Source: Chitinophagaceae bacterium IBVUCB2
Lineage (GTDB): Bacteria; Bacteroidota; Bacteroidia; Chitinophagales; Chitinophagaceae
Assembly: GCA_002127295.1 (NCBI GenBank)
Contig: NFUV01000003.1
Location: 62,001 to 126,000, forward strand
Direction: 5' to 3'
DNA length: 64,000 nt
The notes under the pieces are model-generated. The model was not told the origin of the DNA. It did not search any database and saw only the letters and a list, made by a program, of their open reading frames with translations. Both the position numbers and the translations under genes were made by a program. Below are positions 1 to 64,000 of the stretch, in pieces. Every line of letters begins with the position of its first letter. The first letter of the stretch is position 1.

Positions 1-195
1 AATAACCAGCAACTGGTGCAATGGCAGTTTATAAGTGTAAGCGAATTATACCAACTCAATGAATTAATAGATGGTGCAGAAGTGTATTCAAGAATTGAGG
101 AAAAGGAAAATGCTGATAGCTACCTGCATATTGTACATAAAAAGGCAGAACAAATCAGGTTTGGCACTCCACTCAATTTATTGAATCTTGCATAA
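1..195 (+). CDS. C-terminal fragment of unrecognised protein
   Basis: An open frame runs from the window edge to a TAA stop at 193-195, giving the last 64 residues of a protein whose start lies outside. The tail is hydrophilic with mixed charge, ends in a short leucine-rich segment, and has no membrane segment or motif I can name. It ends five bases before the LytS-type kinase gene, so the two could be cotranscribed. Function unknown. Confidence 0.55.
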   Translation, partial: NNQQLVQWQFISVSELYQLNELIDGAEVYSRIEEKENADSYLHIVHKKAEQIRFGTPLNLLNLA

Positions 196-200
196 GCAGC

Positions 201-1247
201 ATGACAAACTCGCCATTTTCCATATTAAAATTCCGAATCATTTTCATTATTGCCTGGTTGGTGCTGCTCGCCGACAATGCTATGGTGCTTCATTTTTTTG
301 GACTACCCTGGACTGCCGCAATTATTGACAGTGCTATCGGTAATTCTTTATTGTTCCTGGCCTGTCTTTTAGTAATGAATACACTGCGGTTTTATTTGCC
401 CCGTGGTGCACAGTATATTAATATTTTTTCCATTTGTGTTTTCCTTACCATTGTTTGGTTACTACTTACAAAAGTTTTTTTGAAATTAGCTCTAAGCCAT
501 TACGATGGGTATAATAATTTATTGCAACACTCCCTTTCGATCCGTTTTAGCATTGCCTTCTTACTACTCGGCTGTATCACCCTGATTAGTATTTTATGGT
601 ATAACCAACAGGAACAAAAGGAAAAAGATGAACGAAAAACAGATGCTGAAAAATTAGCGAAAGAAGCAGAGTTGTTTAAACTGCGGCAACAATTACAGCC
701 CCACTTTTTATTCAACAGCCTTAATTCCATTAACGCATTAATTGGAAGCCGCCCTGTAGAAGCCAGAAAAATGGTACAGCAGTTATCGGATTTTTTAAGA
801 GGCACCATCCGCAAAGAAGAAACACAATGGGTAACATTCCAGGAAGAGTTGCAATACCTGCAACTTTATCTTGATATTGAAAAAGTAAGATTTGGCAACC
901 GACTGGCTACAGTAATTGAAATGGATGCAAGTACTGAATTATTAAAGATCCCGACTTTATTACTGCAGCCGATCGTAGAAAATGCAATTAAGTTTGGGCT
1001 TTATGATACAACTGGTGAAACGATCATCCGGTTGTATGCTACTAAAGTAGCAGACGATCTTGTTATAAGAGTAGAAAATCCGTTTGATCCGGAGACATCC
1101 TCACCAAAGCAGGGTATTGGGTTTGGTCTTCAATCGGTACAAAGAAGATTGTATTTATTATTTGCCAGAACAGACCTCTTAGTTACAAACGCAAAAGAAA
1201 ATATCTTTACAACCATAGTAAAAGTTCCGCAAGGATTAATATCATGA
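201..1247 (+). CDS. LytS-family sensor histidine kinase
   Basis: Membrane sensor kinase of the LytS/YehU type (His_kinase family). About four hydrophobic helices fill residues 10-135. A short charged coiled coil (136-160) leads to the H-box with phosphoacceptor His168 in LQPHFLFNSLNSIN. The ATPase N-box is at about 256-265 (LQPIVENAIKFG, Asn261), with a glycine-rich GIGFGL stretch near the end. The usual partner is a LytTR response regulator, and such a gene follows with an ATGA overlap, so the pair is translationally coupled. The N-terminal helices match no named sensor domain I recognise; the signal is unknown. Confidence 0.9.
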   Translation: MTNSPFSILKFRIIFIIAWLVLLADNAMVLHFFGLPWTAAIIDSAIGNSLLFLACLLVMNTLRFYLPRGAQYINIFSICVFLTIVWLLLTKVFLKLALSHYDGYNNLLQHSLSIRFSIAFLLLGCITLISILWYNQQEQKEKDERKTDAEKLAKEAELFKLRQQLQPHFLFNSLNSINALIGSRPVEARKMVQQLSDFLRGTIRKEETQWVTFQEELQYLQLYLDIEKVRFGNRLATVIEMDASTELLKIPTLLLQPIVENAIKFGLYDTTGETIIRLYATKVADDLVIRVENPFDPETSSPKQGIGFGLQSVQRRLYLLFARTDLLVTNAKENIFTTIVKVPQGLIS

Positions 1248-1984
1248 GCAAAGTAATTATTATTGACGATGAGCCATTGGCAAGAAGTATTGTAATTGAG
1301 TACCTGCAAAATCATCCTGAACTCGAAGTTGTTCAGCAATGTGGCGATGGTTTTGAAGGTTTAAAAGCCATACAGCAATACCAACCTGATTTAATTTTCC
1401 TGGATATCCAAATGCCGAAAATTACCGGCTTTGAAATGCTGGAATTAATTGAACAGCCACCCGGGGTTATTTTCACCACTGCGTTTGATGAATATGCTAT
1501 TAAAGCATTTGAATCACATGCAGTAGATTATTTATTAAAGCCGTTTAACCAGGAACGCTTTGATAAAGCCATTGCCCGATGGAGTGAGCAAAAAGCAGCT
1601 GTGGCCGAAAAATCTACACAAGGAGTATTAGAATCTGCAGCATCATCCCCTTCCCAAAGGCATCGTATTGTGGTAAGAAATGGCAGCAAGATCAAAATAA
1701 TTTCTGTATCGGATGTACAATACCTGGAAGCTGCGGATGATTATGTAAAAATCCATACCCAGGAAGGTTATTTTTTGAAGAATAAAACCATGACGCATTT
1801 TGAACAGTCATTGGATGAACAGCAGTTTGTCCGTTCGCATCGTTCTTATATTGTAAATGTGCAGCAGATAACAAGAATTGATCCGTATGAAAAAGACAGC
1901 CATGTGGCAATCCTTCGTTCCGGAGCTAAAGTACCGGTTAGCAGAAGCGGCTACGGAAGGTTAAAAGAAGTGCTGGGTTTATGA
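1244..1984 (+). CDS. LytTR-family response regulator
   Basis: Two-domain transcription factor. Residues 1-120 form a receiver with the acidic pair Asp8/Asp9, phosphoacceptor Asp54 (FLDIQMP) and conserved Lys99 (LLKPF). Residues about 140-243 form a LytTR DNA-binding domain, including VQYLEAADDYVKIHT and the FVRSHRSYIVNV core. It overlaps the LytS-type kinase by four bases and is almost certainly its partner. LytTR proteins bind direct repeats upstream of envelope-related genes in other bacteria; the targets here are unknown. Its stop codon directly abuts the stop of the convergent lipoprotein gene, with no room for a terminator. Confidence 0.92.
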   Translation: MSKVIIIDDEPLARSIVIEYLQNHPELEVVQQCGDGFEGLKAIQQYQPDLIFLDIQMPKITGFEMLELIEQPPGVIFTTAFDEYAIKAFESHAVDYLLKPFNQERFDKAIARWSEQKAAVAEKSTQGVLESAASSPSQRHRIVVRNGSKIKIISVSDVQYLEAADDYVKIHTQEGYFLKNKTMTHFEQSLDEQQFVRSHRSYIVNVQQITRIDPYEKDSHVAILRSGAKVPVSRSGYGRLKEVLGL

Positions 1985-2602
1985 TCATTCGTAATGCACT
2001 TCGAAAACATAACCTAACCAGGAAGGCTTCATGTACAAACCTTTCATGTACCAGGGCTTGTATGTAGGCGAATAAAATAATGCTGTTCGGGGATATTGCG
2101 GAGAAGTGTATTGATAACATTTAGCCTCCGTGGCATAATAACGGAATGAATCAACCACAACAAATCCTTTCTGCATAAACTCATTCAGCAACTGGTCACT
2201 TAAATTTTTTTTATGAACTGTTTGTGCTATTCGCCAGGTGGCTTGTGGCTCTGATGAAAAATAAACGGTAGAGAACGGCATCATTAATTCCTTACCAGCT
2301 GAATCTGTAACCATTCCCCTGTTCAAACTGGTGTACTCTCCCTTCTTTGTATAGAAAAAATCCCCGGATCTTTCTTTCATAAACAACTGAACACAGGAAA
2401 TATCTTCACATTTGGATAACTGCATCAGGTCATCCCCACTTAATGTGCTGCGGGAAGGTCCGGCAGGGTTTTGTGCTGCTTCCTCCTGTATTACTTTATC
2501 CAGGTCTGTAGCATCTACAGCTCTTTTATTCGATTTGCTTCCGCAGGCAGAAAGAAGTATTACGATAATAATGGCTTTGGTTATACTGATCTTGATATTC
2601 AT
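1985..2602 (-). CDS. Putative lipoprotein, unknown function
   Basis: 205 residues. The N-terminus has a basic start, a hydrophobic stretch and a lipobox ILLSAC with Cys20, so it is probably a lipid-anchored periplasmic or outer-membrane protein. The mature part is hydrophilic and rich in Tyr, Ser and Lys, with a tyrosine-rich C-terminal third. I recognise no domain. It lies six bases downstream of the next small membrane-anchored protein on the same strand, so the two probably form a pair. Confidence 0.6.
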   Translation of the reverse strand: MNIKISITKAIIIVILLSACGSKSNKRAVDATDLDKVIQEEAAQNPAGPSRSTLSGDDLMQLSKCEDISCVQLFMKERSGDFFYTKKGEYTSLNRGMVTDSAGKELMMPFSTVYFSSEPQATWRIAQTVHKKNLSDQLLNEFMQKGFVVVDSFRYYATEAKCYQYTSPQYPRTALFYSPTYKPWYMKGLYMKPSWLGYVFEVHYE

Positions 2603-2608
2603 AAATTG

Positions 2609-3064
2609 TTATTGTTTGATGCGATAAAATTTATATTCTATAGTATCAAATACGCTGTTGGGAGAAAGTATTAAATTATCGTATTTGCTGACTGTAGAAT
2701 TATACGGTGTGACTGACCTGATATAAAAATTGAATAAAGTATCTCCATTTTCCCGAAACCCATATAGCCGGGGAAAATAATTCATACTACGGCCGGCTGC
2801 AGCACTTATGGAAAAACTTCCTTTTATTTTTACAGTATCCCTGGCAGGAATTTCTGCCAGTACATACTCAAGTGAGCCATCTCTTTTCAAACGGAATTGA
2901 ATATAGCCATTTGCTGATTTACTGGCCCAGGTGCCAAGCATTTCTTCTCCCTCCCTTACTACTTCTTTATCTGTCACTTTTTCTACCTTTCTGTCGACAC
3001 ATTTTCGGAGAAATAAAAACAAGGAGACAACAACAATCAATATGAAAATATAATACAGACGCAT
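2609..3064 (-). CDS. Small membrane-anchored protein, lipocalin-like in layout
   Basis: 151 residues. One N-terminal membrane helix (about 4-20) is followed by a basic stretch and a mostly beta-predicted domain containing GTWASKSANGYIQFRLKRDG. A GxW near the domain start followed by alternating strands is reminiscent of lipocalin-like calycins, but the match is only by eye. It probably faces the periplasm. It sits between the HD-YitT fusion gene (15-base gap) and a lipoprotein gene (6-base gap), all on one strand, so it may be the distal part of that transcript. Function unknown. Confidence 0.55.
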   Translation of the reverse strand: MRLYYIFILIVVVSLFLFLRKCVDRKVEKVTDKEVVREGEEMLGTWASKSANGYIQFRLKRDGSLEYVLAEIPARDTVKIKGSFSISAAAGRSMNYFPRLYGFRENGDTLFNFYIRSVTPYNSTVSKYDNLILSPNSVFDTIEYKFYRIKQ

Positions 3065-3079
3065 TTATTACTTAGCATT

Positions 3080-4540
3080 TTAATGTGCCCTTCTTCTTTT
3101 AATAATTCCACCGGAAGCTTCCTTTATAGTACTTGCAAAAACAAAAGCTTTAGGATCTACATTATGCACAAGATTATTTAGTTTCCGTAATTCGAGCCGG
3201 GTAATCACCGTAAAAATGATATCACAGTCAGCACTTACATCAAAATTGCCTGGCAAAAAACCTCTTTCGCCTTTATATACAGTGATGCCCCTTCCTAAAT
3301 TATTAACCAGTTCATATTTGATGGCCTCGCTTTCAGCAGAAATTATTGTGACTCCTGTATAGGCCTGTAAACCTTCCACCACATAATCAATACTACGGGT
3401 GGCAGCGAAATAGGTAAGTATAGAGTATAATGCTGTTTCTACTCCAAACTTCATCGCTGCAATAGTGAAGATGAGAATGTTGATTCCTAAAATGATCTCT
3501 GTAATGGTAAAAGAAGTTCTTTTTAATGTATATAATGCCAGTACTTCTATTCCATCCAAGGCAGCACCGGCCCGCATCACTAACCCTATTCCAATTCCGA
3601 GGAAGACGCCACCAAAAATTGAAATCAATAATTTATCAGACGTTAATGGATAGCCAGGCAATAAATATAAACACAGCCCAAGTAAAACCACACTGGCAAA
3701 AGTTTTTATAGCAAAACTTTTGCCCACTGAAAAATAACTGATGATCACCAGTGGAAGATTAAACACAACAATAACAATGGCCAGATTGAAATGATATAAC
3801 TCATGTGTAAGTAACGACAACCCTGTAATACCGCCATCAAAAAAATGATTGGGCACCAGGAATTCTTTCAATGCAAAACTGGCAATTACCACCCCGAAAA
3901 CAATAAAGCAAACATCCTGCAAGTTTTCTGAAAAAGTTGGCTTATGAGAATGACTGGCAGTAGCTCGTATGGAAGATTTAATTTCCTGTAAAGTGATATT
4001 TTTTTGTGTGTTATTTTCCATTCTTGCAGTTTCGGTAAAATAAGTATGGGCTGATAAAAAATCAGCTTGCTTTAATTGCCAATCTTCTTTTGTTTTTACA
4101 AACCCTGTTTTTTTGAATTCCGCATACATTTTCTCGGTATTAACAGCATAGTGAGCCGTACCGAGGTAATACAAATCTGCATCACATAAATATTTTGCCA
4201 GCTGGCTCTTTGGGGATTGTGGCAGGCGGGTGGCCATTATCATTTCGCAAATGGTCTCTATTTCATTTTCGCTATATCCAAACTGCGGAAGATATTTTTT
4301 TGCGAGTTTGCAGGATTCTTCTTCATGCTTATTATGACTCACTAAAAAACCGGCATCGTGAAACAGCGCTGCTGTTTTCAATAACAATAATTCACTTTCA
4401 GCAACATGTTCAACTTTTGCCAGGTATGTCGCCGCCTCAATTACACTTTTGGTATGTTCTGCATTATGATAAGTAAGCCAGGCAGGCAGCTCCCTATTCA
4501 GTTTATCAATAAGAAATGCGTAGGCCTGTTCGTATTGCAT
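3080..4540 (-). CDS. HD-domain/YitT-type membrane protein fusion
   Basis: 486 residues combining two normally separate families. Residues about 5-170 form an HD hydrolase domain with metal ligands His25/His29 (YHNAEHT), His61-Asp62 (LFHDAGF) and a later Asp at 120-122 (LCDADLYYLG). Residues about 205-390 are a five- to six-helix YitT-family membrane region (DUF161) with the typical GGITGLSLL start. Residues about 395-480 form the soluble DUF2179 domain that usually ends YitT proteins. HD domains of this type hydrolyse phosphate esters, often of nucleotides; the YitT function is not established. It lies 29 bases downstream of the receiver-adenylate cyclase gene, so it may belong to that signalling transcript. 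Confidence 0.82.
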   Translation of the reverse strand: MQYEQAYAFLIDKLNRELPAWLTYHNAEHTKSVIEAATYLAKVEHVAESELLLLKTAALFHDAGFLVSHNKHEEESCKLAKKYLPQFGYSENEIETICEMIMATRLPQSPKSQLAKYLCDADLYYLGTAHYAVNTEKMYAEFKKTGFVKTKEDWQLKQADFLSAHTYFTETARMENNTQKNITLQEIKSSIRATASHSHKPTFSENLQDVCFIVFGVVIASFALKEFLVPNHFFDGGITGLSLLTHELYHFNLAIVIVVFNLPLVIISYFSVGKSFAIKTFASVVLLGLCLYLLPGYPLTSDKLLISIFGGVFLGIGIGLVMRAGAALDGIEVLALYTLKRTSFTITEIILGINILIFTIAAMKFGVETALYSILTYFAATRSIDYVVEGLQAYTGVTIISAESEAIKYELVNNLGRGITVYKGERGFLPGNFDVSADCDIIFTVITRLELRKLNNLVHNVDPKAFVFASTIKEASGGIIKRRRAH

Positions 4541-4569
4541 GGTTAAGAAAGGTTGACGGTCAAAATATT

Positions 4570-5610
4570 TTAATCCTTCACTTCATAGATCACCATTGGA
4601 TTAGCTTTATTCTTCAAATTCACTTCTCCTACTTTCTGGCAATTGAATGATTCTTTTACCTTTTGGTATGATGTTTCATTTATTACAATTTGCCCGGGAC
4701 CGGCTGCAGATTGTAATCGTTGCGCCACATTCACGGTATCACCTATTACGGTATAATCCAGGCGGCGAAGACTGGATGAGCCAATATTTCCTGAGATCAT
4801 TTCACCGCTATTGATACCAATCGAGACTTTTGGTGTAAATGCAACATGCTCATGCAAGGATGGTAATGCATCGATCTTGGTACGTACTGCAAGACATGCA
4901 TCAATAGCCCTGTCTAGATGATATTCGCCGCGGAAAACAGCCATGATCGCATCACCAATAAATTTATCAATGTACCCCCCCTGTGCAATTATTTCTTTTA
5001 CTATCACATCAAAATAATTATTGAGCAGTTTTACCACCATATCCGGCGTTTCGTTTTCGCTAATGGAAGTAAAGCTGCAAATATCTACAAATGCAACTGT
5101 AGCTTCCACAGATTCATTCGCCATCAATGAAGATTCAAACTCACGGCCGCCCATAAAGTTCAACACTGTTTCATCTACATACATTTTGAGTATGTTATTC
5201 TCTTTAATGGCTTTCATTGTCTCCCGCAACTGGCCTACATGCTTAATTGTTTTTTCCATGGTCAGTTCGAGGTCTTCAAAATTTACCGGCTTGGTAATAA
5301 AATCATAGGCCCCCCTGTTCATCGCTGTACGGATATTATCCATATCGCCATAGGCAGAAACAATAACAGATTTCAACAACCCGTTCTGCTCACCTAATTT
5401 GGTTAGTAATGTAAGCCCATCCATCTCAGGCATATTAATGTCGCTGAGCACTACATCCACATCCAGATGCAGTTCCAATTGCTCTAAGGCTTTTACACCA
5501 TTGGCAGCAAAAACAAACTCGTACTGTTGTTCTCGTATCTTTTGCCTGAATTTTTGTTTGATGAGAACTTCGAGGTCGGCCTCATCATCCACTACAAGGA
5601 TCTTTGCCAT
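4570..5610 (-). CDS. Response regulator with class III adenylate cyclase output
   Basis: 346 residues. An N-terminal receiver (1-120) has Asp8/Asp9, phosphoacceptor Asp57 (LSDINMP) and Lys107. A helical linker follows, then a class III nucleotide cyclase domain (about 165-340). Metal ligands are Asp176 (FVDICSFT) and Asp220 (GDAIMAVF). The purine-selecting pair is Lys216 and Asp285 (LDYTVIGD), which indicates ATP rather than GTP, and the transition-state residues Asn294 and Arg298 are in DTVNVAQRLQ. All key residues are present, so cAMP synthesis is expected under phosphorylation control. Its start overlaps the stop of the preceding single-receiver gene (TAATG), at the downstream end of the kinase run. 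Confidence 0.92.
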   Translation of the reverse strand: MAKILVVDDEADLEVLIKQKFRQKIREQQYEFVFAANGVKALEQLELHLDVDVVLSDINMPEMDGLTLLTKLGEQNGLLKSVIVSAYGDMDNIRTAMNRGAYDFITKPVNFEDLELTMEKTIKHVGQLRETMKAIKENNILKMYVDETVLNFMGGREFESSLMANESVEATVAFVDICSFTSISENETPDMVVKLLNNYFDVIVKEIIAQGGYIDKFIGDAIMAVFRGEYHLDRAIDACLAVRTKIDALPSLHEHVAFTPKVSIGINSGEMISGNIGSSSLRRLDYTVIGDTVNVAQRLQSAAGPGQIVINETSYQKVKESFNCQKVGEVNLKNKANPMVIYEVKD

Positions 5611-5984
5611 TAGTTTATGTCTTTAAGTTTTTCTTTTAACGAACTAAAGTCAACAGGTTTGGTCAAAAAATCATCTGCCCCTAACTGTTTGGCAGTATTA
5701 TAATTTTCTGCATCCCCATAAGCTGTTATCATCATTACGACTGGTGGCGGTTTATGATATTTCTTCTTGATCTGTTCCAGCAGTTCAAGGCCACTCATTC
5801 CGGGCATATTGATATCGGATAAAATCAATACCGCTTCCTGTTCATGCTGGTTCAGATAAACAAGTGCATCTTCACCTGAAAAGGCAAAGTCAAACTGTAA
5901 TTCGCCGGCTTTAATTTCTTTTCTGAAACGTTGCTCAAAAAGTGTTTGAACATCTTTTTCATCGTCAACTACTAAAATTTTCAT
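5610..5984 (-). CDS. Single-domain response regulator
   Basis: 124 residues, a receiver only. It has the acidic pair Asp7/Asp8, phosphoacceptor Asp57 (LSDINMP) and Lys109 (LTKPVDF), with no output domain. Such proteins act by protein contact or as phosphate shuttles and sinks. It resembles the receiver of the cyclase gene directly downstream, including the MILVVDDE-like start, the run before Asp57 and the TKPV segment. The two may therefore be duplicates. It lies eight bases after a TPR kinase gene and overlaps the cyclase gene by one base, so it is made with both. Confidence 0.92.
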   Translation of the reverse strand: MKILVVDDEKDVQTLFEQRFRKEIKAGELQFDFAFSGEDALVYLNQHEQEAVLILSDINMPGMSGLELLEQIKKKYHKPPPVVMMITAYGDAENYNTAKQLGADDFLTKPVDFSSLKEKLKDIN

Positions 5985-5992
5985 GTGTTGGT

Positions 5993-7951
5993 TTATAGTG
6001 GTAAAATAATAATGAACTCTGCGTATTCGCCTTCCTTTGTTTCTACTTTCAATTCGCCTCCATGCCCTTTCGTAATAATATCATAACTCATGCTTAAACC
6101 CAACCCTGTGCCCTCACCTGTTGGCTTGGTAGTAAAGAATGGTTGAAAAATCTTATCCAAAACTTTTTGTGGCACACCATTACCATTGTCCCGTATAGAA
6201 ATAGCTACTCCTTTAGCTGTTCTACTGGTTCTTACAGTAACGGTTGGATTGTACACATCACCTAAAACTTTCTTTTTCTGTGCAACCGAATAAAATGCAT
6301 TGGTAAAGAGATTAAGTATTACCCGACCAATATCCTGGGGCAGTAACGATATTTTAGGGATGCTGCTATCAAAGTTTGTTTCTGTTATTGTATTAAATGA
6401 TTTGTCTTTTGCCCGAAAACCGTGGTAACTAAGACGCATACATTCATCTGCTAATGCATTAATATCAGTTGGCTCTTTTTGACCGCTACTACTGCGACTG
6501 TGTTGCAACATTCCTTTCACAATAGAGTCAGCTCTTTTTCCATGATGGGTAATTTTAATATTATTTTCTTTTATGTCGTTAGCAAGGTTAACAGCTTCTT
6601 TAGATTTACCAGCTTCCAGTTCTTCTTTCATTTCCTCGATCAACTCTGCGTTAACTTCAGAAAAATTATTGATGAAGTTTAACGGATTTTGAATTTCATG
6701 CGCAATACCTGCAGTTAGCTCTCCAAGGCTTGCCATTTTTTCGGATTGTATGAGCTGGGATTGGGTTTGTTTTAATTCTACCAATGTTTTTTCAAGTTTG
6801 CTATTGGCTTTTTGTTTTTGCCGGTTATTTCGGTACAGGATGATAGCTACTATTGAAAACACTGCAAGTCCGCCTAATAACAAACCGGTGCGTATTTTAT
6901 TCTGATAGGCCACTTGTGCTGCTTCTATATCTCTTTTTCGCTGATCTTCTTCAAAAGTCAGCATTTGAATTTGCTGATTGGTGCGTATGCTGTAAAGACT
7001 GTCGTTGGCAGCTGAATATACTTTCCAGTATTTTACGGTACTGTCGGCATTGATATTTTGATAATACTCTGTCAGTTTTTTGGCGGGCTTCAGCACTAAA
7101 TTGTTCATTTCTGTTCCGCTTACAATATTGACTGCATTTTTATAGTAGTAGGCTGATGAATCATACTGCTGTATGCGGCTAAAATGTTCTGCAATAGCAA
7201 CATAAGTTGTATTCATGTAGCGGGGTGATTTTGTGCTGTTAGCTAAATCCAATGCAAGGGTGAAATATTTTTGTATACTGTCAGGAACATTCTTTTGACT
7301 ATATATACTGGCAATATTGGCAAAAACAGAACTTTGATTTCCAACTCCCGGTGTATTATTAATCCTATTAACAGCTTCAGTTGAATAGTATAATGATGAA
7401 TCATAATTACCCATGTTATAATATACAACCCCTATGTTCATACAGGCATACCAAATGTCATTCCTGCCGGCTTTTTCAAAATTCTGATATGCCTCCCTGT
7501 AAAGCTTTAACGCTTTATCGTTTTCCAACCTGTCTTTATAAATATGAGCCATTTGGTTGAGCCCAAAACCTATTAGAATCTTATTGCCTGATTCTTCTGC
7601 CAATGCCACCGCTTTGCGATGCAATTCCAATGCCTTTACATAGTTACCGGTAAGCCTGTAGGCCTGACCAGCAGCACTTATTGCAGCCGATTCAGCGTAG
7701 ATGTCATTATTTTGCTTTGCGATGGCAAGTAGTTTATGACTCAGGCTAAGCAGTTGTTGTGGATATCCGTCAATGGCAGTGCCATAAAAAGAGGTGATCA
7801 GGTCAGCTTTCTTATCTTCATCTTGTTCTTTTACGAGTAAGTTGAGAATAGAGTCGCATCGCAGTTGAATCTGCTCCACTATATTTTCCTGGCTACGCAC
7901 CGAACAACAGACAGCCATAAAAAAGAAGAATAGAAAAAATTTATTTCTCAT
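5993..7951 (-). CDS. TPR sensor histidine kinase (paralogue 1)
   Basis: 652 residues. A signal peptide (1-20) is followed by about 300 residues of TPR-like helical repeats, probably periplasmic. A single membrane helix lies at about 353-372, then a short coiled coil. The catalytic half has H-box GELTAGIAHEIQNPLNF (phosphoacceptor His418) and HATPase_c boxes ending in DNGNGVPQKVL and GTGLGLSMSYDI. No receiver is fused, so a separate regulator must take the phosphate; a receiver gene begins eight bases downstream. The catalytic half is nearly the same as in six other kinases of this run, while the TPR part differs. One small variation is ITKGHGG in place of VKAHGG near the G2 box. Confidence 0.9.
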   Translation of the reverse strand: MRNKFFLFFFFMAVCCSVRSQENIVEQIQLRCDSILNLLVKEQDEDKKADLITSFYGTAIDGYPQQLLSLSHKLLAIAKQNNDIYAESAAISAAGQAYRLTGNYVKALELHRKAVALAEESGNKILIGFGLNQMAHIYKDRLENDKALKLYREAYQNFEKAGRNDIWYACMNIGVVYYNMGNYDSSLYYSTEAVNRINNTPGVGNQSSVFANIASIYSQKNVPDSIQKYFTLALDLANSTKSPRYMNTTYVAIAEHFSRIQQYDSSAYYYKNAVNIVSGTEMNNLVLKPAKKLTEYYQNINADSTVKYWKVYSAANDSLYSIRTNQQIQMLTFEEDQRKRDIEAAQVAYQNKIRTGLLLGGLAVFSIVAIILYRNNRQKQKANSKLEKTLVELKQTQSQLIQSEKMASLGELTAGIAHEIQNPLNFINNFSEVNAELIEEMKEELEAGKSKEAVNLANDIKENNIKITHHGKRADSIVKGMLQHSRSSSGQKEPTDINALADECMRLSYHGFRAKDKSFNTITETNFDSSIPKISLLPQDIGRVILNLFTNAFYSVAQKKKVLGDVYNPTVTVRTSRTAKGVAISIRDNGNGVPQKVLDKIFQPFFTTKPTGEGTGLGLSMSYDIITKGHGGELKVETKEGEYAEFIIILPL

Positions 7952-7990
7952 GCATCCGAGATTTAGTTTTGTTCGTAACTATAATGTTAC

Positions 7991-10018
7991 TCATACAGGT
8001 AATTGAATAACAAATTCAGATCCTTCATTTTCCTTTGTTTCCACTTTTAGCTCGCCACCATGTGCTTTTACAATATCGTAACTTAAAGATAAACCCAAAC
8101 CAGTTCCCTGTCCTGTTGGTTTGGTGGTAAAGAATGGTTGAAATATTTTATCCAATACTTTCTTTGGAATGCCATTACCGTTATCCTTTACACTTATTTC
8201 CACCGAAACACCCATTCTTTTTGTACTCACAGAAACGGTTGGCTCATAACTTTCCATGCCTGATTTCTTTTTTTCATCTACAACATAAAATGCATTGGTG
8301 ATTAAATTCAAAATCACTCTTCCAATATCCTGCGGAATGATATTGATACTGCCAATATGCTCATCATAATCTGTTTTCAATGTAACATTGAATGTTTTGT
8401 CTTTAGCTCTTAATCCATGATAAGCCAGTCGCAAATACTCATCAGCCAGTTTATTAATATCCGTCAGCTCTTTTTGTCCATTGCTGCTGCGACTGTGCTG
8501 CAACATTCCTTTTACAATCGCATCTGCCCGTTTCCCATGATGATTTATTTTTTCAAGGTTTTGCTTTACATCCTTTGCAATTATCCTTGCCTCTTTAATA
8601 TCACCTTTCTCTAATTCTTCATTCATTTCGTCTATCAACTCATTACTTACTTCGCTGAAGTTATTAACAAAGTTTAACGGGTTTTGAATTTCATGGGCAA
8701 TGCCTGCGGTCAATTCCCCCAGAGAGGCCATTTTTTCCGATTGTATCAGTTGTTGCTGAGTAGCCTTTAATTCATCGTATGCTTTTTCGATTTTGATCTT
8801 TGCCTTATTTTTTTGCCGGTTATTCTTATAGAAAATAATTGCCAGCAAGAACAAAACTCCAATACCGGCCAGCATAAAATATGTTCTTACTTTATTTTGG
8901 TAAACCACTCTTTCTTTTTCCAGGTTTTGAAGACGAAGTTGCTCGCCATAAGTAAGTTTTTGAAATTCTGCCAGGTTGCTGATCCTGATTTTAGTTAAGC
9001 TGTCTTGGGTAATCAGTGCAAGACCCTGGTATTTGAATGCGCTGTCAAATTGGTTATTCAGTTTATAACTGAGGTATACATGTTCATAGCCACTGCCAAT
9101 GTTGGATTCTCTTCCAGTTACCTGCCCTATCGTTTGTAATATCCCGAGGTTTTTCAACGAATAGTAAAGAGCAGAATCTTTATTGCCTTTATTAATATAA
9201 TGCATGGCAAGTCTTGAACAAACCCTGCTTAAGCTAGTCCTGTTATTAATATTTGTTGAGGTCAGTAAACTTTTATGATAATAGGCTAACGACATTGGCT
9301 CATTCTTCAAGGCATTATAAATATCGCCCAAATGCATTTCTACAGTACCAAGATAAGTCCCCGAAACCCTTATTGTGCTGTCCACCGTTTGCAAGATTAT
9401 CCGCTCTGCTTCTTTTTCATAATAGAGAGCTGAATCCAGTTTGTTTGCATCAAGGTAGCTTGCACCAAGATTCAGGTATGCCAGCATGATGCGGGGAGCA
9501 TAATTGATCTCTTTACCGATCTTGCCTGCTATTCTGAAATGAATGATCTGCTGTTCCAGGTTTTCTGTACTAAGCATGAGCAGCGCATACATATGATGCG
9601 TGTAGGAAAGCAGTAAAAGCCTGTTGTTGCCATAATAGGGTGTAAAGAAATAATTCCATTGCTCTTGCTTTTCATTCCGGGTATCTTCAGCAATTTCGAA
9701 AGCTTGTTGTAAACACCGGAGAGATTCTGCATATTTTCCTAATCCTGTCAATTGATAACTTTGTTGAGCCAATGCAACACCTTCGGCAATTTTATTATTC
9801 TTCCGCTTTCCAATTAAAGCCTGTTGTTCAGCATAGAAAAGGGCTGAGTCCCTGTTTCTTTCCTGATAATAGAAATAAATATTACTGGCTGCTTTGTATC
9901 GTATAGGTCCATCCGGTGCATTATTAAAAGCCATTTTTAAACTATCAAGTTTGCTTACTTGCGCATTTACCAAAGCTGGCAATAGCAGTAATAAAATTAT
10001 TTTGAAAAAAATTTTCAT
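7991..10018 (-). CDS. TPR sensor histidine kinase (paralogue 2)
   Basis: 675 residues with the same plan as its neighbours: signal peptide (1-19, ending VNAQ), periplasmic TPR-like helices up to about 370, a membrane helix at about 377-396, coiled coil, H-box with His442, and an HATPase domain with DNGNGIPKKVL and GTGLGLSLSYDI. The 39-base gap to the next kinase gene is the widest inside the main run and could hold an internal start site, though I see no clear promoter element in it. The TPR region suggests that protein or peptide contact is sensed. Confidence 0.9.
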   Translation of the reverse strand: MKIFFKIILLLLLPALVNAQVSKLDSLKMAFNNAPDGPIRYKAASNIYFYYQERNRDSALFYAEQQALIGKRKNNKIAEGVALAQQSYQLTGLGKYAESLRCLQQAFEIAEDTRNEKQEQWNYFFTPYYGNNRLLLLSYTHHMYALLMLSTENLEQQIIHFRIAGKIGKEINYAPRIMLAYLNLGASYLDANKLDSALYYEKEAERIILQTVDSTIRVSGTYLGTVEMHLGDIYNALKNEPMSLAYYHKSLLTSTNINNRTSLSRVCSRLAMHYINKGNKDSALYYSLKNLGILQTIGQVTGRESNIGSGYEHVYLSYKLNNQFDSAFKYQGLALITQDSLTKIRISNLAEFQKLTYGEQLRLQNLEKERVVYQNKVRTYFMLAGIGVLFLLAIIFYKNNRQKNKAKIKIEKAYDELKATQQQLIQSEKMASLGELTAGIAHEIQNPLNFVNNFSEVSNELIDEMNEELEKGDIKEARIIAKDVKQNLEKINHHGKRADAIVKGMLQHSRSSNGQKELTDINKLADEYLRLAYHGLRAKDKTFNVTLKTDYDEHIGSINIIPQDIGRVILNLITNAFYVVDEKKKSGMESYEPTVSVSTKRMGVSVEISVKDNGNGIPKKVLDKIFQPFFTTKPTGQGTGLGLSLSYDIVKAHGGELKVETKENEGSEFVIQLPV

Positions 10019-10026
10019 TTTTCTTA

Positions 10027-11970
10027 TTAGCTGATTGGCAATTGAATAATAAACTCACTTCCCTCTCCTTCCTTTGTTTCTACTTTCAACTCTCCTCCAT
10101 GAGCTTTTATAATATCATAACTTAATGACAACCCTAATCCTGTTCCTTGTCCGGTGGGTTTGGTGGTAAAGAAAGGATGGAATATTTTGTCTATTATTTT
10201 TAATGGGATACCGTTGCCATTATCTTTTATCCGAACTTCCACTTTATCACCGGATTTTCTTGTACTTACAGAAACTGCTGGCTCATATTCCTCGCTTTTT
10301 TGTTTTTTCTTTTCGTCAACTGCATAAAACGCATTGTTGATTAAATTTAGAATAACCCTTCCTATGTCTTGCGGAACAATTTTGATGCGGCCGATTGTTT
10401 CATCAAAATCAGTTTTCATGGTGGCATTAAAGGATTTGTTCTTTGCTCTTAAGCCATGATAAGCTAATCGCAAATATTCCTCCGTCAAAGCATTGATATC
10501 AGTTGGCTCTTTTGTACCACTGCTACTCCGGCTGTGCTGCAACATTCCCTTTACTATTGCATCAGCTCTCTTTCCATGATGAATTATTTTTTCTGCATTA
10601 GCTTTAATCTCATCTGCAATTTCATTTGCCTGTTGTGTATTACCAGTTGCTAATTCTCCTTTCAATTCATCGATCAATTCTTTATTTACGTCACTAAAAT
10701 TATTTACAAAGTTCAATGGGTTTTGTATTTCATGTGCAATACCCGCCGTAAGTTCTCCGAGTGATGCCATTTTTTCGGATTGAATAAGTTGCTGCTGCGC
10801 CGCTTTCAGCCCACTGTATGCATTTTCTATCTTAACTTTTGCTTTTTGTTTCTGGCGATTGTTCCTCAGCAGAATAAAACTGAATAGAAGTAAAATACCT
10901 GTAGCACTTAGCAGTAAGCTATATTTTACCCTGTTCCTAAATTGTTCTTGTGCTTTTACGGTCTGCTGTTCCCGTTGCTGCTCCTCCAGCATTAGTAACT
11001 GTAGTTGCTTGAATTTTTCCATGCCATACAGGCTATCTTTCATAGCTGCGGAAATATCCGCATAAAAAAAGGCGCTATCAGGCTTACCCATAGCACGGTA
11101 AAGCCTGGCTAATAAGCCGCCAGTTTCAAGTAGTACCAGTTTTTGTGAAGTCCGCTCTGCATCTGCAAAAGCCCGGCGGGCATAATATATACTTGAATCG
11201 TATCGGTAAAGGGATTCATGTACTTCTGCAATTTTTTGCTGAATCCGGCCTCTATTGATTGACTCATTAGAATGGGTGGATTTCATTAATGCGAGGTAAA
11301 AATATTGCAGCGCAGAATCTTTTTTTCCAATGCCTGCATATACAATGCCTATGCAGGTTGGGATAAAACTTTCCAGTTGAGGATGTTTCACTTTTTTGCT
11401 TTTCTCCTGGGCCAATCGCAGATAATACAATGCTGAATCCGGCATTTTTAGAAAATCATAGGATCTGCCGGTGTTGGTAAGTGCAAAGATTCCCGGAGGA
11501 TTGCTTGGTTGTGTTTGCCAGATTGCATTTGCCCGTAACAGGTAATGAAGCGCCTTTCGGTATTCCTGCAATTCCATTAAAGCAACACCAATAAAACCCA
11601 GGCTGCCGGCTTCACCAAGAGTGTCTTTCATTTGCTGTCGCACCTCCAGTGCCTCAAATTGCATTTTTAAAGCAGCGGGGTAATCACCTGTAAGGCGCAA
11701 TGCTTCTCCTGACAAACTAAGAGAAAAGGCTATTCCTTTTGTATATTTCAATTGCCTGGAAAGCTGCAGCGCCGCTGTTGAATATTGCAGACTTACAGCC
11801 GGTTTATAGAAATACAGTTCATTGGCCAACTGCAATTGAAGCTTCACCCGGTTTGAATCGGGCAATGTTTTTTCCAATAATTGTATCAGGCTGTCTGCTG
11901 TATGCTTTTGTGCACCGGCATTCAAATTGAATACAGCTACCAGAATTAATATTTTGAAAAACATTCTCAT
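10027..11970 (-). CDS. TPR sensor histidine kinase (paralogue 3)
   Basis: 647 residues. Signal peptide (1-20, ending AGAQ), TPR-like helices to about 340 with repeated DSALYYLR/DSALQYFY-type helices, a membrane helix at about 348-368, H-box His413, and an HATPase domain with DNGNGIPLKII. The catalytic half matches the rest of the family, with HPFFTTKPTGQ in place of QPFFTTKPTGQ. Gaps of 8 and 12 bases to the neighbouring kinase genes support cotranscription. The ligand is unknown. Confidence 0.9.
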   Translation of the reverse strand: MRMFFKILILVAVFNLNAGAQKHTADSLIQLLEKTLPDSNRVKLQLQLANELYFYKPAVSLQYSTAALQLSRQLKYTKGIAFSLSLSGEALRLTGDYPAALKMQFEALEVRQQMKDTLGEAGSLGFIGVALMELQEYRKALHYLLRANAIWQTQPSNPPGIFALTNTGRSYDFLKMPDSALYYLRLAQEKSKKVKHPQLESFIPTCIGIVYAGIGKKDSALQYFYLALMKSTHSNESINRGRIQQKIAEVHESLYRYDSSIYYARRAFADAERTSQKLVLLETGGLLARLYRAMGKPDSAFFYADISAAMKDSLYGMEKFKQLQLLMLEEQQREQQTVKAQEQFRNRVKYSLLLSATGILLLFSFILLRNNRQKQKAKVKIENAYSGLKAAQQQLIQSEKMASLGELTAGIAHEIQNPLNFVNNFSDVNKELIDELKGELATGNTQQANEIADEIKANAEKIIHHGKRADAIVKGMLQHSRSSSGTKEPTDINALTEEYLRLAYHGLRAKNKSFNATMKTDFDETIGRIKIVPQDIGRVILNLINNAFYAVDEKKKQKSEEYEPAVSVSTRKSGDKVEVRIKDNGNGIPLKIIDKIFHPFFTTKPTGQGTGLGLSLSYDIIKAHGGELKVETKEGEGSEFIIQLPIS

Positions 11971-11982
11971 TTATTGATAGTC

Positions 11983-14232
11983 CTAAAGTACAATAATGAA
12001 TTCGGTTCCTTCACCTTCTTTCGTTTCCACTCTTAATTCTCCGCCATGTGCTTTTACAATATCATAACTCAAACTCAATCCCAAACCAGTTCCCTGACCC
12101 GTTGGCTTGGTGGTAAAGAAGGGTTGAAATATTTTATCCAATACTTTTTGTGGGATGCCGTTCCCGTTGTCAGCAACTTTTATTTCAATCTTGCCATTTA
12201 TTTTTTTTGTGCTTACTGAAACTGTTGGTTCGTATCCATCAATTCCTGACTTCTTCTTTTCATCCACCACATAAAAAGCATTGGTAATTAAATTCAGAAC
12301 AACTCTTCCAATATCCTGCGGAATGATATTGATATTACCGATGCTTTCATCAAAATCTGTTCTCATAGCAACATTAAATGATTTGTCTTTTGCCCTTAGA
12401 CCATGATAGGCCAACCGCAAATATTCATCGGCTAACGCATTGATATCTGTGGGCTCTTTTACACCACTGCTGCTACGACTATGCTGCAACATTCCTTTTA
12501 CTATTGCATCGGCTCTTTTACCATGATGCAGAATTTTTTGTTGATTCTCTATTGCATCATTTGCAATGACTTTGGCATCAGTAATATTTCCTTTATCTAA
12601 CTCGTCTTTCATTTCACTCAATAATTCTTCGTTCACTTCAGAAAAATTATTGATAAAATTCAAGGGGTTCTGTATCTCATGGGCAATGCCAGCAGTGAGT
12701 TCACCTAATGAAGCCATCTTTTCTGACTGTATCAATTGTGTCTGTGTTGACCTTAGATCGGAAAGTGTTTTTTCCAATACCAGGTTTGCTTTCTTTTTGG
12801 AGCGAAACCTGTAATAAATACCTGCGACAATTAATAATAGCAAAGCAGCAATACCAATCGAAAAATTGCGGGAGAGAGAGGATATTTTATTTTGGCTTTC
12901 CAGTTTTGCAATAGAAAGCTCTTTGGCATTCATCTCCTGCTCTGTTTCAAAACTTAACGACCCGTACTTTTCCTGGTCTGCCTGTATACTATCCTGTAAC
13001 GAAATAAATGATGCAAGAGCTTCATTTGCTTTTTTATAATTGCCTGTTTGCTCATGTAACTGGGCAAGCAATTTATAATCTCTCAGTACATACAAACGCT
13101 GACTTTTTAATCTCACTATATCCTTTTCAAGTAATCCTATTGCTTCATTGATCCTATTTTGCTCTATGCGGATCAATGCCAAATAATAATCCGGTGCCAT
13201 TGTTCCGGGCCGGGCATCTGCTTGTATCTTGTTCTCTTCGATCAGTTGCCAGCATTGCTTTAAAGACGCCTCCGCTTCTTCCAACTCGCCAATTTTTATT
13301 TTATAAAAGCCATTTACTTGCAGTGCCATGGCTATATAATCGGGATTAGTATTTGTCGCTTTACCGGGAACGAAGTTTAAATAATACATAACACTATCCA
13401 GTTGGCCTGATAAAAGTTTGATCTGGGCCATCGTGTTCGGTGAATTTGAAGTTGTTATTGAACCAATTCTTCGATCTTCATTGAAAGTAATACGGGCATA
13501 CTTTTCTGCTTGATCGTAATCTCCTTTTTGCAGATAGTAAAACGCAATAACGCCAATATTATTAAACCAGTTTCTCCTGCCTACAGGGTCTGAAAATGGG
13601 AAAACACCTTTATCGGTTGTTGTATCGGGTCGCATGAAACTTACAGATTTTTTCATGTGATAGATCGCCTGGTCAAGTAAACCAATTGTTCGGTAAAAAC
13701 CAGCCAGCACATAGTAGCAACTAGAAAGACCTGCGGAATCATTTTCCAGTTTATACTTTTTCAGGTTTTCGTTGAAATACTGAAATCCTTCATTCAGCAT
13801 ACTCGAATTACGATAAGGCAACCTCAATTGTCTGATAAATGCAGTACTGATCAGTATAGCATTTGGAGATTTACTTTTTTCCAATTGGGCTGACTGGTGC
13901 TTGCCATACGATATAGCTTTGTTTTTATCTGTTGCTATTAAACTGTTCAGAATACCGTATTTTATTCTATAACTCCAATACTCATCGTTGCCTTTAATAA
14001 ATAGCCTGGCTGTATTTTCCAGCACTGCAATGGATTCATCATTTAAGGTAGTTTTTTCAATGATGAGTACTGCATCTCTAAACTTTACGGAATCAACTCC
14101 TTTTTCGGTTTTACTATTGTTCAGTAGTTGAACAATAGAATCGATGCGACTTTGCTGGGCTTCTGTTTTTCCAAAACAGGTGCATAATAAAAATGCCAGC
14201 AGTAATTTGAAAAGAGATTGTTGCTTATTCAT
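11983..14232 (-). CDS. TPR sensor histidine kinase (paralogue 4)
   Basis: 749 residues, the longest of the TPR kinases. It has about 80-100 extra residues in the periplasmic helical region. Signal peptide (1-26), TPR-like region to about 445, membrane helix at about 454-473, H-box His518, and an HATPase domain with VADNGNGIPQKVL. The protein ends in EFIIVL and lacks the final Pro-Val found in most paralogues. It is flanked by kinase genes at 8- and 12-base spacings. Confidence 0.9.
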   Translation of the reverse strand: MNKQQSLFKLLLAFLLCTCFGKTEAQQSRIDSIVQLLNNSKTEKGVDSVKFRDAVLIIEKTTLNDESIAVLENTARLFIKGNDEYWSYRIKYGILNSLIATDKNKAISYGKHQSAQLEKSKSPNAILISTAFIRQLRLPYRNSSMLNEGFQYFNENLKKYKLENDSAGLSSCYYVLAGFYRTIGLLDQAIYHMKKSVSFMRPDTTTDKGVFPFSDPVGRRNWFNNIGVIAFYYLQKGDYDQAEKYARITFNEDRRIGSITTSNSPNTMAQIKLLSGQLDSVMYYLNFVPGKATNTNPDYIAMALQVNGFYKIKIGELEEAEASLKQCWQLIEENKIQADARPGTMAPDYYLALIRIEQNRINEAIGLLEKDIVRLKSQRLYVLRDYKLLAQLHEQTGNYKKANEALASFISLQDSIQADQEKYGSLSFETEQEMNAKELSIAKLESQNKISSLSRNFSIGIAALLLLIVAGIYYRFRSKKKANLVLEKTLSDLRSTQTQLIQSEKMASLGELTAGIAHEIQNPLNFINNFSEVNEELLSEMKDELDKGNITDAKVIANDAIENQQKILHHGKRADAIVKGMLQHSRSSSGVKEPTDINALADEYLRLAYHGLRAKDKSFNVAMRTDFDESIGNINIIPQDIGRVVLNLITNAFYVVDEKKKSGIDGYEPTVSVSTKKINGKIEIKVADNGNGIPQKVLDKIFQPFFTTKPTGQGTGLGLSLSYDIVKAHGGELRVETKEGEGTEFIIVL

Positions 14233-14240
14233 TTTATTAT

Positions 14241-16211
14241 TTAAGCTGGTAATGTGATTATAAATGTACTTCCCTCCCCTTCCTTCGTTTCCACTTTCAA
14301 TTCTCCGCCATGTGCTTTTACAATATCATAACTCAAGGATAAACCCAAACCCGTTCCCTGTCCGGTGGGTTTGGTAGTAAAGAAGGGTTGAAATATTTTA
14401 TCCAATACTTTCTGAGGAACGCCATCCCCATTATCAGCTACGCTGATCTCAGCTTTAGTGCTACCATCAGTTCCGGTAATTTTGGAAGTCTTAATCATCA
14501 CTGTCGGCTCATAAATATCAAAATCTGATTTAGCTTTCTCATTGGTAGCATAAAATGCGTTAGTAATTAAATTAAGGATCACTCTTCCAATATCCTGTGG
14601 TATGATATCGACATGGCCAATACTTTTATCATATTCCGTTTTCAACGTAGCATTAAAATTTTTGTCTTTTGCTCTTAATCCATGATAAGCCAGTCGTAAA
14701 TACTCATCCGCCAGTTTATTAATATCAGTGGGCTCTTTGACACCACTGCTACTGCGGCTGTGTTGCAACATTCCTTTTACAATGGCATCGGCTCTTTTGC
14801 CATGATGGTTTATTTTCTGTTCGTTCTCTTTTATATCTTTTGTGATGGCTTTTACTTCGGCCAAATTTCCTTTGTCAACTTCCTGTTCCAATTCATCGAT
14901 CAATTCAGTATTTACTTCCGAAAAATTATTAACGAAGTTTAGCGGATTCTGAATTTCATGGGCAATACCCGCTGTAAGTTCCCCAAGGCTTGCCATTTTT
15001 TCGGATTGAATGAGTTGAGATTGTGTTAACCGAAGTCTCGTCAATGAATTTTCTAATGCCCTGTTTGTTCTTTGTTTTTGTTTGTTGTTCCGAAACAGGA
15101 TAGTTGCTATTATCAAAAATAATCCCAGCCCTGCTAAAAGGGCAATCTGTCTTTGCCTATTTCGGTCAGCTATTCTTTTAGCTTCGGCATTCCGTTCCTT
15201 CTCCTGTTCATCTAAGATTATACGTTGCAGCTCCTGGAATCTTGCTGTGCCTGTTAAACTGTCTTTTTCAATATTGGCAATAGACAAATATTTATAAGCA
15301 CTGTCATCCTGGTTTCTTTTATTATACAATCCGCTTATCAGTATAGAAGCATCATAAACACCTTTTCTGAAAGAGACTGCTTTACCGTTTTGTATAGCAT
15401 CATAAGCATACTTCAGACTGGAATCAGGCATATTCATTTCATCATATAATTTTGCCAGCAACAGGTTATTCATGGTAAGATTTCTTATATCATTATCCCT
15501 GATAGCTTCGCTTATACCCTTTTTATAGAAATACATAGCCTTTGCCTTATCCCCTTTCAATTTGTATGCGTTTCCCATTCTGAACATCATTTCGGCCCAG
15601 GTAATAAAAGTTCTATCCGCAGTTTTTGATTCACTGATCTTATATGCTACCTGTTGAAAATACAAAGCCGAGTCCGGCATGTTCATTAATTCATAAATAT
15701 TTCCAATATTGGAAATTTCGTTGTAGTACATCCCTGAATCTCTCAAAACCTCAAAAAGGTTCTTAGATCTGAAATAACATTCATTCGCTTTTTTATAATC
15801 GCCCAGCTCCATATATATATTTCCTATCCTGTTTAAAGCGTATGCGACATTGGAACTGTCTTTCAGTTTTTCACTTATTTCCATTGCTTCGAATTGAAAC
15901 TGTAATGATTCCGGTAATTTCCCGGCTTCCAGTACTGTGGCTCCCTTCAAGGATAACATGATTGCCTTTATACCCGGCCGATCCAGTTTTTCAGCCAAGG
16001 CAATAGTTCTGTCTGTATAGTAAAGAGAAGAATCAATATTAGAAAACCGATACCCATAGGCCAATTGAAAATATATACTGCCCCTTGTTGAATCATGCTT
16101 TGCCGCTACCAATTGCTTTTTTAATTCGGCTATCTCCTCATTAGATATTTGCCCGATACATGAATGTGCTAACACTATTACAAAGCAAATACTAAATAAC
16201 TTTTTTAGCAT
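14241..16211 (-). CDS. TPR sensor histidine kinase (paralogue 5)
   Basis: 656 residues. Signal peptide (1-20), TPR-like periplasmic repeats with several DSALYF/DSSLKYAYD helices, membrane helix at about 354-373, H-box His418, HATPase domain with ADNGDGVPQKVL. A small insertion (about five residues) between the N and G1 boxes (KITGTDGSTKAEI) is specific to this copy. It starts 11 bases downstream of the giant multi-module kinase gene and is read in the same direction. Confidence 0.9.
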   Translation of the reverse strand: MLKKLFSICFVIVLAHSCIGQISNEEIAELKKQLVAAKHDSTRGSIYFQLAYGYRFSNIDSSLYYTDRTIALAEKLDRPGIKAIMLSLKGATVLEAGKLPESLQFQFEAMEISEKLKDSSNVAYALNRIGNIYMELGDYKKANECYFRSKNLFEVLRDSGMYYNEISNIGNIYELMNMPDSALYFQQVAYKISESKTADRTFITWAEMMFRMGNAYKLKGDKAKAMYFYKKGISEAIRDNDIRNLTMNNLLLAKLYDEMNMPDSSLKYAYDAIQNGKAVSFRKGVYDASILISGLYNKRNQDDSAYKYLSIANIEKDSLTGTARFQELQRIILDEQEKERNAEAKRIADRNRQRQIALLAGLGLFLIIATILFRNNKQKQRTNRALENSLTRLRLTQSQLIQSEKMASLGELTAGIAHEIQNPLNFVNNFSEVNTELIDELEQEVDKGNLAEVKAITKDIKENEQKINHHGKRADAIVKGMLQHSRSSSGVKEPTDINKLADEYLRLAYHGLRAKDKNFNATLKTEYDKSIGHVDIIPQDIGRVILNLITNAFYATNEKAKSDFDIYEPTVMIKTSKITGTDGSTKAEISVADNGDGVPQKVLDKIFQPFFTTKPTGQGTGLGLSLSYDIVKAHGGELKVETKEGEGSTFIITLPA

Positions 16212-16222
16212 AATAAATTAGT

Positions 16223-17040
16223 TTAAACAGGTAACACAATTATAAATTCACTTCCTTCTCCTTCTTTCGTCTCTACTTTCAACTCCCCACCATGTGCTTT
16301 TACAATATCATAACTCAAACTCAAACCCAAGCCAGTTCCCTGTCCTGTTGGTTTGGTGGTAAAGAATGGTTGAAATATTTTATCCAATACTTTTGGTGGA
16401 ATGCCATTCCCATTGTCCTTCACATTTATTTCAACTTTATCATTATTCTTTTTTGTACTTACTGAAACAGTTGGTTCATACCCGGTAATGCTTTGTTTCG
16501 ATTTTTCATTAACTACATAGAAAGCATTGGTGATTAAGTTGAGTATCACTCTACCTATATCCTGTGGAATGATGCTGACCTTGTCAAAGGTTTCATCAAA
16601 ATCTGTTTTCAGGGTTGCATTGAATGATTTGTCTTTTGCCCGTAAGCCATGATAGGCAAGACGCAAATATTCATCGGCCAGTGCATTGATGTCCGTTGCC
16701 TCTTTCTGATTGCTGCTGCTGCGGCTGTGCTGCAACATTCCTTTTACAATACCATCGGCCCGTTTGCCATGATGATTTATTTTTTCTAAATTCTGGATGA
16801 CATCATTCATTATTTCTTTTGCATCTTCCGTATCGCCTTTCTCTATCGCTTCTTTCATTTCTTCCAGCAATTCTTTACTTACTTCACTAAAGTTGTTGAC
16901 GAAATTCAACGGGTTTTGAATTTCATGGGCAATACCGGCGGTGAGTTCTCCCAGCGATGCCATTTTCTCTGACTGTATCAATTGTTTTTGTGTGGTCTGT
17001 AACTCCGTTAATGCTTCTTCTGCTTTTTGCTTGGCTTCTT
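16223..17040 (-). repeat. Kinase catalytic-half repeat block (representative of seven copies)
   Basis: About 800 bp encoding the H-box and HATPase domains recur with high nucleotide similarity at seven places on the minus strand: about 5993-6790, 7991-8790, 10027-10830, 11983-12780, 14241-15060, 16223-17040 and 24932-25740. Long words such as the block for AHGGELKVETKE and GTGLGLSLSYDIVKAHGG are nearly unchanged between copies, while the upstream sensor halves diverge. This suggests duplication with continuing gene conversion. Exact identities need an alignment. Confidence 0.75.
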
Positions 17041-20000
17041 TAATAGCTATTAAATCTTGTTCTGCCTGTTCTGCATGTGCTTCTGCCAATTTTAAATCGT
17101 TGAAACGGGTGAACGTAAGATTAAACACCGCAGCAAATCGTTCTAATAGCTGAATGGTTTGTTCGCCCTGCCCATCGGGTGATGCCATGCCAATAAATCC
17201 TTTACTGAAATACGCAACACTTTGTACTCTTCTTTCTTGCGACAAGCCACCTTTGAAAGGAATATGCAGCACATCACTCAGGTAATGAAAATACTCTTCC
17301 AACTCTTTGCCCTGCATGTCCACTATTACTGATTTCTGTTGTGCTTTCCATCCGTCATATAATTTTTTTACAGAAATATTGTCGTTTTTATTGAATAGAA
17401 ATTTGTTGCCAATATGTGTACCATCTTCATCTGTGGCCCACATTTCCATATCGCCACTTTCACCCTGCACAATACCAATATATAATCGATTAGGTTCAAT
17501 ACCCAGGCTAATCAATTGCCGGAATAACTCTGCTGCTGTTTCTGCCAGTTCATCACTTTTTTGCATGGCAAGTGTTTTGCTCCGTACTCTTTCCAATGCG
17601 GCTTCTATCTGTGCTTCTCTTGCTTGTGCTTCTGCTTTTTGCAGATCGAGAAAACGGGTATACGATTGTTCAAATACTTTTCCGACTCTCTTTATGATAG
17701 CATTTTCCTCTTCTGTGTAAGGCACTAGCTGATAATTGGCGACAGACAGAATTATATTTTTTGATATAACAGATGAAAAAGCGATACCAGTGGCCTCGTA
17801 AATATATTTCTTTCGTTCTTCAGGAAGGTATTTCAGCTTTGTGTTTTTAAAAGCATAATTAAAAAACTCATTCTTTTCTTCAAAAGAAAAAGACTCCGCA
17901 AAAAAATCTACTTCTTTTCGTATCATATTTGCGAGGCTATTAAAAAAATGAATATTTGCTGAAGGGAAATACATTTTTTCCGGCGTTGCAACACCCGGGG
18001 TAGATACCCACCAGTCTCCGCCTGTTTCAGAGTAGTTAGTGATAAAATTTGCTGTATCAAATTGAAAACCCAAATGCTGAAACTGCTCTGTAACAACATT
18101 AATTACCTCATGCAATTCATTACTTTTATGCATGGCCATTGAACTGCTACGGACTTTTTCCAATGCCGCTTCAATCCTTGCTTCCCGGGCTTGTGCTTCG
18201 GCTTTTTTCAAATCGAGAAAACGGGTATAGGTACTGTCGAATACAGCAGCAAAACGTTCTAATGTACGCAGTGTTTCTGCTGGTACCGGCACCGGCGTTG
18301 ATATGGATAAATGCCCTTTGGAATAATAAGCTGCTGTAATGACTCTTCGTCCACCTGTATCTGTACTCATTTTGGTAATACCGCTTATTTTATTCCGGTA
18401 ATTAAGCCATCCTTCCAATGCTTCTCCGCTAAGGTCTATCACCAACGATTTTTTATTGGCCTTCCATGCAATAACCGCAGGCTTTATTACTGTTGGTTCT
18501 TCCATGCTTAAGCTAAATGAACGGCTTTCCTGTGCACCATCATCAGCCCAGCTTGTTGACCTGAAGTCTATTAATCTTTCTTCTTCATTATATATACCAA
18601 TGGTAACCTGGTAAATATCTTCTGTACCTAATTTTTTAAATTCATTAAATAGAACAGCAGCAGTCTCCTGCAATTCATTACTGCTTTGCATCGCCATAGT
18701 TCTGCTCCGCACTTTTTCCAAGGCTGCTTCTATCTGTGCTTCTTTGGCCTGTGCTTCTGCTTTTTGCAGGTCAAGAAAACGAGTATAAGTCTGTTCAAAT
18801 ACTTTTGCGAAGCGTTTGAACACATCATGCATCTCAGGAAAATGTTCAAACGTAATAAATATCAAATTGCCATAAGCAAAATTGGCAACATGATCGACTT
18901 GAAATGCAGGTAATTGAAAGCCTGAATCCATCATGCTTCGCAATAGATCGCCAACACCGGGAAGTGAAAGCATATAGCGATAATGATCTTCCTGTTCTTC
19001 GCCTTGTTTTTCATATACTAAAAGGTCCTCTCCTTTTTTTCTTGATTCATCGAATCGCATAAATACAGGATGTTCCGTCAACGGGATCTTGCAAGGCGAT
19101 GGCGATATGACTCCATCAGGGCTTCCCGGATAATAGATAAATTCTCTATCTCCTGTATTCCAGATATTAAATCCACAATTCCACTGAGGTACGCCTAATG
19201 CTTTTACCTGTTGAAAAAGAATAGACGCCACATCCAGTAATTCATCGCTTCGCTGCATAGCCATCGTTCTGCTTCTTACTCTTTCCAATGCAGCTTCTAT
19301 CTGTGCTTCTCTTGCCTGTGCCTCTGCTTTTTGGAGATCAAGGAAACGGGTATAGGTTTGCTGGAATACTTTTCCAAAACGCATCAATGTACTATTCTCT
19401 TCATCGGTATAAGGAATACCTGAAAAATTTTCAATGTACAAACCCACATTATCTAACAATACTGTTGATGCTGCAAGGCCCGGACAGCTTAAATAAAAAC
19501 TTTTTGACGCTTCAGGTAACCCCGGAACATATGACAATAACTCATTGTAAAATTTATTCTTTTCTTCAAAATTTAAATGAGTGGCAAAGAAGTCTTCGCC
19601 ATTCTCTTTTGCTTCATTAAATTGATTGGCCCAAACAGACTCAAAATATGGATGCGATATTTTAGAAGGAATGTCCTGCTCATCAGCGATCCAGAAATGC
19701 CAATCGCCTCCTGGAGTATAGTCAACAACAAAGCCTGCGTGGTCAAGATTAATTTCTAAATGTCTGAGTTGTTGATAAACAATTTTTATTACGTCTTTAA
19801 GCTCTTCACTTTTTTGCATCCCCATACTTCTGCTTCTCACTCTTTCCAAAGCGGTTTCGATCTGTGCTTCCCTTGCCTGTGTTTCGGCTTTTTGCAAGTC
19901 TAAAAATCTTGTATAAGTCTGGTCAAAAACTTTTCCAAAACGTTTGAATATGTCATGTGCATCAGGAACCGGTTCATAAGTAATAAACAACAAAAATCCT

Positions 20001-23000
20001 TTTGAGAAATAAGCATGGTGCATGATCTGGAAAGTGGGCAAGGGATGGCCCGCTTCAATGATAGAATCCAGTATTTTACCCACCACTGGAAGTGTACGCA
20101 TATACTTGTAATGCTTCGCTAATTTTTTTCCCCCCATTTCCACCACATGAAATGTTTTATCTTTTTCATACCCTTCCCGCATTTGAATAAATAATTCATC
20201 TTCTGTCGTTGGGGCAGTAAATGGGGGTTGCAATACTCCTTCACTGCTCATCCATAACGTAACGGCTGATTTGTCTTCATTCCAGGTACAATAACCGGCA
20301 CTCCATGCAGGCATGCCCAAAGATTGTACTTGTTGAAATAATATAGTAGCCGCTTCCGGAAGTTCCTCGCTTTTTTGCATGGCCATCGTTCTGGCTCTTA
20401 CTCTTTCCAATGCTAATTCTATCTCTGCTTCTCTTGCCTGTGCCTCTGCTTTTTGCAGATCAGCAAAGCGGCGATAAGCAAGGCCAAAAACCTGGGCACA
20501 ACGTCTTAATAATTGTTTTGATTCATCCAAAGCAGGCATCATAGTTACCATGATCAATGCCCCGCCAGAAAAATAATGAACAGAAAACCATGCTTTAACA
20601 GACCCTGTCTTTTCAAAGTCAGGAGTTGCCGCTGCTATGGTATACATTGCTGGCACCAGTTTTTCCATAGTTTGCATCCATTGCACACCCTTTTCTCCGG
20701 ACAACTCGAAAACATATTCTTCAGCTCCGGAAACATAGGCCTGCATCATGTCCTCAATAATGAAAATTCCGTTTTTGGGTAGTAAAAAATGAAATTCAAT
20801 AATTTCATTCGGGCTATCTGGCGGACGAACTGCTGCCCATGCCTCAACTGATTCGTCATATTTGTCATAAAGGTTAATAGCACATGTTTCCAATTCGCCT
20901 GTGCCAAGAGCAGCCAACTGAACCCGTAGCTCATATGCTACTTCTTTAAGTTCATCGCTACGCTGCATAGCCATTGTTCTGGCACGAACTCTTTCCAATG
21001 CTAATTCTATCTGAGCTTCTCTTGCCTGTGCTTCTGCCTTCTTTAAATCATTGAAACGGGTATACGTAAGATCAAAAACTTTTGCAAAGCGGAGCAGTAT
21101 ATCAAAATGCTCATCACTCAATGGCTCCAATGATGCCAATGTAAGATTGCCAAAGTTGTTGAAGGATGCATTTAAATAAACAAGGTCAGGTGCTTTCATT
21201 CCATCAATCACAAAACCCGGTAAGTTTTTTAGCTCTGTTTCGCTAAACAAAAACTCATCCCATTCTTGTTTTACTTTTCCTTGCAGGGCATAGGTATATT
21301 TTAGTTTTCTTTCATGCCAGGCTTTGAAATAAGCAACCATGGGAGAATGTTCATGTCGCTTAATAAAAAAACCAGCCGGATTATTAGGGTCTTCTGAATT
21401 AGCCATCCACCATTGAGAAGTACTTTCCTGGCCATTATAAATCATGATAACACTACGGGTGAGTACTAAATCCAGTTTTGTTAATTCAGTAAATACAGTG
21501 CCGATCAGTTCTTTTAATTCATCGGAGTTTTGCATCGCCATTGCTCTTGCTCTCACTCTTTCCAATCCCAATTCTATCTGCGCCTCTCTTGTTTGTTCTT
21601 CTGCCTGCTTTAAATCAAGGAAACGACGGTATGTCATTTCAAAAACCTTGGTGAACCGCAACACCAGTTCTTCCTGCTCATTGGTTAAACGTTCGCCGCC
21701 GATATTAAATAAATAACCCTGCTTGAAATTGAAAGTATAGATCACCGCTTTTTTGGGAGATACTTCTAAAAAGGCCTCTATTGAAAAAGGAATGCCACTG
21801 TTATTCTTTGCAATTAGATTTTGAATATGCTCACCAACCCATGTCTGATGTTTCAACGTAGCTTGCTCATCCAGTTCAATCCTATTAAATGGCTCCTGCT
21901 TTTTCCAGCTTGATAAAATGCAACGCATCACTTTTGTTTCAGTGTGTGGGAACACAAAAGGAAATGAAAGAATTTTACCATCCACAGGATTGACACTATA
22001 GTAGGAAGCATTTTTCTCATCATCATCAACAAATGCATAAGAAACGTTCATGCTTGTAACTCCAAGTGCGGATAATTCTCTGCCTACCAGTTCTGCAGCT
22101 TCGAGTAGCTCATTGGTTTTGTGCATCGCCATTGTCCGGCTTCTTACTCTTTCCAATGCTGCTTCTATCTGTGCTTCTCTTGCCTGTGCTTCTGCTTTTT
22201 GCAGATCAAGGAAACGGGTATATGTTCCATCAAATACGGCAGCGAAGCGTTCGAGCAACTGAATCGTCTCCTGCGGTCTTGGTTCTGGTGTAATGATAGT
22301 GAGTATGCCTTTAGAGAATGTGGCTACATTCTGCACCCTTCGTTTTCCAAATATTTTTCGTTGTACCGGAAGCCCGGCTTTTTTTAGAAACTGAAAATAT
22401 GCTGAGAGTTCATTTCCCTGCAGATCAATCGTAATGGATTTTGTTTTTGTTTTCCATGCTTTGTACATTTTTTTCATTACATGGGGCTCATCCAGCGAAA
22501 TTTTTATTAATGAATCTAACTGTGCCCCTCCATGCTGCGTGGCCCATATTTCAAATACATGTTCTTTTTCATTTACAATCTCAATGGCCATTCGCTCCGG
22601 TTCTTCTCCCAATGTCTTGAACTGTTCAAACATGACAGCTACTGTTTCAGCCAGCTCCCCGCTATGCTGCATCGCCATTGTTCTTGCTCTAACTCTTTCT
22701 AATGCCAGTTCTATCTGTGCTTCTTTGGCTTGTGCTTCTGATTTTTGTATATCGAGATAACGTTGATACGCCATATCGAATACATTGCGAAATTTTTTCA
22801 ATACCTCAACCTGGTCTTTTGAGATGGGGTTAAAAGTAGAAATACCCAAGGCTCCCACACCGGTGGAGTAGAAATAATAATACAGCGCAGAAATTTTGTT
22901 TAGGCGTGGGTCTTTGTATTCACCACTGCTACGCCTTCTTTGCTGCCAACTTTTTAACCCGTCCTTTTCTATCACCAATTTTGCAAAAGCATCTTTCGCT

Positions 23001-23794
23001 TTTCGTATTTTCTTTTGAAACTCCTCAAATGCAGGGTGACTGCTGTATGCAAGCTTCGCAAAGTTTCCGCCAGAAAAATCGGAATAATCATAATCGTGTA
23101 ATTGTCCATTCTCATCATCCCAAAAGTTGATGAGTGAGTTACGCAAATCCTTAAAGCCGAGTGATTGTAATTCGTTAAAAAAAACTTTGCAAATGTTTAG
23201 GATATCGCCAGGTTTATTCATGCCCATGGTGACGGCTCTTACCCTTTCCAGCGATGCTTCAATTTCTAACTCACGGGTTTTCATTTGCAGGTCCGCTGTT
23301 CGTTGTGCAACTACTTGCTCCAATTCCTGTAATTTTTTTTCTGCTTCACCGAGATGAAAGGTATCTTCTGTGGTGCTTGCAGCATCGGGCATAGAGCCAT
23401 GAAACAAGACCAATTGCCACTTATCGAACTGGTATTTATATACACAACTCATGTATAGATGAATGCTGTGCTTATTCTTTTTATCGCCAATTTGTACCAC
23501 TATTTCATCGTGAAACTGTGCTGTAGTTGCATCAATAAATTTTGGGCGGTAAGGAGTAATGATTTTTGCGTTAAACAACATGCCTTTAGCCTGTTGCCGG
23601 CTTTTCATCAGCATTTTTCTATAGTCTTCTCTCGACTTTACTTTTTCATCCGCCGCAGTGCCATAACCGCTTACGTTCTCAGCAATGTACTGGTTAATGT
23701 AGCGGAGCGGTGCCTTCATATCAAGTATGCTTATTTCCATTGCACATTGATAGGCTTTTGCTAAATCTGCTTTTATCTGTTTAGTCAACTTCAT
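16223..23794 (-). CDS. Giant soluble histidine kinase with eleven tandem GAF-like modules
   Basis: 2523 residues with no signal peptide or membrane helix, so cytosolic. Residues about 1-145 look like a SnoaL/NTF2-type fold. Eleven modules of about 185-200 residues follow, each opening with a charged helix of the type EAQIEALERVRxRTMAMQ (centred near 178, 360, 541, 738, 927, 1124, 1310, 1497, 1687, 1872 and 2059) and closing with FAxVFxxTYTRFLDLQKAE. The module cores are GAF-like by size and pattern. A coiled coil (about 2240-2275) leads to H-box His2290 and an HATPase domain almost the same as in the TPR kinases. The start ATG has 19 bases to the CotH-like gene upstream. Multiple cytosolic signals may be integrated, but no ligand can be named. 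Confidence 0.88.
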   Translation of the reverse strand: MKLTKQIKADLAKAYQCAMEISILDMKAPLRYINQYIAENVSGYGTAADEKVKSREDYRKMLMKSRQQAKGMLFNAKIITPYRPKFIDATTAQFHDEIVVQIGDKKNKHSIHLYMSCVYKYQFDKWQLVLFHGSMPDAASTTEDTFHLGEAEKKLQELEQVVAQRTADLQMKTRELEIEASLERVRAVTMGMNKPGDILNICKVFFNELQSLGFKDLRNSLINFWDDENGQLHDYDYSDFSGGNFAKLAYSSHPAFEEFQKKIRKAKDAFAKLVIEKDGLKSWQQRRRSSGEYKDPRLNKISALYYYFYSTGVGALGISTFNPISKDQVEVLKKFRNVFDMAYQRYLDIQKSEAQAKEAQIELALERVRARTMAMQHSGELAETVAVMFEQFKTLGEEPERMAIEIVNEKEHVFEIWATQHGGAQLDSLIKISLDEPHVMKKMYKAWKTKTKSITIDLQGNELSAYFQFLKKAGLPVQRKIFGKRRVQNVATFSKGILTIITPEPRPQETIQLLERFAAVFDGTYTRFLDLQKAEAQAREAQIEAALERVRSRTMAMHKTNELLEAAELVGRELSALGVTSMNVSYAFVDDDEKNASYYSVNPVDGKILSFPFVFPHTETKVMRCILSSWKKQEPFNRIELDEQATLKHQTWVGEHIQNLIAKNNSGIPFSIEAFLEVSPKKAVIYTFNFKQGYLFNIGGERLTNEQEELVLRFTKVFEMTYRRFLDLKQAEEQTREAQIELGLERVRARAMAMQNSDELKELIGTVFTELTKLDLVLTRSVIMIYNGQESTSQWWMANSEDPNNPAGFFIKRHEHSPMVAYFKAWHERKLKYTYALQGKVKQEWDEFLFSETELKNLPGFVIDGMKAPDLVYLNASFNNFGNLTLASLEPLSDEHFDILLRFAKVFDLTYTRFNDLKKAEAQAREAQIELALERVRARTMAMQRSDELKEVAYELRVQLAALGTGELETCAINLYDKYDESVEAWAAVRPPDSPNEIIEFHFLLPKNGIFIIEDMMQAYVSGAEEYVFELSGEKGVQWMQTMEKLVPAMYTIAAATPDFEKTGSVKAWFSVHYFSGGALIMVTMMPALDESKQLLRRCAQVFGLAYRRFADLQKAEAQAREAEIELALERVRARTMAMQKSEELPEAATILFQQVQSLGMPAWSAGYCTWNEDKSAVTLWMSSEGVLQPPFTAPTTEDELFIQMREGYEKDKTFHVVEMGGKKLAKHYKYMRTLPVVGKILDSIIEAGHPLPTFQIMHHAYFSKGFLLFITYEPVPDAHDIFKRFGKVFDQTYTRFLDLQKAETQAREAQIETALERVRSRSMGMQKSEELKDVIKIVYQQLRHLEINLDHAGFVVDYTPGGDWHFWIADEQDIPSKISHPYFESVWANQFNEAKENGEDFFATHLNFEEKNKFYNELLSYVPGLPEASKSFYLSCPGLAASTVLLDNVGLYIENFSGIPYTDEENSTLMRFGKVFQQTYTRFLDLQKAEAQAREAQIEAALERVRSRTMAMQRSDELLDVASILFQQVKALGVPQWNCGFNIWNTGDREFIYYPGSPDGVISPSPCKIPLTEHPVFMRFDESRKKGEDLLVYEKQGEEQEDHYRYMLSLPGVGDLLRSMMDSGFQLPAFQVDHVANFAYGNLIFITFEHFPEMHDVFKRFAKVFEQTYTRFLDLQKAEAQAKEAQIEAALEKVRSRTMAMQSSNELQETAAVLFNEFKKLGTEDIYQVTIGIYNEEERLIDFRSTSWADDGAQESRSFSLSMEEPTVIKPAVIAWKANKKSLVIDLSGEALEGWLNYRNKISGITKMSTDTGGRRVITAAYYSKGHLSISTPVPVPAETLRTLERFAAVFDSTYTRFLDLKKAEAQAREARIEAALEKVRSSSMAMHKSNELHEVINVVTEQFQHLGFQFDTANFITNYSETGGDWWVSTPGVATPEKMYFPSANIHFFNSLANMIRKEVDFFAESFSFEEKNEFFNYAFKNTKLKYLPEERKKYIYEATGIAFSSVISKNIILSVANYQLVPYTEEENAIIKRVGKVFEQSYTRFLDLQKAEAQAREAQIEAALERVRSKTLAMQKSDELAETAAELFRQLISLGIEPNRLYIGIVQGESGDMEMWATDEDGTHIGNKFLFNKNDNISVKKLYDGWKAQQKSVIVDMQGKELEEYFHYLSDVLHIPFKGGLSQERRVQSVAYFSKGFIGMASPDGQGEQTIQLLERFAAVFNLTFTRFNDLKLAEAHAEQAEQDLIAIKEAKQKAEEALTELQTTQKQLIQSEKMASLGELTAGIAHEIQNPLNFVNNFSEVSKELLEEMKEAIEKGDTEDAKEIMNDVIQNLEKINHHGKRADGIVKGMLQHSRSSSNQKEATDINALADEYLRLAYHGLRAKDKSFNATLKTDFDETFDKVSIIPQDIGRVILNLITNAFYVVNEKSKQSITGYEPTVSVSTKKNNDKVEINVKDNGNGIPPKVLDKIFQPFFTTKPTGQGTGLGLSLSYDIVKAHGGELKVETKEGEGSEFIIVLPV
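17581..23300 (-). repeat. Eleven tandem ~550-600 bp coding repeats in the giant kinase gene
   Basis: Conserved linker DNA recurs at about 17581, 18141, 18695, 19270, 19825, 20385, 20980, 21540, 22135, 22680 and 23225. The linker words are far more alike than the module cores. By eye the cores fall into subtypes: modules 2, 9 and 11 resemble one another, as do 6 and 8, and 7 and 10. Near copies are therefore not always adjacent. Confidence 0.75.
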
Positions 23795-23813
23795 TTGTTA
23801 GTTTTTTGTTTGC

Positions 23814-24920
23814 CTAGTCTTCTTTCAATCCCTTTATCACCACATTACCAGTGCCATTCTTATTACAGGGATAGCTAAATTCCTTTTGCAAGGCTTTCGG
23901 ATTATTGATCGTTGCATAAAATTCATCGAGAAATTGCAGAGTGGATCTGATATACTTTTCATCCAGCAGGGTACAGCTGGTATAAATTTTATAGATGTCG
24001 TTTTTCAACTGGTTGTACCGGGCAATAACCGGTTCAAATACTTTCAGATCGCTGATACAATAACCCCGGTAGCGCCGATCCCGAATTGATCGTAGCTGCA
24101 ACTCTTCAGCAGGTAGTGCATAAGGTGTGTTAACAATTCCGGCATGATCAAAATCATAAGGTACTGTAACAGGAGCCGAATTGGAATCGGTTCGTAAGAA
24201 TTTAATGTTATGCTGAAATTGTGTTGACCAATCCGTATTGCCAATAAGATATTGAAAAACGGTCATGTACAAAAAAGCATCTTGTTGTGTTTGCTGTGGT
24301 CTTAATGCCTGTTCCACAGCAACAGCTTTATTTCGCCTTGCCATTTGCTTTTCTTCTTCCAGCAATATTCCGTAAAAAGGGGTAACAGGTTTTTTATTCT
24401 TGTCATCTTCCAGTTTTACTTTTACCAGCCTTGCCCGAAAGCTTTTTGGGGTAACCAGGTTATATATTTTATACACCAGCCATTCACGGATCAAAAACTC
24501 TTCGCCTTTGCAGGGCATTACTAATTTTAGTTTTTTTTGTTCTCTGAAAACAGAAGACAGATGAGGACCTTGTGTTGGAAACTGTATTAATAAAGGCGGG
24601 TAAGTACAGTTTTCTTTCATCCGGCGAAAATGACCTCTTGTTCTTACTTCTACTGATACCTGTATATCGGTACTATCTTCTTTTTTATACGACAGAACCA
24701 ATGGGAAATTTTGAGGAAGATCCGATCTGTCATTTAATACACTTCGCAGGTTTCCTTTTAAAGTAATATGCAAAACAGCATCCGATTCAAAAAGACCTTT
24801 TTCAGCAAACGTTTCCTCTGCTGCAGGAACAGCAGGTGCTGCCCCAATGAAAATGATACAGCATATGACAGCTATACTGGCAGATAGTATGGGCCAACGG
24901 GCAACTAATGGTAGCTTCAT
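23814..24920 (-). CDS. CotH-like secreted or membrane-anchored protein (putative atypical kinase fold)
   Basis: 368 residues. An N-terminal hydrophobic segment (about 10-32) may be a signal peptide or anchor. The body has features resembling the CotH kinase family: FLIREWLVYKIYNLV, a segment reading YGILLEEEKQMARR, then FQYLIGNTDWSTQFQHNIKF and VPYDFDHAGIVNTPYA. The GNTDW and DFDHAG motifs would correspond to the catalytic and metal-binding segments of CotH-type kinases. The assignment is by motif order only. It sits between the first TPR kinase (11-base gap) and the giant kinase (19-base gap), so it belongs to the signalling transcript; it could modify or report a surface component. An unrelated conserved Bacteroidetes family is the main alternative. 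Confidence 0.5.
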   Translation of the reverse strand: MKLPLVARWPILSASIAVICCIIFIGAAPAVPAAEETFAEKGLFESDAVLHITLKGNLRSVLNDRSDLPQNFPLVLSYKKEDSTDIQVSVEVRTRGHFRRMKENCTYPPLLIQFPTQGPHLSSVFREQKKLKLVMPCKGEEFLIREWLVYKIYNLVTPKSFRARLVKVKLEDDKNKKPVTPFYGILLEEEKQMARRNKAVAVEQALRPQQTQQDAFLYMTVFQYLIGNTDWSTQFQHNIKFLRTDSNSAPVTVPYDFDHAGIVNTPYALPAEELQLRSIRDRRYRGYCISDLKVFEPVIARYNQLKNDIYKIYTSCTLLDEKYIRSTLQFLDEFYATINNPKALQKEFSYPCNKNGTGNVVIKGLKED

Positions 24921-24931
24921 ATTTTATTTCT

Positions 24932-26935
24932 TTAAACCGGTAACTGTATAACAAACGTTGCTCCCTCTCTTTCTTTCGTTTCCACTTTCAATTCACCGCC
25001 ATGTGCTTTTACAATATCATAACTCAACGATAATCCCAAACCCGTTCCTTGCCCTGTTGGTTTGGTGGTAAAGAATGGTTGAAATATTTTATCCAATATT
25101 TTTTGAGGGATACCGTTGCCGTTGTCACTTATTTTTATTTCAACAATGCCGTTATATTTTTTTGTAGATACTGAAACCGTTGGTTCATAATTTTCGGCTC
25201 TGTCTTTCTTTTTCTCATCAACAACATAAAATGCATTCGTAATTAAATTCAGGATCACTCTTCCAATATCCTGCGGAACAGTATTGACGTTGCCAATACT
25301 TTCATCAAAATCAGTTTTCATCGTTGCGTTGAACGATTTGTCTTTTGCACGAAGACCATGATAAGCCAAACTTAAATATTCATCGGCTAAAGCATTAATA
25401 TTAGTTGGTTCCTTTTTACCGCTACCGTTGCTGCTGTGTTGCAACATTCCTTTTACAATAGCATCGGCCCTTTTGCCGTGGTGATTTATCTTTTCTTCGT
25501 TTACTTTTATATCATTTGATATTTCAATTGCCTCATCAATTTTTCCTGCTTTTAATTCCTGTTGTAACTCATCAACTAACTCTTTATTTACTTCAGAAAA
25601 ATTGTTGACAAAGTTCAACGGATTTTGAATTTCATGAGCTATACCTGCAGTAAGTTCACCAAGGCTTGCCATTTTTTCTGATTGTATGAGTTGGGATTGA
25701 GTGGATTTTAATTTGTAAAGTGTTAGCTCCAGTTTGTCTTTTTGCTGTTGGAGCAAATTTTTTGCAATTTTTTCCCTATTCTTAGTGCGCCAAAAAATTA
25801 AAGCCAGACCCATTAAAAAAATAGCGGCCGCACCCAAAAAATATAGAATCATTCTGTTTTGAAAAGCAGCTTTCTCAGCTGCCAATTCTTTTTGCCGCTG
25901 CATATCATTGTAGGCCATGCTTTGTGCCTGTTCAACTACTTTATTTCCAAATAAGCTGTCCTTTAATGTGTAATAGCGTTCAAGATAAGATAGTGTACTA
26001 TCTGTATCTGGTAATGCCCGATAGTATCGAACCATTAAAAGCAATGCATTCATTTGTGCAGTTAAATTTGCTGCAATTGCATGATTACTTAGTGCATTGG
26101 CAAAAAAGAAAGCTGAATCCATCTTTTTTCTATCAAGATAATAGACAGCCTTTCTAAAATTGATGCCGCTTTTCATTTCGGCATTTCTTACTGCATAAGG
26201 CATTTTGCTTGCCTGTTGATAATACTGTAATCTATTTTCTCGCTTATCAAAATCACTTAATCTAAGCAGATAAATGGGAATAGCAGCCTCCAAATTTTTA
26301 TCAACCGCCAACCGGTAGCATTCTATATATAGAAGCAATGCCGAATCATTTTTCTGCTCATTGTTCAACATCCTTGCTACATGGCCAAGGTTATAACAAG
26401 TAAATAAATAATCATTGCCTTTTCTGGAATTCTCTAATGCTTTTGTATAATAGTTTTTTGACAGTTGCATATTGTTTGGGTAACAGTTACCCAAATTATT
26501 ATATACGATACCAAGGGCCTGTGGATTACCAGTGGTTTCTGCGAGTTCTAAAGACTTGTATAACATTTTTAAACCTTCAGCAGTATTTCCATTTCTGGAA
26601 GTAATAAAACCCAGCTCTGCCAGTACCGAAGCTTCCAGTACTTTATCATTTCTTTTTTGTGCTCCTTCAAGAATCAGCTGATGGTAATAGAGTGATTTCT
26701 CTGGAGTAATGAAATCGGAATAGGCTACTATATCATAGAATATTTTAAGCCGCTCTTCTATGGAGTTTGACTGCCAAAGAACTTGCAGGGCACTATCCCT
26801 ATTGAGTACCAACGGGTGGTTACTTTTTTTGGATAAAGCAATTGTAGTAAGGCTATCCACAAATTTCTTTGGAAAAGTTTGAGCAGAGCTGCAAAAAGCC
26901 ACTAATAGAAAACAACCTGTAAAAAATGATTTCAT
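24932..26935 (-). CDS. TPR sensor histidine kinase (paralogue 6, first gene of run)
   Basis: 667 residues. Signal peptide (1-19, ending SSAQ), TPR-like helices to about 355, membrane helix at about 365-386, a longer coiled coil than its paralogues, H-box His434, and an HATPase domain with SDNGNGIPQKIL. The segment after the H-box reads MLQHSSNGSGKKEPT where the others have MLQHSRSSSG, so this copy has drifted there. It is the most upstream gene of the run. The 187 bases upstream to the EthD gene should hold the main promoter, but I find no exact TAnnTTTG element on this strand. Confidence 0.9.
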   Translation of the reverse strand: MKSFFTGCFLLVAFCSSAQTFPKKFVDSLTTIALSKKSNHPLVLNRDSALQVLWQSNSIEERLKIFYDIVAYSDFITPEKSLYYHQLILEGAQKRNDKVLEASVLAELGFITSRNGNTAEGLKMLYKSLELAETTGNPQALGIVYNNLGNCYPNNMQLSKNYYTKALENSRKGNDYLFTCYNLGHVARMLNNEQKNDSALLLYIECYRLAVDKNLEAAIPIYLLRLSDFDKRENRLQYYQQASKMPYAVRNAEMKSGINFRKAVYYLDRKKMDSAFFFANALSNHAIAANLTAQMNALLLMVRYYRALPDTDSTLSYLERYYTLKDSLFGNKVVEQAQSMAYNDMQRQKELAAEKAAFQNRMILYFLGAAAIFLMGLALIFWRTKNREKIAKNLLQQQKDKLELTLYKLKSTQSQLIQSEKMASLGELTAGIAHEIQNPLNFVNNFSEVNKELVDELQQELKAGKIDEAIEISNDIKVNEEKINHHGKRADAIVKGMLQHSSNGSGKKEPTNINALADEYLSLAYHGLRAKDKSFNATMKTDFDESIGNVNTVPQDIGRVILNLITNAFYVVDEKKKDRAENYEPTVSVSTKKYNGIVEIKISDNGNGIPQKILDKIFQPFFTTKPTGQGTGLGLSLSYDIVKAHGGELKVETKEREGATFVIQLPV

Positions 26936-27122
26936 ATAATCTTTTAAACTGTTGGTAATTGTAATGCCGTTATCTCTAATTCTTTATCTAAATGCTGGGT
27001 CATTTATTTTTCTTTACTACCAAAACAAAACTGTTGTAATTATCAGATTCATTCTTGCCGGTTTTAGATTTACCAATTTCATCTTAATAAATAAAACCAC
27101 TGAAAGGAGCATTAATTAATAC

Positions 27123-27422
27123 TTATACGGCACCTACCAGTAATTTTACTCCTCCCGTTGCAAAATTGCCAAGGTCTGCAGCAGCTGCCTGTCCTTCTGC
27201 TGAGCCCATGGTTGCCTGCAAAGCTTCGGGGCTGGTAAACCAGAATTCGGCCATGCGATAATATGCAGCCTGCGAACCATCTGTTGCACTGATGAATTTG
27301 GTGTATTCAACTTTTTCAAAGCCTTTCATTGTTGCAGCAAGCGGTAAATGTGTGTTTGCATAATACTCTTCAAAAGCGGCGATATCTGTGGGGTGACCGT
27401 ACAATACAGTTAGTTTGATCAT
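27123..27422 (-). CDS. EthD family protein
   Basis: 99 residues, the size of a single dimeric alpha-beta-barrel domain. Features of the EthD family are the opening IKLTVLYGHPTD, the YYANTHLPLA segment and the central YYRMAEFWFTSPEAL, with a C-terminal GGVKLLVG strand. EthD was first linked to ether degradation, but most members have no known reaction. It lies 19 bases downstream of the DUF3500 gene on the same strand, so the two may be cotranscribed. No signal peptide; cytosolic. Confidence 0.85.
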   Translation of the reverse strand: MIKLTVLYGHPTDIAAFEEYYANTHLPLAATMKGFEKVEYTKFISATDGSQAAYYRMAEFWFTSPEALQATMGSAEGQAAAADLGNFATGGVKLLVGAV

Positions 27423-27441
27423 TGTTATTTATTTTATTTGG

Positions 27442-28542
27442 TTAAGGTATTTTCTGTTTATGCTTTTGATTGAGGTAGTGCTGTTTCAACATATCTTCTC
27501 CATACTCATTTCCTTTCTCTCTCCAAATGGCATGTATGTGATCGGCACTGTTTCTTGGCCCGCCATTATTATCAAACTCAATAATAAATGTGGGGCCATT
27601 TAAAATATAATAATGTGGTTTCTTTTCTTCATAACTGCCAATCCAGCCGAAGTAAATATTATTGATACCGGCTTTTACTATTTTATCGTATTCAGCAATC
27701 GCTTTTTCATACTCCATGTTAAAAACAAATTCCCGAATCATGTTTTGAAGTATCGTTTTTTGTGAAGGCGATAACTCTGAAGCTTTGATGCCCCAATAAT
27801 CAACAAGTCGTTTACCACTTTCGGCGGCCGTGATGATATCTGCAGGAACTTTCCCTTCCATGGTTGCTTTTTTTTGTAGTGCAGGTGAAAGGCTGTTGAT
27901 GAATTTTAGCCCAAGGTCTTCTTCCTGTCCCAGTACCCGCCAGCCTGCATATTCTGATATCATATACTCCGCCGGGTCTGTACCAATAAAAAATGGTGTT
28001 GCAGCAATTCTATCTCCATTAAAAGTAAAATTGATCGATAAATGATGCCCTTCCAGTTTATATCCCCAGTGTGTATCACCAGGTTTTCCGAAAAAGGCGA
28101 AGTAGAAATTTTTGTGGGACCACTGCAGTGATTTAATAAAAGTATAAGTAGTGTCGTCAAATTTTTTCTGTTGGTACAGGCTATCGTAGTAACTGTTTAT
28201 CAGATTATCGAGATGCATGATGCCGGTGGCCTTTAAGTAACCCTGAGAACTAAGTGAAGCAGATAAAATTCGGTGTACAAGTCTTCGCTGTTCATTATTC
28301 ATATTACCGATACTAAATCCTGCCCTTGCTCTTAATCCCACCGGCAGGTTATTCCATTTAATTCTGGCCGTATCGCCAAATGCCAGCAGCGCATTTCTTT
28401 TTTGCAGCTTATCAAATGACTGGTATAGCGAATCACTATATAGTTTCACTTCATCGAAATAACTGAGTTGTGCATTTGTATTTACGGTACTTAGTAAAAA
28501 GAGAAAGAAAAAAACAACTTTTATTTTGAATTTTTTTTGCAT
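27442..28542 (-). CDS. DUF3500 secreted protein
   Basis: 366 residues with a signal peptide (1-24, ending NTNAQ). The mature part carries DUF3500 hallmarks: RAGFSIGNMNNEQRRLVHRIL, FAFFGKPGDTHWGYKLEGHH, and a later GWRVLGQEEDLGLKFINSL. The conserved His-rich GHHLSINF and the closing HIHAIWR suggest a metal site, but no function is established for the family. Likely periplasmic. Its start is separated by 50 bases from the RidA-like lipoprotein gene upstream. Confidence 0.85.
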   Translation of the reverse strand: MQKKFKIKVVFFFLFLLSTVNTNAQLSYFDEVKLYSDSLYQSFDKLQKRNALLAFGDTARIKWNNLPVGLRARAGFSIGNMNNEQRRLVHRILSASLSSQGYLKATGIMHLDNLINSYYDSLYQQKKFDDTTYTFIKSLQWSHKNFYFAFFGKPGDTHWGYKLEGHHLSINFTFNGDRIAATPFFIGTDPAEYMISEYAGWRVLGQEEDLGLKFINSLSPALQKKATMEGKVPADIITAAESGKRLVDYWGIKASELSPSQKTILQNMIREFVFNMEYEKAIAEYDKIVKAGINNIYFGWIGSYEEKKPHYYILNGPTFIIEFDNNGGPRNSADHIHAIWREKGNEYGEDMLKQHYLNQKHKQKIP

Positions 28543-28592
28543 AAAATGACTTTCATTTTAAACTGCCCTTAATGGATTTTGATCTCATGCTG

Positions 28593-29099
28593 CTACTTTT
28601 TTGAAATATGCGCTTCCATTTCTATTTCTATTAACTGATCAACAAGTGCCAGTTCTTTTACACCCAACCAGCTACCTGCTGGAAACTGCTTTTTATAAAT
28701 GCTGTTTCTAAATCCTGATACTCGTATAAATTCCTGCATATCGGTAGTGAGTATGTTCTCCACCACCACATCATCGAAAGTGCAGCCATAATGTTTTAAG
28801 ATCAGTTCAAGATCAGCATAGCAGTTTTTCATTTGCTGTTCCATATTGCCTTTGGCTAAAAGATTACCTGAGCTATCCATACTTACAGCGCCGGAGATTT
28901 TTATATCATCCCCAATTTTAACAGCATGGGTATACCCATACATTTTCTCCAAAGATGGGCGAAGTGAAAAATATTGAAGACTGTCTTTTGTTGCCGACAT
29001 TTCTGTTGAAGCATTTTTTGAATTTTCTGACTGATTACAGGAGGAAACCATAAATAGAATTACAGCAAGCACTGCTACGAAAGAATTGAATAGGCTCAT
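28593..29099 (-). CDS. RidA/YjgF-family lipoprotein
   Basis: 168 residues. The N-terminus is a lipoprotein signal with lipobox MVSSC (Cys21) and a Ser/Asn-rich tether. The remainder follows the RidA (YjgF/YER057c/UK114) pattern: an early AVKIGDDIKISGAVSMD, then EQQMKNCYADLELILKHYGCTFDDVV, and a C-terminal PAGSWLGVKELALVDQLIEIEMEA. The Arg that closes the deaminase pocket in true RidA (CxR near the C-terminus) is not visible; WLGVKELAL occupies that position. RidA proteins usually hydrolyse reactive enamines in the cytosol, so a lipid-anchored envelope form probably has a different role. Confidence 0.85.
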   Translation of the reverse strand: MSLFNSFVAVLAVILFMVSSCNQSENSKNASTEMSATKDSLQYFSLRPSLEKMYGYTHAVKIGDDIKISGAVSMDSSGNLLAKGNMEQQMKNCYADLELILKHYGCTFDDVVVENILTTDMQEFIRVSGFRNSIYKKQFPAGSWLGVKELALVDQLIEIEMEAHISKK

Positions 29100-29376
29100 G
29101 GTGGTGGTTTAATGTGTTAGTAAGGTTCTGTGAACTGACAATTCTGCGCTCAACAACTTTTATGTTGCAAATGCAAAACTTTTTTGAGTGAATATGGCCC
29201 TCATAATTGATTGGTGGTGATGAAATAACAGGGGCCGGAATATGAAAACTGAATTTAGCTTTTTTTATTGATATCTGAGCTTGTATTCAGCCAGTTATGA
29301 GATTATAAAAAGCTAGAAGCCGGGAGTCGGAGTTCGCAGGATGAAGTAAAAAAAAAGTACCTTAAATGGAGTTCTT
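29100..29376. other. Intergenic stretch, no gene seen
   Basis: 277 bases between two minus-strand genes. It is AT-rich with a short GC-richer patch around 29315-29340 (gaagccgggagtcggagttc) that resembles small repeated words seen in intergenic DNA of related genomes. No exact promoter element or strong hairpin was found. Confidence 0.4.
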
Positions 29377-30936
29377 TCAACATTCGTTTTCTAATACCGC
29401 AACAATTTTAGCATAGAATTCATTTGCTCTTTCTGGTGTGCTGCCAATACATACAACGCCGAATTTTCCAAACTGAGATAAGGCACCGATCAGGTGAAAC
29501 ATGACTCCTTCCTGCGAAGTGCCGTCATAGTGTAAGTCATTTACCATGGCAATATCAATCAGGTCATGCGGGCTGAGACCCTTATATTTTTCGTTCTTTA
29601 AATTATCGGAACAGAAATAATAACGAACAAGATTTCCTTTTGATGTGTAATACAATCCTTCTTCTTCGTTATAAATACCATCGGTTAGAAATTGCAGCAT
29701 CAAAAAAGGATGCGTAGTTCCTCCTTTTCGCAAATTAATTTCTATCGGGTAATGCTTCCAGCCAGTTTCTTCTTTTACGGAAATAAAATCTACCGCAAAT
29801 CTTCCTAACACTCCTTTTTTTAATAACGCTGCTGCTACTTTTCTTCCCATATCAGCCAGTTCGATTGCATATTCAGGAGACGCCGGAAAATGTGCACCAA
29901 TATAAACCTGTCCGCTTTCACCACCCAGTTGCTGGTCATGCGTAGAAATAATTTCAATGACGCCCATGGGGGTGATGCGGCATTGGACTGACGGTGATTC
30001 TTTTATATCTCCTTCTAAAAATTCTTCCACAATGCCACCCATACTATGGTACTTCTGTAAAAAAGTAGCATAAGAAAGATCTGCTGCAACCATCTTTAAT
30101 CGTTGCGGCAGCTGTTCTTTGATCCAGGTTTTTAAATCGGTGTTGTTGTCAAAATCTTCATAGGAGAAAACGGCATTGCCATCACCAGAGAAACCATCAT
30201 TTACTTTTACAACAGCTTTTCTTAATAGAGGATTTTGCTGTTTCATTTTTGTAAGACCGTCAATAATATCTTCTTCGGTACGCAGGTCTTCCAAACCCGG
30301 TGGTACACTTAAACCACATTCCCTGAAAATTTTCCGGCCATTGCTTTTACTACCTAAATCATATAAATCAGGATCGCAGCCATAAATAGGAATTTGTAAT
30401 TGTACTGCCAATGATCTTTCCTGTTCGGTAACGATAAAACAAGACATATGGGCTTCATGATCCGGCGGAATAAAATCTTTGATCCGTTGCATCAATCTTG
30501 GCCGTTCCAATATTTTCTTAGTTAACGGAGTTGGCGATGAATCATGACAACTCAATAAGGTAAGCCTGCGTTGTGCATGATATCCGGTAATACCGGGTAG
30601 CAAATGCAAATAGTAATCAATAATAACAGGGTCTATCGTTTCGCTGGTAACATAAATAACATTGGTGCGGGGCATCCGAAGCAACATCAGCATACAAAGC
30701 ATCCTTTCTTCGTAATGATTAATGCCGGTAATTTTCGAAAGAATTTCTTCATCCATCGATAAAGATGGAATGATGACAACGGTTCTGGGAGCAAGCTTAT
30801 CAGGAAATACATGTTCAAACTGCTTTGGAAACCGTTGCTGAATTTTTTTAAATTTAATGGCTTCAGCTACAGAATCCCTGGTAGGAGTTCCGGCAACGGC
30901 TTTGTTTGGAGTTGCACTTTTTTTCAAATCTGCCAT
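29377..30936 (-). CDS. PGM1-like ATP-grasp peptide ligase
   Basis: 519 residues. It resembles the PGM1-related ATP-grasp group: a pre-ATP-grasp region (about 45-190, with RTVVIIPSLSMDEEIL and NVIYVTSETIDPVIIDYYLHLLPG), an ATP-grasp core (about 200-420, with VVKVNDGFSGDGNAVF, GGIVEEFLEGD and FAVDFISV...YPIEINLRKGGTTHPFL), and a C-terminal domain (about 430-519). Relatives form peptide bonds in pheganomycin-type natural products or act on unknown carboxylates. No precursor peptide or other biosynthetic gene is obvious nearby. The N-terminal 25 residues are low complexity and the true start could be slightly inside. Confidence 0.75.
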   Translation of the reverse strand: MADLKKSATPNKAVAGTPTRDSVAEAIKFKKIQQRFPKQFEHVFPDKLAPRTVVIIPSLSMDEEILSKITGINHYEERMLCMLMLLRMPRTNVIYVTSETIDPVIIDYYLHLLPGITGYHAQRRLTLLSCHDSSPTPLTKKILERPRLMQRIKDFIPPDHEAHMSCFIVTEQERSLAVQLQIPIYGCDPDLYDLGSKSNGRKIFRECGLSVPPGLEDLRTEEDIIDGLTKMKQQNPLLRKAVVKVNDGFSGDGNAVFSYEDFDNNTDLKTWIKEQLPQRLKMVAADLSYATFLQKYHSMGGIVEEFLEGDIKESPSVQCRITPMGVIEIISTHDQQLGGESGQVYIGAHFPASPEYAIELADMGRKVAAALLKKGVLGRFAVDFISVKEETGWKHYPIEINLRKGGTTHPFLMLQFLTDGIYNEEEGLYYTSKGNLVRYYFCSDNLKNEKYKGLSPHDLIDIAMVNDLHYDGTSQEGVMFHLIGALSQFGKFGVVCIGSTPERANEFYAKIVAVLENEC

Positions 30937-31023
30937 CGAAAAAAATTTAGGTGGTATATCTTACTTATGAAAATACAGCTATTAATTCACCCATTCATCC
31001 GTACGGGCAGGTAGATAACTAAT

Positions 31024-31623
31024 CTAAGCATCCTGTCCTGTCCATAATGCACCGCCAATACTATTACGGGAGGCCCCGGTTTCTGCTGCAAAAACATTGT
31101 ACTCCTGGCGCCAGCGCAATATTCCCATAAAAGCAACTATAATAGTATTGCTAATAACATCATCCGAAGATCCTAAACCTAGTTTCTCCTTTAATACTTT
31201 ATAATCCGTTCGTTGTCCTCCCAATGCTATATCAATTGAATAAAAGTTATTGATTACCGGTAGTTGTGTTATTGAAGCAATAATAGCACCATCACCCAAC
31301 TGTACCGGGCTCTTTGCAGATAATATCGAATACCCTTCAAAAGCTATCAATGCCACTTTATAATGCAACTGGTATTGCTCCATAAATTTATTTATTTGTT
31401 GCCCCAGGTACTCTCCATATTTCATTTGCAGCAGCTGAAAATCCTGTATTGATAAGTTGGCGGCATCTGCTAACCGGTTCTTCCAATTTTCTTCATAGAT
31501 AAAATGTTCAGTTTGCAATACTTCATAGATCCATTTGCCTGCCTGTTCCTGAAATTCTGTAAATGTGATATTCAGCCCCGCTGAAAGAGTATCATCCGCC
31601 AAACCAATTGCCCTGTAAACCAT
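31024..31623 (-). CDS. Internally deleted AnmK-like protein
   Basis: 199 residues, matching only the two ends of anhydro-N-acetylmuramic acid kinase (about 350-370 residues). The first ~140 residues follow AnmK order: MVYRAIGLADDTLSAGLN (family: GLMSGTSLDGLD), YGEYLGQQINKF, VQLGDGAIIASITQLPV and DIALGGQ. From about 155 onward it reads like the AnmK C-terminus (AFMGILRWRQEYNVFAAETGASRNSIGGAL). About 150 residues between, including the catalytic Asp and much of the nucleotide site, are absent, and the N-terminal ATP loop is altered. The frame is intact with no stops, so it may be a retained non-enzymatic remnant or an early pseudogene. AnmK recycles cell-wall anhydro-sugar; this copy cannot be expected to. 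Confidence 0.8.
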   Translation of the reverse strand: MVYRAIGLADDTLSAGLNITFTEFQEQAGKWIYEVLQTEHFIYEENWKNRLADAANLSIQDFQLLQMKYGEYLGQQINKFMEQYQLHYKVALIAFEGYSILSAKSPVQLGDGAIIASITQLPVINNFYSIDIALGGQRTDYKVLKEKLGLGSSDDVISNTIIVAFMGILRWRQEYNVFAAETGASRNSIGGALWTGQDA

Positions 31624-31639
31624 GAATGCATTTTTAAGT

Positions 31640-31647
31640 TAGATTTG
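31640..31647 (+). promoter_or_regulatory. Candidate -7 element for upp
   Basis: TAGATTTG matches the Bacteroidetes -7 consensus TAnnTTTG exactly. It lies 84 bases before the upp start, leaving a leader of about 80 bases that contains the CATCCT hairpin repeat. No good -33 TTTG is seen. Confidence 0.4.
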
Positions 31648-31685
31648 CTAAAAGTATTTATTCTTCGTTTTCCCAGTTTGGCTTT

Positions 31686-31713
31686 TGTCATCCTGAGCCC
31701 GGCGAAGGATGCC
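31686..31713. repeat. Short intergenic CATCCT/AGGATG hairpin repeat
   Basis: The segment contains CATCCT (31689-31694) and its complement AGGATG (31706-31711) around a GC-rich 11-base loop. The word GTCATCCTGAGC...CGAAGGAT is a familiar dispersed intergenic element in Bacteroidetes. Only this copy is seen in the window. It lies in the leader of upp. Confidence 0.45.
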
Positions 31714-31730
31714 AAAAGTAAATCTTCACA

Positions 31731-32381
31731 ATGATTGTTAACCTAAGCCAACAACATTCTTTAGTAAGTAACTGGGTAGGTGAGCTGCGGGATGTAACTA
31801 TTCAGTCAGACAGGATGCGGTTTCGTCGTAACCTGGAACGTATTGGCGAAGCTGCTGCTTACGAAATAAGCAAAGTGCTCCCTTTTGAAGAAAAAGAAAT
31901 TCAAACGCCACTGGGTATAGCGGTACACAAGGTTTTAAAAGAACAACCGGTTTTAGCAACTATTCTGCGGGCCGGCCTGCCGTTGCATAACGGATTATTG
32001 AATTATTTTGACCAGGCCGATAATGCTTTTATTTCTGCCTATCGTAAACATAATAAAGACGGAAGCTTTGAAATAAGCCTGGATTATGTTTCATGCCCGG
32101 AGCTGGAAAACAGGGTTATAATAATTTCTGATCCGATGCTGGCAACGGGGTCTTCCTTAGTAAAAACCATTCATTTTTTAAAAGAGGAAGGACATCCCCG
32201 TGAAATTCATATAGTTGCAGCCATAGCCTGTACCGTTGGCATAGAATATGTAAAAAGGGAAGAGCCCTCCGTGACTATCTGGTGTGGCGATATAGATGAT
32301 GAATTGACGGCCAAAGGCTATATTGTTCCGGGGCTTGGTGATGCAGGTGACCTTGCCTTTGGTACAAAAGTTCAAATGTAA
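31731..32381 (+). CDS. upp: Uracil phosphoribosyltransferase
   Basis: 216 residues, normal length. It converts uracil and PRPP to UMP in pyrimidine salvage in the cytosol. The PRPP-binding loop is at 134-142 (DPMLATGSS), preceded by beta-strand RVIIISD. The uracil-binding C-terminal segment GDAGDLAFGTK is present, and the N-terminal RDVTIQSDRMRFRRNLERIG matches the family. It is transcribed alone, divergent from the AnmK-like gene and followed by a separate promoter for the PorP/SprF gene. Confidence 0.95.
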   Translation: MIVNLSQQHSLVSNWVGELRDVTIQSDRMRFRRNLERIGEAAAYEISKVLPFEEKEIQTPLGIAVHKVLKEQPVLATILRAGLPLHNGLLNYFDQADNAFISAYRKHNKDGSFEISLDYVSCPELENRVIIISDPMLATGSSLVKTIHFLKEEGHPREIHIVAAIACTVGIEYVKREEPSVTIWCGDIDDELTAKGYIVPGLGDAGDLAFGTKVQM

Positions 32382-32396
32382 TGTGCAGCTAATGCC

Positions 32397-32404
32397 TATT
32401 TTTG
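32397..32404 (+). promoter_or_regulatory. Candidate -7 element for the PorP/SprF gene
   Basis: TATTTTTG matches TAnnTTTG exactly, 139 bases before the start codon, implying a leader of about 130 bases. No convincing -33 TTTG lies at the usual spacing. Confidence 0.4.
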
Positions 32405-32542
32405 CGGGTCTTTATTTTTTAATAGCATTGAAAAATACTTGAGCAGGATTAAGGCAATTTCAATACGTAACCAGCGTTTTAGAATTCAGATCAATAGATT
32501 AACGACATCTAATCCTGCGGACCGAAAAACCATTTTTTCCAA

Positions 32543-33556
32543 ATGAAAAAAATATTTTCTTCTTTTATTGCTTGTGTGCTGCTGGCCAGTGTTTCTACCG
32601 CCCAGGACCCTAACTTTTCGCAATTCTTTGCCTCGCCGATGACCCTGAACCCCGCTATGACCGGAAAGTTTGATGGTGTATACAGGGTGGCTGGTAATTT
32701 CCGGGACCAATGGCCTACGATCAATAATGCTTTTGTTACTAAAACCGCTTCCTTTGATGCAGGCATTTTAAAAAATCGTTTATCCGATATCGACCAGCTC
32801 GGCGTAGGTATACTTGGTATGACAGATAGAGCCGGTGATGGAGTATTGGTTACTAATTCGGCTGCAATTTCTGTTGCATTTCACAAAGGTTTAGATGAAA
32901 ATGGATATCACCAGATTGGTGCCGGCTTCCAGGGAGGATATACCAACAAACGGGTTGATGTTAGTAAAGTAGATTTTCAAGATGAGCTTACTCCTTTAGG
33001 TTTTACAGGTGTGACAAGCGAAATATTCACTAATCAGCAGGTAAATGTTTCTTACGTTGATATTAATGCAGGAGTACTTTACAATGGTAGCACTAACGGC
33101 TATAATAGTTTTTATATCGGTGCTTCGATGTATCATATCAACCGTCCTAAAGAAAGCTTCCAGGGTGGTGATTATCTTTTGAATACAAGAACGACGATAC
33201 AGGCCGGAGGTAGAATTCCTGTGGGAACGTATAATTTTCTTCACTTCGCTGCTAATCATAGCATGCAGGCAAATGCCAAGAATACAATTGTTGGCGGCAC
33301 TTTTTCCCTGAACGTAAACAACAATGAGGAAAATCCAACTAATCTTTTTTTGGGTGCCTGGTATCGCTTTAATGATGCAGCTATTCCATATATCGGTTTA
33401 GAATTTAATGGCTTGCATATCGGAGCTACTTATGATGCTACAACTTCCAGCTTAAAACCAGCTTCCAATACAAGAGGGGGAATGGAACTTTCAATAATCT
33501 ATATCAAGAAGCCTGTTGACCCAAATACCAAAAAACTTAACTGCCCTAGATTTTAG
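32543..33556 (+). CDS. PorP/SprF-family type IX secretion outer-membrane protein
   Basis: 337 residues. Signal peptide (1-20, ending STAQ) followed by the family opening DPNFSQFFASPMTLNPAMTGKFDG, then alternating beta strands expected for an outer-membrane barrel of about 14 strands. PorP/SprF proteins help secrete or anchor T9SS cargo, and genomes of this group hold many copies, often paired with a large cargo gene. Here no cargo gene is adjacent, so it may serve a distant partner. The C-terminus ends in NCPRF, with a terminal Phe as in many outer-membrane barrels. A strong hairpin follows the gene. Confidence 0.9.
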   Translation: MKKIFSSFIACVLLASVSTAQDPNFSQFFASPMTLNPAMTGKFDGVYRVAGNFRDQWPTINNAFVTKTASFDAGILKNRLSDIDQLGVGILGMTDRAGDGVLVTNSAAISVAFHKGLDENGYHQIGAGFQGGYTNKRVDVSKVDFQDELTPLGFTGVTSEIFTNQQVNVSYVDINAGVLYNGSTNGYNSFYIGASMYHINRPKESFQGGDYLLNTRTTIQAGGRIPVGTYNFLHFAANHSMQANAKNTIVGGTFSLNVNNNEENPTNLFLGAWYRFNDAAIPYIGLEFNGLHIGATYDATTSSLKPASNTRGGMELSIIYIKKPVDPNTKKLNCPRF

Positions 33557-33580
33557 TCGTAACCAAATATTATAATTGCA

Positions 33581-33608
33581 AAAGGCGAAACCTATGTTTC
33601 GCCTTTTT
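33581..33608. terminator. Bidirectional terminator between PorP/SprF and DASS genes
   Basis: A perfect 11-base stem (33581-33591 with 33596-33606) around loop CTAT, followed by a T run on the plus strand. AAA/TTT flanks make it usable from both sides, fitting the convergent genes. Confidence 0.85.
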
Positions 33609-33621
33609 ATTTACTGAACAC

Positions 33622-35067
33622 TTATTGAAGTTTGATTAGCAAAGGAAGCAGGAACCAGCAGAATAGTGAAATAAGTATAACAGACACCATATTCATTACA
33701 AACCCTGCTTTTGTCATTTGCCGAAGTTTGATATGTCCGCTGGCAAATACAATAGCATTTGGCGGTGTGCCCATTGGCAACATGCTGGCACAGCTTGCAG
33801 CCAATGTCATTGGAATGCCAAGTAGCAAAGGATTCATGTGCAATGCTATGGCCAACGACGATACCACGGGTGCAAAAACAATCACCTGTGCTATGTTGCT
33901 CATAACTTCACTCAGGAAAATTGTAACAATAGTTATTATAAGCACCAGCATAAACCCGTTGCCGGAGAATTGAGCAAGCCATTGACCTAATTGCTGTATC
34001 AATCCTGCATTCTCCAATGAGGTGGCTAGTGCAATACCGCCACCAAATAATAATAATATCCCCCAGGCCATTTTACTGGTGTCACTCCATTCAAGCAATG
34101 AATCATTTTGCTCATCCTTTGATCCTGATGGACAGATAAACAATATAACTGCGCAAAGCATGGCAATCATTGTATCGTCAAGTTTTACGGAGTCCTGCAT
34201 TTTGTTCAGCAAGTCCCGAAAAATCCAAAGCAATGCTGTAGCGATAAAAATCAATAACACTCTTTTTTCTGCTTTCGAAAGCGGTCCGAGATTTTTTATC
34301 TCATCCCTTATTAATTGTTTTGTAGCTGCGTCAGATTTAATACGATTTGGGAAAAGCCATTTCACCATTACCAAATACAATGATAACAGTAACAAAACAG
34401 CTATCGGTGTACAAAGCAACATCCAGTCTGCAAAACTTATTTCATAATTAAACTGTTCCCGGATATGCCCTACGTAAGCAAAGTTTGGCGGGGTGCCAAC
34501 AATTGTTGCTATACCACCAAAATTAGAAGCATAGGCAATGGCCAGCATAATAGTGAGTGAAAAATTTTTAATATTTCCGCCAGTGTTGCTTTCTTTCATT
34601 ACATGAATAACAGATAATGCAATCGGGAACATCATCATTGTAGTAGCGGTGTTGCTCAACCACATGCTCAGCAAACCGGTAGCAAGAATAAAACCAAGTA
34701 CAATTTTATTGCCACTGGTACCGGTAAGGCGTACAATGTTTAATGCAATACGGCGATGCAGATTCCATTTTTCAATAGCAAGACCCAGCATAAAACCACC
34801 CATGAACAAAAAGATAACTTCATTGGCATAAAGTGGTGCTGTTGCCTTTATGGTGCTAATCTTAAATAAAGGGAAAAGAATCAGCGGCAACAATGCTACA
34901 ACCGGCATAGGCAAAGCTTCTGTTACCCACCAGGTAATCATCAATGCGGCAATGGCCAGCACTTTCGCTGCATTAGCGTCTACCCCAAATGGATTTACAA
35001 AATATAATAGTAGTGCAACGGCTATTCCCGCAAATAGCGAAATGAATTTGAGTTGTTGTTTGGTCAA
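33622..35067 (-). CDS. SLC13/DASS-family dicarboxylate:sodium symporter
   Basis: 481 residues with about 11-12 membrane helices. The two inverted halves of the DASS fold are visible: the first substrate/sodium motif is SNT (WLSNTATTMMMFP), while the second position reads SNI (EVMSNIAQVIVFAP). WWVTEALPMPVVALLPLILFP and the C-terminal GTPPNAIVFASG are typical. Members import di- or tricarboxylates or sulfate with Na+; the altered second motif may change the preference. It is transcribed toward the PorP/SprF gene and shares its terminator. Confidence 0.9.
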   Translation of the reverse strand: MTKQQLKFISLFAGIAVALLLYFVNPFGVDANAAKVLAIAALMITWWVTEALPMPVVALLPLILFPLFKISTIKATAPLYANEVIFLFMGGFMLGLAIEKWNLHRRIALNIVRLTGTSGNKIVLGFILATGLLSMWLSNTATTMMMFPIALSVIHVMKESNTGGNIKNFSLTIMLAIAYASNFGGIATIVGTPPNFAYVGHIREQFNYEISFADWMLLCTPIAVLLLLSLYLVMVKWLFPNRIKSDAATKQLIRDEIKNLGPLSKAEKRVLLIFIATALLWIFRDLLNKMQDSVKLDDTMIAMLCAVILFICPSGSKDEQNDSLLEWSDTSKMAWGILLLFGGGIALATSLENAGLIQQLGQWLAQFSGNGFMLVLIITIVTIFLSEVMSNIAQVIVFAPVVSSLAIALHMNPLLLGIPMTLAASCASMLPMGTPPNAIVFASGHIKLRQMTKAGFVMNMVSVILISLFCWFLLPLLIKLQ

Positions 35068-35096
35068 GCAGTTTAGATTTTAGCTGAAAATACAAT

Positions 35097-35729
35097 CTAT
35101 TTTGGTTTGCCACTCACAAAAGGATTTCCTTTTATATAAAACCGGTAAGGCAACAAAGCATCCTCTCGGGCATAGTCCACACCAATTCTCGGAGATGTAG
35201 CAATTTCAATTCTTTTGTATTGCTGTTCATCATCGGCAATAAACAAATAATCGCTAAGAAGCGAATCACCGGTTTGTTGCGTATGCAAGCCTAATGCTTT
35301 AGAAACGTTGCCCGGCCCTTTGGTTAAAGTATTATCGAATTTTTTCTTCGCTGTCCTCTTTAGCATTTCCTCAATTCCCTCAATTGGTTCTACTCCCCTT
35401 ATTAGTATCGCATGGGGAATATCTTTATTATTGGTTACCACATTAAAAAGGTGATGAATGCCATAGCACAAATAGATATAAGCTGCACCTCCCTCGGCAT
35501 ACATAACGTCGTTCCGTTTTGTTCTTCGGCCACCGAATGCATGAGAAGCTTTATCTACAATACCATTATAGGCTTCTACTTCTACAATTCGTCCTGAAGT
35601 AACGATACCATTCCATTTTGTTACTACTATTTTTCCAAGCAGTTCCCGTGCAATTTGCAAAACGTTACTTCGCCTGTAAAAATCAATGGGTAGCTTTTTC
35701 ATTTGCTGAAAATCTGGTAAATCCTTCAA
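35097..35729 (-). CDS. DNA-3-methyladenine glycosylase (AAG/MPG family)
   Basis: 210 residues, normal for the family. It excises alkylated purines such as 3-methyladenine in base excision repair. Typical segments are ARELLGKIVV, the catalytic-base region GRIVEVEAYNG, KASHAFGGRRTKRNDVMY, the wedge-tyrosine segment AAYIYLCYGIHHLFNVVT, and GPGNVSKALGL. The start at MKDLPDF is used; an internal ATG (MKKLPIDFYRR) nine codons later is an alternative. The gene is divergent from the EI24 gene, with 44 bases between proposed starts. Confidence 0.94.
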   Translation of the reverse strand: MKDLPDFQQMKKLPIDFYRRSNVLQIARELLGKIVVTKWNGIVTSGRIVEVEAYNGIVDKASHAFGGRRTKRNDVMYAEGGAAYIYLCYGIHHLFNVVTNNKDIPHAILIRGVEPIEGIEEMLKRTAKKKFDNTLTKGPGNVSKALGLHTQQTGDSLLSDYLFIADDEQQYKRIEIATSPRIGVDYAREDALLPYRFYIKGNPFVSGKPK

Positions 35730-35773
35730 TCAGTCTGATCAATGGTCTATATTTACCGCTACAAATTAAGGCT

Positions 35774-36520
35774 TTGCTCAAAGAAATTGTTATAGCTGTT
35801 CAATCCTGGGAAGATGCCCGCCTTTTTATTAAAAAAAACAGGCTGTTCAAATGGATTATTATTCCGGGTGTTATTTATGCTTTACTTTTTTTTGTTGGAA
35901 TGTTTTTCTTTTGGTCTTCTGCTAATGATGTGGTGTCGTGGGTAAGCAGCCAACTTGGCATTGAAAACTGGCTACAGAAAGAAAGAAGCGAATGGCTTAG
36001 TTTTTTGTTTGTGATGACGGGGATGATGCTGCGCCTCATATTGGTCCTGTTCTATTTCTCTTTTTTTAAATACCTGATATTGATAATCGGATCACCGGTA
36101 TTTGCTTACCTGAGTGAAAAAACTGAAGCTATCATAGAAGGTAAAGAACATTTTTTTAACTGGGCCGACCTGAAAAAAGATTGCCTGAGAAGTATTAAGC
36201 TGGCCCTGAGAAATTGTGGTTGGCAATCTGTCTACCTGGTTGCATTAATTATTCTGTCCCTGGTACCTGTAGTAGGCTGGATAACTCCTGTTATAGCTTT
36301 GATGATGGAATGTTACTATTTCGGTTTTTCTATGCTTGATTATAGCTTTGCTAGGGCCGGATTTACGCCGGCACAAAGTATTGCTTTTACCGGCCGGCAT
36401 AAAGGATTGGCTATTGCTAACGGACTTATATTTTATGCAATGCATATTATTATTATTCTTGCCCCGGCATATGCCATTATTGCGGCTACGCTTAGTGTTC
36501 ATAAAGTAAAAAACAGCTGA
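35774..36520 (+). CDS. EI24/CysZ-like membrane protein (TTG start)
   Basis: About 248 residues from a TTG at 35774 (MLKEIVIAVQSWEDARLFIKK). An upstream extension of the frame to 35618 would run antisense through the glycosylase gene and is unlikely. It has four or more hydrophobic segments, including WIIIPGVIYALLFFVGMFFF, LILVLFYFSFFKYLILIIGSPVFAYLSEKTEA and VALIILSLVPVVGWITPVIALMMECYYFGFSMLDY. The family includes the CysZ sulfate permease, but the Bacteroidetes members are functionally unassigned. A TATATTTA element (35748-35755), one base off the -7 consensus, precedes it. The RsmI-like gene follows after nine bases, suggesting cotranscription. Confidence 0.8.
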   Translation: MLKEIVIAVQSWEDARLFIKKNRLFKWIIIPGVIYALLFFVGMFFFWSSANDVVSWVSSQLGIENWLQKERSEWLSFLFVMTGMMLRLILVLFYFSFFKYLILIIGSPVFAYLSEKTEAIIEGKEHFFNWADLKKDCLRSIKLALRNCGWQSVYLVALIILSLVPVVGWITPVIALMMECYYFGFSMLDYSFARAGFTPAQSIAFTGRHKGLAIANGLIFYAMHIIIILAPAYAIIAATLSVHKVKNS

Positions 36521-36529
36521 TTATAATGT

Positions 36530-37219
36530 ATGGCCACCGTCTATCTTATACCATCGTTACTTGCTGAAGAAGGTTTAGATGCTATCAATGCTTATACGAT
36601 TGATGCCATAAAAAATTGCACCATTTTTTTTGTAGAGAATGAAAGAACCACCCGGCGCTACTTTAAACAGTTGTGGAAAGAGATGGTGATCGATAATTAT
36701 GAGTGGCATACCATTGACAATAATTCTGCTGCAGTTTTTAAAAGCAAATTAAAAGACAATAAAATAATTGGTATAGTAAGTGAAGCTGGTTGCCCCGGTG
36801 TGGCGGACCCGGGTCAGCTTTTAGTAGGAATTGCTCAAGAAATGAATGCAACAATAAAACCGCTGGTAGGGCCTAACTCCATATTGCTTGCATTAATGGC
36901 AAGCGGAATGAACGGACAACAGTTTCGGTTTGCCGGTTATTTACCAATCGATACGGCCCCCCGAAATAAAGCTATTAAAGATTTAGAACTCGATTCACAG
37001 AAAAGAGATAGCACACAAATCTTCATTGAAACCCCTTACAGAAATAATCAACTTATAGAAGCGTTGATAAAGAACTGTAACCCGGCTACGAGGCTATGCA
37101 TCGCTGTTGACGTTACTGGAAAGAATGAATGGATAAAAACAAAGACGATTGCAGAATGGCAAAAGCAAAAGCTCGATATACACAAACGGCCTGCTATCTT
37201 TTTGCTATATGCGAAATGA
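36530..37219 (+). CDS. RsmI-like tetrapyrrole-methylase-fold SAM methyltransferase
   Basis: 229 residues. It resembles RsmI, which 2'-O-methylates C1402 of 16S rRNA: VYLIPSLLAEEGLDAI at the start, FVENERTTRRYFKQL, the glycine/proline-rich SEAGCPGVADPGQLLVG and PLVGPNSILLALMASGMNGQQFRFAGYLP, then FIETPYRNNQLIEAL. The opening is IPSLL rather than the usual GNLGD of RsmI. Bacteroidetes carry this shorter relative, often alongside true RsmI, so the target may differ. It is probably cotranscribed with the EI24 gene. Confidence 0.85.
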   Translation: MATVYLIPSLLAEEGLDAINAYTIDAIKNCTIFFVENERTTRRYFKQLWKEMVIDNYEWHTIDNNSAAVFKSKLKDNKIIGIVSEAGCPGVADPGQLLVGIAQEMNATIKPLVGPNSILLALMASGMNGQQFRFAGYLPIDTAPRNKAIKDLELDSQKRDSTQIFIETPYRNNQLIEALIKNCNPATRLCIAVDVTGKNEWIKTKTIAEWQKQKLDIHKRPAIFLLYAK

Positions 37220-37221
37220 TT

Positions 37222-37665
37222 TTACTCATTCCGCATTGAAATAATACTGTCAACTATATACTTTGTATTACCCCGCCAGGGCAATGCTCCATGATATTCC
37301 CTGTAATGCAAGTCAAATAGCTTACCGCTATTGGCAGAGAGAATATCGTAGATCGCTTTACTCTTGATAGAAAATTCAAATTCGTATGATTGAATAGAAC
37401 CCGGCGTTTTAGTTCTGTAGCCTTCCTGTATTAATTTTCCTTCATAGGTTTTAAAAATATTCCCTTTTTTCACAGCATAGTTGAGATGTCCGCTTTTAAC
37501 GCCATCGCCAAACACAAAAAAGAAGCGGAAATAAAAAAATACAGCTAATCCGATCAATAACAAGATCAACAATGCTCTTGTAAATTTTCTAAATCCTGAC
37601 AGTTTTTTCTTAGCAGGTCTTTGCTCTAACGGTTGTTCGGTAAAATGCACATTATCATCGGTCAT
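37222..37665 (-). CDS. Small single-pass membrane protein, conserved in Bacteroidetes
   Basis: 147 residues: a basic cytosolic start, one membrane helix at about 30-50 (ALLILLLIGLAVFFYFRFFFVF), then a soluble domain of about 95 residues with GHLNYAVKKGNIFKTYEGKLIQEG and HYREYHGALPWRGNTKYIV. Related proteins occur widely in the phylum without a known role and are sometimes misnamed as dehydrogenases. It is convergent with the RsmI-like gene (two bases between stops) and divergent from the arginine leader. Confidence 0.65.
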   Translation of the reverse strand: MTDDNVHFTEQPLEQRPAKKKLSGFRKFTRALLILLLIGLAVFFYFRFFFVFGDGVKSGHLNYAVKKGNIFKTYEGKLIQEGYRTKTPGSIQSYEFEFSIKSKAIYDILSANSGKLFDLHYREYHGALPWRGNTKYIVDSIISMRNE

Positions 37666-37714
37666 ACAAGTGGTTTTATAACAAAAATTTTATCAAAAAG
37701 ACCAATTATTGGTT

Positions 37715-37722
37715 TACATTTG
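37715..37722 (+). promoter_or_regulatory. -7 element of the arginine operon
   Basis: TACATTTG matches TAnnTTTG exactly. A start of transcription near 37727 would give a leader of about 240 bases before the first structural gene. The -33 region is T-rich but has no exact TTTG. Confidence 0.6.
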
Positions 37723-37729
37723 TTCTCAA

Positions 37730-37748
37730 TTTACAACTTGTTTGTAAA
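37730..37748. promoter_or_regulatory. Inverted-repeat candidate operator at the arginine promoter
   Basis: TTTACAA (37730-37736) and TTGTAAA (37742-37748) form a perfect 7+7 palindrome with five bases between, just after the predicted transcription start. A further GTTTACA at 37712-37718 overlaps the -7 element and is the complement of TGTAAAC at 37743-37749. Three copies of a TTTACA word around one promoter suggest a repressor site. The 19-base layout differs from the classical 18-base ARG box, so I do not assign ArgR. Confidence 0.5.
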
Positions 37749-37749
37749 C

Positions 37750-37872
37750 ATGAGTAATATACTGACACATACTAAACAAATCGCTTTTCACGGCTCCATT
37801 ACCTGTGGCGTTTACGCTGTTGGATATGACTTGTTTACATTCTGCCGCCCCCGACGTCGCCCTGTATTCTGA
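37750..37872 (+). CDS. Arginine-rich leader peptide (40 aa)
   Basis: A 40-codon frame from ATG 37750 to TGA 37870. Residues 33-37 read Arg-Pro-Arg-Arg-Arg (CRPRRRPVF end), encoded by CGC CCC CGA CGT CGC, and lie just before the stop. It is the first frame of the arginine biosynthesis transcript. In amino-acid attenuators a ribosome stalls at codons for the pathway product when the charged tRNA is scarce; four Arg codons ahead of an arginine operon fit this exactly. The stop codon lies inside a helix that competes with others. No clear Shine-Dalgarno, as usual in this phylum. Confidence 0.65.
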   Translation: MSNILTHTKQIAFHGSITCGVYAVGYDLFTFCRPRRRPVF

Positions 37873-37943
37873 CAGGACGAACCCTTCACCATGGTCCCTG
37901 TCAGTGAAGCAACTCCCACAATAAGATTTTTTGGACTGGTGAG
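37857..37943 (+). promoter_or_regulatory. Competing RNA helices after the Arg codons (putative attenuator)
   Basis: Four partly exclusive helices. A: 37861-37865 CCTGT with 37872-37876 ACAGG, extended by 37857-37859 with 37878-37880. B: 37869-37876 CTGACAGG with 37897-37904 CCTGTCAG, a perfect 8 bp extendable across a bulge. C: 37884-37889 CTTCAC with 37904-37909 GTGAAG. D: 37886-37897 with 37933-37942 (TCACCA/TGGTGA plus GTCC/GGAC, 2-base bulge). A and B share bases, as do B and C. A T6 run is at 37927-37932, but it does not directly follow a helix, so a classical terminator is not obvious. Confidence 0.55.
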
Positions 37944-37968
37944 CCGCTATATTTCAAGTTAAATACAA

Positions 37969-38679
37969 ATGGACAATCAAAATATTATTATCAGGGTAGC
38001 TACTGCTGCTGATAAAGTTTATTCAAAAACCATCACCGATGAGATGGAGGCTTCTGCTGCTGCCCGTGGAACGGGTATTGCCAAGCGAAGTCCGGATTAT
38101 ATTGAACAAAAGATCGATGAGGGAAAAGCAGTGATTGCAATAACCGACCAGAATGAATGGGTGGGTTTTTGCTATATCGAAACCTGGAGTCATGGAGAAT
38201 ATGTTGCAAACAGTGGTTTGATCGTTGCTCCTGCATTTAGAAAAAGCGGTGTGGCAAAATCTATCAAACAAACAATTTTTACTCTCTCCCGCCAAAAATA
38301 TCCGGAAGCAAAATTATTTGGACTTACTACAGGTCTTGCGGTAATGAAAATTAATAGCGACCTCGGTTACGAACCTGTTACTTACTCCGAATTAACACAG
38401 GACGAAGCTTTCTGGGCTGGGTGTAAAAGCTGTGTGAACTATGAAATATTGATGAGCAAGGAGAGGAAAAACTGCATGTGTACAGCCATGCTCTTCGATC
38501 CTAAAGACCATTACGAGCCAGAAGAAACCAAAGAATATTTTAAAGAGAATGTAAAAGGATTTGAACGTTTATTGCGGTTTAAGCAATGGAAACTCTTGCG
38601 CCCCTTTATGAAAAAAGATAAAACGGGTAATGGTGGTGCCCGGCCTAAATCCTTACTTCATCATTTATTCCATTTATAA
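37969..38679 (+). CDS. GNAT acetyltransferase, candidate N-acetylglutamate synthase
   Basis: 236 residues. GNAT fold in residues about 7-160, with acetyl-CoA loop region LIVAPAFRKSGVAKSIKQTIF (R/Q-x-x-G-x-A/G type). The C-terminal 75 residues include CKSCVNYEILMSKERKNCMC, a cysteine-rich segment. It is the first structural gene of the arginine operon, and no argA or argJ is otherwise present, so acetylation of glutamate to start the pathway is the likely role. This is inference from position; the protein is not a close ArgA by sequence. Its stop is 19 bases before argG. Confidence 0.8.
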   Translation: MDNQNIIIRVATAADKVYSKTITDEMEASAAARGTGIAKRSPDYIEQKIDEGKAVIAITDQNEWVGFCYIETWSHGEYVANSGLIVAPAFRKSGVAKSIKQTIFTLSRQKYPEAKLFGLTTGLAVMKINSDLGYEPVTYSELTQDEAFWAGCKSCVNYEILMSKERKNCMCTAMLFDPKDHYEPEETKEYFKENVKGFERLLRFKQWKLLRPFMKKDKTGNGGARPKSLLHHLFHL

Positions 38680-38698
38680 AAACAAACCCTGTTATACA

Positions 38699-39904
38699 AT
38701 GTCAAAAAAAGTTGTTTTAGGTTTTAGTGGTGGTTTAGACACTTCATACTGTGTAAAATACCTGACAGAAGACCTGGGTTATGAAGTGCATAGCATTATT
38801 GTAAATACCGGGGGATTCTCAGCCGATGAATTAAAACAGGTAGAAGCTCATGCTCATAAACTGGGTGTTAAAACACATAAAACTGTAAATGCAGTTAAAG
38901 GATATTATGATCGTATCATCCGTTATCTTATTTATGGAAATGTATTAAAGAATAATACCTATCCCCTATCTGTATCGGCCGAACGTTTGAGCCAGGCATT
39001 ACATATTGCTGAACATGCAGAAGAATTGAATGCTGATGCAGTAGCACATGGCAGTACGGGTGCCGGCAACGACCAGGTACGGTTTGATATGATCTTTCAT
39101 ATTATGATCCCGGGTGTTGAAATAATTACACCTATCCGTGATTTACAATTGAGCCGGGAAGAAGAGATTGCTTACCTGAAAGCAAAAAATGTTGATATGA
39201 ACTTTGAGAAATCAATGTACTCAATCAATAAAGGCCTGTGGGGAACAAGTGTTGGAGGAAAAGAAACATTGTCGTCCAAAGGAATGTTGCCCGAAGAAGC
39301 ATGGCCTACACAGGTAACAAAAACTGGCAGTGAAGAGGTTGTACTTCATTTTGAAAAAGGGGAGTTGAAGAAAGTAAATGATAAAAAGTTCGATCATCCT
39401 GCAGATGCCATACAATTTCTACAAACAATAGCAGGACCGTATGGCATTGGCCGTGATATTCATGTTGGCGACACCATCATTGGTATTAAAGGAAGAGTTG
39501 GTTTTGAAGCTGCTGCACCTATGGTAATTTTAAAAGCACATCATGCTTTGGAAAAACATGTGCTGAGTAAATGGCAATTGCAATGGAAAGACCAGATAGC
39601 GCAGTTTTATGGCAACTGGTTACATGAAGGACAAATTCTTGATCCGGTGATGAGAGATATGGAGAATTATTTGGAAAGCAGCCAACGCAATGTATCGGGT
39701 GATGTGTTTGTACAATTATATCCTTATCGTTTCCAGGTAATAGGAATTGAAAGTAAATATGACCTGATGAATAGTAAGTTTGGCAAATATGGTGAAATGA
39801 ATACTGGTTTTACTGGTGATGACGTAAGAGGTTTCAGTAAAATATTTGGCAACCAAACATCCATTTATCATTTGGTAAAGACGGATACAAATGGAGAAAA
39901 TTAA
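38699..39904 (+). CDS. argG: Argininosuccinate synthase
   Basis: 401 residues from the ATG at 38699; a longer frame from 38630 would overlap the GNAT gene and lacks homology. It joins citrulline and aspartate using ATP. The N-terminal ATP loop (VVLGFSGGLDTSYCVKYL, residues 4-21) and the STGAGNDQVRFD motif are intact. Length is typical. It is second in the operon and overlaps argC by 14 bases. Confidence 0.96.
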   Translation: MSKKVVLGFSGGLDTSYCVKYLTEDLGYEVHSIIVNTGGFSADELKQVEAHAHKLGVKTHKTVNAVKGYYDRIIRYLIYGNVLKNNTYPLSVSAERLSQALHIAEHAEELNADAVAHGSTGAGNDQVRFDMIFHIMIPGVEIITPIRDLQLSREEEIAYLKAKNVDMNFEKSMYSINKGLWGTSVGGKETLSSKGMLPEEAWPTQVTKTGSEEVVLHFEKGELKKVNDKKFDHPADAIQFLQTIAGPYGIGRDIHVGDTIIGIKGRVGFEAAAPMVILKAHHALEKHVLSKWQLQWKDQIAQFYGNWLHEGQILDPVMRDMENYLESSQRNVSGDVFVQLYPYRFQVIGIESKYDLMNSKFGKYGEMNTGFTGDDVRGFSKIFGNQTSIYHLVKTDTNGEN

Positions 39905-40883
39905 AGTTGGTATTATCGGAGGTGCAGGCTACACCGGAGGTGAGTTAATAAGAATATTGTTAAATCACCCCGGTGCAAGTATCTCTTTTGTTCATAGTCG
40001 CAGCAATGCCGGCAAAGCTATTGACAGCATTCACCAGGATTTGATTGGCGAATCTGCATTAAATTTTACGGATGATACAACTGGAATCACTGACGGATCT
40101 ATTGATGTATTGTTTCTATGCTTAGGTCATGGAGAATCGAAAAGATTTTTAACTGACAACAAAATCAGTGCCATCACAAAAGTTATTGACCTTGCAAATG
40201 ATTTTCGGTTAGCAGCACACTCTTCTATTGACGACAGACATTTTGTGTACGGTTTACCTGAGTTGAACAAAGAAGAAATTAAGACGGCACAAAATATTGC
40301 AAACCCCGGCTGTTTCGCAACAGCCATCCAGGTTGGTTTATTACCATTAGCAAAAGCCGGATTATTAACTGATATTTATACAACCGGCATTACTGGCTCT
40401 ACGGGTGCCGGGCAATCTCAATCAACAACTTCTCATTTTAGCTGGAGAGCTAATAATATACAGGCCTATAAAACATTAACGCATCAACACCTGGGGGAAA
40501 TAGGCGAATCGCTTTTACAATTACAACCGGTGAATGATGTTGATTTGAGTTTTGTTCCGTGGAGAGGTGATTTTACCAGGGGCATTTTTATCAGCTCCAC
40601 TTTACATTGTGATTTAAGTTTGGAAGAATTGAATGTACTGTATTCTGAGTTTTACAAAGACCAACCCTTTACGCATGTAAGCAAAGAACCCATTTTCTTA
40701 AAACAGGTTGTTAATACCAATAAAGCGGTAATTCAATTAGAAAAAGCAGGAAGCAAGTTAGTGCTACATTCCGTGATTGACAATTTATTGAAAGGAGCTT
40801 CCGGCCAGGCTGTACAGAATATGAACCTTATGTTCGGCTTAGATGAAACAAGTGGGTTGAAACTAAAAGCCAATTATTTTTAA
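39891..40883 (+). CDS. argC: N-acetyl-gamma-glutamyl-phosphate reductase
   Basis: 330 residues. NADPH-dependent reduction of N-acetylglutamyl phosphate to the semialdehyde. Rossmann motif GIIGGAGYTGGELIR (8-22), catalytic Cys141 in NPGCFATAIQ, and the TGSTGAGQS substrate segment are present. Start overlaps argG by 14 bases, indicating translational coupling, and argD follows after nine bases. Confidence 0.95.
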   Translation: MEKIKVGIIGGAGYTGGELIRILLNHPGASISFVHSRSNAGKAIDSIHQDLIGESALNFTDDTTGITDGSIDVLFLCLGHGESKRFLTDNKISAITKVIDLANDFRLAAHSSIDDRHFVYGLPELNKEEIKTAQNIANPGCFATAIQVGLLPLAKAGLLTDIYTTGITGSTGAGQSQSTTSHFSWRANNIQAYKTLTHQHLGEIGESLLQLQPVNDVDLSFVPWRGDFTRGIFISSTLHCDLSLEELNVLYSEFYKDQPFTHVSKEPIFLKQVVNTNKAVIQLEKAGSKLVLHSVIDNLLKGASGQAVQNMNLMFGLDETSGLKLKANYF

Positions 40884-40892
40884 ATTTTATCA

Positions 40893-42041
40893 ATGAAATT
40901 ATTTGATGTATATCCCATTAACGAAATTACCATTGTAAAAGCCAAAGGTTCTTATGTGTGGGATGATAAGGGTGAGCAATACCTCGACCTGTATGGCGGT
41001 CATGCGGTAATTAGTATTGGACATACACATCCTCATTGGGTAAAACGAATTGAAGATCAGTTAGAGCAAATTGCTTTTTACTCTAATTCTATACGAATAC
41101 CATTGCAGCAACAATTAGCGGAGAAGCTGGGGAAAGTATCCGGCAAAACAGATTACCAGCTATTTCTTTGTAACAGCGGCGCAGAAGCGAATGAAAATGC
41201 ATTGAAGCTGGCAAGCTTTCATAATGGAAGAAAAAAAATAATTGCTTTCAGCAAATCATTTCATGGCAGAACTTCGCTGGCCGTTGCTGTAACGGATAAT
41301 AAAAACTATTCTGCCCCGGTTAATGAAACAGACAATGTTATCTTTCTTCCTTTTAATGACGAAGATGCATTAGAAGAATGTTTTAAGAAAAAAGGAAAAG
41401 AAATTTCATCTGTTATTATAGAAGGAATTCAAGGTGTTGGTGGTATCAATATTGCTGATGATTCGTTCCTGAAAAAAATCCGTTCGCTTTGTGATGAGCA
41501 TGGAGCCGTTTATATCGCTGATAGTGTACAGTGTGGATATGGGAGAACAGGGAAATTCTTTAGTCATGATTTTGCAGGTGTAAATGCAGACATTTATACA
41601 ATGGCGAAAGGAATGGGTAATGGTTTCCCTGTTGCCGGAATTATAGTAGCACCACATATTAAATCAAAACATTTTCAATTAGGCACCACATTCGGTGGCA
41701 ATCACCTTGCTTGTGCCGCTGCGTTAGCGGTATTGGAAATTATTGAGGAAGAGAAACTGATGGGCAATGCAGTGATGGTTGGCAAATACCTGCGAGATGA
41801 ATTAGAATCAATCCCACAATTAAAAAATGTGAGAGGTCGTGGCTTAATGATCGGATTTGATGTGCCGGATGAATTAAAAGACTTGAAAAAGAATCTACTC
41901 TGGGAGCAGAAAATATTTACAGGTGAAGCCAAACCGAATGTGATACGTTTATTGCCATCACTTGCTTTAAAGAAAAGGGATGCCGAACAGTTTATTGATT
42001 CTATAAAAGAAGAAGTAGAAAAGTTGATGGCTATTGCCTGA
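40893..42041 (+). CDS. argD: Acetylornithine aminotransferase
   Basis: 382 residues, PLP-dependent class III aminotransferase that makes N-acyl-ornithine from the semialdehyde and glutamate. The PLP loop CNSGAEANENALKLA (93-107), Asp210 (IADSVQCGYGRTG) and Schiff-base Lys239 (YTMAKGMGNGFP) are all seen. It may act on either acetyl or succinyl intermediates, depending on the unusual carbamoyltransferase next door. A 106-base gap with short repeats separates it from that gene. Confidence 0.94.
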   Translation: MKLFDVYPINEITIVKAKGSYVWDDKGEQYLDLYGGHAVISIGHTHPHWVKRIEDQLEQIAFYSNSIRIPLQQQLAEKLGKVSGKTDYQLFLCNSGAEANENALKLASFHNGRKKIIAFSKSFHGRTSLAVAVTDNKNYSAPVNETDNVIFLPFNDEDALEECFKKKGKEISSVIIEGIQGVGGINIADDSFLKKIRSLCDEHGAVYIADSVQCGYGRTGKFFSHDFAGVNADIYTMAKGMGNGFPVAGIIVAPHIKSKHFQLGTTFGGNHLACAAALAVLEIIEEEKLMGNAVMVGKYLRDELESIPQLKNVRGRGLMIGFDVPDELKDLKKNLLWEQKIFTGEAKPNVIRLLPSLALKKRDAEQFIDSIKEEVEKLMAIA

Positions 42042-42073
42042 TAAACGACCCTGTATTTGATGATCAATGAACC

Positions 42074-42124
42074 GAACGATGAACGGAGCGACGCAAGGAA
42101 CGATGCCCAAAGAACTGAACGATG
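42074..42124. repeat. GAACGATG triple repeat between argD and the carbamoyltransferase gene
   Basis: GAACGATG occurs at 42074-42081, 42098-42105 and 42117-42124 in the only sizeable gap inside the arginine operon. The stretch is richer in G and C than its surroundings. It may be a small dispersed element or a translational signal; no hairpin of note was seen. Confidence 0.5.
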
Positions 42125-42147
42125 ACTAACAAATAAATTAATTAAGA

Positions 42148-43116
42148 TTGAAAAATTTTGTTTCTGTTAATGATGTAAGCAATATTGATGCATTAGTGCA
42201 AAAAGCTTTGGCCTATAAAGCCAGTCCATATATTGACAAAACATTAGGCACTAATAAACGCATTGGTTGTTTGTTTCTTAACCCGAGTATGCGTACAAGA
42301 TTGAGTACACAGATCGCTGCGCAGAATCTTGGCATGGAACCAATCATTTTTAATGTGGGTAGCGAAGGCTGGATGCTGGAGTTTGAAGAAGAGGCCATCA
42401 TGAGCGGTACAACAGTGGAGCATGTAAAAGACGCCGCCCCTGTGTTTGGAAAATATTTTGACATTCTTGCCATCAGAACTTTTCCATCACTAAAGAACAG
42501 AGATGATGATTATAGTGAACTGTACATTAAACAGTTTATTAAATATGCCGGAATACCCGTAGTAAGTTTAGAGAGTTCTACTCTTCATCCCTTACAATCT
42601 TTTACAGATATTATTACGATTACCGAAGAATTGGAGAAAGCTAAAATCGTCAATCCGAAACCAAAAATTGTGTTGACCTGGGCTCCTCATGTAAAACCAC
42701 TTCCGCAATGTGTGGCAAATAGTTTTTCGCAATGGGTAAATGCCTGGGGCAAAGCCGATTTTGTTATTACTCACCCGGAGGATTATGAACTAAGTGAGGA
42801 GTTTACCAAAGGAGCAACTATTACGCATAATCAAAATGAAGCGTTGAAAGATGCAGATTTTGTATATGTAAAGAACTGGAGCACTTTTAATGATTATGGT
42901 AAAATTTATGAAAGTGATCCGAATTGGATGCTGACGAATAAAAAATTAGAACTGACCAATAATGCGAAGGTGATGCATTGTCTTCCGGTAAGAAGAAATG
43001 TAGAACTAAGTGATGAAATATTAGACGGGCCGAACAGCATCGTTACACTGGAAGCATCAAATAGAGTATGGGCCGCACAAGCGGTCTTATCTGAAATTCT
43101 AAGGACCAATGGATAA
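42148..43116 (+). CDS. argF': N-acyl-ornithine carbamoyltransferase (TTG start)
   Basis: 322 residues from a TTG at 42148. It resembles the acetyl/succinyl-ornithine carbamoyltransferases rather than ordinary ArgF. Carbamoyl-phosphate motif SMRTR (47-51), the EGWMLEFE segment, HPLQSFTD, HCLPVRRN and TWAPHVKPLPQ are conserved. In characterised enzymes the position before EH selects the substrate: Glu92 in Xanthomonas acetyl-type, Pro90 in Bacteroides succinyl-type. Here it is Val90 (SGTTVEH), so the acyl group cannot be read directly. It overlaps argB by eight bases. The N-acyl-citrulline product must be deacylated by the M20 enzyme downstream. Confidence 0.9.
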   Translation: MKNFVSVNDVSNIDALVQKALAYKASPYIDKTLGTNKRIGCLFLNPSMRTRLSTQIAAQNLGMEPIIFNVGSEGWMLEFEEEAIMSGTTVEHVKDAAPVFGKYFDILAIRTFPSLKNRDDDYSELYIKQFIKYAGIPVVSLESSTLHPLQSFTDIITITEELEKAKIVNPKPKIVLTWAPHVKPLPQCVANSFSQWVNAWGKADFVITHPEDYELSEEFTKGATITHNQNEALKDADFVYVKNWSTFNDYGKIYESDPNWMLTNKKLELTNNAKVMHCLPVRRNVELSDEILDGPNSIVTLEASNRVWAAQAVLSEILRTNG

Positions 43117-43894
43117 TTTATACATTATAAAAATTGGTGGTAATATCATTGATGATGAAAAAAAGCTTGCATCATTTCTAAAAAATTTTGCAGCTATTGA
43201 AGGAAATAAAATTCTGGTGCATGGGGGTGGGAAGCTTGCTACGAAATTAGCCGAACAGATGAATGTGCCACAACAAGTGTTGGATGGCAGACGTATTACA
43301 GATGCTGAAACATTGAAGATCGTTACCATGGTGTATGCCGGTTATATCAATAAAAATATTGTTGCCAAACTGCAAATGAATCATTGCAATGCTATTGGTC
43401 TTTGCGGTGCTGATGGAGATGCAATATTGGCACATAAACGAAAACACCCGGTGATGGATTATGGTTTTGTAGGTGATGTTGATTCTATCAACACAGACCT
43501 GATCCGCACCTTGCTAGAAAAAAATCTTACTCCTGTATTTGCTCCAATTACCCACGACCAGCAGGGGCAATTATTAAATACTAACGCTGATACCATTGCG
43601 CAGGAATTGGCAAAAGGATTGAGTAATGATTTTACTATACATCTTATTTACTCCTTCGAAAAAAATGGTGTGTTGATGGATGCGAATGATGATGATACTG
43701 TTATTCCGGTTATCACCCCCGCATCCTATAAAAAATTAAAAGACGAAGAAAAAATATTCGCCGGGATGATACCCAAAATGGACAATGCATTTACAGCATT
43801 AAACAGCGGAGTAAAAAAAGTAATTATCGGCAAAGCCGAAAATTTACAGGAGCTGATCACTGGAAAATCGGGGACAAGCATAACCAATGAGTAA
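43109..43894 (+). CDS. argB: Acetylglutamate kinase
   Basis: 261 residues, amino-acid kinase fold. It phosphorylates N-acetylglutamate. The opening YIIKIGGNIIDD and the glycine-rich LVHGGGKLATKLAEQ are the nucleotide and substrate loops. NADTIAQELAKGL matches the ATP-side motif, and the C-terminal GMIPKMDNAFTALNSGVKKVIIG is typical. No N-terminal arginine-sensing helix is seen, so feedback inhibition is not predicted. It overlaps both neighbours by eight bases. Confidence 0.94.
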   Translation: MDNLYIIKIGGNIIDDEKKLASFLKNFAAIEGNKILVHGGGKLATKLAEQMNVPQQVLDGRRITDAETLKIVTMVYAGYINKNIVAKLQMNHCNAIGLCGADGDAILAHKRKHPVMDYGFVGDVDSINTDLIRTLLEKNLTPVFAPITHDQQGQLLNTNADTIAQELAKGLSNDFTIHLIYSFEKNGVLMDANDDDTVIPVITPASYKKLKDEEKIFAGMIPKMDNAFTALNSGVKKVIIGKAENLQELITGKSGTSITNE

Positions 43895-44954
43895 CGACTT
43901 ACATACTTTACAAACCGAAGCAATTTCCTTATTAAAAGAACTGATTGCTACACCATCCTTTAGCAAAGAAGAGGAGCAGACAGCAGCCATTATTGGAAAA
44001 TTTTTAGCGGTAAAACAAATTGCTGCTACCAGGGTTGGCAATAATGTTTTTGCATTGAACAAACAGTTTGACGAAAAGAAGCCTACCATTCTTCTCAATT
44101 CACATCATGATACCGTAAAACCAAATCCTCAATATACAAAAGACCCCTTCTCACCCATCGTTGAAGATGAAAAGCTTTATGGACTGGGAAGTAATGATGC
44201 TGGCGGATGCCTGGTTTCACTGTTAGCTACCTTTTTATACTTCTACGATAAAACGACAGCTTACAATATAATTTTTGCGGCTACTGCTGAAGAAGAAATA
44301 TCCGGTACTGGCGGCATTGAATATACATTGCCATATCTGCCGAAAATTGATTGTGCCATTGTTGGCGAGCCTACACTTATGCAAATGGCTGTGGCAGAAA
44401 GAGGATTAATGGTACTGGATTGTATAAGTTTTGGTAAAGCCGGGCATGCAGCAAGAGAAGAAGGTGAAAACTCCATTTACAAAGCATTTAAAGATATCGA
44501 GTGGTTCAGGAACTATAAGTTGCCAAAAATTTCTGATTTGCTCGGCCCATCCAAAATGAGTGTTACTGTTATTGAAACAGAAAACAAAGCACATAATATG
44601 ATTCCATCACAATGCAAATTTGTGGTGGATACCCGCATCAATGAATTATACAGTTTTGAAGAAGTGTTAGATATTATTAAATCGAATGTTGACTGTGATG
44701 TAAAACCCAGAAGTATGCGGCTTCGATCCACATCAATTGCATTGGATCATCCTTTGGTAAAAGCAGGACTTGATCTTAACAGAACTTATTATGGCTCTCC
44801 TACTACTTCGGATAAAGCATTAATGCCCTTCCCTTCGCTGAAGATGGGACCGGGTGACTCCGCAAGAAGTCATACAGCAGATGAGTATATTTATGTAAGC
44901 GAGATAAAAGAAGGTATTGAATTATATATCCAACTTCTAAACCAGGTACTATGA
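43887..44954 (+). CDS. argE: M20 deacylase, N-acetylcitrulline/ornithine deacetylase type
   Basis: 355 residues. M20 metallopeptidase with two-metal site residues visible: His73/His74 in LNSHHDTV, Asp104 in GLGSNDAGG, and Glu135/Glu136 in ATAEEEISG. Because the operon has an acyl-ornithine carbamoyltransferase, the expected substrate is N-acyl-citrulline, releasing citrulline for argG. It overlaps argB by eight bases and argH by four. Confidence 0.9.
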   Translation: MSNDLHTLQTEAISLLKELIATPSFSKEEEQTAAIIGKFLAVKQIAATRVGNNVFALNKQFDEKKPTILLNSHHDTVKPNPQYTKDPFSPIVEDEKLYGLGSNDAGGCLVSLLATFLYFYDKTTAYNIIFAATAEEEISGTGGIEYTLPYLPKIDCAIVGEPTLMQMAVAERGLMVLDCISFGKAGHAAREEGENSIYKAFKDIEWFRNYKLPKISDLLGPSKMSVTVIETENKAHNMIPSQCKFVVDTRINELYSFEEVLDIIKSNVDCDVKPRSMRLRSTSIALDHPLVKAGLDLNRTYYGSPTTSDKALMPFPSLKMGPGDSARSHTADEYIYVSEIKEGIELYIQLLNQVL

Positions 44955-46282
44955 AACTTTGGCAAAAAGACAAAGCCTCTTTAAAAGAAGTAGAAAAATT
45001 TACAGTGGGCAACGACCGTGAAATGGATATGTATCTTGCCGCTTTTGATGTACAAGGCTCCTTAGCACATACCCAAATGCTCGAATCAGTTGGATTGCTC
45101 ACAAAAGATGAGTTAAAGCAATTACAAGCTCAATTAAAAAACATTTACAGTCAAATACAAAAAAGCGAATTCAAATTACAGGATGATGTAGAAGATATTC
45201 ACTCACAAGTCGAATTGCTGCTCACACAAAAACTCGGCGATATTGGCAAAAAAATTCATAGTGCCAGAAGCCGTAACGACCAGGTTTTGGTAGATGTAAA
45301 ATTATTCCTCCGCAATGAATTGGAAGAATTGGTGAATACTATTCAACCTTTCTTCGAACTATTACAATCACAAAGCGAAAAATATAAAACTGATTTACTC
45401 CCGGGCTACACACACCTTCAATTAGCCATGCCTTCTTCTTTCGGACTTTGGTTTGGCGCCTATGCCGAAAGTTTGGTGGATGATGTAGTAACAATAAAAG
45501 CAGCTTATGATGTGGTAAATAAAAACCCATTAGGCTCTGCTGCAGGCTATGGTTCTTCATTTCCAATCAACAGAACTTTGACAACAAAACTGCTGGGCTT
45601 CGATGATCTGAATTATAATGTTGTCTACGCTCAAATGGGAAGAGGAAAAGCCGAACGCATCGTTGCACAATCGCTGGCTAACGTTGCTGATACATTGGCC
45701 CGGTTAAGTATGGATGCTTGTCTATACCTTAATCAAAATTTCGATTTCATCAGTTTCCCTACAGAACTTACAACGGGCAGCAGCATCATGCCGCATAAAA
45801 AAAACCCAGATGTATTCGAACTTATCCGTTCCAAATGCAATCAAATAAAAGCACTGCCGAATGAAATAATGATGATGACAACCAACCTTACTTCTGGTTA
45901 TCACCGGGATCTACAATTACTGAAAGAACATTTATTCCCAGCTTTCAAAACATTAAAAGATTGTATTGAAATGGCAGGGCTAATGCTGTCTAATATTGAA
46001 ATAAAGAAAGGTATACTTGCTGATGAGAAATATAAATACCTGTTCAGTGTGGAAGAAGTAAACAAATTAGTGAACAGCGGAATACCTTTCCGGGATGCAT
46101 ACAAAAAAGTAGGATTAGACATTGAAACAGGAAACTTTACATACGATACTTCAATTGCTCATACGCATGAAGGAAGCATTGGTAATCTGGGTACTGCAGC
46201 AATAAAAAAACAGATGCAAAAAGTAGTAAGTACTTTTCCTTTTGCATCTGTTCAAAAAGCAATTGAGAAATTAGTTTCCTGA
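44951..46282 (+). CDS. argH: Argininosuccinate lyase
   Basis: 443 residues, fumarase/aspartase superfamily. It cleaves argininosuccinate to arginine and fumarate. The superfamily signature GSSIMPHKKNP is at 276-286, His154 in GYTHLQLAMP, and HSARSRNDQ near 103. It is the last gene of the arginine operon. Its stop directly abuts the stop of the convergent M28 peptidase gene, with no terminator between. Confidence 0.95.
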   Translation: MKLWQKDKASLKEVEKFTVGNDREMDMYLAAFDVQGSLAHTQMLESVGLLTKDELKQLQAQLKNIYSQIQKSEFKLQDDVEDIHSQVELLLTQKLGDIGKKIHSARSRNDQVLVDVKLFLRNELEELVNTIQPFFELLQSQSEKYKTDLLPGYTHLQLAMPSSFGLWFGAYAESLVDDVVTIKAAYDVVNKNPLGSAAGYGSSFPINRTLTTKLLGFDDLNYNVVYAQMGRGKAERIVAQSLANVADTLARLSMDACLYLNQNFDFISFPTELTTGSSIMPHKKNPDVFELIRSKCNQIKALPNEIMMMTTNLTSGYHRDLQLLKEHLFPAFKTLKDCIEMAGLMLSNIEIKKGILADEKYKYLFSVEEVNKLVNSGIPFRDAYKKVGLDIETGNFTYDTSIAHTHEGSIGNLGTAAIKKQMQKVVSTFPFASVQKAIEKLVS

Positions 46283-47686
46283 TTACATTCCGTATTTATC
46301 AACCAGGTAGATCAACGCCGCCATATTCACAGCGCCTAAATCCAGTTCTCTTTTATTCACCGCTTCAAACACATCATTGCGGGCATGATGAATATCAAAG
46401 TAGCGTTGAGAATCAGGATTCAATCCGGCAGTTGGAGTTTTAAAAGCTCGGTTCAGCGGTCCAATATCTGCTCCACCACCGCCACGGTTGAATTCTGTGC
46501 ATCCATAAGGAGCTATCAATGGCTTCCAGCTTAAAAATTTTTGAAACTGCTCCTCAGTACCAGTCATGCCAAAACTTCTTGGTGTAAATCCACCTGCATC
46601 ACTCTCCAATGCAAATATGTGCTTCTCTCCTTTCGCTTTGGCTTCATCAGCATATTTATTTCCGCCACGCAAACCATTCTCTTCGTTAGCAAACAATACA
46701 AATCGTATTGTTCTTTTAGGTTGATACCCTAATGCCTTAAAGGCTCTCAATATTTCGATTGTCTGTACACAGCCGGCTCCATCATCATGAGCCCCTTCGC
46801 AATTGTCCCAACTATCTAAATGCCCACCTACTGTAATTATCTCTGCAGGAAATTGAGTACCTTTTAATTCTCCAATAATATTATGTCCAATTGTATCTGG
46901 TAAAAAATGACCATGCGTAAATAGTTCCAGTTCTAACTGAGCAGGCTTAGTTGTTTCTGCCTGCGCATTTATTTCAGTACTTAACCAATCTGCATCCCGT
47001 AAACCTATAGCAACAGCTGGTATTTTTGCATAGTTGCTGTCGTATCGGGTAGCTCCTGTATGAGGGTTATTATCTGTAGCATGACTCATGCTCCTCACAA
47101 TTACCGCCTTTGCACCATACTTAGCTGCCCGACTGGGCCCCTGTCCCCTATATTGGCTGGCATCACGGTAGGCAAGAAAAGTATTAATGTACGTATCATT
47201 GAATTTGTAATTATAAAAAACAATTTTGCCTTTTACTTCATCCTTTCGTTTCTCTAAGTCATCAAAAGATTTTACTTCGATTACTTCGCCTGAAATGCCA
47301 TTTTTTTCGCTTCCGATTGAATTGCCCAGTGCTACTATATCAAGATCTTTTCTTATCCAATCTATAGCACCGCTTGGTTTTTTTTTGAGAGAAGCTCTGT
47401 CCTCTCCGCCCCTAACCCAATGGGGCACCATGCACTCCTGCATATAAGCTTTATCTGCTCCGCTTTCCTGCATTACTTTTAAACCCCAGTGCTCAGACTT
47501 CACCATTCCCTGGGAACCCGCCAGCCTGGCTCCAATTTTTTTGGTAAGATGGCGCAGGTTTTCATACGCCTTTCCGTTTACCAATATTTCATCTGAAATT
47601 CTTTTAATAAAAGCTGAATCTTCTTTTTGTCCAAAAACTACAATCCCAACAATAGAAAGAAATAAAAGCAACGACAATTTTCTCAT
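46283..47686 (-). CDS. Secreted M28-family peptidase with PA insert
   Basis: 467 residues. Signal peptide (1-19), then an M28 zinc aminopeptidase fold with a protease-associated insert (about 110-240, with KGKIVFYNYKFND and AKYGAKAVIVRS). Metal ligands are visible in VGGHLDSWDNCEGAHDDGAGC and LFANEENGLRGG, and the distal His lies in the DIHHARND segment. Likely a periplasmic or secreted aminopeptidase or glutamate carboxypeptidase-like enzyme. No signature decides the substrate. Transcribed toward argH. Confidence 0.9.
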   Translation of the reverse strand: MRKLSLLLFLSIVGIVVFGQKEDSAFIKRISDEILVNGKAYENLRHLTKKIGARLAGSQGMVKSEHWGLKVMQESGADKAYMQECMVPHWVRGGEDRASLKKKPSGAIDWIRKDLDIVALGNSIGSEKNGISGEVIEVKSFDDLEKRKDEVKGKIVFYNYKFNDTYINTFLAYRDASQYRGQGPSRAAKYGAKAVIVRSMSHATDNNPHTGATRYDSNYAKIPAVAIGLRDADWLSTEINAQAETTKPAQLELELFTHGHFLPDTIGHNIIGELKGTQFPAEIITVGGHLDSWDNCEGAHDDGAGCVQTIEILRAFKALGYQPKRTIRFVLFANEENGLRGGNKYADEAKAKGEKHIFALESDAGGFTPRSFGMTGTEEQFQKFLSWKPLIAPYGCTEFNRGGGGADIGPLNRAFKTPTAGLNPDSQRYFDIHHARNDVFEAVNKRELDLGAVNMAALIYLVDKYGM

Positions 47687-47923
47687 AGATTTCCCTTTTG
47701 CTAAAGATAATAGAAAGCTTTTTATCAGCAGGCAAGCCGTAAAAATAAGTATTTGAAATACCCAAATTCCATCATTTTACAAAACTGATTATGACATAAT
47801 AGGCGGCAATAATATAAACCGTCAAAAGCGGTGATCAAAAAATAAGCGCATCAAACATTTAAGATAAATGGTAAACCTTCCTCCCGTAAAACTGTTACCT
47901 TCGGTAGCCAGATTATTAAAATT

Positions 47924-49042
47924 ATGAGGATAGGAATTGTTTGCTACCCAACCTTTGGTGGAAGCGGTGTTTTAGCTACAGAGCTTGGTAAAGCCCTTGC
48001 TCAAAAAGGCCATATGGTTCATTTTATTACTTACCAGCAGCCAGTTCGGCTTAATGGTTTTATTCCTAATATCTTTTACCACGAAGTACAGGTACCCACT
48101 TATCCTCTCTTTGACTATCCTCCATATGAAACTGCACTTGCAAGTACGATGGTAGATGTTATTAAAAATAATAATCTGGACCTGCTACATGTACACTATG
48201 CCATACCGCATGCATCTGCGGCCTATATGGCCAAACAAATTTTAAAGAAAGAAGGAAAGAACATTCCTGTAATCACTACCCTTCACGGCACAGATATAAC
48301 ATTAGTTGGCAGAGATAAAACGTATGCACCGGTAGTTACGTTTTCTATTAATGAGAGTGATGCAATAACCGCAGTATCTCAAAACCTTCGGGATGAAACA
48401 TTCAAACATTTCGATATAAAAAAAGAAATTGAAGTAATTGTAAACTTTGTTGATGTTAGCCGTTTTAGTCGTAAACCTATTGATGCGTTTAAGAAAGTAA
48501 TTGCCCCTAATGGCGAAAGAGTTTTAATGCATGCGTCTAATTTCAGAAAAATAAAAAGAGTGCAGGATGTGGTAAAGATATTTGCTGCAGTTCTTAAGGA
48601 AATGCCTGCTAAACTTTTATTTGTGGGTGATGGTCCTGAACGTTCTACTGCTGAAGATCTGGCAAGAGAATTAGGAGTATGTGATGAAATCCGTTTTGTG
48701 GGCAAGCAGGAACAAATGGAAGATATCTTAGCGATCGCTGATCTATTTTTATTGACCTCCGAATATGAAAGTTTTGGTTTGGCAGCATTGGAAGCGATGG
48801 CAGCGGGAGTTCCGGTAATATCCACTAATGCCGGTGGACTTGGAGAAATAAATATCCAGGGCAAAACAGGTTATATGGCAGATGTAGGTGATATTGAGAC
48901 CATGAGTAAACAGGCTATGTCCATTTTAAAGGATGATGCAACATTAAAAATCTTTAAAGAAAACGCAGCAGCTCATGCAAAAATTTTCGATATCGCTAAT
49001 ATCGTTCCACTGTACGAAAAGCTATATGAAAAGTTTCTATAA
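47924..49042 (+). CDS. bshA: N-acetyl-alpha-D-glucosaminyl L-malate synthase
   Basis: 372 residues, GT4 glycosyltransferase. It joins UDP-GlcNAc to L-malate, the first step of bacillithiol synthesis. The N-terminus MRIGIVCYPTFGGSGVLATELGKALAQKGH and HVHYAIPHASAAYMAKQIL are characteristic. The GT4 donor-binding segment is near FLLTSEYESFGLAALEAMAAGVPVI. Bacillithiol is the low-molecular-weight thiol of many Bacteroidetes. It stands alone and ends in a strong terminator. Confidence 0.95.
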   Translation: MRIGIVCYPTFGGSGVLATELGKALAQKGHMVHFITYQQPVRLNGFIPNIFYHEVQVPTYPLFDYPPYETALASTMVDVIKNNNLDLLHVHYAIPHASAAYMAKQILKKEGKNIPVITTLHGTDITLVGRDKTYAPVVTFSINESDAITAVSQNLRDETFKHFDIKKEIEVIVNFVDVSRFSRKPIDAFKKVIAPNGERVLMHASNFRKIKRVQDVVKIFAAVLKEMPAKLLFVGDGPERSTAEDLARELGVCDEIRFVGKQEQMEDILAIADLFLLTSEYESFGLAALEAMAAGVPVISTNAGGLGEINIQGKTGYMADVGDIETMSKQAMSILKDDATLKIFKENAAAHAKIFDIANIVPLYEKLYEKFL

Positions 49043-49044
49043 AT

Positions 49045-49076
49045 AAAAGGCCATCCGGTGGATGGCCTTTTATTTT
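49045..49076. terminator. Bidirectional terminator after bshA
   Basis: A perfect 12-base stem (49045-49056 with 49060-49071) around a three-base loop, followed by TTTTATTTT. Located between the convergent bshA and EnvC-like genes. Confidence 0.85.
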
Positions 49077-49093
49077 ATCTTCTCGTATATTTT

Positions 49094-50437
49094 TTATCTC
49101 CTCAACCAAGGCGAAGGGTCGATATTGCGGCTCTCGATCATCAAAATAAAATCGATCTGCCCACCACTTCCGTCATCATCTTTACCCGCCCGACCAATAG
49201 ATTGACCTGTTTTAACAACTGTTCCTTTTGTCACACCCACCCCGTTGAGGTTACTATATGTAGTAAAATATTTACCATGTCTTATTGTAACCGCCATTCC
49301 ATCTCCCAGATTATAAACACCTACCACTTCACCATCAAATACTGCTTTTACATTAGCTCCTGGTGAAGATGTGGAAATGGTGATACCAGGGTTATCAAAA
49401 GTGAGCAGTGTATTTTCAATTTTATTATTACCAAAACGCATCGTCACTATTCCATTATCAACCGGCCACGGTAGCTTGGCTTTATTTGCCTGGAAACTGC
49501 TGTTCAATGCCACGTCCTTTGCATTCAGATCAAGATAACTGTCCGGCTTTTTTGTAGGCTCATTCCGTTTAGTAGTAGTCGTTTTTGTAGTGGCAGTCTT
49601 ACTATCATCTGCAGGAGTTGTTGGGTTGGTAGTCTTTTTCACCACTTCCTCTGATTTCTTCTTTGCCTCTATTTCTGCCTTTGCCTTTGCTTCTGCTTTA
49701 GCTTTATCTTCAGCAGCTTTTATTTCCCTCCTCACTATCGCTACAATGGCGTTGTTCAAGTCTTTATCTTTCTTCTTCTTAGTAGCTATTTGTTTTTGAA
49801 AATCTTTTTCTTTTGATTTCAATTGAGAAACCACTGCATCCTTTTCTTTTTTCTGCACCGCTAACTCATTTACCTGTTTCGTTTGGTTAGTCAACGCCAC
49901 ATTTTTTTGAACTTTTCTTCCCTGCTGTTGTTCCTTTCTTTTCGCAATCAAACCTTGTGTTTCAAGAATGGTAGTTACTTGTTTTTCTCTATAGGCCCGG
50001 TAACTTTTTAAATATGCAATTCTTTTAACGGCATCATTAAAACTGCTGGAAGAAAAAATAAAATTGAGATAATCGTAGTTGCTTTTGTTCTTGTAAGCGT
50101 ACACTACTGTTTTTGCGTATTGAGTCTTTAGCGTATCGAGTTGTTTTTGCAAACGGTATATTTCCAGGTTACTCAGGTAAATATCATCATCAATAGATTT
50201 TAGTTCTTTATTGATACTTCCTATAAACTGTTCCTGCAATTGTATTTTTCTGTTTAGCACACTAAGCTGACCTAATGTTTGCTTTTTCTGGCCTTTAATT
50301 TTAGTATAGGCCGCCTCCATTTCTTTTAACTCCCGTTGAAGCTCTTGTCTTTCTTTTTCCAGCTGGGTCTTATCCTGTGCTGATGCAATGCCAGTTAGCC
50401 CTAAAAAAATTGCTGCAATGAATAATAATTTTCGCAT
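49094..50437 (-). CDS. EnvC-like murein hydrolase activator with degenerate M23 domain
   Basis: 447 residues from MRKLLFIAAIFLG; an ATG 25 codons upstream would put non-signal sequence before the signal peptide. Signal peptide (1-20), a long coiled coil (about 25-250), a lysine/threonine-rich linker, then an M23/LytM domain (about 320-447). The usual zinc ligands are gone: the HxGxD position reads NPGITIST, and the HxH position reads TYSNL. EnvC/NlpD proteins with the same loss activate cell-wall amidases rather than cut murein themselves. This is the likely role at the division site or envelope. It lies four to five bases off a frame upstream, just after the DUF4292 gene. Confidence 0.88.
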   Translation of the reverse strand: MRKLLFIAAIFLGLTGIASAQDKTQLEKERQELQRELKEMEAAYTKIKGQKKQTLGQLSVLNRKIQLQEQFIGSINKELKSIDDDIYLSNLEIYRLQKQLDTLKTQYAKTVVYAYKNKSNYDYLNFIFSSSSFNDAVKRIAYLKSYRAYREKQVTTILETQGLIAKRKEQQQGRKVQKNVALTNQTKQVNELAVQKKEKDAVVSQLKSKEKDFQKQIATKKKKDKDLNNAIVAIVRREIKAAEDKAKAEAKAKAEIEAKKKSEEVVKKTTNPTTPADDSKTATTKTTTTKRNEPTKKPDSYLDLNAKDVALNSSFQANKAKLPWPVDNGIVTMRFGNNKIENTLLTFDNPGITISTSSPGANVKAVFDGEVVGVYNLGDGMAVTIRHGKYFTTYSNLNGVGVTKGTVVKTGQSIGRAGKDDDGSGGQIDFILMIESRNIDPSPWLRR

Positions 50438-50516
50438 AGTTAATGGGTTTGTTTTATTAGACATGGGCCGGATAATGGTCTCTATAACGGCAATTTGCAA
50501 AATAAATTTCAAATGC

Positions 50517-51338
50517 TTAGTTCTGCTTGTAATTTTTGGGGATATTAAACGGGAAACTTAACGTTTCATTAAACTCATATTGCTTAAAATCCAGTTTAAT
50601 ATCCAACTTCTTTTTCTCCGAAACATGAATGGTACGCTTAGCAGGGAAGTTAACTCCTTTCTTATTTTCATAATCAGAGTAGGTAAGATAGCAGGTTCTG
50701 TTCCTTAATTCATCCATATCATCCAGCTTGCTGCTTTGTACCAGTTTGTCTGCTTCGCCAATAGTAAAAAGATTTTTGAAAAAACTACCATTACTTAACA
50801 AAGAGATACTAGTTGACGATTTGCTATAAGAAATAATATTTGAGTCAAGGAATACAGGATTGCCAATTATTAGATCCTGTAATGACGATAGTGTGAGTGG
50901 CAATGCAGTTACTTCCTGCAAATAAGAAACACTCCTGGCTGTGTAAATTTTATTCTGCTTATCCAGGAGTTTTACAGAGTCCCTGGTTATTAATGCCCGT
51001 AATCCTTCTATACCTAAAATAGCAGTAATTGATACCCATATTGCACTGTCCTTATGCATTCTTATATGCGCATTGACATCATACTTTTTCCCTTCCGCAT
51101 CTGTATAATCCAGATCTATTTTAGCAGAAAAAGTAGTAAAGTCGATCCGGTTCTTTACAACCTGCATATAATTTTCTTTAATAAAAGCAATTGTATCTTC
51201 AGCAGGACTTGCAGCTGGTGGAATAGCAACAGTGCTGGTACTATCAATTTTGCCTATTGCCGTCTGTATTTTTTTTGTGGATCTGCAGGAAGCAAATATT
51301 GTGATTGACACTACCAGTATTAACAGGGCTCTGATCAT
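50517..51338 (-). CDS. DUF4292 lipoprotein
   Basis: 273 residues. Lipobox FASC (Cys18) after a short hydrophobic start. The body is a LolA/LolB-like half-barrel by pattern (KIDLDYTDAEGKKYDVNAHIRMHKDSAIWVSITAI is close to DUF4292). Such proteins may carry or insert lipids or lipoproteins. The start is nine bases after the dut stop, and the EnvC-like gene begins 79 bases downstream, so dut, DUF4292 and EnvC could share a transcript. Confidence 0.88.
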   Translation of the reverse strand: MIRALLILVVSITIFASCRSTKKIQTAIGKIDSTSTVAIPPAASPAEDTIAFIKENYMQVVKNRIDFTTFSAKIDLDYTDAEGKKYDVNAHIRMHKDSAIWVSITAILGIEGLRALITRDSVKLLDKQNKIYTARSVSYLQEVTALPLTLSSLQDLIIGNPVFLDSNIISYSKSSTSISLLSNGSFFKNLFTIGEADKLVQSSKLDDMDELRNRTCYLTYSDYENKKGVNFPAKRTIHVSEKKKLDIKLDFKQYEFNETLSFPFNIPKNYKQN

Positions 51339-51347
51339 TGATTGTAT

Positions 51348-51791
51348 TTATTGTTTACCGGTGTGTCCAAATCCTCCGGCATTTCTGCTGGTGGTTGCAA
51401 TTTCTTCAACTTGTATCCAGTTACATTTTTCTACGGACTGAATTATCATTTGCGCAATTCTATCACCGGGCTGTATGACTTGCTCTTCCCTGGAAAGGTT
51501 GATTAAAATAATCTTAATTTCTCCTCTGTAATCCGCATCAATAGTACCGGGTGTGTTAAGACAAGTAATCCCCTGCTTAATAGCCAGCCCACTTCGTGGA
51601 CGAATTTGTATTTCATAACCTTCAGGGAGCTCAATAAACAATCCTGTTGGTATTAACACTCTTTCGAGGGGTTGTATCACCTGTGCAGTTGTAAGATCGG
51701 CCCGGATATCCATACCCGAAGAACCACTAGTGACATACTCGGGTAAAGAGTTAGCAGAATGATTAATTATTTTTACGTCGACGTTAGCCAT
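51348..51791 (-). CDS. dut: dUTP diphosphatase
   Basis: 147 residues, trimeric dUTPase. It hydrolyses dUTP to dUMP and pyrophosphate, limiting uracil in DNA. Motifs seen include MDIRADL (I), PRSGLAIKQGI (II), the nucleotide-binding GTIDADYRGEI (III), GDRIAQMII (IV) and the C-terminal RNAGGFGHTG (V). A -7 element lies five bases before the start codon, implying a leaderless or very short leader message. Confidence 0.96.
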   Translation of the reverse strand: MANVDVKIINHSANSLPEYVTSGSSGMDIRADLTTAQVIQPLERVLIPTGLFIELPEGYEIQIRPRSGLAIKQGITCLNTPGTIDADYRGEIKIILINLSREEQVIQPGDRIAQMIIQSVEKCNWIQVEEIATTSRNAGGFGHTGKQ

Positions 51792-51796
51792 TCAGA

Positions 51797-51804
51797 CAAA
51801 GATA
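51797..51804 (-). promoter_or_regulatory. -7 element of dut
   Basis: On this strand the sequence reads TATCTTTG, matching TAnnTTTG exactly, five bases before the dut ATG. Transcription would begin at about the start codon. No clear -33 element. Confidence 0.5.
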
Positions 51805-51843
51805 AGAAGCATCATAAAGGATTAGCAGAAATGCTACAAGTTA

Positions 51844-52329
51844 TTAAGCGTCCGAACGCATCAACAATACCGATGCATAAGCCATTAAACCCTCCTCTCT
51901 TCCTGCAAATCCCATTTTTTCAGTTGTAGTTGCTTTGATAGAAACATCTTTAAGGTTGATTTGTAAAATGTCTGATATTTTTTTCTGCATATCGGCTACA
52001 TACGGTTTTATTTTCGGCATTTCCAGGCAAAGTGTACTGTCAATATTTACAACCTGGTAACCTTCCTTTTTAATAAGCTGAGCTGTTTTCTCCAATAGAA
52101 TTTTGCTATCAATATCCTTATAAACTGAATCGGTATCCGGAAAATGCAGCCCAATATCTCCCAGGCAAACAGCACCAAGCATTGCATCACATATTGCATG
52201 CAATAGCACATCCGCATCGCTATGGCCTAATGCTCCTTTGTAATGTGGAATTTTTATCCCTCCTATCCAAAGGTCACGGCCTTCTACCAATTTATGAAAA
52301 TCAACACCTGAACCTATACGATATGCCAT
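51844..52329 (-). CDS. ispF: 2-C-methyl-D-erythritol 2,4-cyclodiphosphate synthase
   Basis: 161 residues. It forms the cyclic diphosphate of the MEP isoprenoid pathway. Metal-site segments GSGVDFHKLVEG and HSDADVLLHAICDAMLGA are intact, as are LGDIGLHFPDTD and the C-terminal KATTTEKMGFAGREEGLMAYAS. It lies 52 bases before dut, with a separate dut promoter between. Confidence 0.96.
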   Translation of the reverse strand: MAYRIGSGVDFHKLVEGRDLWIGGIKIPHYKGALGHSDADVLLHAICDAMLGAVCLGDIGLHFPDTDSVYKDIDSKILLEKTAQLIKKEGYQVVNIDSTLCLEMPKIKPYVADMQKKISDILQINLKDVSIKATTTEKMGFAGREEGLMAYASVLLMRSDA

Positions 52330-52398
52330 TCAATTATTTTTTTACAAATATCACATAAAGATCATTTCACTTAGCATAAGACATCAAAGTATAAAAAT

Positions 52399-52428
52399 AA
52401 AGCGTCCCGCTTTTAGGCGGGACGCTTT
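52399..52428 (-). terminator. Terminator after porV
   Basis: A perfect 12-base stem (52399-52410 with 52417-52428) and six-base loop. On the minus strand it ends in ATTTTTA, so it stops porV transcription before ispF. Confidence 0.85.
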
Positions 52429-52453
52429 GTATATAAAAGAGATCAACTAATTA

Positions 52454-53614
52454 TTATTTATCTGCTTTCACTTTTTCACCACCATTGCCAAAATCAAACA
52501 ATAGAGAGAAACGTAAAGTGTTTGCAAGAGGACTTTGGTTTACACCAGATCCCTGTGGAATCAAATAAGCAAAATTGAAACCCATCATATTATATTTTAC
52601 GCCTAAGCCAGCAGTAAAATAGCGACGGTCACCTTTTGTTTTATTCTCATAGAAATAACCACCACGTAATGCAAATTGGTTGTTATACCAATATTCTGCA
52701 CCTATAGAGAATTGAAGTTCTTTTAATTCTTCAGACATTCCGTCAGGAGCATCTCCGAAAGATTTGAACCAGCTAGATACTACACCTTTGCTGCGATATG
52801 CATCAAGATCAGCTTGAGTATAAGGATCTGAAGGAGGAGTTGGAACTAACAATTTGTTCAATTCCAAACCAAAAGAAATTTGGTTCTGTGCGTTGAACTT
52901 TTTCGTGTAATTCGTACCAATTCCAAGATTTGCAGGTAAGAAATCTTTGCTATTAGCATTAGGAGAATAAGAAATTTTAGATCCGAGGTTTGAAAGAGTA
53001 GCACCCCAAGACCAACCTTTAGGGCCAGTGTAATACCATCCCAGGTCTGCAGCAACTGCGCTGGCAGCTTCATAAGTTGTGCTACCAACAGTAACACCAC
53101 CACCTGTAAGGTTTGAGCTGATATATTTCAAAGCAATACCGATACCATGCTTTGCATTCAATTTTCTTGAATAACCTACATCGATACCAAATTCACGGGG
53201 GCGGGCACTACCGAAGTCTTGACCAGCACCATCAGTAAATTGGATATTTCCAAGGCTGAAATAACGAAGTGAACCAGAAATAGCCTGGTTTTCATCGAAT
53301 TTAAAATATCCTGCAAGAGAAGCAAGATAAACATCATTTACCAGGTTTTTAAGCCATGGGGTGTAAGTAGCACCAATCCCACCTCTTGATTGGTTAAAGG
53401 CAACTTTACCCATATTCCATAGACTTGAATATTGGTCAGCTGAAGTAGCAACTCCAATCTCACCCATTCCGCCTGAACGGGCATCTGGTGAAATACGTAA
53501 AAAAGGAACGGCAGTGGTAACAACATTGATTGGGTTAACCTGAGCCTTTACGGTTGATGATAAACCACATAAAAGCAGGATTCCGGCAGTTAGTTTTAAA
53601 GCAGTTGGTCTCAT
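52454..53614 (-). CDS. porV: Type IX secretion outer-membrane protein PorV
   Basis: 386 residues. Signal peptide (1-24), then the PorV opening INVVTTAVPFLRISPDARSGGMGEIGVAT and alternating strands of a 14-strand barrel (FadL-like). PorV shuttles cargo and, with PorU, forms the attachment complex that cleaves the C-terminal signal and fixes cargo to the surface. It lies downstream of porU on the same strand, the usual order, but here with a 415-base gap that may contain a terminator, so porV may have its own promoter. It ends in a strong terminator. Confidence 0.95.
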   Translation of the reverse strand: MRPTALKLTAGILLLCGLSSTVKAQVNPINVVTTAVPFLRISPDARSGGMGEIGVATSADQYSSLWNMGKVAFNQSRGGIGATYTPWLKNLVNDVYLASLAGYFKFDENQAISGSLRYFSLGNIQFTDGAGQDFGSARPREFGIDVGYSRKLNAKHGIGIALKYISSNLTGGGVTVGSTTYEAASAVAADLGWYYTGPKGWSWGATLSNLGSKISYSPNANSKDFLPANLGIGTNYTKKFNAQNQISFGLELNKLLVPTPPSDPYTQADLDAYRSKGVVSSWFKSFGDAPDGMSEELKELQFSIGAEYWYNNQFALRGGYFYENKTKGDRRYFTAGLGVKYNMMGFNFAYLIPQGSGVNQSPLANTLRFSLLFDFGNGGEKVKADK

Positions 53615-54029
53615 TAGTTAATGTTTAATATTGGTGTAAATATAGAGCTTTTGGTAAATTGGCAAACTAAAATATTGAATTTTAGCTTAAACCAAAAAAA
53701 TCATGAATTTTTTTTGGAACTTTTTTCGAAAATCGGGCCTTAAAGCCTGATTGGATATTGGTTACTAGTTCAACGATTTGCAAATAAACGACTTTTATTT
53801 TTTTTTATTGCAAAAAATAAAGCTTTTTACTAAAACATCGCTATCAGTTGAATATCTGATTACTAAGCATCGTTGGATTCATCAATTTCTTACTAACTGA
53901 TGCTAAGTAGTCCTTGATTAAATATATCAAATACACTCTGTGCAAAGCCCAAACTAACTAAAATTCTTTATGTTTTCCTGGGAAAATACTGTAGAATTTT
54001 AATTGATTCATCAATATAGGAATATTGCT
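53615..54029. other. AT-rich spacer between porU and porV
   Basis: 415 bases with no credible frame. It holds short inverted repeats, ATCAGTT (53833-53839) with AACTGAT (53895-53901) and AGCATC (53866-53871) with GATGCT (53899-53904), plus the porU terminator-like hairpin at the upstream end. I found no exact TAnnTTTG element for porV on the minus strand, although the spacing suggests one should exist. Confidence 0.5.
53960..54000 (-). terminator. Possible terminator after porU
   Basis: AAAATTCT (53960-53967) pairs with AGAATTTT (53993-54000), with an inner TTTTC/GAAAA stem. AT-rich and interrupted, so weak, but placed right after porU with T-rich sequence following on the minus strand. Confidence 0.4.
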
Positions 54030-57000
54030 TCAGAAAATAACCAATTTTTCAATAACCTTCTTTTTCTTTTTATCCGGACCTGTTACAGTTAATATATATA
54101 TGTAGACCCCCCGCCCTAATCTATCGCCAAACTCATCTCTGCCGTTCCACTCTATTTCTGCGGAGCGGTTGCCGGAGGATATAATCGTCTGATGAATTGT
54201 TTTAATTACCCTCCCTTTTATAGTCATTATTTGAAGGTGCACTTGCAATGACTCTCCGGGCTTATTATGTTCAAACCAAAAGTTGGTACTGGTGGTAAAA
54301 GGATTGGGATAGTTTAATACATGTGCTAACAAGAGTTCCTTATCATTTGCTACCGTAAACTCAAGGATTACTTCATTGGAATTATTAAGTACATCCCAGG
54401 CTTTTATTTTTAGAGAATGTAAGCCTGGCTCTAATTCGGGCAGTTGAAATCTCACTACTCCTTCCTGGTAGCTATTCAAATTGCCTTCATAAAAATCATT
54501 AAGGATAAAAAATTGCCGGTTATCATTATCCAGCGTAGCTACAATATCATGACCAATCCCTGTACCTGCCGTATTAATGCCTGATGAATCAGCCAGTTTT
54601 ACTAATAAAACAGGGTTCTGATTTACAATACCCCCATTCACAAACTTCTCATCATTTAAATAGGCTTTTATGCCGGGGCCTTCATTATCACTACCCGAAT
54701 TATTTCCTACCCCCCCAATAATGAAGCCTGTAAAGAATCCATTTGCATCAGTATTACCATTCTCCGCATATAAACTCAGTTTGCCATTACCATATTGATA
54801 GTTGATGTCTTTAGGAACTTTAAAGCTGAAGGAAAATTTCCCATTCGTTACCGATGCTTTGCCTTTAAATAAAATATTGGTTTGAGTAGTAAAACTTGTC
54901 GCCTGGCTACCCGGGTCGTTTGCAAGGGTTGTTGCAATTTGGGGCTTATCAAAAATAGACGGGTACACATTACCGTTAAACCCATTTAAAAGGTTCCCCT
55001 GTAAGTCTGTTACTTCACCTTCGATGGTGATTTTTTCAGTTGAACTGAGTGTATCTGATTGCGTAACTGGAATACCATTAATTTTTGTCATTCGGACTTT
55101 CATAGCAGGAAAAGCCAATCTTAATGCGGGGTCTCCCAGTAAAGCAAACTTGCGGTTATTAGTTACATCACCAGAGGTTTGATAAGTGAAATTTTTTGCC
55201 TCTTTTACTGCATCACCTAATGTTTTAAAATTTCCATTTGCATCCACTTGCAAAGCAGTCCGTAAATAGTTATCATTCATAACCCGATTACTAAAAGCAA
55301 ATACAACTCTTGTTGTTGTCATCAGTGCAATTGCACCTGTTTTAGGCCGCAATAAAATATTTTCTCCTATGGAATTAATATTGGGATTATCATAGGGCGC
55401 AAAATCACAAGTGGCAGTAATAAATAAGGGCAGCCTGTTTGAATTATTCCAGCTGTTTACAATTTGCTGGTCCAGAACTGTTTCTTCTGCAAGCCTGTTC
55501 GCTCCCCCATGCCCGTTATAATTCCAGATTAAAGTGCCATTATAAATTTGATTATTGCTGGCTTCATTCGCTTGCGGATAGCGACTACCACCAGCTCCAC
55601 TCTCCTGCTGAAAAGCATCCAGATATATTTTTTGCTGATTAAACACAGGGGAAGTGATAGCTGCTGTATTCGTAATTATTTCCGCATCCTGCAAATGAAG
55701 ATTTCCATCCTCATCGTCGGCAATAAAGGTTAGATTATTTCTCCACGGCCCCATGCTTTGCGGTGACAAATATGTTTCTACTTTATCTACAAAGTTTTTG
55801 GCCTCCTCTACATTTTTTGCTGGTACACGGCCAATTCCAACATCTAGCAGGTTGATCACAATACCGCTATTAATATCTTCAGTATTATCAAGAAATCCAT
55901 AAAAATCATCAGAAGTATATGACGATAATGGATCTAATGACAGGCTATTCTCATAGGCAGGGACAAGGTTGGTATTATTTTGAATCCTGTTTTTATAATC
56001 AAATGAAGCATCCCCAAACAATAACAAGTATTTTGGTTTATCACTTACATTGGCACCATATTTATCCCAATACATTTTTACAAAATCCCTGATGGCTGTC
56101 GGATCGGGACTTCCACTTGCAAATTCATTATATACCTGCTCCGTTGTAACTATAACTGTTCTTAAACTGTTCTGTTGCTGATGCAATTGAGCCAAACGCT
56201 GCGCCTGGGATAGAAATAATGGATGGCTTACAATTAAAAAATCGATTGCCGTTGTGGCATGTAAATTTTGATTCGAAATTTTTCCAACTACTACTGGCCG
56301 TAGAAAATTTTGTTGGTTAAATGCCACATATTCTCTCAACTGTAGACAGTTGTTGACAAACCGAAACTCGGTGCCAGAAAAATTTCCCTGCAAGCTAACA
56401 GGCTCCAATGGGGTGGTAATATCCCACACCTGTGTAGCAGCAGAAGCATTACTTACCACAAATTCTCCGGTATTGTTGCCCACCGTTTGCCAATCCCGAA
56501 AAAGTAATTGATCGATATTGTTTAAAGAAATGGTACGGCGGGCAAAAAGTTCAAACCAATTTAACCAGCCTTGTGAGTTAAAACTCCCAGGAACATAGGT
56601 AAAACTTACTGTTGCATTGCTTTGCGTAATATTTAGAGGAAGCGAAACCGTATTTTGTTGTGCCACCAAATCATACTGCGCCCCGTTTATTGAATTAAGC
56701 AAAACCTGTCCTGCAGTTTGATTATTGACCGAAACAGTAAACCGGCTACTCACACCAACAGATCTTGCTACACAATTTGTTCTTAATTCTAAAGAGGAAT
56801 TAGCTACCAGGTCTGAAACAGGGACAGTAAAATTCCTGGTAAGCGTTTTGCCGGGAGCATCTGAAAATTCTTCGCCATACCATTCCTTTCCACTGCTTAA
56901 AAAATTGATAGTATCTAATTCATGAAAATAGCGTTCAGAAAAAGTTCTCACAGTAACAGACGGGGAACTAAACAACGGATTACTGGCAATTCGTTTCCCA

Positions 57001-57455
57001 TTTCCTCCAATACTTAAAAAATAATAGGCCTTATCGCTAAAAAGATTTTTTTGATGCGAGAATTTTGCATTGGCTGCATCGTTTGCCCATGCATCCGGAC
57101 CATTAGCATAAAAAAGAATATAATCGGTACCGTTTACTAAACCATCTCCGCCATCAACTACCTGGATGGCATTTTCTTTTAAATCGTCAGTCCAAAATCC
57201 ACTGTTGGCTTCGGCCAACATTTGGCCACCATTTCCATACAACCTTATGCTTCCCGATGTAAAACTGCTACCACTTATGCCAAGGCTATTTAAAAAAGCA
57301 ATATCCATTTTATATACCCCCGGTTTACTCACACTTAACTTGTACCAATTGCCGGTTGCCAGCACCGAATTTGGGGAATAAACCCGTTGAGCCAGGCCAT
57401 GAAAAAAAGCCCCAAAACACAGTCCCAAAAACAATAGGTATTTACACACCGTCAT
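54030..57455 (-). CDS. porU: Type IX secretion sortase PorU
   Basis: 1141 residues. Signal peptide (1-22), beta-rich N-terminal domains (about 25-390), a gingipain-like C25 cysteine peptidase (about 400-790) and C-terminal Ig-like domains ending in a T9SS-type domain with NYPNPF and a final beta stretch. Catalytic His649 (NYNGHGG) and Cys683 (TATCDFAPYDNP) are 34 apart, close to the 33 in RgpB. PorU cleaves the C-terminal signal of cargo and links it to A-LPS or an equivalent. Upstream lies the divergent gldJ. Confidence 0.95.
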   Translation of the reverse strand: MTVCKYLLFLGLCFGAFFHGLAQRVYSPNSVLATGNWYKLSVSKPGVYKMDIAFLNSLGISGSSFTSGSIRLYGNGGQMLAEANSGFWTDDLKENAIQVVDGGDGLVNGTDYILFYANGPDAWANDAANAKFSHQKNLFSDKAYYFLSIGGNGKRIASNPLFSSPSVTVRTFSERYFHELDTINFLSSGKEWYGEEFSDAPGKTLTRNFTVPVSDLVANSSLELRTNCVARSVGVSSRFTVSVNNQTAGQVLLNSINGAQYDLVAQQNTVSLPLNITQSNATVSFTYVPGSFNSQGWLNWFELFARRTISLNNIDQLLFRDWQTVGNNTGEFVVSNASAATQVWDITTPLEPVSLQGNFSGTEFRFVNNCLQLREYVAFNQQNFLRPVVVGKISNQNLHATTAIDFLIVSHPLFLSQAQRLAQLHQQQNSLRTVIVTTEQVYNEFASGSPDPTAIRDFVKMYWDKYGANVSDKPKYLLLFGDASFDYKNRIQNNTNLVPAYENSLSLDPLSSYTSDDFYGFLDNTEDINSGIVINLLDVGIGRVPAKNVEEAKNFVDKVETYLSPQSMGPWRNNLTFIADDEDGNLHLQDAEIITNTAAITSPVFNQQKIYLDAFQQESGAGGSRYPQANEASNNQIYNGTLIWNYNGHGGANRLAEETVLDQQIVNSWNNSNRLPLFITATCDFAPYDNPNINSIGENILLRPKTGAIALMTTTRVVFAFSNRVMNDNYLRTALQVDANGNFKTLGDAVKEAKNFTYQTSGDVTNNRKFALLGDPALRLAFPAMKVRMTKINGIPVTQSDTLSSTEKITIEGEVTDLQGNLLNGFNGNVYPSIFDKPQIATTLANDPGSQATSFTTQTNILFKGKASVTNGKFSFSFKVPKDINYQYGNGKLSLYAENGNTDANGFFTGFIIGGVGNNSGSDNEGPGIKAYLNDEKFVNGGIVNQNPVLLVKLADSSGINTAGTGIGHDIVATLDNDNRQFFILNDFYEGNLNSYQEGVVRFQLPELEPGLHSLKIKAWDVLNNSNEVILEFTVANDKELLLAHVLNYPNPFTTSTNFWFEHNKPGESLQVHLQIMTIKGRVIKTIHQTIISSGNRSAEIEWNGRDEFGDRLGRGVYIYILTVTGPDKKKKKVIEKLVIF

Positions 57456-57623
57456 AGTTGTAAAGCAATGGTTTAAATAGGGTTTTTACACCCGAAAAAA
57501 AGTAGTTCTGCGTATATCTGTTTATTGAAAGTGCATATATTCGCAATCCCGGCAGGGCAAATATTGGCGCTATGCAATAATTTTACCTCATCCGGCGTTA
57601 AATTTATTCCAATTCATAGGTTT

Positions 57624-59192
57624 ATGCAAAAAACAATGACAGTGAAAAACTTAGTAATCCTTTTATCCTGTGCAGCGCTACTGGCATCCTGCAAAAACGG
57701 TGGTCTTTTTAAGAAAAAACAAGACAAATCAGACGTTACAGGCTGGAACTACAATGATAAAAACATGGGTGGTTACCAGGTAGCAAAATCAAAAGAGCAG
57801 GGCCTTGGCCCGGGTCTGGTGTTTGTTCAGGGTGGTACCTTTACCATGGGACAAACAGAAGAAGATGTAATGGGCGACTGGAATAATATCCCCCGTCGTG
57901 TATCTGTTCCATCTTTTTATATTGACCGTACTGAGGTAGCTAACGTACACTACCGGGAATACCTACACTGGTTAAACAGGGTGTTTGATGCATCAGACCC
58001 TGCTAATGCTAAAATTTTAGAAGGCGCACTTCCTGATACTCTGGTTTGGAGAAGTGAACTTAGTTATAACGAACCAATGGTAGAATTTTATTTCCGCCAC
58101 CCTGGTTTCAACGATTATCCTGTAGTGGGTGTTACATGGAAACAAGCTAAAGATTTTTGTCTTTGGAGAAGTGACAGGGTTAATGAAGGTGCTCTTGTAA
58201 AAGATGGCTATATTAATAAAGCTAACGTAAAGCCTGGTGCGCAGCAAGGCGATAATAATTTTACTACTAAATCTTATTTGCTGGGATTATATACTGCCCC
58301 TCCGGGTAAAGCCATGCAATCTAAAAAAGGAACTCCGGCAATGGCTCCTACAATGGAATCCGGAAAATTATTACCTGACTACCGTCTTCCTTTTGAAGCG
58401 GAGTGGGAATATGCAGCTTATGGTTTGATAAACCAAAACCCCCGCCCTTCTGTAAAAGAAGGCAAGAGAGGTGAAGAGTTACAATCTAACAAACAAGTTT
58501 ATCCTTGGGCACAGAATGTAAATGGCCTTAGAGATACACGTCGCGGAAGCTGGCAAGGTCAGTTCCTCGCTAACTTTAAAAGAGGTTCTGGTGACAACGC
58601 CGGTGTTGCTGGTGGTTTGAACGACCGTGCCTTCTACACAGCTGATGTAAAATCGTTCTTCCCGAATGGGTTCGGTATTTATAATATGGCGGGCAACGTA
58701 AGTGAGTGGGTGGAGGATACTTATCGTCCTTTATCTTCTCTCGACTTTGATGACCAGCCTGCTCCTTTCCGTGGTAACAAATACCAGAAATTGTATGTAG
58801 CAGATTCTACTACAATGGATCCATCTACCCGTTATGAAAAAGACAGCACCGGCCGTGTAAAAATGGCTGATGTTACTGATGCTGAAAGTAAGAATCGCAG
58901 AAACTATCAAAGAGGTAATGTTATTGACTTTCTTGATGGTGACTCTTTATCACAATCACAATATGGATATGGTACTACTACATTAATACATCCTGAAAAA
59001 TCAAAGGTGTATAAAGGTGGTAGCTGGAATGACAGGGCTTATTGGTTAACACCGGGTAGCCGTCGTCATCTTGAAGAAGACCAGGCATTAAGCACACTTG
59101 GCTTCCGTTGCGCTATGAACCGCATGGGTAGTCCAGAAGGTAATGGCCGCAAAACAGGTCAGCACTACAAAACAAGAAGACAGAAAAAATAA
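57624..59192 (+). CDS. gldJ: Gliding-motility lipoprotein GldJ
   Basis: About 522 residues from MQKTMTVKNL, chosen because a lipobox (LLASC) follows; the frame extends 33 codons upstream from a TTG but without a signal. The mature protein has a formylglycine-generating-enzyme-like (SUMF1) fold: GPGLVFVQGGTFTMGQTE, PSFYIDRTEVANVHY, YPVVGVTWKQAKDFCLWRS, LPFEAEWEYAA, and GNVSEWVEDTY with GGSWND. GldJ is a scaffold of the gliding/T9SS machinery. A large insert (about 200-250) is typical. It ends in a strong terminator. Confidence 0.94.
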   Translation: MQKTMTVKNLVILLSCAALLASCKNGGLFKKKQDKSDVTGWNYNDKNMGGYQVAKSKEQGLGPGLVFVQGGTFTMGQTEEDVMGDWNNIPRRVSVPSFYIDRTEVANVHYREYLHWLNRVFDASDPANAKILEGALPDTLVWRSELSYNEPMVEFYFRHPGFNDYPVVGVTWKQAKDFCLWRSDRVNEGALVKDGYINKANVKPGAQQGDNNFTTKSYLLGLYTAPPGKAMQSKKGTPAMAPTMESGKLLPDYRLPFEAEWEYAAYGLINQNPRPSVKEGKRGEELQSNKQVYPWAQNVNGLRDTRRGSWQGQFLANFKRGSGDNAGVAGGLNDRAFYTADVKSFFPNGFGIYNMAGNVSEWVEDTYRPLSSLDFDDQPAPFRGNKYQKLYVADSTTMDPSTRYEKDSTGRVKMADVTDAESKNRRNYQRGNVIDFLDGDSLSQSQYGYGTTTLIHPEKSKVYKGGSWNDRAYWLTPGSRRHLEEDQALSTLGFRCAMNRMGSPEGNGRKTGQHYKTRRQKK

Positions 59193-59213
59193 AAAACTCT
59201 ATATATATTTTAC

Positions 59214-59241
59214 AACCCCGGTTTTTTAGCCGGGGTTTTTT
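59214..59241 (+). terminator. Terminator after gldJ
   Basis: AACCCCGG (59214-59221) pairs with CCGGGGTT (59230-59237) around an eight-base loop, followed directly by a T run to 59241. Confidence 0.85.
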
Positions 59242-59251
59242 ATTTCAATAA

Positions 59252-59280
59252 TTTGTTATTCTACTTTGGTGTTACTTTTG
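59252..59280 (+). promoter_or_regulatory. Promoter of murF
   Basis: TTTG at 59252-59255 and TACTTTTG at 59273-59280 with a 17-base spacer, matching the Bacteroidetes -33/-7 consensus. The start codon is four bases after the -7 element, so the message is probably leaderless. Confidence 0.65.
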
Positions 59281-59284
59281 CCCC

Positions 59285-60565
59285 ATGCTTATTGACGACC
59301 TGTATACTATCTATAAAAAATATCCTTCTGTACAAACTGATACCCGCAAACTAAAATCCGGTGATATTTTCTTTGCCCTCAAGGGTGATAATTTCAATGG
59401 CAATGAATTCGCAAAACAAGCAATTGAAAGTGGCGCTGCATATGCAGTTATTGATGAAGCAGAATTTGAAATCCCGGGCAAAACATTTTTAGTGGATGAT
59501 GTATTAACAGCATTGCAGCAATTAGCCAGGCATCACCGGCAAAAATTCACCATTCCTTTTATTGCCATCACCGGCAGCAATGGAAAAACAACCACCAAAG
59601 AATTAATTCATGCTGTCCTCTCTTCTTCCTTTAAAACCTATACTACAGATGGTAATTTGAATAATCATATCGGTGTTCCCATTACTATTTTAAAAATTAA
59701 GTTAGATGCAGAATTGGCTGTAATAGAAATGGGCGCCAACCACCAAAAAGAAATAGCTTCTTATTGTGAATACGCAATGCCCACTCACGGATTGATCACT
59801 AACTGTGGCAAAGCTCATTTAGAAGGCTTTGGTGGTGTAGAAGGAGTAAAAAAAGGGAAAGGAGAATTATTCGATTACATTAGAAATCATAATGGAACTG
59901 TTTTCATCATGTCTGATTATGATTACCTGCACAAAATGAGTGAGGGTATTGCTACAATTATTAGATATGGAACTGCAGATGGAGAAATAGAAGGCACTGT
60001 CTCTCAAAGCGAACCTTTCTTAGCTTTTAATATAACCAAAGGCGCTTCAACAGGAATCATAAAAACACAATTAGTAGGCGATTATAACTTACCAAATGTG
60101 TTAGCAGCAGTAACTGTTGGGAAATATTTTGGAGTAAGTGATGAAAAAATTAAATCCTCACTTGAAAATTACTCTCCTTCTAACAGTCGTTCCCAATTAG
60201 TAGAAAAAGGCTCAAATAAAATAATACTTGATGCATATAATGCAAATCCTAGTAGTATGAAATTGGCAATTGAAAATTTTGCAAATATCCATGCCGCTAA
60301 TAAAGTATTGATATTAGGCGCAATGGCCGAGTTAGGTGAAGAAAGTGAAAATGAACACAAATCCCTTGTTGAGTTGATCAAAAAAAATAACTGGACGCAT
60401 GTGGTTTTGGTCGGTGGCGATTTTTTAAAAACAGAACATCCTTTTATTTCATTTGCCAATGCAATGGAAGCAAAGCAATGGTTGCAGCAACAGCGGTTTG
60501 AGAATACTCACCTGCTGATAAAAGGAAGCAGAAGTATGAAGATGGAAAAAGTGCTGGAAGATTAA
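59285..60565 (+). CDS. murF: UDP-N-acetylmuramoyl-tripeptide--D-alanyl-D-alanine ligase
   Basis: 426 residues. It adds D-Ala-D-Ala to the UDP-MurNAc-tripeptide, the last cytosolic step of the peptidoglycan precursor. The N-terminal TDTRKLKSGDIFFALKGDNFNGNEFA binds the UMP moiety, and the ATP loop ITGSNGKTTTK is at 95-105. NLNNHIGVPITIL, EMGANHQKEIA and the DAYNANPSSMKLAI motif follow. The next gene, a Crp/Fnr regulator, begins 11 bases downstream, so some readthrough transcription is likely. Confidence 0.95.
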   Translation: MLIDDLYTIYKKYPSVQTDTRKLKSGDIFFALKGDNFNGNEFAKQAIESGAAYAVIDEAEFEIPGKTFLVDDVLTALQQLARHHRQKFTIPFIAITGSNGKTTTKELIHAVLSSSFKTYTTDGNLNNHIGVPITILKIKLDAELAVIEMGANHQKEIASYCEYAMPTHGLITNCGKAHLEGFGGVEGVKKGKGELFDYIRNHNGTVFIMSDYDYLHKMSEGIATIIRYGTADGEIEGTVSQSEPFLAFNITKGASTGIIKTQLVGDYNLPNVLAAVTVGKYFGVSDEKIKSSLENYSPSNSRSQLVEKGSNKIILDAYNANPSSMKLAIENFANIHAANKVLILGAMAELGEESENEHKSLVELIKKNNWTHVVLVGGDFLKTEHPFISFANAMEAKQWLQQQRFENTHLLIKGSRSMKMEKVLED

Positions 60566-60576
60566 TAACATTATTT

Positions 60577-61194
60577 ATGGACTGGAAAAATTTATTCCCG
60601 CAGTTTGAGCCCGGCCTTATTGAGGTTATACAAAAAAAAGCCATCCAAAGAAATTTTAAAGCCGGGGAAGTCATTATGCGAACCGGGCAATATATTAAGT
60701 CAACAGCATTAGTATTAGAAGGACAGATAAAAATTTACCGTGAGAACCAGGATGGTGGAGAATTTTTAATGTACTATCTCGGTCCTGGCCAAGCTTGTGC
60801 TGTATCCATGATTTGTGCCATTCAGTCTGGTACCAGCGAAATAATGGCAATAGCTGAAGAAGATACAGATGTCCTGATGATACCGGTGGAACTGATGGAC
60901 AACCTGATGAACAACTATAAAAGCTGGTACCAGTTCGTTATTCAAACCTATCGCAGCCGGTTTGATGAATTATTATCGGTAGTTGACAATATAGCTTTTC
61001 GGAACATGGATGAACGATTAGAATTTTACCTGAAACGCTATGCAGAAAAAGCTGGAAAGAAAAATATTGAATTATCGCACCAGCAAATAGCAGATGACCT
61101 GAACAGTTCACGGGAAGTTATATCCCGGCTATTGAAAAAAATGGAGCAACGGAACATGGTAAAACTGAACCGGAATATGATTGAATTGATATAA
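60577..61194 (+). CDS. Crp/Fnr-family transcriptional regulator
   Basis: 205 residues. Cyclic-nucleotide-binding-type beta roll (about 15-115), a long dimer helix (about 115-140) and a C-terminal winged helix (about 140-205) with recognition region HQQIADDLNSSREVISRLLKKMEQ. The roll has no clear RxS cAMP-phosphate motif, and no iron-sulfur Cys cluster of FNR is seen, so the effector is uncertain. Two Crp-like palindromes precede the next two genes, making it the likely local regulator. The RSRFDELLSVVDNIAFRNMDERL segment is typical of the Bacteroidetes branch. Confidence 0.9.
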   Translation: MDWKNLFPQFEPGLIEVIQKKAIQRNFKAGEVIMRTGQYIKSTALVLEGQIKIYRENQDGGEFLMYYLGPGQACAVSMICAIQSGTSEIMAIAEEDTDVLMIPVELMDNLMNNYKSWYQFVIQTYRSRFDELLSVVDNIAFRNMDERLEFYLKRYAEKAGKKNIELSHQQIADDLNSSREVISRLLKKMEQRNMVKLNRNMIELI

Positions 61195-61204
61195 TAGATA
61201 TTGC

Positions 61205-61220
61205 TGTGATTTCTGTCACA
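61205..61220. promoter_or_regulatory. Crp-type site upstream of the TauE/SafE gene
   Basis: TGTGATTTCTGTCACA is a perfect TGTGA-N6-TCACA palindrome. A -7-like TACTCTTG lies at 61242-61249, one base off consensus. The site centre (61212.5) is 29.5 bases before that element, which puts it near -41, a class II activator position. Confidence 0.7.
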
Positions 61221-61262
61221 TGGCAAAACGAAGATTTCCTTTACTCTTGCAAAAAATAATAC

Positions 61263-62066
61263 ATGGAGATAGTTGGTTATATCGCCTCTATACTGATTGG
61301 TGTTTCATTGGGCATGGTTGGCAGTGGCGGCTCTATACTTACGGTGCCGGTATTGGTATATTTAATGGGAGTAAACCCTTTGTTGGCAACAACCAGCTCT
61401 CTTTTTATTGTCGGTATTACCAGCTTAGTAGGAGGCTCCAGGGCTTACGCAAAAAGACAAGTTGATTTTAAAGCCGTCACAGAATTTGGTATCCCCTCTA
61501 TCCTTTCAATTTTTTTGACACGACATTATTTGCTGCCTGCATTACCAGGAACTATGTTCAGTATTGGCGACATGGTAATTTCTAAAGAAATTTTATTAAT
61601 GGTCGTCTTTGCCATACTGATGCTGGCAGCTTCTATCACCATGATTCGAAGTCATGATCCAGTAATAAAAAGTACGGATGAGGAAAAGTCAAGACACAAC
61701 AAAGTACTTCCCCTAATGCTATTGGGCTTTTGTATCGGTATCGTAACTGGCTTACTTGGAGCAGGTGGTGGATTCTTAATCATTCCAACGCTGGTACTTT
61801 TTTTGAAACTGCCGATGAAAACAGCCGTAGGAACGTCATTACTCATAATAGCAATTAATTCGTTGTTCGGTTTTCTTTTCAGTTTAAAACAATTTGAATT
61901 TAACTGGACGATACTCATTTCATTTACTCTTCTTTCCATCATAGGGATATTTATCGGGAGCAAACTGGCAGATAAAATATCCGGAACTTCGCTAAAGAAA
62001 GGCTTTGGCTGGTTTGTATTGGTAATGGGAATTTACATTATCGTTAAAGAACTCTTTATTCGTTAA
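61263..62066 (+). CDS. TauE/SafE-family membrane permease
   Basis: 267 residues with about eight helices in two homologous halves, each starting with a glycine-rich segment (GVSLGMVGSGGSILTVPVLVYLMG and GFCIGIVTGLLGAGGGFLIIPTLVLFL). The family exports or imports organosulfur compounds, sulfite or thiosulfate. Position between a Crp/Fnr gene and an MBL-rhodanese gene supports a sulfur-related role. It is preceded by a perfect Crp-type site. Confidence 0.9.
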   Translation: MEIVGYIASILIGVSLGMVGSGGSILTVPVLVYLMGVNPLLATTSSLFIVGITSLVGGSRAYAKRQVDFKAVTEFGIPSILSIFLTRHYLLPALPGTMFSIGDMVISKEILLMVVFAILMLAASITMIRSHDPVIKSTDEEKSRHNKVLPLMLLGFCIGIVTGLLGAGGGFLIIPTLVLFLKLPMKTAVGTSLLIIAINSLFGFLFSLKQFEFNWTILISFTLLSIIGIFIGSKLADKISGTSLKKGFGWFVLVMGIYIIVKELFIR

Positions 62067-62080
62067 TCCTCACTGGCTTT

Positions 62081-62096
62081 TGTGACAAAAGTCATA
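62081..62096. promoter_or_regulatory. Crp-type site upstream of the MBL-rhodanese gene
   Basis: TGTGACAAAAGTCATA matches TGTGA-N6-TCACA with one change. The centre (62088.5) lies 29.5 bases before a -7-like CAAATTTG at 62118-62125, the same spacing as at the neighbouring site. Confidence 0.6.
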
Positions 62097-62144
62097 GAAC
62101 AGTTTCTTTCATTGTCTCAAATTTGCCACTCTAAATTGATATTT

Positions 62145-63563
62145 ATGAAAATAGAACAAATTTATACCGGCTGTCTTGCACAAGGTGCTTACTATATTGA
62201 AAGTAATGGCGAAGCAGTAGTTATTGACCCATTGCGTGAAGTACTTCCTTACATACAAAAGGCAGAACGAAACAATGCTACGATCAAATATGTGCTGGAA
62301 ACTCACTTTCATGCTGACTTTGTAAGCGGTCACTTAGACCTGAGTAAAAAAACAGGTGCTCCTATCATTTATGGTCCTAATGCAAAACCCGAATTTGAAG
62401 CCCATATTGCAAAAGATGGAGAAGAATTTAAAGTAGGCAATGTAACATTGAAAGTGTTGCACACACCCGGTCACACGATGGAAAGTACTTGTTACTTATT
62501 AAAAGATGAGAATGGAAAGGATGTAGCTTTATTTTCTGGCGATACATTGTTTATAGGCGATGTAGGTCGCCCTGACCTTGCACAAAAATTAGTAACTGAT
62601 TTAACACAAGATAAATTAGCCGGTTATTTATTCGATTCATTGCGTAATAAAATCATGCCATTGGATAATGACATTATCGTTTATCCTGCACATGGTGCTG
62701 GCAGTGCTTGCGGTAAAAATATGAGCAAGGAAACTACTGATACCTTAGGGCACCAGAAACAAACAAACTATGCGTTGAGGGCTGATATGACGAAAGAAGA
62801 ATTCATCAAAGAAGTAACAACTGGTTTGGTAGCTCCCCCAGCCTATTTCCCATTGAATGTAATGATGAATATACAGGGCTATGATAGTATTGATAAAGTA
62901 TTGGAAAGAGGTCAGCATGCATTAAGTCCAGAAGCATTTGAAGCTGCGGCGAACGAAACAAGTGCTCTGGTATTGGATACCCGGGATCCGCAAACATTTG
63001 CCAAAGGCTTTGTTCCCAACGCTGTTAATATCGGTATTGATGGAAGTTTTGCACCGTGGGTTGGTACAATGATCCCAGACATCAAACAAGAAATATTGCT
63101 GGTAACTGACGAAGGCCGTGAAGAAGAAGTAATAACAAGATTGGCAAGAGTTGGTTACGACTATACCATTGGTTACCTGAAAGGAGGATTTGATGCCTGG
63201 AAAAATGCCGGTAAAGAAGTTGACCATATTACCTCCATTAATGCAGATGAGTTGGCCGCCATAATGGATAAAGAAAAAGTAAATGTGCTGGATGTTCGTA
63301 AGAAAAGCGAATACCAGAGTGAGCATATCCTTGATGCAGAAAATGCACCGCTGGATTTTATTAACGAGAGTATGGCGCAGATTGACAAAGACAAAACCTA
63401 TTATGTGCATTGTGCCGGCGGTTATCGTTCTATGATATTTAATTCTATTCTCCGGGCAAGAGGTTTTGATAAACTGGTTGACGTAAAAGGTGGCTTTAAG
63501 GAAATTAAAGAAACTGGCAAATTCAACATTACCGATTACGTTTGTCCTACTACACTTTTATAA
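62145..63563 (+). CDS. MBL-fold persulfide dioxygenase-like protein with two rhodanese domains
   Basis: 472 residues from the ATG at 62145 ([19 protein letters not shown]); an upstream frame from 62082 overlaps the Crp-type site. Metallo-beta-lactamase domain (1-205) with metal ligands His54, His56 and Asp58 ([11 protein letters not shown]), His110, Asp133 and His183. Two rhodanese domains follow (about 265-355 and 365-470). The first lacks the active Cys (ILLVTDEGR), while the second keeps Cys423 in HCAGGYRS. Family members oxidise persulfides or pass sulfane sulfur. The linker region [14 protein letters not shown] is typical. It should act with the flanking transporters in sulfide detoxification; the precise reaction is inferred. 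Confidence 0.88.
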
Positions 63564-63590
63564 AATTTAAGAAGAAACAAAAATATAAAC

Positions 63591-64000
63591 ATGATTGACT
63601 GGTTAAAACAGCCCTGGCCCTGGTATGTAGCGGGACCATTAATTGGACTAATGGTTCCTGCATTGTTATTATTAGGTAACAAAGCATTTGGTATCTCTTC
63701 ATCATTGAGGCATATCTGCGCATCCTGTATTCCTTCTAAAATTGCCTTCTTTCAATATGATTGGAAAAAAGAAGTGTGGAATTTGTTTTTTGTAGCTGGT
63801 GTTTTATTAGGAGGTATAATAGTTTTTATTTTTTTACAAAACCCTAACCCCGTAGCTGTAAACCCAAAATTGGCAGTTGAGATGCAGCAATACGGTATTA
63901 CTGATTATACAGGTCTTGTTCCTGCAGAACTTTTCAACTGGAATACACTTTTTTCGCTAAAAGGAATAATAATGATGATTGGTGGCGGTTTCTTAGTTGG
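63591..64000 (+). CDS. YeeE/YedE-family transporter, N-terminal part
   Basis: Runs from ATG 63591 past the window edge; 136 residues are visible. The protein opens [31 protein letters not shown] with [13 protein letters not shown], typical of YeeE/YedE (TsuA-like) thiosulfate or sulfur-compound importers. Several hydrophobic helices and a conserved Cys near residue 43-46 are present. It follows the MBL-rhodanese gene by 27 bases, so it is probably cotranscribed with it. Confidence 0.85.

Follow-up and report, generated by a model that had tools for sequence, protein, structure and literature searches.

Leader-peptide attenuation is known for the his, trp, leu, ilv, thr and phe operons, and in the trp and his attenuators a leader rich in the regulated residue precedes the operon for that residue. 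Control of arginine biosynthesis is usually ascribed to ArgR. The principle of ribosome-mediated amino-acid attenuators is laid out in the accessible part of PMC8079986. In Salmonella, two consecutive Arg codons in orf34, a 34-residue upstream frame of speF, sense arginine; according to the available sections of the report, a hairpin just past the stop codon forms when the ribosome stalls at these codons and is blocked by a ribosome at the stop, and orf34 controls ornithine decarboxylase via Rho, ribosome-site masking and RNase G (PMC6386406). The short frame rbfL of S. aureus contains Arg codons at which the ribosome pauses under arginine limitation (PMC13009471, in part). For the P. aeruginosa carA leader peptide attenuation has been proposed and linked to pyrimidines in the sections available (PMC4997734). 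Closer in phylogeny, strong clues for leader-peptide attenuation before amino-acid operons are described for Flavobacterium psychrophilum (PMC9723704), short frames reminiscent of attenuators for Bacteroides (PMC7366714) and leader-type motifs from genome scans (PMC8632094), each as given in the accessible text. In the portions of the open-licence literature that were available, we found no biosynthetic operon of Bacteroidota under an arginine attenuator, and none of the texts describes such an attenuator ahead of an arg operon.

The locus described here lies within 64,000 nucleotides of Chitinophagaceae bacterium IBVUCB2 (contig NFUV01000003.1, positions 62,001 to 126,000), referred to below as the window. 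We consider it probable, judging by sequence comparison, that ribosome-mediated attenuation of the trp/his type, with arginine as the signal, controls the arg operon of this bacterium.

The leader frame before the arginine operon

A gap of about 300 bases separates the upstream neighbour gene (37222-37665, minus strand) from the GNAT gene at 37969. The preliminary description had placed the leader directly ahead of an arginine operon, and the family models bear this out, giving GNAT followed by argG, argC, argD, argF', argB, a deacylase and argH (Table 1). The curated cut-offs were passed by argC, argB and argH; the other genes after GNAT are best matches under theirs. No NCBIfam match was obtained for the GNAT gene, whose nearest public records are mostly Chitinophagaceae MAGs. 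None of the eight operon genes had argA or argJ as its best match. The GNAT protein may be the missing acylglutamate synthase.

Table 1. Features of the leader region and the arginine operon (positions in the window).
Feature	Position	Strand	Basis
-7 promoter-type element TACATTTG	37715-37722	+	exact TAnnTTTG; similar element at the same place in aligned window-group relatives
Leader peptide ORF, 40 codons + stop	37750-37872	+	ATG 37750, TGA 37870-37872; selection in relatives
Putative regulatory Arg tract, codons 33-37 (CGC CCC CGA CGT CGC)	37846-37860	+	recurrence in relatives
Element 1, P1 5' arm CUGACAGG, holds leader stop 37870-37872	37869-37876	+	compensatory changes
Unpaired ACGA inside P1, conserved	37877-37880	+	alignment A1
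P2, upper stem inside P1 (37881-37883 with 37893-37895)	37881-37895	+	compensatory changes, 2 of 3 pairs
Element 2 (UCACCA-UG-GUCC), spanning the P1 loop and 3' side	37886-37897	+	can pair with element 3
P1 3' arm CCUGUCAG	37897-37904	+	compensatory changes
Element 3 GGACUGGUGA, partner of element 2	37933-37942	+	pattern match in 59 of 86 P1 loci
GNAT acetyltransferase-like gene, operon gene 1	37969-38679	+	PF00583 21.8 bits, just above cut-off 20.7
argG, argininosuccinate synthase	38699-39904	+	argininosuccinate synthase in all best family matches; TIGR00032 at 265.4 bits vs cut-off 268.2
argC	39891-40883	+	TIGR01850 above cut-off
argD, acetylornithine transaminase family	40893-42041	+	TIGR00707 best match, under cut-off
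argF', N-acetylornithine carbamoyltransferase family	42148-43116	+	NF003384 best match, 270.2 bits vs cut-off 288
argB, acetylglutamate kinase	43109-43894	+	TIGR00761 above cut-off
ArgE/DapE-type deacylase	43887-44954	+	TIGR01910 best match, under cut-off
argH, argininosuccinate lyase	44951-46282	+	TIGR00838 above cut-off

The element noted earlier ahead of the leader frame is an exact match to TAnnTTTG, the consensus of -7 promoter-type elements. A scan of the plus strand for sigma-70 promoters and terminators returned none. A longer frame from TTG 37633 begins upstream of the -7 element and was therefore rejected as the start. Translation of the leader gives MSNILTHTKQIAFHGSITCGVYAVGYDLFTFCRPRRRPVF, with the C-terminus FCRPRRRPVF before the stop and four Arg codons within the last eight (R33, R35-R37). 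Both the 40-codon frame and the Arg-Pro-Arg-Arg-Arg run had been recognised before; the run does not, as had been assumed, lie directly before the stop codon, since Pro-Val-Phe intervenes.

For comparison with relatives the GNAT gene was used as an anchor, being present in 57 of 97 relatives and in 156 of 195 family genomes. The 184 upstream regions (L001-L184) were taken from the places listed, as a rule a single one per genome and with other families of the order contributing some; the contig-end places G039, G006 and G037 and the listed places G224, G179, G204, G181, G110 and G209 were excluded, and L022, whose leader is N-masked, was counted as a miss. A frame with at least three Arg in its last nine codons and a start at least 12 codons upstream was found in 147 of the 184, compared with 2.6% in dinucleotide shuffles, and the runner-up residue by the same measure, Leu, reached 36 of 184 against 15.6%. 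The pair RR within the last seven codons occurred in 162 of 184 (3.1% in shuffles). A permissive count without a control of its own, requiring at least two Arg in the last nine codons before GNAT, gave 175 of 184. In a second collection, which overlaps the first, the Arg frame was present in 67 of 80 loci. Conservation of an Arg-rich frame in related genomes had been fixed beforehand as a point on which the proposal could fail; by these counts the frame is conserved. Outside the family, at least three Arg in the last ten codons were seen in 27 of 46 loci from the class's other families (7.4% in shuffles), these 46 being what remained of 51 examined once two argR loci and three that duplicated loci of the family had been removed; clear misses include L222, L224, L226, L227 and L230. 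On this comparative evidence, a run of codons for the operon's own amino acid is recurrent in the relatives.

Helices at the leader stop codon

A hairpin of the form CUGAYAGG...CCURUCAG, starting one base before the TGA and termed P1, was found in 86 of 184 loci, and in all 86 this TGA closes an open frame that has a possible start codon 15-48 codons before it. A peptide could be placed on all 172 loci submitted. Among 60 distinct P1 sequences pairing was retained in 98.5% of cells, and compensatory changes occurred at three of the 11 pairs of P1 and its upper stem P2, namely P1 pair 5:34 (CG 39, UA 18, UG 3), P2 pair 13:29 (GC 29, AU 25, GU 3, other 3) and P2 pair 16:27 (CG 45, AU 9, UA 1, other 5). 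None of 500 shuffles matched the observed number of paired cells, that of cells with both sides changed, or the covariation score; the number of pairs changed on both sides (378/500) and of pair types (383/500) did not exceed the shuffles. Pairing was lost when the partner strand was slid. The 64 distinct model matches behaved similarly (493/500 for pairs changed on both sides, 2/500 for pair types), alignment A2 being derived from a model built on A1 and thus not independent of it. Seven of the eight P1 pairs never vary and hence provide no evidence of pairing; as the pattern used to pick the rows of A1 prescribes these seven, their invariance in A1 results from the choice of rows. The folding energy of the whole leader was not above that of shuffles (z 0.14) and was therefore not counted as evidence.

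A model of P1, R1, gave one match per genome in 35 of 117 family genomes, all 35 directly before a listed GNAT gene, in a search with stricter filters and 56 candidates scored per genome. Within these genomes, the comparison thus places P1 solely before the operon's first gene. In the window R1 recovered P1 once on the plus strand, together with one chance-level match on the other strand, and it matched 68 of 80 loci of the second collection, which overlaps the training genomes.

Downstream of P1 lies element 3, with the motif GGAYUGGU (37933 in the window), which is absent by pattern from 27 of 86 P1 loci. Pairing is possible in the window between TGGTGA and TCACCA of the P1 loop and between GGAC and GTCC, and the resulting helix of elements 2 and 3 (hereafter el2:el3) is mutually exclusive with P1. 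One pair in the first half of this helix covaries, that between the nucleotide preceding the loop's ACC and its counterpart in element 3: it is formed in 39 of 49 distinct re-anchored rows (CG 27, TA 4, GC 3, AT 3, GT 2) and broken in 10, against a mean of 23.7 in permutations that ignore relatedness, of which 0 of 5000 scored as high. The other five of the six pairs in this half are invariant or do not covary, and one pair of the second half is broken in 14 of 49. On a parsimony tree based on one short protein and covering 45 of the 49 loci, both sides of the covarying pair change on seven branches, three of them replacing one pair by another, and a single side changes on seven.

Of the four helices drawn in the preliminary description all can be formed on paper, and comparison supports two, 37869-37904 and 37886-37942. 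Their covariation, the second point fixed beforehand, was observed at three pairs for P1 with P2 and at one for 37886-37942. The helix 37861-37876 was rejected; it requires CCTGT, which by eye, without a count, is absent from many relatives, and a role for it is unsupported. Likewise rejected by eye, without a count, was 37884-37909, which is broken where the loop changes in relatives while GTGAA stays. Element 3 as a self-standing terminator hairpin also fared poorly, the outer GG..CC being kept and the inner pairs present in 26 and 20 of 49. The T content after element 3 is 0.45 compared with 0.39, and no dominant partner was found for element 3 in the P1 state.

Three further observations concern this region. 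P1 and the unpaired ACGA (37869-37908) are more invariant than pairing needs. A C-rich motif between P1 and element 3 (37913-37917) fits a loose pattern in 78 of 86 P1 loci, a count made without a control. Two loci of one genus, L168 and L170, carry a different hairpin, ACTGGTAGTAG...CTGCTATCAGT, after an Arg-ending frame, possibly a further class of the same switch.

Ribosome position and alternative readings

Since the Arg-codon frame overlapping a conserved hairpin recurs in relatives, arginine is probably sensed through the progress of the ribosome. Folding was calculated with the RNA masked up to given positions of the ribosome's front edge, which by toeprinting lies at +15 from the first P-site base. 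With the edge before the stop codon the median probability of P1 was 0.93 (86 P1 loci), and el2:el3 exceeded 0.5 in one of 59 loci. At 3 nt beyond the stop P1 fell to 0.00 and el2:el3 exceeded 0.5 in 19 of 59, rising to 30 of 59 at 13 nt beyond the stop, with P1 again at 0.00. In the window itself P1 was at 0.91 for edges up to 37866, 0.76 at 37869 and 0.12-0.23 at 37872; el2:el3 was at 0.60-0.85 with the edge at 37878. In the absence of a ribosome P1 took either of two values, 0.61 and 0.91, according to where the folded segment ended on its 3' side. In this model P1 would be weakened by stalling at the window's last Arg codons, with the edge at about 37867-37871, and left intact by stalling at the first.

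Taken with the position of the first Arg, these values imply that starvation gives P1 and plenty gives el2:el3. At low levels of charged tRNA-Arg the ribosome would stall at the CGC, CGA and CGT codons with its front edge no further on than the stop codon; P1 would then form and sequester element 2, the rival helix would not arise and the operon would be expressed. When arginine is plentiful, the ribosome would reach the stop inside the P1 5' arm and mask it, allowing 37886-37897 to pair with 37933-37942 and lowering expression, for which Rho, decay, a weakly acting intrinsic terminator at element 3 or another process are candidates. The proposal that starvation favours the 37869:37897 helix thus agrees with the computed geometry, and ArgR was not found (see below). 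Mutually exclusive helices of which one is masked by the ribosome are predicted for the P1 class only.

The same leader and helices could work with reversed polarity, a stall at the last Arg masking P1 and leaving el2:el3 as the on-state, with P1 forming after ribosome release as the off-state. That P1 is the off-state after release was our initial model, and it was turned round once the ribosome edges had been computed. Masking of the first P1 nucleotides already disfavours P1 in silico, and the last RR adjoins the stop in 37 leaders, both of which speak for this polarity; however, with the edge at +15, a ribosome stalled at the tract's first Arg would remain short of the stop in 150 of 172 leaders, and in 37 of 49 members of the window's group that Arg occupies codon -8. 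We regard reversed polarity as unlikely, if still worth bearing in mind.

How expression is lowered under the trp/his-type reading was considered across all loci. That a standard U-tract terminator is not visible, as noted at the outset, is correct for the window, where no hairpin-plus-U site was found. Such sites occur in 31 of 172 loci compared with 9% in shuffles, an approximately twofold excess; the strongest are in classes C and D, and seven weaker ones are in P1 loci. Some leader peptides elsewhere also lack a typical terminator, according to the accessible part of PMC8079986. In classes C and D, 86 loci together, the Arg tract is present and a P1 of the window's type is absent. Sequences after the stop are structured in both (mean z -1.81 in class C and -1.47 in class D), but the stop region itself pairs more than the mean of its shuffles in only 28 of 51 and 14 of 35 loci, respectively, which is no excess over shuffles. 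A P1 at the stop of every class was rejected; it can be drawn by eye in several class C loci and is not above shuffles. As separate observations, three P1 loci, L119 (G119), L137 (G233) and L140 (G167), carry ACACGATACGTGT with a U-rich tail as a small terminator-like hairpin, and by eye a CGTGTAT motif resembling the ACACGATACGTGT hairpin recurs in class C loci.

The peptide itself was examined for selection. Among 40 relatives of the window's group that align without gaps, the whole frame has a pN/pS of 0.24, with 0.18 over codons 2-31 and 0.54 over codons 32-40, compared with 1.7-2.5 when the other two frames are read. Of these 40, 39 have ATG or GTG as the first codon and 38 have CGA as codon 35. 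This selection leads us to infer translation of the leader ORF. Its body gave pN/pS of 0.14-0.18 with pS of 0.67-0.71 over 49 window-clade sequences, and 0.37-0.83 in groups B, C and D, the lowest of these values resting on five pairs. Alignment of 108 divergent leader peptides revealed little in common along the full length besides the Arg tract, leader lengths outside the window's group being set by the rule of the start nearest 38 codons. Hence the body matters in the window's clade, and family-wide it is mainly the Arg tract that is kept. Selection of this strength at the protein level on the body (37750-37842, HTKQ.AFHAPITSGVYSVGFDVFTF) is unusual for a codon-counting leader.

The last nine codons of 172 leaders contain 541 Arg codons, of which 47% are CGA, 23% CGT, 20% CGC, 4.6% AGA, 4.4% AGG and 1.3% CGG. 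The long ORFs of the window, the sole baseline here in place of each genome's own usage, have 9.2% CGA and 35% AGA among their Arg codons, and relatedness is ignored in both counts. Genes for tRNA-Arg found in the bacterium's own genome have the anticodons ACG, CCG, TCT and CCT (37 tRNA matches; 150 of 239 candidates scored). An ACG tRNA with inosine reads CGT, CGC and CGA. The leaders thus favour the codons of one isoacceptor and, among them, its poorest codon, CGA.

A more elaborate version would be a two-part sensor that has replaced ArgR, combining stalling on one tRNA-Arg with an active nascent peptide and the invariant P1 with its unpaired ACGA. Free arginine would then be read directly in the window's clade, by the ribosome or by the RNA, in addition to charged tRNA; we give this version little credence. 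The nascent chain of the fungal arginine attenuator peptide senses arginine in the ribosome tunnel and arrests when it is present, and the leader might likewise be an arrest peptide that senses free arginine and stalls in its presence. The window-clade selection on the body, with synonymous sites free, is compatible with such a peptide. The relaxed pN/pS in groups B, C and D, in which the Arg tract nevertheless persists, and the scarcity of other features common to divergent leaders argue against it, and we hold it to be quite improbable.

The hairpin could instead be a binding site for a protein or metabolite in the manner of a riboswitch, the ORF being secondary. Invariance of seven of the eight P1 pairs, in A1 partly a product of row selection, and near-invariance of ACGA would suit such a site; yet the Arg tract is spread more widely than the hairpin (classes C and D), the stop codon holds a constant position in the hairpin in 86 P1 loci, and no Rfam family, T-box, known leaders and riboswitches included, matched the window at gathering score, the best match in 37690-38000 being a weak one to rli27 (E 5.5). 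This makes a riboswitch-like site very improbable. A chance ORF without function, for which the unremarkable folding energy of the single sequence might speak, is contradicted by the Arg-frame counts, the P1 compensation, the R1 matches and pN/pS, and merits practically no belief.

ArgR and comparison with known attenuators

A search for ArgR (PF01316) was negative in all 58 relatives, the bacterium's own genome included, and the same search was positive in 9 of 14 control genomes. In the class as a whole 12 of 198 genomes gave matches, nine of them above the cut-off. Six genomes have both an above-cut-off match and a GNAT gene; in five of these argR lies directly upstream of GNAT, and in the sixth, G434, the match is marginal and on a separate contig. 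The argR-GNAT genomes, which belong to other families of the class and are probably Bacteroidales, have the same first gene, but a gene for a DNA-binding repressor in place of the leader. The family, and to judge by the Arg frames probably further families of the class, appears to use a leader peptide, with no ArgR in the genomes searched. If this is true, arginine control would be explained in a part of Bacteroidota that lacks ArgR, through an Arg-codon attenuator with a preferred tRNA (CGA, CGT and CGC codons). The RNA element is conserved and amenable to simple reporters.

Among the systems described, speF orf34 is the nearest case in the sections available, as it shares the sensing by Arg codons and the hairpin after the stop; it differs in that its Arg codons, at 12-13, are far from the stop and in that it belongs to another bacterial group (PMC6386406). 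In rbfL the pause blocks translation of a biofilm regulator and, in the accessible text, no arginine operon follows (PMC13009471). The carA leader resembles that of the window in preceding a gene that also serves arginine synthesis, as described in the available part (PMC4997734). F. psychrophilum is of the same phylum, and arginine is not named among the clues in the accessible sections (PMC9723704).

The closest agreement in design would be with the trp and his attenuators, in the leader rich in the regulated residue, the stop codon beside the arm masked by the ribosome and the two exclusive helices. Unlike these, the present leader would respond to arginine, has no clean U-tract terminator in the window, and carries an invariant hairpin and a peptide body under selection. 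It would thus represent a known type of mechanism with arginine as an unusual signal.
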